Positions 1 to 14,189 of a stretch of 14,189 bases of DNA are shown here, one piece after another (positions within the stretch are counted from its first letter, which is position 1; every line of letters begins with the position of its first letter). The notes under the pieces are model-generated. The model had not been told where the DNA came from. It saw only the letters and a program-made list of their open reading frames with translations, and did no database searches. A program made the translations under genes and the position numbers. Source of the stretch: Acidimicrobiaceae bacterium (lineage in GTDB: Bacteria > Actinomycetota > Acidimicrobiia > Acidimicrobiales > UBA10347); assembly GCA_003485885.1 (NCBI GenBank), contig DNHM01000520.1:1-14189 (forward strand), written 5' to 3'.

Positions 1-1
1 G

Positions 2-721
2 AACGCACTTCGACAAGCGGGACTCCGTCGCGTCATCTTCTTCGTGCTCGGCACGTGTGCGCTGCTCCTGCTCGCAAGCGTCGCCAGCAATACTGAACAG
101 TTCACGTCCGGGGGAACCGGTGCGCCGCCGGCTCGCAACGTGCTGCCGATCGAAGCCAACCTGGCACAAGATCAGGACGATACACCGCGGGTAGAAAACC
201 CGATTGAGCTGCCTCAACCAGTGGTCATAGCGCTGGCCATCGCCATGGGAATTGGCCTTCTCTACCTGCTGTCGCGGCAACGGTTCTCGTTTCGATTCAG
301 CCGGCCCTCCATCTCGTTCACACGCAGCGCGGCGGTTGAGATCACCGAAGAGGAGCAGGCCGAAGCAATCGCCGATTTCGCTCGGGATCTGATCGACGAA
401 CTCAACGAAGGCGACAGCCCCCGTTACGCCATTCAACGGGCATACGCCGCGGTCGAAACGGGCTTCGGTGCAACCGAATTGACCCGCATGCCAGCCGAAA
501 CACCGCTGCGATACCTTGACCGCATCTTTGGTCGTCACAAGCAGGTCAAGGAACCACTCGAGCAGTTGACACACCTGTTTCAACGAGCTCGATTCTCCGA
601 GGAACCAATCGACGAAGACATGCGGGCATCAGCAATTGGCGCACTAAGCGAGATACGCGACTACTACACCGCCATTGCCTGGCAACGCATCAGCAAACGC
701 CGATCGAAGGTCGCGACATGA
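2..721 (+). CDS. DUF4129 domain membrane protein (5' end outside window)
   Basis: The frame is open from base 2 and has no plausible start before a GTG at 44. That GTG lies inside the first hydrophobic segment (VIFFVLGTCALLLLASVA), so the true start is almost certainly upstream and the entry is partial. A membrane helix near the N-terminus is followed by an extracytoplasmic loop of about 45 residues, a second helix (about 221-275, VVIALAIAMGIGLLYLL), then a cytoplasmic part. The last ~100 residues match the DUF4129 pattern: an AYAAVE segment, TPLRYLDRI, and a helix with LTHLFQRARFS. DUF4129 proteins commonly sit beside MoxR and DUF58 genes, as here; their biochemical role is unknown. The stop overlaps the next start in an ATGA, implying one operon with translational coupling. 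Confidence 0.85.
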   Translation, partial: NALRQAGLRRVIFFVLGTCALLLLASVASNTEQFTSGGTGAPPARNVLPIEANLAQDQDDTPRVENPIELPQPVVIALAIAMGIGLLYLLSRQRFSFRFSRPSISFTRSAAVEITEEEQAEAIADFARDLIDELNEGDSPRYAIQRAYAAVETGFGATELTRMPAETPLRYLDRIFGRHKQVKEPLEQLTHLFQRARFSEEPIDEDMRASAIGALSEIRDYYTAIAWQRISKRRSKVAT

Positions 722-1095
722 CCGGCCTGCTCACGTTATTTGCGGTCATTGCAACCATCTCACTGCTGGTCTCAGCCGCAGCGACCGGCGCACAGGCAAC
801 CGGAAGCGACCCCAACAAACGCGGCCCGTGGGGCATCGCCAACTGGCACGCCCAACGAAGTCGGGCATTGAATCCGCATGAACGACGATGGCAGACAACA
901 CTTCTCTCCGGCAAGGACAATCCGGCTCGGTGGACGACTGCAGTCAACGAGATCACTGCACTCGAACGACTCCGGGACCTTGACCCGGCTGGTCCAGTGC
1001 CCAAAAAATTTAACAACCAATGGATCGAGGCCAGCATCGCCAACCTCGAAGCATCCATCCACGACTCAACACCCCCAGGAGATACTCCGAAATGA
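718..1095 (+). CDS. Small membrane-anchored protein of unknown function in MoxR cluster
   Basis: This 125-residue protein is not recognised. Residues 4-27 are hydrophobic (LLTLFAVIATISLLVSAAATG) and would serve as a signal anchor or uncleaved signal peptide. The remainder is soluble, rich in Trp, Asn and Arg, and carries a predicted helical stretch ending in EASIANLEASIHD. Its ATG overlaps the stop of the DUF4129 gene (ATGA at 718-721), and its own stop overlaps the moxR-like ATG (ATGA at 1092-1095), so it is translated as part of the cluster. The position between DUF4129 and MoxR suggests a cluster-specific accessory or substrate-holding subunit; that is inference only. The overlapping minus-strand frames in this region show no domain. 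Confidence 0.8.
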   Translation: MTGLLTLFAVIATISLLVSAAATGAQATGSDPNKRGPWGIANWHAQRSRALNPHERRWQTTLLSGKDNPARWTTAVNEITALERLRDLDPAGPVPKKFNNQWIEASIANLEASIHDSTPPGDTPK

Positions 1096-2072
1096 CTGCC
1101 CACACAACGAGCGACGTCGCCCGTTACGGCACCGCCATGCTCGACGAACTCGAAAAGGCGATCGTCGGCAAACGAGATGTCCTCAAGCTCCTTCTCACCG
1201 GCATCTTTGCCAGCGGCCACGTGCTGTTCGAGGACGTACCCGGCCTAGCCAAAACGCTCATTGCCCGATCGATCGCCCAGGTGGCTGACCTGGACTTCTC
1301 TCGGGTCCAGTTCACCCCCGACCTGGTTCCTGGCGACATCACCGGCTCGACCCTGTTCGAAGCAGGAAGTGCTTCGGGCACATTCAAACCCGGTCCGGTC
1401 TTTGCCAACCTTGTGCTCGGAGACGAGATCAACCGTGCACCGCCGAAGACACAGTCCGCCGTCCTCGAAGCCATGGAAGAACGCCAGGTCACGGTCGATG
1501 GTGTCAGCCATCCGCTGCCACGGCCGTTCATCGTCATCGCTACCCAGAATCCCATCGAGTCAGGCGGCACCTATCCCCTGCCCGAAGCACAGCTCGATCG
1601 ATTTCTCCTCCGGCTCAATGTCGGGTATCCCGATCTCGATGCCGAAACCGAGATCCTTGTCCGCCGAGCCGGGCGCGGTAAAGAAGAAGTCAGCCTGGAC
1701 CGGGTCATCGACGCCGACACACTTCGCGATCTCCAAATAACCGTCGAAGCAGTGCAGGTCGAACGCAGCGTGGCCCAGTACATGGTCGAACTCGTGACCT
1801 CGACCCGAGACTCGGGCCGCACCGATGCTGGAGCCAGCCCCCGGGGCTCGCTCGCCCTGCTACGTGCGTCTCGAGCATGGGCAGCACTCGACGGACGAAA
1901 CTTCGTTACACCCGACGATGTCCATGCAATCGCGGTGCCGGCGCTTGCTCACCGTCTCATTCTCAAACCAGACGAGTGGCTTCGAGGCGTTACCGGCGCA
2001 GACATCGTCGACTACTGCATGAACACCGTGGCCATGCCGGCCTCGTTGACTGCCGCTGACCCTCAGGGCTGA
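1092..2072 (+). CDS. MoxR family AAA+ ATPase
   Basis: The product is a 326-residue AAA+ ATPase of the MoxR class, which is thought to act as a chaperone that remodels or activates partner proteins, usually together with vWA or DUF58 partners. Visible motifs are a Walker A loop EDVPGLAKT (47-55), a Walker B segment LVLGDEINRAPPKTQ (107-121), sensor 1 ATQNP (150-154), and the MoxR signature LPEAQLDRF (163-171) with the candidate arginine finger. A C-terminal lid follows, with the segment SPRGSLALLRASRAWA. I chose the ATG at 1092 because it overlaps the preceding stop as ATGA and begins just before the conserved N-terminal helix. The frame is open 72 bases further upstream, but that would overlap the previous gene. 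The length is normal for the family. Confidence 0.95.
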   Translation: MTAHTTSDVARYGTAMLDELEKAIVGKRDVLKLLLTGIFASGHVLFEDVPGLAKTLIARSIAQVADLDFSRVQFTPDLVPGDITGSTLFEAGSASGTFKPGPVFANLVLGDEINRAPPKTQSAVLEAMEERQVTVDGVSHPLPRPFIVIATQNPIESGGTYPLPEAQLDRFLLRLNVGYPDLDAETEILVRRAGRGKEEVSLDRVIDADTLRDLQITVEAVQVERSVAQYMVELVTSTRDSGRTDAGASPRGSLALLRASRAWAALDGRNFVTPDDVHAIAVPALAHRLILKPDEWLRGVTGADIVDYCMNTVAMPASLTAADPQG

Positions 2073-2074
2073 CC

Positions 2075-3463
2075 TTGGCACCGCGTTCATTAACCCCAGG
2101 TGTAGCAACCAAGGGTTCAGCAGCCGAGGGTCGTTCCGAGCCGTCAACAACGGTCAGGCTCACGGGTGACCGAGACCTGGCCCGGCGACTGCCGTTCTTC
2201 GACGTCTGTTGCCTGATCGCCGTCGCCGGTCTAGCCACAGCCATCGGTTTTCGACGACCAGAAATCCTGGCGTTGACCACACCGTTCCTGATCGCAGCAG
2301 CGGCCGGGTTGGCGTTGTGGCGTCCGATCGATGGCCAGATCAGTATTCGGGCTGACCGTTCTCGGATCCTCGAAGGCGAAGAAGTCACGATCCTGGTCGA
2401 CATCACCAGCACCAGTGGCGTACCCCGAGTCGAGATCGAACTGGAACCAAGTGCACGTCTAGCCGCTGTTGGTTCGCTCCGCGCTGTCACGACCGTCAGA
2501 CCAGGGAGCACGGCAACACTGGCATTCACGGTGCGGGGCTCCGAATGGGGCATTGCTCGCATCACCAAGTTGACCGCCCGGTTGAACGACAGGTTCTCCA
2601 TGTTCGGCGGCCAGGCCGACGTCTTCACCGATACCACCGTCACTATCGGCCTGCCCGAAGACCGCATCTCCGCATCGCTCGAGGCAGAACGATTCCGGCG
2701 CATAGTCGGCAGTCACCAGAGCAACGACCGCGGCCAGGGTATGGAGATCGCCGACATCCGCCCGTTTCAGCCCGGCGACTCGACCCGCAACATCAATTGG
2801 CGCATCAGCAATCGCCGACAGGAACCATGGGTCACACTTCGACATCCCGATCGGTCGACGACCATGGTCGTCATTGTCGATGCCCACGATGGCGGCGACG
2901 ACGAACAACGCATCACCCAACGCCGCTCGGTAAGTGCTGCCATGGCCTTGAGCCGCGGTCACCTCGCCATGCACGACCGGGTGGGCCTCCTGGTAGTCGG
3001 CCACACGGTGCAGTGGTTGCCGCCGAAGCTGGGCCGTAATCAGCTGTTCCAGATTGCTGATCATCTGGTCGCGGTGAGCAACGCACCCGAAGCAAGCAGG
3101 CGTATGTATCGGCCGCCCGCGGTGTCGACGATTCCAAACAACGCCATTGTCGTTGCGGTGTCGCCGCTTCGGGATCCGCTGATGGTCGCACTTGTCGCCG
3201 AGATTCGGAGTCGAGGCAACCCGGTATCTGTTCTGGTTCCTGAGTCACGGCAACCCACGGCAACCCGCGCCCGTCTCCGTATAACAAGTCGTACCAACGA
3301 ACAAGCACGACGACTCGCAGCGGTCGAGCAGCAGATCGGCGTGCAATCATTACGAGAGCGTGGTGTCGGCATCGTTGCGTGGGTACCCGATGACCCGGTG
3401 GTGACCGTTATCGACCAGATCCGTCAACTCCGCATGGCAATGGCACGGGGGCGCTCGTGGTAG
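2075..3463 (+). CDS. DUF58 domain-containing protein
   Basis: This 462-residue protein has two adjacent hydrophobic segments (about 42-58 and 64-82), a beta-rich extracellular-type region, and the DUF58 core. The core is recognised by MEIADIRPFQPGDSTRNINW (223-242), the family's hallmark G-E-x-R-x-Y/F-x-x-GD-x-x-R-x-I-N-W pattern. A VVIVDAHDGG strand-loop (265-274) then resembles a vWA-type metal-site start. DUF58 proteins are encoded next to MoxR ATPases and are presumed clients or partners. The start is a TTG two bases after the moxR stop; no other ATG, GTG or TTG lies between it and the first helix. The N-terminal ~35 residues are polar and poorly conserved-looking, so the exact start is slightly uncertain. 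Confidence 0.92.
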   Translation: MAPRSLTPGVATKGSAAEGRSEPSTTVRLTGDRDLARRLPFFDVCCLIAVAGLATAIGFRRPEILALTTPFLIAAAAGLALWRPIDGQISIRADRSRILEGEEVTILVDITSTSGVPRVEIELEPSARLAAVGSLRAVTTVRPGSTATLAFTVRGSEWGIARITKLTARLNDRFSMFGGQADVFTDTTVTIGLPEDRISASLEAERFRRIVGSHQSNDRGQGMEIADIRPFQPGDSTRNINWRISNRRQEPWVTLRHPDRSTTMVVIVDAHDGGDDEQRITQRRSVSAAMALSRGHLAMHDRVGLLVVGHTVQWLPPKLGRNQLFQIADHLVAVSNAPEASRRMYRPPAVSTIPNNAIVVAVSPLRDPLMVALVAEIRSRGNPVSVLVPESRQPTATRARLRITSRTNEQARRLAAVEQQIGVQSLRERGVGIVAWVPDDPVVTVIDQIRQLRMAMARGRSW

Positions 3464-3473
3464 CAGCATCGAC

Positions 3474-4031
3474 ATGTTGACCTGGCAGATCGACCGCATC
3501 CTTCGCGCTGGTCCGCTGTGCGCAGTGGCCACGCTGCTGCTTCCGATTGCCCTGGCGCTGCTCGTGAATGCTCAGAGCGACACAGAAAACGTGCTCGGCA
3601 TCATGTTGGTTGCATCCGGCATCATCCTCATTGGCAGCATCGCCGGTTCAACGTTGACCAGTGGACTGGGTTGTGCCTTGTTCGGCCTGGGGACCCTCGT
3701 GGCCGAAGTCCCTGTCGCACTCATGGCTGCGGTCGGTAGCGGGTTGTACATCACCCTCGTCCTCCACGACCTTGCCGGCGCATTCCACAGGGGCCCGCGG
3801 ATCAACCCGACCGTGTGGCGAGATGCAGCAGTGACCACCTTGGTACTCACTGCGCTTACCGCGGTAGCGTTCGCCGTGACCTACACCATTGGTGGCCTCG
3901 CAACCTGGCAGAGCATCGTGGTTCCCTTCGCCATTGCAGCCATTGGTTTCTCAGCCAAGCTGGCGGCCGACGCGCACCGCACGTCGGCCCGCCAACTCAC
4001 TGCTCGGCGATCTCCACAACCCGACGAGTGA
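3474..4031 (+). CDS. Polytopic membrane protein, last gene of MoxR cluster
   Basis: This 185-residue protein is almost entirely hydrophobic. It has about five to six membrane helices (roughly 13-32, 40-60, 64-100 as a hairpin, 117-140 and 145-165) and a short basic C-terminal tail. I do not recognise a named family. It begins 10 bases after the DUF58 stop on the same strand, so it very probably belongs to the same operon. In related clusters this place is often taken by a transglutaminase-like or vWA membrane protein; no such domain is visible here. The ATG at 3474 has no strong ribosome binding site, which is consistent with coupled translation. Confidence 0.8.
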   Translation: MLTWQIDRILRAGPLCAVATLLLPIALALLVNAQSDTENVLGIMLVASGIILIGSIAGSTLTSGLGCALFGLGTLVAEVPVALMAAVGSGLYITLVLHDLAGAFHRGPRINPTVWRDAAVTTLVLTALTAVAFAVTYTIGGLATWQSIVVPFAIAAIGFSAKLAADAHRTSARQLTARRSPQPDE

Positions 4032-4034
4032 ACG

Positions 4035-4094
4035 CGTGGAGTGAAAGGCTCCGATCTCGCACCATTCGTTGCGCACCAAGCGTCTCACTCCACG
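4035..4094. terminator. Long-loop inverted repeat between convergent genes
   Basis: A perfect 10-base inverted repeat, CGTGGAGTGA (4035-4044) and TCACTCCACG (4085-4094), fills the gap between the convergent membrane-protein and histidine-kinase genes and sits a few bases from both stops. A bidirectional terminator is the natural reading. However, the loop is 40 bases and neither side has a T-run, so it may be rho-assisted or simply a repeat. Confidence 0.35.
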
Positions 4095-4104
4095 GTTGCT
4101 ATCT

Positions 4105-5496
4105 CTAGCTGTTCACGGGAAACGACAACTCGAATTGGGCTCCGCCGGACGGCGCATCGGTCAGCACGATGGCGCCTCCGTTGGCAGTAACAATCGAAGC
4201 AACAATCGACAGGCCAAGTCCCGTTCCGCCAGCGGAACGAGCCCTATCGGTATGGACACGGGCGAACCGCTCGAAAACTGTGTCACGATCTTCGGGCGCA
4301 ATACCTGGCCCATCGTCGGCGACAATAAGGGTCGCCATGGCACCAGTTTCGACCACGGCAAGCGTGACGCTCTGAGCTGCAAATCGTTCGGCATTCTCCA
4401 ACAGATTTCGGATCGCCCGGGCAGCCTCCGATGGCTCGACGCGAACGCCAACCGGCACCACACCACTCGCATCGATGTGTTTTTGACTCGTGGCCGCCAC
4501 GCGTTCTGCTTCGTCGAACACGAGGTCAGCCAGGTCGATCGTTTTGAGCGTGCGAGGGGCACCCTCGTCGGCTCGGGCGAGGTACAGCAGGTCATCGACA
4601 AGCGTGTGAAGACGATTGAGCTCGACCCCCACCGACGTCGTGACTCGTTCGAACTCGTGGGCATCCGCTGCGATGCTCGACGTGTCAATGATTGCCCGAG
4701 CGTTCGCCAGCGGACTCTTGAGCTCGTGTGATGCATCGGCTACGAACTGTCGTTGCTGCAAACTCTGCTGATCGAGCCGGTCGAGCACACCGTTGATCGT
4801 GGCGCCGAGTTCGTCGATTTCATCGCCAGAGCCCGGCTCGGTGATTCGTCGGCCATCGCCGGCCCCGACGACATCGTCGAGTTCCGAACGCATCAGTTTT
4901 ACCGGTCCCAAAGCTCGGCCTGTCACGAACCATGCAACACCCGCGCCAGCAAGCGCCGTAAGTGGCATGACGGCCAGCAATATGTTTCGCACAGCAGCCT
5001 GGCTACTTCGGGCGTTCTCTCCCTCGTTGCCCACGATGACCCGCACACCGTTTGTCGCTTCGACCGCTGCCACCCGAAGATTCTCTTGCTCTGCGTTATG
5101 GCCCGAGCCGATCACCGTAACCAAGAGGTCGCTCATCCCAAGCGGGACATCTGTGCGAAGATCGCCAGGAACCATCACCCCGGCCGACGCGAGTCGTTCA
5201 CCATCCGGCCCAATCGCAACCACGAAGTCTTCATCGCCCACCGGAGTCATCAGTGTGTCGGGTGACGCACCTCCGTCGATCAGCGCTGCCCGGTCGGCGG
5301 CTTGCTCAAAGAGTGTTTGGTCGAACGAACGTTGGATCTGGCGACCTACAAACCAGTTCACGCCGAAACCGGCCACAGCAAGCAAGCCGATCAGAGCGAC
5401 CGCTGCACCCGCCGTGGTGCGGAAACGAACGGACTTCGTGTTGATGCGCAGCGATTTGTTCGTGATTGGGTTGTTCGTCATCGGACTAATTCTCAT
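4105..5496 (-). CDS. Two-component sensor histidine kinase
   Basis: This is a 463-residue membrane sensor kinase. TM1 spans about 28-50, an extracytoplasmic sensor domain of about 119 residues follows (51-169), and TM2 spans about 170-192. A HAMP linker follows, then the dimerisation domain with H-box FVADASHELKSPL (phospho-acceptor H257). The ATPase domain has an N-box RNLLENAERFA (363-373), G1 DDGPGI (394-399), F-box FERFAR (408-413) and G2 GGTGLGLSI (423-431). The sensor domain resembles no ligand family I can name. It starts three bases after the response-regulator stop, so it is cotranscribed with its cognate regulator. An internal ATG at 5481 (MTNNP) is an alternative start. The H-box KSPL replaces the more usual RTPL. 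Confidence 0.95.
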   Translation of the reverse strand: MRISPMTNNPITNKSLRINTKSVRFRTTAGAAVALIGLLAVAGFGVNWFVGRQIQRSFDQTLFEQAADRAALIDGGASPDTLMTPVGDEDFVVAIGPDGERLASAGVMVPGDLRTDVPLGMSDLLVTVIGSGHNAEQENLRVAAVEATNGVRVIVGNEGENARSSQAAVRNILLAVMPLTALAGAGVAWFVTGRALGPVKLMRSELDDVVGAGDGRRITEPGSGDEIDELGATINGVLDRLDQQSLQQRQFVADASHELKSPLANARAIIDTSSIAADAHEFERVTTSVGVELNRLHTLVDDLLYLARADEGAPRTLKTIDLADLVFDEAERVAATSQKHIDASGVVPVGVRVEPSEAARAIRNLLENAERFAAQSVTLAVVETGAMATLIVADDGPGIAPEDRDTVFERFARVHTDRARSAGGTGLGLSIVASIVTANGGAIVLTDAPSGGAQFELSFPVNS

Positions 5497-5499
5497 GAC

Positions 5500-6177
5500 T
5501 CAGCCTCCGTTCTCGGCGAGTCGGTAACCAGCGCCTCGGACCGTTTCAATCGACCGGCGGCCGAAAGGCTCGTCAATCTTCTTGCGAAGCGAACGCACAT
5601 AGACCTCGACGATGTTCAGATCTCCATCGAAGTGCAAATCCCACACTTTCTCCACAATTTCTGTCTTCGCTAATACCTGGCCCACCTGACGCATAAGACA
5701 CTCAAGCACAGCGAATTCTCGGGCGGTCAGATCGACCTCGGTGTTGCCTCGGTGGACTCGGCGGAGCGCCGAATGCAACACCAAATCGCCAGCGGTGAAC
5801 GTGACCGGTTCGGTCGACTGCGCCCGTCGAAGCAGTGCTCGTAGTCGGGCGATAAGTACCGGGAACGAAAATGGTTTGGTCAGATAATCGTCGGCGCCCG
5901 TGTCAAGCCCCTCTGCTTCGTCAAGGTCACCCTGTTTGGCGGTCAACATCAGGATCGGCGTCCAGATCTGTTCATCCCGCAGCGTGCGACACACGAGGAA
6001 CCCGTTCATTCCCGGCAACATGAGATCGAGCACGATGGCGTCGTAGGCGATCTCACGTGCCAGATGCAACCCGTCGATGCCATCGTGCGCTACGTCGATG
6101 GCAAAACCCTCGGCTTCGATCCCTCGCCGCAGCGAGTCAGCCATGGAAAGTTCGTCTTCGACGATCAATATGCGCAC
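5500..6177 (-). CDS. OmpR/PhoB family response regulator
   Basis: This 225-residue regulator has a receiver domain followed by a winged-helix DNA-binding domain. The receiver shows the acidic pair E7/D8, phospho-acceptor D51 in IVLDLMLPGMNG, T79 in LMLTAK and K101 in TKPFS. The C-terminal domain has the OmpR-type helices (LTAREFAVLECLM, NIVEVYVRSLRKKI) and the wing RSIETVRGAGYRL. The GTG start at 6177 is supported by a GGAG ribosome binding site about five bases upstream. The 74-residue membrane protein ends 13 bases upstream and the kinase begins three bases downstream, so the set is one operon. Candidate operator repeats are described at 6605-6631. Confidence 0.96.
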   Translation of the reverse strand: MRILIVEDELSMADSLRRGIEAEGFAIDVAHDGIDGLHLAREIAYDAIVLDLMLPGMNGFLVCRTLRDEQIWTPILMLTAKQGDLDEAEGLDTGADDYLTKPFSFPVLIARLRALLRRAQSTEPVTFTAGDLVLHSALRRVHRGNTEVDLTAREFAVLECLMRQVGQVLAKTEIVEKVWDLHFDGDLNIVEVYVRSLRKKIDEPFGRRSIETVRGAGYRLAENGG

Positions 6178-6190
6178 GATGGCTCCAAAC

Positions 6191-6415
6191 CTAGGCCGCA
6201 GCCGGAACGGCGGTGCGACGATTGGGGATCTTCCATGCTCGCCATGCCGTCAGGAATGCAAGTAAACCAATCAGGCCACCACTGATCAGCTGATACCAGC
6301 TCGACCCGGAATCGGTGCCGGCAGTGATCCCATGCACGATGCCGAGCGGCAGCAGCACATAACTACCGAGATGGATCCATTTCCACAGTCGACGGGGAAT
6401 CCGCCGCATCATCAT
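6191..6415 (-). CDS. 74-residue two-helix membrane protein, ferric-reductase-like half domain
   Basis: Two hydrophobic helices are visible, about 16-33 and 41-60. The first carries WKWIHLGSY and GIVHGITAGTD, giving histidines H15 and H28 spaced as in the terminal helices of bacterial ferric-reductase-like/cytochrome b561-like membrane domains, where such histidines ligate haem. Those proteins usually have about 200 residues, so this is either a natural minimal version or a remnant of one. Three consecutive ATG codons lie at the start; I list the first (6415). It starts five bases after the stop of the 48-residue peptide gene and ends 13 bases before the response regulator. Assignment to the haem-binding family is by pattern only. 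Confidence 0.65.
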   Translation of the reverse strand: MMMRRIPRRLWKWIHLGSYVLLPLGIVHGITAGTDSGSSWYQLISGGLIGLLAFLTAWRAWKIPNRRTAVPAAA

Positions 6416-6420
6416 CGAAC

Positions 6421-6567
6421 TCAGCCACCATGACTTCGGTTGGTGACAGTGGGGGCATTACCGAGCATTACGTCGCCTGATCCTTGGCTCACAACGACAG
6501 CGCCGACAAGTGATGCGGCGACCAAGGCGAGTCCTGCGAATGTTGCGGTTCGTTGAGTGCGGTCCAT
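6421..6567 (-). CDS. 48-residue exported peptide, first gene of two-component operon
   Basis: This short peptide has a basic N-terminus (MDRTQRT) and a hydrophobic segment (FAGLALVAASLVGAVVV), then a polar tail of about 20 residues, so it is predicted to be membrane-anchored or secreted. The frame extends further upstream, but the ATG at 6567 is chosen because a GGGAGC ribosome binding site lies five bases before it. It is not recognised as any family. Its stop is five bases upstream of the next gene, pointing to coupled expression with the small membrane protein and the two-component pair. A role as a signal or accessory sensor is possible but unproven. Confidence 0.55.
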   Translation of the reverse strand: MDRTQRTATFAGLALVAASLVGAVVVSQGSGDVMLGNAPTVTNRSHGG

Positions 6568-6604
6568 GATTGGCTCCCTGTTATTGGGGACACCGCAACC
6601 ATGC

Positions 6605-6631
6605 ACGAAGCTTCCTGAAGCCCTGCTGAAG
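6605..6631 (-). promoter_or_regulatory. Tandem CTTCAG half-sites, candidate response-regulator operator
   Basis: Read on the minus strand, the sequence is CTTCAG, five bases, CTTCAG, four bases, CTTCGT. The two exact copies are on the plus strand as CTGAAG at 6615-6620 and 6626-6631, with an 11-base period. OmpR/PhoB regulators typically bind direct half-sites spaced by one helical turn. This one lies about 40-65 bases upstream of the first gene of the operon that encodes such a regulator, so autoregulation is a reasonable inference. Confidence 0.4.
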
Positions 6632-6648
6632 GCGACAAAAACGTCAAC

Positions 6649-6672
6649 ACCCTCCGGCTCGGGCTGGAGGGT
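6649..6672 (-). terminator. Hairpin terminator downstream of the LAHSG surface protein gene
   Basis: A 10-base-pair stem (one G-T wobble) closes a four-base loop: ACCCTCCGGC at 6649-6658 pairs with 6663-6672. Reading the minus strand, a GTTTTTG run follows about eight bases after the stem. It lies about 60 bases past the stop of the surface-protein gene and before the promoter region of the two-component operon, so it would separate the two units. The T-run is offset, which lowers certainty. Confidence 0.6.
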
Positions 6673-6734
6673 ATTGGGAAGAACGATGCAAGGTGTTCGT
6701 AGCGTGAGCCACTTACTAGCTCGCCACTATCTAG

Positions 6735-7175
6735 CTAGCCAAGGCGTGTGCTTCGACGTGTACCCAGTGCGACTGCACCGAATGCAAGGAGCCCCGTACC
6801 GAGATAGGCAAGAACGAACACTTCGCTGCCGCTGTGGGCCAGCCCGGCAGTTGGCGATTCAGCCGGAGCAGTTGCTGGTGCGCTCGCAACCAAGCCGATT
6901 GGGGCGGAGTACGGGCTCGTCGGGGTGGTTGGCTTGGTGGTGAACGGACCGGGATACGCCTCGGCGTCAGCGCATGCAGGTGCCGCGGTCGCGTTTGCAT
7001 TCACGACGACATCATCGGTCGGCCCGTCGTTGGGAACGGTCGTGGGTTCAGGAGTTGGCATCTCGACCCGTGTGCGCACGCACGTTGGCTCGCCCTGGGC
7101 CGAAGCAACGGGCACGAAGAAGGCGCCGACTACGGCCAGCGCTACTGCGAGGAGCAGGCTCAGTTTCGTAGTCAT
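6735..7175 (-). CDS. Secreted Pro/Thr-rich protein with LAHSG sortase sorting signal
   Basis: The 146-residue precursor has a Sec signal peptide (hydrophobic 5-23, likely cleavage after ASA at 24-26) and a mature region of low complexity rich in Pro, Thr and Ala. Two cysteines (C32, C68) could form a disulphide. At the C-terminus, LAHSG (112-116) precedes a hydrophobic helix (119-137) and a basic tail (RRSTR). This order is that of a cell-wall sorting signal. Class E sortases of actinobacteria recognise LAxTG, and here Ser replaces Thr. The protein is probably anchored to peptidoglycan, or retained in the membrane if not cleaved. The function of the exposed part is unknown. The start ATG has an AAGGTAAGG ribosome binding site. 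No sortase gene lies in the window. Confidence 0.8.
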   Translation of the reverse strand: MTTKLSLLLAVALAVVGAFFVPVASAQGEPTCVRTRVEMPTPEPTTVPNDGPTDDVVVNANATAAPACADAEAYPGPFTTKPTTPTSPYSAPIGLVASAPATAPAESPTAGLAHSGSEVFVLAYLGTGLLAFGAVALGTRRSTRLG

Positions 7176-7315
7176 ACGCCTTACCTTGAACCATCACCCA
7201 GATTTATCAAGATTTCAGCTCGAATTCTCAGTAGGGACCACGCTCGCAGCTCAATAATCCCCCTCAACTCCTTTGGTTGTCATCAGCCGGGGCATCTGCC
7301 TGCGCTCGAACCAGC

Positions 7316-7356
7316 GACGGTTGTCGATGCCGATCGCGTCGCCAAAGGGACGGTTG
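7316..7356 (+). repeat. Two GACGGTTG direct repeats upstream of the crotonase gene
   Basis: GACGGTTG occurs at 7316-7323 and again at 7349-7356, 33 bases apart (about three helical turns), upstream of the proposed promoter at 7392. They could be regulator half-sites. Eight-base matches can arise by chance, so this is tentative. Nothing else notable was seen in the 7176-7403 gap. Confidence 0.2.
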
Positions 7357-7391
7357 CCAACGGCGGCTGACACCAGGCCTCGCAGCTGTGG

Positions 7392-7397
7392 CAATCT
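7392..7397 (+). promoter_or_regulatory. Candidate -10 element for leaderless crotonase transcript
   Basis: CAATCT ends six bases before the ATG at 7404, and no ribosome binding site is visible. It differs by one base from the TANNNT pattern found at the same spacing before three other plus-strand genes in the window. Confidence 0.35.
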
Positions 7398-7403
7398 CGT
7401 CTC

Positions 7404-8282
7404 ATGACCGAACCGGTGTTATATGAAGAACGCGACGACATCGCCATCATCACGTTGAACCGCCCCCATAAGCGCAATGCACTGAACGAGGCGGTGATCC
7501 AGGGTCTGGCCGACGGTATCGATGCAGCAACGAAGTCCGCTGACGTAGCGGCCATTGTGTTGCGTGGTGCCGATGGCACATTGACGGCTGGTTACGACCT
7601 TGGCGCCACCATCGAAGAACCCGACTACGTCGGCTGGACGACCCCGTACGGTGCAAAAGGTCCCAAACCGCGCGAAGGCGCATGGGATCCCGTTCGTGAC
7701 TACCAATTCATGCATAACAATGTGCGTCGTTTCATGAAGATCTGGGAGTGCCCAAAGCCCGTGCTTGGTGAGGTCAGCGGCTGGGCGGTGGGTGGCGCTA
7801 CTGACCTGGTCCTGTGTTGTGACCAGCTGTACATGGCCAGCGACGCCCACATTGGTTACGCACCCAGCCGAGTCTTTGGCACACCTACGACCATGATGTG
7901 GATCTATCGACTCGGACTCGAACATGCCAAGCAGTTCCTGTTGACAGGCCGAGCAATCGATGCTGACACTGCGTTCCGGATCGGCCTTGTTGCGCACGTC
8001 GTCGAGCCTGAAGCCCTGGCCGCGACCATCGAAGCTGACGCTCAACGATTCCGTCATATTCCCGCGAATCAGCTTGCACTCAACAAGATGCTGATCAATC
8101 AGGCTTTTGAGAACATGGGGCTTCGTACGTCACAAATGATGGGCACGTTTTTCGACGGCGTGACTCGCCATACCGAAGAAGCACTGTTGTGGGCCGAAGA
8201 CCTCGAGGAACGCGGCGTCCGCGATGTCGTGGCCGACCGAGACCGGCCGTGGCAGGACTACGGCCAACGCCCCAAGGGCTAG
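7404..8282 (+). CDS. Enoyl-CoA hydratase/isomerase (crotonase) family protein
   Basis: This 292-residue crotonase-fold protein begins with the family's ITLNRPHKRNALN segment (16-28). The first oxyanion-hole loop is TAGYDLG (61-67) and the second is SGWAVGGATDL (125-135). The C-terminal helical region contains LTGRAIDADTAFRIGLV (180-196), so an acyl-CoA thioester substrate is expected. Compared with classical enoyl-CoA hydratase, the glutamate after the second GG is Asp (D134). The second catalytic glutamate region (FGxPE) is replaced by IGYAPSRVFGTP (150-161), with no Glu. It therefore may not be a standard hydratase; isomerase, hydrolase or another crotonase reaction is possible. An insertion rich in Trp, Pro and Lys (about 73-100) is also unusual. 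It appears to be monocistronic or loosely linked to the downstream stress protein. Confidence 0.9.
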   Translation: MTEPVLYEERDDIAIITLNRPHKRNALNEAVIQGLADGIDAATKSADVAAIVLRGADGTLTAGYDLGATIEEPDYVGWTTPYGAKGPKPREGAWDPVRDYQFMHNNVRRFMKIWECPKPVLGEVSGWAVGGATDLVLCCDQLYMASDAHIGYAPSRVFGTPTTMMWIYRLGLEHAKQFLLTGRAIDADTAFRIGLVAHVVEPEALAATIEADAQRFRHIPANQLALNKMLINQAFENMGLRTSQMMGTFFDGVTRHTEEALLWAEDLEERGVRDVVADRDRPWQDYGQRPKG

Positions 8283-8330
8283 CACGTATCAAGTCCGGGT
8301 CCAAAGCCTCTACCGCCGCCAGCCAGTGCC

Positions 8331-8336
8331 TACGAT
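8331..8336 (+). promoter_or_regulatory. -10 element for leaderless universal stress protein transcript
   Basis: TACGAT lies exactly six bases before the ATG at 8343, and no Shine-Dalgarno sequence is present. This matches the TANNNT-N6-ATG arrangement of actinobacterial leaderless genes. No clear -35 box is visible. Confidence 0.5.
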
Positions 8337-8342
8337 CATTCG

Positions 8343-8822
8343 ATGGTGACGAACAACACAAATCCCAACTCAGCAGATTCCGACGGCGAGAAGATCGTCG
8401 TTGGTATCGACGGCTCCACCGGAGCGCACGCTGCGATCGATTGGGCCTTGTCCCATGCCCAAGCGAATGACCAGATCGAGATCATTCACACGTGGACCGA
8501 CCCGGCTACGCCAGCAGAAATCGGCATGGCATTCGATCCCCAAATATTCGCCGATTCGGCAGCCGCAGTTCTCGACGCGGAAATGGAACTGATCCGAGAA
8601 CGCAACTCGGACATCCAGATCGAGGGTCGTTGCATTCGCGGCCACCCCGGATCTGCGCTCATTGAGGCCGCGAAGGACGCCGACCTGCTTGTTGTCGGCA
8701 CTCGGGGACATGGCGGTTTTGTTGGACTGCTCCTTGGTTCAACCAGCACCTACCTCGCTCATCACGCAACGTGCCCTCTGCTCATCGTTCCTAGCGACGA
8801 CCGACCAGCTGAAGAGAACTAG
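8343..8822 (+). CDS. Universal stress protein (UspA family), ATP-binding type
   Basis: This single-domain protein of 159 residues has the Usp fold. The N-terminal strand KIVVGIDGSTGAHAAIDWA (17-35) carries the nucleotide-contacting Asp. The C-terminal motif GTRGHGGFVGLLLGST (119-134) fits G-2x-G-9x-G-S, the signature of ATP-binding Usp proteins, and the terminal strand is CPLLIVPSD. Such proteins are cytoplasmic, form dimers and act in stress or energy-limitation responses. A polar N-terminal extension of about 15 residues precedes the domain. The gene follows the crotonase gene by 60 bases but has its own apparent leaderless promoter, and it is closed by a strong hairpin. The exact stress it answers cannot be told from sequence. 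Confidence 0.94.
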   Translation: MVTNNTNPNSADSDGEKIVVGIDGSTGAHAAIDWALSHAQANDQIEIIHTWTDPATPAEIGMAFDPQIFADSAAAVLDAEMELIRERNSDIQIEGRCIRGHPGSALIEAAKDADLLVVGTRGHGGFVGLLLGSTSTYLAHHATCPLLIVPSDDRPAEEN

Positions 8823-8832
8823 ACGACCCACC

Positions 8833-8859
8833 AGCCGGCCTCGAGGAACGAGGTCGGCT
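8833..8859 (+). terminator. Intrinsic terminator after universal stress protein
   Basis: AGCCGGCCTCG (8833-8843) pairs with CGAGGTCGGCT (8849-8859) over 11 pairs with one G-T wobble, around a five-base loop AGGAA. A T-rich stretch (CTTGTTTGG) follows on the plus strand. It lies in the 50-base gap between convergent genes, so it may also help end the minus-strand thioredoxin transcript. Confidence 0.75.
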
Positions 8860-8872
8860 CGGGCTTGTTTGG

Positions 8873-9301
8873 CTACGCCGACGCCATCGCTGTGTCGACC
8901 CATTGGCCGATCTTGGCCGCTGGTAACGCTCCGACTTGGCGACCGACTTCGATGCCCTGGTGATAGAGCACCATCGTTGGGATGCCTTGTACGCCGAGGC
9001 GACCAGAAACGGTCGGCTCCTCGTCGACGTTCACCTTTACGACTCGCAAAAAACCAGCGCGTGTGCGAGCGAGTTCCTCGAGTGCTGGCGCAACGGCGCG
9101 ACACGGGCCGCACCACGGGGCCCAAAGATCCACCAGCACCGGCATCGACGCAGTTGCAATGGTTTGGTCGAAGTCCGCGGTCGTCGCATTGGACAACCAC
9201 GGCAGGTCGGTTTGACACTTCCCGCATCGGGGGCGCCCTGACGACACCGTTGGTAGCCGGTTGCGCACGCCGCAATCGGGACAGTTGATTGTCTCGGCCA
9301 T
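8873..9301 (-). CDS. trxC: Thioredoxin 2-type protein with N-terminal zinc ribbon
   Basis: The 142-residue protein joins an N-terminal four-cysteine zinc ribbon (C7-x2-C10 and C26-x2-C29) to a thioredoxin domain. The active site is WCGPC (63-67) and the cis-proline is in GIPT (P108). This arrangement is that of E. coli thioredoxin 2 (TrxC), a cytoplasmic disulphide reductase linked to oxidative stress in that organism; the symbol is given by architecture, not proven orthology. There is no signal peptide. Its ATG falls two bases after the stop of the DUF302 gene and lacks a clear ribosome binding site, so translation is likely coupled to that gene. The pairing suggests the two proteins share a redox task. 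Confidence 0.92.
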   Translation of the reverse strand: MAETINCPDCGVRNRLPTVSSGRPRCGKCQTDLPWLSNATTADFDQTIATASMPVLVDLWAPWCGPCRAVAPALEELARTRAGFLRVVKVNVDEEPTVSGRLGVQGIPTMVLYHQGIEVGRQVGALPAAKIGQWVDTAMASA

Positions 9302-9303
9302 GA

Positions 9304-9717
9304 TCAGGTGTGATCGGGAAGCGCAGGCGGTGCGGTAAGCCTGGCTAGCGCATTATTGATGAGCTCCCGGGCCTGGGCGGCGATCGGCACCATCGCTTCG
9401 TTCTCGGTAATGGTGGCCATGAGGTTGGGGTCGAGTGCTTCGACCAGAACCCGGTCACCGTCTTGTCGCACAACGACGTTGCAGGGCAACAAAACACCTA
9501 TCTGCGGTTCGAGCTCGAGCGCCCTGCTCGCGAGCGTCGGATTGCAGGCGCCAATGATCACATACGGCGCAATGTCCTTGTCGATCTTGGCCTTAAGCGT
9601 CTGTTGCATGTTGATCTCGGTGAGGGTCCCGAAACCTTCCGCAGCAAGAGCGTGTTTGACAGCTTCAACAGCCTCATCGAACGGCTTCGACAGCGCGACA
9701 ACTTCTTCAAAGATCAT
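9304..9717 (-). CDS. DUF302 domain-containing protein
   Basis: This 137-residue protein is recognised as DUF302 by the segment VIIGACNPTLASRALELE and the following LLPCNVVVR, which supply two conserved cysteines in GACNP and LPCNV. Family function is not established. The two cysteines and the immediately downstream thioredoxin make a redox or metal-linked role plausible. The frame is open to 9783, but I prefer the ATG at 9717. It starts at the conserved IFEEVVALSKPFDEAV segment, and a TACGAG hexamer lies six bases before it, as for leaderless genes in this window. There is no signal peptide, so it is cytoplasmic. It forms a two-gene operon with the thioredoxin. Confidence 0.88.
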   Translation of the reverse strand: MIFEEVVALSKPFDEAVEAVKHALAAEGFGTLTEINMQQTLKAKIDKDIAPYVIIGACNPTLASRALELEPQIGVLLPCNVVVRQDGDRVLVEALDPNLMATITENEAMVPIAAQARELINNALARLTAPPALPDHT

Positions 9718-9790
9718 CTGGTACTCGTAACAGTTGGGGGGTGACCCAAGCGTAAAGGCCACCCAACGGGCCCTCAAGGGCACAAAGTCG

Positions 9791-9814
9791 CAGGGTCACA
9801 GGGTCACAGGGTCA
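9791..9814 (+). repeat. Three tandem copies of CAGGGTCA
   Basis: An eight-base unit, CAGGGTCA, is repeated three times without interruption (9791-9798, 9799-9806, 9807-9814), directly after the stop of the nitroreductase fusion gene and about 75-100 bases upstream of the DUF302 start. The minus-strand unit is TGACCCTG. It could be a short slippage repeat or a set of regulator sites for the DUF302-thioredoxin operon. Confidence 0.8.
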
Positions 9815-9815
9815 G

Positions 9816-10991
9816 CTACCCAAAGATGGGGTTGGGTCCATCCGACTCGCGGTGGACGGCGGCAGCGACACCGTCGATGACCGCCTGCATATTCGAGCGA
9901 TGTTCGTTGATGCGACGGTGCAGAATACGGGGCTCCTTGTCGGGCATCGACGCGATGGCCTGGCTGATACCAGACGGGCCGGGCCCCAGAGTCAGGGTGT
10001 AACGAAGCCGAGTGGCTCCTGCGATCCTGGCCAGTTCGAAGCACCAACGGGCGCCAGGGTTATCGGCATCTGACGTGACCCACCCGAACTCAACGAGGTT
10101 TTCGTAGCGATTGATGAAACACGGCACGTCCCACTCACCGATCGCTTCATGTTTGTTCGACCCGATGAACTGTGCGCCAAGAGCGGGACCATCGACACCA
10201 TCGGCCCATCGGGCACCAACGAACTCAGGGCTGAACTGCGCACCGAAGTTAATGTCGGTGACCAGGTCCCAGACCTGTTGGATCGGCGCCTTAATATCGG
10301 CCTCGACGACGCACCCAGGGCCGTCGGCCAGACAGGCCGGATCGCTGGGTCCAGATTCCCAGGTGTGCGCGTACTGATCGATAAAGGTGATGTCGCGCGC
10401 CGGGTAACGAGGCGCCTTCTTGAAATCGTCGCCGGTGTACCAAGCCACAGGAATCATTGCGATCTGGGTACTGGTCTCGGGAACACCCAGCACCTCTCGC
10501 AACTCATCGCTCTTGCCCAGAATTGCCGTGGTCCAGGCGGTACCCAGACCGCGCGCCCGAAGCGCAACGCAGAAACTCCACACCGACTGCACCACCGAGT
10601 CGAACAGGCCGGGCCTGCCACTGCCGTCGTGAACTCCCATGATGGTTGGTATGACGATCGCTGGAACCTCCGCCAGGTGTTCCGCCAGATAGGCCGCCGA
10701 ATTCATCACTCGTTCTTGAGGATGGCCTGTGCCAGCGATCTTGTTGCGGGCGCCGATCATGAACTCGCCACCTGTGGCCATGTAGAGCTCGGCCAGCTGC
10801 GCTTTCACCTTTGGATCACGCACCACGACCCACCGTCGGCTTCCTTGGTTGCCACCCGAAGGAGCCTGCTCAGCGACATCGATGCAGTCATAGATGATCT
10901 GATTGTCGACAGTACGTTCGAGATCGAGCCGTAACCGCACAGCTCGGGTAGTGGTGAGTGCGTGATCAACTGACGAGACATCGATGTTCAT
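9816..10991 (-). CDS. Nitroreductase-SRPBCC fusion protein
   Basis: This 391-residue protein has two domains. Residues 1 to about 215 form a flavin nitroreductase domain, with the FMN-contacting TTRAVRLRLDL near the start, APSGGNQGSRRWVVV (43-57), and the C-terminal helix-loop LRARGLGTAWTTAILG (144-159). Residues about 225 to 391 form an SRPBCC/polyketide-cyclase-like hydrophobic pocket domain, recognised by VVEADIKAPIQQVWDLVTD (228-246) and the closing long helix INEHRSNMQAVIDGVAAAV. The usual role of the first domain is NAD(P)H-dependent reduction of a small molecule; the second may bind that substrate. The start at 10991 is supported by AAAGGG about six bases upstream; an open frame to 11033 is less likely. 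No frameshift or linker break is seen. The gene is divergent from the MFS transporter. Confidence 0.9.
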   Translation of the reverse strand: MNIDVSSVDHALTTTRAVRLRLDLERTVDNQIIYDCIDVAEQAPSGGNQGSRRWVVVRDPKVKAQLAELYMATGGEFMIGARNKIAGTGHPQERVMNSAAYLAEHLAEVPAIVIPTIMGVHDGSGRPGLFDSVVQSVWSFCVALRARGLGTAWTTAILGKSDELREVLGVPETSTQIAMIPVAWYTGDDFKKAPRYPARDITFIDQYAHTWESGPSDPACLADGPGCVVEADIKAPIQQVWDLVTDINFGAQFSPEFVGARWADGVDGPALGAQFIGSNKHEAIGEWDVPCFINRYENLVEFGWVTSDADNPGARWCFELARIAGATRLRYTLTLGPGPSGISQAIASMPDKEPRILHRRINEHRSNMQAVIDGVAAAVHRESDGPNPIFG

Positions 10992-11119
10992 AACAACCCT
11001 TTCGGCCCTTGGCCCTCGGCCCGTACTGGCCACATGCCGGCACTCGCCACACCGACCTTATGGCACCCAACCTCTACGTTTCTGCAACGATCGGACGACT
11101 ATTTCGTTCAATCGGTTCA

Positions 11120-11129
11120 GAAACGTTTC
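11120..11129 (+). promoter_or_regulatory. Palindrome GAAACGTTTC in MFS promoter
   Basis: A perfect 10-base palindrome lies 12 bases upstream of the proposed -10 element of the MFS gene, where a repressor would overlap the -35 region. It sits in the 162-base divergent gap shared with the nitroreductase fusion. Operator function is inferred from position only. Confidence 0.3.
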
Positions 11130-11141
11130 GCCTGTGGCATC

Positions 11142-11147
11142 TACTGT
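11142..11147 (+). promoter_or_regulatory. -10 element for leaderless MFS transcript
   Basis: TACTGT ends exactly six bases before the ATG at 11154, with no ribosome binding site. This spacing supports 11154 as the true start rather than the upstream in-frame ATG at 11034, which lies near the divergent gene's own leader. Confidence 0.5.
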
Positions 11148-11153
11148 CATCTG

Positions 11154-12296
11154 ATGTCGCACGATGGAGCTCGCTCGCCAGGCACACTCCTCAGTCGACT
11201 TCCGCTGTATGTGGGTGGCTTCATGGGGCCGTTTGGGACCGTCGTAATCGTGCCGATGTTTCCGGAGCTACGCGAAGAATTCGATGCTTCCTCGAGTGCT
11301 GTCAGCCTGGGCTTCAGCCTGTACCTCCTGCCGTTTGCAGCCCTGTTGTTGGTCTCGGGGACCCTGGGCGAACGATGGGGGCGCCGGCGCACCGTGCGCG
11401 GCACCTACCTGCTGTATGCAGCGGCAAGCATCGGCTGCGCGTTGGCCCCGAATCTGACAGTCTTCATCCTTGCCAGGGCGATGCAAGGAGTAGCGAACGC
11501 CTTCATCACTCCCCTGCTTCTTGCCGGGCTGGCCGAAACAGTTCCTGCCGACCGATTCGGCCGTCAGGTCGGCATCTATTCGAGCTTTCAGGCATTCGGC
11601 GGTGGGTTGGGCCCGATCATCGGCGGCGTCGCTGCCGATACCAGCTGGCGGTATGCCTTTTGGGGAACGATGTTGGTTTCGCTCGTGCTTGCGTTGGCGC
11701 CGCCCCAGGGCGAAGCCCGACGTGATGCCGAGGCACCCCGCCTGCGCCCACTGTTGACTCGCCGTATGGTCGCACTCGGCGTGGCATTCCTGTTCGCTGC
11801 CGCAGGGCCGATCGGTATAAGCGTGCTCGTAGGGGTCGCAGCCCGAGATGTGCTCGACCTATCAGGCACCGCGACCGGCATCGTCTTGTTTGGTGGCGCC
11901 ATGAGTGCTCTCGTGCTGGGTCCAACTTGGGGCCGCCTACTGGACTCGGTCGGCACCCGAAAGCTCGGACTGATTGCCGCGGCAACCGCCACCGTGTTAG
12001 CCGGCGTTCCCTCGTTCGCAACCAGCGGATGGGCGCTCGGCATCATGTGGATAATCGCCAGCGCTGCAATCAGCGCCATCATTGTGGTCTTTCAAGCGCT
12101 CGGTGCATCGATCATGCCCACGAACCGCGGTGGCGCACTGTCGTTCCTGTTGTCGTTCCGATTCGTAGGCCACGCGATCGGACCGATCTTGTTTGTGCCA
12201 CTCATCGACTGGTCGGTCAGGGGCGCGTTCTTTATGGCTGCAGGCTTGGGGCTCGTCACCACCGTGGTCATCGCTACGTTCCGCGAACAAGATTGA
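11154..12296 (+). CDS. MFS family transporter
   Basis: This 380-residue polytopic protein has about 11-12 membrane helices. MFS motif A, GTLGERWGRRRTV (69-81), lies in the loop between helices 2 and 3, and a motif-C-like glycine-rich helix, FGGGLGPIIGG, lies in helix 5. The overall layout is that of drug/metabolite:proton antiporters; substrate cannot be deduced. It is slightly shorter than the usual ~400 residues, and the central loop (around the basic stretch EARRDAEAPRLRP) is short. The start at 11154 rests on the leaderless arrangement TACTGT-N6-ATG; an in-frame extension of 40 residues upstream has no protein-like character. The gene is divergent from the nitroreductase fusion, which may hint at a shared substrate, and convergent with the selenoprotein gene. 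Confidence 0.9.
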   Translation: MSHDGARSPGTLLSRLPLYVGGFMGPFGTVVIVPMFPELREEFDASSSAVSLGFSLYLLPFAALLLVSGTLGERWGRRRTVRGTYLLYAAASIGCALAPNLTVFILARAMQGVANAFITPLLLAGLAETVPADRFGRQVGIYSSFQAFGGGLGPIIGGVAADTSWRYAFWGTMLVSLVLALAPPQGEARRDAEAPRLRPLLTRRMVALGVAFLFAAAGPIGISVLVGVAARDVLDLSGTATGIVLFGGAMSALVLGPTWGRLLDSVGTRKLGLIAAATATVLAGVPSFATSGWALGIMWIIASAAISAIIVVFQALGASIMPTNRGGALSFLLSFRFVGHAIGPILFVPLIDWSVRGAFFMAAGLGLVTTVVIATFREQD

Positions 12297-12325
12297 ACCC
12301 GACCCAAACGGGAACCGGCTGAAGT

Positions 12326-12868
12326 TCAGGCCGCGATGAGTTCGTTGATCCTGGAGGTAAGGCCCTCGAGCCCCATTGCGCCGATTCGGCTCTCGGAGGT
12401 GCCGTCGTCGTTGATAAAGACAAAAGCGGGTTGCGACGTGATCCCGAATTCTCGCCACACCGCGATGTTAGGGTCCGCGATGTGTTCGAAGCCGTCGACT
12501 TCTCGTGACGTGATCCACTCCTGGAACGTGGCTGCTTCGTCGCGGCCAGCCACACCGATCACGGTGACATCGTTAGCAAATAACCGTTGAACCTCTGCGA
12601 CCGCAGGGGCTTCTTGGGTGCAGGTCGGTCACCACGGCGCCCAGAACCACAGGACAACATCTTGACCTTCGAACGAACCGAAGTCGATCTGCCCACCGCC
12701 AACCGTCGATGCGACAAGCGACGATCCTGCGGGTGTTGGCTCCGCCATTAGTGGCGAAGCCTCGACTGCTGTGTCGGCTGAGCCACCACCGCAACTCGTC
12801 ATCACAAGTGCACATGCACCGAGCAACCCACAAGCTACGCGCACAAGCTTCGAAAATCGGTTACTCAT
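12326..12868 (-). CDS. Predicted selenocysteine-containing TlpA/DsbE-like lipoprotein (UGA at 12629-12631 read as Sec)
   Basis: The frame from 12868 runs to an in-frame TGA at 12629-12631 and continues without another stop to 12326. Reading the TGA as selenocysteine gives 180 residues. A lipoprotein signal ends at C26 (LVMTSC), then come a Ser/Thr/Pro-rich linker, strand VVLWFWAPW, Sec80, and PTC with C83. A TlpA-type thioredoxin domain follows, with VTVIGVAGRDEAATFQEW, IADPNIAVWREFGI, cis-Pro P147 in TSQPAF, and VFINDDG. Family members have WCxxC here, so Sec takes the attacking-cysteine place. The protein would act outside the membrane as a thiol-disulphide reductase. A GGUC hairpin follows the UGA (see 12592-12608). 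Start 12868 is preferred to 12880 because TATGCT lies seven bases upstream. The alternative is a TGC-to-TGA mutation or sequencing error, in which case this is a pseudogene. Confidence 0.82.
12592..12608 (-). promoter_or_regulatory. SECIS-like hairpin with GGUC apical loop
   Basis: On the mRNA strand, CCCUGC pairs with GCAG-A-GG (one bulged A) to close the tetraloop GGUC at 12602-12599. The loop begins 26 bases after the UGA. Bacterial SECIS elements lie in the coding region just after the UGA, with the apical loop roughly 16-37 bases away and a G at the start of the loop. The E. coli fdhF element also presents GGUC to SelB. The bulge here is on the 3' side, whereas E. coli has a bulged U on the 5' side. 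Confidence 0.65.
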
Positions 12869-12875
12869 GGTTGAG

Positions 12876-12881
12876 AGCATA
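12876..12881 (-). promoter_or_regulatory. -10 element for leaderless selenoprotein transcript
   Basis: On the minus strand TATGCT lies seven bases before the ATG at 12868. The alternative upstream ATG (12880) is inside this hexamer, so it would not be transcribed if the promoter is real. A GCCTG-TCGG-CAGGC inverted repeat (12887-12900) just upstream could bind a regulator. Confidence 0.45.
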
Positions 12882-12952
12882 GAGCTGCCTGTCGGCAGGC
12901 ATTCATCAACACTCGTTAACGACTGCGAAACTCCGCTGCGGCCACGGGAGAT

Positions 12953-13438
12953 CTAGTTGTCGAGTAACTCGACCTCGACGAACGCCACCGGAGCGTCGCC
13001 GTCGTTGGCAACATTGTGGGCAACCCCTTTGCCTCGCTGATACGAGACGCCTATGGAGAGCGGCGCGACCGTTGTTTCGCCATCGGCTTCGATAGTTAGT
13101 TCACCGTCGGTGATAGGGACAACAACGTAGTCGTACTGGTGCACATGGGCGCCGGTTTCACTGCCGGGCGGGAACGTCCATCTCGTGACCCGAACAACAC
13201 CGTCATCGAGCTGTTGCTCAGCGGTCGCAGCGCCGCGGATTCGAGCCGCGTCGTAACCGGCCTCGTCGATTGCGGCAACAATCTGAGAGCTTTTCCCGCC
13301 TTGCACGGTCACGGTCCTGGCATCGATATTGACCTCGACCGACGCAACGTTGGGCACCTGGGTGACCTCAGCGGTAATCGCTGTCACGCAATGTTCGCAG
13401 CTGATCTCAGGAACCGAATACATCATGGGCGAAGCCAT
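12953..13438 (-). CDS. HMA heavy-metal-binding domain fused to cupin domain
   Basis: This 161-residue cytoplasmic protein has two parts. Residues about 5-68 form a heavy-metal-associated (HMA) ferredoxin-like domain with the metal-binding pair C14-x2-C17 (ISCEHC) and the usual VNIDARTVTV strand; this class normally binds Cu(I) or similar soft metals. Residues about 80-161 form a small cupin, with H98 and H100 in GAHVHQYDY and H141 in GKGVAHNV as likely metal ligands. The ATG at 13438 follows an AAAGG ribosome binding site; the frame extends to 13507 but that leader has no domain. The fusion suggests a metal sensor, carrier or metal-dependent enzyme. It ends 85 bases upstream of the selenoprotein start on the same strand, so read-through cotranscription is possible. 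Confidence 0.9.
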   Translation of the reverse strand: MASPMMYSVPEISCEHCVTAITAEVTQVPNVASVEVNIDARTVTVQGGKSSQIVAAIDEAGYDAARIRGAATAEQQLDDGVVRVTRWTFPPGSETGAHVHQYDYVVVPITDGELTIEADGETTVAPLSIGVSYQRGKGVAHNVANDGDAPVAFVEVELLDN

Positions 13439-13621
13439 CGTCCGACCTTTCTTAGTGAGTGACAGTGCACCGTAGCCAGCAACCGGCCACATCCAGTTTC
13501 GCCACATCAGGGCGGCTGAAACATGCTATTACAACTTGTCGCACGGCAGCCGAATAAGCATGCTGAGACTACCGGCGGGCGGCAGGCGTCGAGATAACCA
13601 CTCTTCGTGAACAAAATCGGC

Positions 13622-13652
13622 TCGACAGAACAGCCGCCTTGTCGCTTAACGT
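13622..13652 (+). promoter_or_regulatory. Promoter of the limonene-epoxide-hydrolase-like gene
   Basis: TCGACA (13622-13627, one mismatch to TTGACA) and TAACGT (13647-13652) are separated by 19 bases. The -10 ends six bases before the ATG at 13659, again without a ribosome binding site. This is the only leaderless promoter here with a recognisable -35. Confidence 0.5.
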
Positions 13653-13658
13653 GGCGCT

Positions 13659-14039
13659 ATGACCCCAAGCGAAACCGTCACCGCGTTCATCGAGGCCATC
13701 GAACGACTCGACGTCGATGCTGCCATAACCATGCTCGCCGAAGATGTCTCGTATGAGAACGTGCCGATGCGACCGATCACCGGACGGGAAGGCGTGCGCG
13801 CCGTACTAGATAACTTTCTCGGCGCAGCCAGCGAAGTCTCGTGGCCAGTCAGCTCACAGATCACACATGGCAATCGGGTCGTCAACGAACGCGTCGACCG
13901 GTTCAAGATTGGTCACGGGTGGCTCGAACTGCCCGTCGCTGGCTTCTTCGATGTCGACCAACACGGGCTGATCACGCTGTGGCGAGACTATTTCGATCTC
14001 GCTACTTACACCGACCAGATGTCGGCCCTGCAACCTTAG
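13659..14039 (+). CDS. Limonene-1,2-epoxide hydrolase family protein (SnoaL-like fold)
   Basis: This 126-residue protein has the small alpha+beta barrel fold of limonene-1,2-epoxide hydrolase. The catalytic residues known from the Rhodococcus enzyme are all present: Y32 and N34 in YENVP (Tyr53/Asn55), R78 and D80 in NERVDRF (Arg99/Asp101), and D110 in LWRDYFDL (Asp132). A water-mediated, one-step opening of an epoxide is therefore plausible. The physiological substrate cannot be read from sequence; mycobacterial homologues act on steroid or fatty epoxides. The protein has no signal peptide and is slightly shorter than the Rhodococcus enzyme, which carries an N-terminal extension. It is apparently monocistronic with its own leaderless promoter. 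Confidence 0.9.
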   Translation: MTPSETVTAFIEAIERLDVDAAITMLAEDVSYENVPMRPITGREGVRAVLDNFLGAASEVSWPVSSQITHGNRVVNERVDRFKIGHGWLELPVAGFFDVDQHGLITLWRDYFDLATYTDQMSALQP

Positions 14040-14113
14040 GAGCTCGTGCACCATGCGCACACGCACTGCCGTGCAACCACACCAGGGTTAGCAAGGCATG
14101 CATCCCGGTGACC

Positions 14114-14158
14114 CTGTCGGTGACCTGAACCTCTCTGTGAGGCTCCATCCACCGACAG
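14114..14158. terminator. Nested hairpin after the epoxide hydrolase gene
   Basis: CTGTCGGTG (14114-14122) and CACCGACAG (14150-14158) form a perfect nine-base inverted repeat around a 27-base loop. The loop itself contains CCTC/GAGG (14130-14142), giving a nested hairpin. No T-run follows, so a terminator role is uncertain; a small structured RNA or a DNA-level element is also possible. Confidence 0.35.
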
Positions 14159-14163
14159 CAAGA

Positions 14164-14189
14164 GAGACAGAGGGAGACAGAGAGACAGA
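14164..14189 (+). repeat. GAGACAGA short repeats at window end
   Basis: Three copies of GAGACAGA (14164-14171, 14174-14181, 14182-14189) form a purine-rich tract that runs to the last base, so its full length is unknown. A further GACAG lies at 14154-14158 in the preceding hairpin arm. Confidence 0.75.

Follow-up and report, generated by a model that had tools for sequence, protein, structure and literature searches.

The gene at positions 12326..12880 (minus strand) of a 14,189-nucleotide stretch of DNA from an Acidimicrobiaceae bacterium (assembly GCA_003485885.1, contig DNHM01000520.1; the whole stretch is referred to as the window) very probably encodes a selenocysteine-containing, DsbE/DsbF-like lipoprotein that would act as a thiol-disulfide oxidoreductase at the outer surface of the membrane (estimated probability 0.9). 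The features of the gene are as follows:

12326..12880, minus strand: CDS of the predicted selenoprotein (DsbE/DsbF/TlpA-like), 184 codons with U84, based on translation with TGA read as U, Pfam and AlphaFold2
12794..12880, minus strand: predicted lipoprotein signal peptide, residues 1-29, identified by eye (basic start, hydrophobic core, MTSC)
12791..12793, minus strand: predicted lipidated Cys30 (Cys in at least 90% of 62 aligned proteins)
12629..12631, minus strand: in-frame UGA, predicted Sec84 (relatives have TGA, TGC or TGT at this position and no other codon)
12620..12622, minus strand: second active-site Cys, Cys87, codon TGC (column at least 90% conserved in 62 aligned proteins)
12591..12610, minus strand: SECIS-like hairpin GCCCCUGC-GGUC-GCAGAGGU, identified by comparison; the loop GGUC (12602-12599) starts 26 nt past the UGA
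12428..12430, minus strand: Pro151 of SQPAF (Pro is the majority residue in the aligned column), which we take to be the position of the thioredoxin-fold cis-proline
12328-12326, minus strand: terminal stop TGA of the selenoprotein gene, from the translation

The Predicted Protein

An earlier reading of the sequence alone had placed an in-frame TGA at the first Cys codon of a WCxxC motif, and this was borne out by the motif WFWAPW-TGA-PTC on the minus strand. The extent it had given (12326..12868) is right at the stop end but not at the start, as 12868 is the second Met and the frame opens at ATG 12880; the frame does continue after the TGA, but for 100 residues and not for 99. It was also correct in expecting gene callers to split the gene. 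Mechanical ORF calling halts at the internal TGA and returns an 83 aa ORF (12629-12880), and the two database relatives that were compared end at the same point: P0082 is cut exactly at the TGA (C-terminus ...VLWFWAPW) and P0100, a “hypothetical protein” with 28 member sequences, likewise ends at WAPW.

The thioredoxin fold proposed for the part past the TGA is supported by the agreement of Pfam matches (AhpC-TSA, 1.9e-15; Redoxin, 6.8e-15), the AlphaFold2 model and PDB matches, and a Pro occupies the presumed cis-proline position. The block-mean pLDDT of the model is 54-64 for residues 1-50 and 95-98 from residue 61, and both sequence and model place the protein in the thioredoxin fold (AhpC-TSA/Redoxin group). 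The active site is UxxC and not CxxC; the protein would act like the DsbE/DsbF/TlpA family without being a Cys-type member. A lipoprotein anchor is plausible from the sequence of the predicted selenoprotein, which has a putative lipobox (MTSC) at residues 27-30; a strict regular expression identified a lipobox in only 26 out of 90 records, in which the starts were set as far upstream as possible. The alignment of homologues (A1) contained 61 out of 107 sequences, fragments being left out.

Conservation of the UGA Codon and Selection on the Downstream Frame

Among 110 loci of relatives (L012-L121 only; the hairpin comparison and the tree described below used all loci collected), 114 distinct sites align with the in-frame TGA, and the codon there is TGA at 20 sites, TGC at 74 and TGT at 20, with no other codon observed. 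Orthologues either retain the in-frame UGA or have a Cys codon in its place, and relatives with the TGA show it at the identical codon in an intact frame, without the scattered damage that would have spoken against the sequence-only reading. An exact DNA pattern search for the TGA form of WFWAPxU-xx-C/U identified matches in 135 out of 397 genomes and 59 out of 203 genera of the order, including all six searched genomes of the source genus, and the reversed-pattern control gave 0 matches in 397 genomes. The expectation that a Sec form would be unusual in an actinobacterium is not supported by this distribution. The Cys form (TGC/TGT) of the same pattern was found in 18 out of 397 genomes, four of which carry both forms. 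Across the phylum, the stricter pattern WFWAPWU was present in 20 out of 396 genomes, 17 of them outside the order. The TGA form is also present in an uncultured Acidimicrobiales MAG (locus L059), so that the order is probably Acidimicrobiales or a neighboring one. The single match among viral contigs was weak, at 31% across 66 residues.

A quick tree with 207 rows (113 Sec and 94 Cys; 135 columns), in which many forks are unresolved and some branches are long, requires at least seven changes between Sec and Cys, four of them forced by starred branches, and suggests Sec/Cys exchange within a living enzyme family. Such exchange is described for thiol-based families in the excerpt of PMC1794560 on which we draw. 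A further 40 loci were taken by region from among the order-wide matches listed, picked as WAPW.

The open frame past the TGA extends over 85-106 codons (median 99) in all 56 genes of the WAPW-TGA type, the second TGA of five UxxU genes being read through in this count, and over 96-106 codons in 33 of the 34 other TGA genes, the last of which leaves its locus. A comparison of the window with its congener L013 gave dN 0.128 and dS 1.228 behind the TGA, and dN 0.308 and dS 2.445 over the 58 compared codons before it. Overall, 15 pairs were tested, of which one is missing and three yielded no dS that could be used for one of the two parts (the part before the TGA in two pairs, the part behind it in one); in every other usable value dN is smaller than dS on both sides of the TGA. 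Purifying selection acts behind the TGA.

A SECIS-like Hairpin behind the UGA

The published bSECIS model, as described in the excerpt of PMC13188914 consulted, places the apical loop 16-37 nt after the UGA, with a G in the first two loop positions and an upper stem of 4-16 bp. The element in the window agrees with this model, with a GGUC loop at +26 and 4 bp plus an outer stem. Of 56 WAPW-TGA genes, 53 have a GGUC loop that starts 26 nt past the UGA, and 48 combine a GG loop with pairing at all of the first four positions, a combination seen in none of 87 WAPW-TGY genes; with any loop allowed, the four pairs form in one of the 87. Codon and kinship are partly confounded in this comparison because the WAPW-TGY set is drawn mostly from named genomes (79 genes), with only eight genes from genomes with G handles. 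Synonymous recoding of the TGA proteins keeps the hairpin in a mean of 2.8 and a maximum of 9 out of 56 genes.

Covariation was judged by five measures over 53 distinct sequences, three of which exceed the shuffles. Pairing cells reach 88.4% (75.2% shuffled), two-sided changes amount to 42 cells (shuffled mean 8.3; none of 500 shuffles as high) and the covariation score is 0.389 (0.148 shuffled). The other two measures do not beat the shuffles: pairs that show a two-sided change number 4 (3.5 shuffled) and further pair types 12 (10.3 shuffled). Sliding the partner by 1-3 columns left 7-17 two-sided changes. A constrained fold of the hairpin has an energy of −11.8 kcal/mol. The window's own 45-mer adopts a structure other than the hairpin in a free single-sequence fold (z −1.1), and the hairpin is kept in 7% of synonymous recodings of the window's own element, so that the case for the hairpin rests on comparison. 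A generic bSECIS scan was rejected as a discriminator: in this GC-rich DNA it passes 16 out of 20 TGA and 73 out of 94 TGY sites, and 7 out of 11 TGY sites of the order. Comparison at fixed columns was used in its place.

A second class of TGA genes has a residue other than W before the TGA (mostly WAPH), and the GGUC hairpin is present in only 3 out of 34 of these genes. Among the WAPH-U genes (L125-L132, L140, L143-L154) the hairpin is mostly absent, and several genomes contain two copies close together on the same contig. Another possible stem is located near +34 in the WAPH-U genes (UCGAGC-AGUUC-GCUCGA, loop AGUUC).

Selenium Machinery and Its Co-occurrence with the UGA Codon

The source assembly (3.4 Mb, 572 contigs, 80% complete) was searched for the selA, selB, selC and selD genes named in the sequence-only reading. 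Two of the four were found above their curated cut-offs: selB (273 bits, cut-off 242) and, away from selB, selD (266 bits, cut-off 125). The selA gene is present as a fragment, its C-terminal half, which leaves the contig end (150 bits, below the full-length cut-off) and overlaps selB by four bases. No selC (tRNA-Sec) was found in the source assembly, where three sub-threshold matches were identified as tRNA-Ser, tRNA-Lys and tRNA-Ser by ARAGORN, and the tRNA-Sec of a congener with 100 bases on each side gave no match in a search run without a positive control. The missing tRNA-Sec is weak evidence of absence because the assembly is incomplete and selA is broken. All five congeners have a SelB match, and in four of them (G001, G003, G004 and G005) a tRNA-Sec exceeds the cut-off; none is listed for G002.

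The selD gene (L123 1405-3582, minus strand) shares its frame with an oxidoreductase-like N-terminal part. A TAA/TAG (not TGA) lies approximately 200 codons into that N-terminal part, and the SelD part is open.

Within the order, SelB was identified over the cut-off in 218 out of 397 genomes (217 in the strict class by E-values). By comparisons in which the Fisher tests ignore kinship, SelB (E <= 1e-60) is present in 129 out of 135 TGA-bearing genomes versus 113 out of 262 others, and with weak matches set aside in 128 out of 135 versus 89 out of 262. The genomes that carry only the Cys form have SelB in 4 out of 14 cases (three strict). SelB was not found in six TGA-bearing genomes that are 74-93% complete (G102, G170, G217, G298, G310 and G371), one of which, G102, does have a tRNA-Sec. 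A survey of 148 genomes for tRNA-Sec (one handle up to G148 is outside the sample) identified the gene in 40 of the 44 genomes that bear the TGA within the handle range ending at G148, those without a match being G000, G002, G121 and G133.

Alternative Explanations

The UGA might have arisen by nonsense mutation, or by an error in base calling, in a DsbE gene of the usual Cys type, as a single contig from a fragmented assembly and the two pieces returned by mechanical ORF calling would allow. Such an accident is extremely improbable given that the TGA motif recurs in all six searched genomes of the genus and in 135 out of 397 of the order, that only TGA, TGC and TGT occur at the site, that 85-106 codons remain open after the TGA in 56 out of 56 WAPW-TGA genes, and that purifying selection acts behind it. 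It is very unlikely, although slightly less so, that the lineage decodes UGA as a standard amino acid without selenium, through a reassigned code or a Cys-tRNA with the anticodon UCA. The tRNA-Sec that was not found in the source assembly and the compatibility of Cys insertion with a UGA at a Cys position both speak for this reading. Against it, the selenoprotein gene itself terminates in TGA, the stops of the 90 TGA-motif genes are TGA in 44, TAG in 32 and TAA in 13 (one leaves its locus), TGA at the active-site codon tracks SelB and tRNA-Sec, and a conserved hairpin follows the TGA. In light of the machinery, the conserved TGA, the selected frame and the covarying hairpin, neither a pseudogene nor a sequencing error nor a reassigned code explains the gene well.

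A different possibility is that the UGA serves as a regulated stop, with only an 83-residue lipopeptide made under selenium shortage and the full-length selenoprotein a minor or conditional product. SECIS-dependent readthrough competes with termination, and recoding of 30-40% is given in the excerpt of PMC4513850 consulted. The N-terminal piece shows no sign of a conserved function, and dN in the comparison with L013 is 0.31 before versus 0.13 behind the TGA, which leaves a regulated stop with a low probability, of the same small order as a reassigned UGA. The reading of the gene as one that encodes a selenoprotein is supported by the presence of selB, selD and the selA fragment and by the conservation of the TGA together with intact frames.

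UxxU Paralogues

In five genes, found in G005, G115, G238, G080 and G294, the second Cys codon is also TGA (WFWAPW-U-PF-U; loci L022/L269, L225, L226, L227/L270 and L228/L271). The two UGA codons are 9 nt apart, and all five genes keep a single GGUC loop, which lies 26 nt behind the first UGA and 17 nt behind the second; the bSECIS model (16-37 nt) allows both distances. The hairpin of L022 has a break in one of its four inner pairs. The cis-proline position reads QR in all five UPFU genes versus QP in three aligned UxxC genes. UxxU motifs in Prx-like families are mentioned in the excerpts of PMC2398784 and PMC13188914 consulted. We consider it an even chance that the Actinomycetota possess an envelope selenium redox system, in which membrane-anchored UxxC thioredoxins (in the order and in scattered other families of the phylum) are joined by an extracytoplasmic UPFU diselenide enzyme with Arg at the cis-proline position and one hairpin serving both UGAs.

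Genomic Neighborhood and Proposed Mechanism

Directly upstream of the selenoprotein gene and on the same strand, the window contains a heavy-metal-associated (CopZ-like) domain fused to a cupin (12953-13507, minus strand), and in the congener G002 a copper ATPase-like frame, identified by eye, takes the place of this gene. Nitroreductase-like and MFS genes like those of the window adjoin the selenoprotein gene in G002 (by eye). A copper role based on the neighborhood was considered and is not claimed because the seven other loci compared have nothing obvious in common. The window further contains a 405-residue frame that joins a nitroreductase-like part with a second, C-terminal part (9816-11033, minus strand; by eye) and has a similar counterpart at the corresponding place in G002, a thioredoxin with a normal CGPC site and an N-terminal CxxC..CxxC zinc-ribbon-like part (8873-9301, minus strand; by eye), and a terminal GAGACAGA-type simple repeat (14160-14189) that is possibly an assembly tip.

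The best Pfam matches (AhpC-TSA and Redoxin) and the best structural matches (DsbF, DsbE-like and ResA) describe an extracytoplasmic thiol-disulfide oxidoreductase, and the predicted selenoprotein is therefore assigned to this class. In the proposed mechanism, SelB with Sec-tRNA-Sec would bind the GGUC hairpin so that the UGA is read as Sec, and the lipid on Cys30 would keep the protein at the membrane. Sec84 would attack a substrate disulfide, or in the opposite direction be released from a selenenylsulfide, with Cys87 as the putative resolving residue; the roles of Sec84, Cys87 and Pro151 are those that we assume from general knowledge of the thioredoxin fold. A membrane protein of the CcdA type would supply the electrons. 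The genome contains one CcdA/DsbD membrane-domain match (contig C523), which adjoins a separate Cys-type TlpA, and a CcdA-type protein could feed both this TlpA and the selenoprotein. The reductase direction is favored by analogy with ResA/TlpA.

Comparison with Known Systems

UxxC thioredoxin-fold selenoproteins are a known kind. Two entries in the table of PMC13188914 share Pfam family and UxxC motif with the predicted selenoprotein, a “Redoxin family protein” (PF08534, UxxC) and a “Prx-like thiol:disulfide oxidoreductase” (PF00578, UxxC/UxxU). Compared by their table descriptions, which give no organisms and no lipoprotein, both entries are possibly the same broad group, and some of the selenoprotein family may fall under the “Redoxin family protein, UxxC” entry. 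The “UGC-containing TlpA” described in the same table is also a TlpA/ResA-like selenoprotein but carries Sec in UGC and not in UxxC, as does the TlpA/ResA-like model NF041054 WAxxUGC_long, which the predicted selenoprotein matches with 32 of 300 bits. None of the 17 NCBIfam models listed reaches its curated cut-off.

A search of the open-licence literature did not find an order-wide lipoprotein family in Actinobacteria, a fixed GGUC element or the UPFU form, and aerobic bacteria rarely retain selenoproteins according to the excerpt of PMC13188914. Should the present reading hold, these Actinobacteria make more use of selenium than has been recognized (SelB in 218 and the motif of the predicted exported selenoprotein in 135 out of 397 genomes), and the short GGUC hairpin is a direct handle for finding and testing more selenoproteins.

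ResA, TlpA and CcmG have the extracytoplasmic TlpA-like thioredoxin fold in common with the predicted selenoprotein (TMt 0.86 for ResA), which scores 46 of the 170-bit cut-off for ResA (NF002854) and 33 of 123 for DsbE (TIGR00385). Unlike these proteins, it has a UxxC site, and its gene is not beside ccdA, which is located on another contig. The closest known systems are the actinobacterial DsbF (3ios, the best PDB match, TMt 0.94 and 40% identity in the structural alignment) and DsbE (MPT53, 1lu4, TMt 0.89 and 34% identity), which are also the top PDB matches by sequence. Both share the fold and the domain length of the selenoprotein and have what we take to be a CxxC active site, from which the selenoprotein differs in its first Cys codon, which is UGA.
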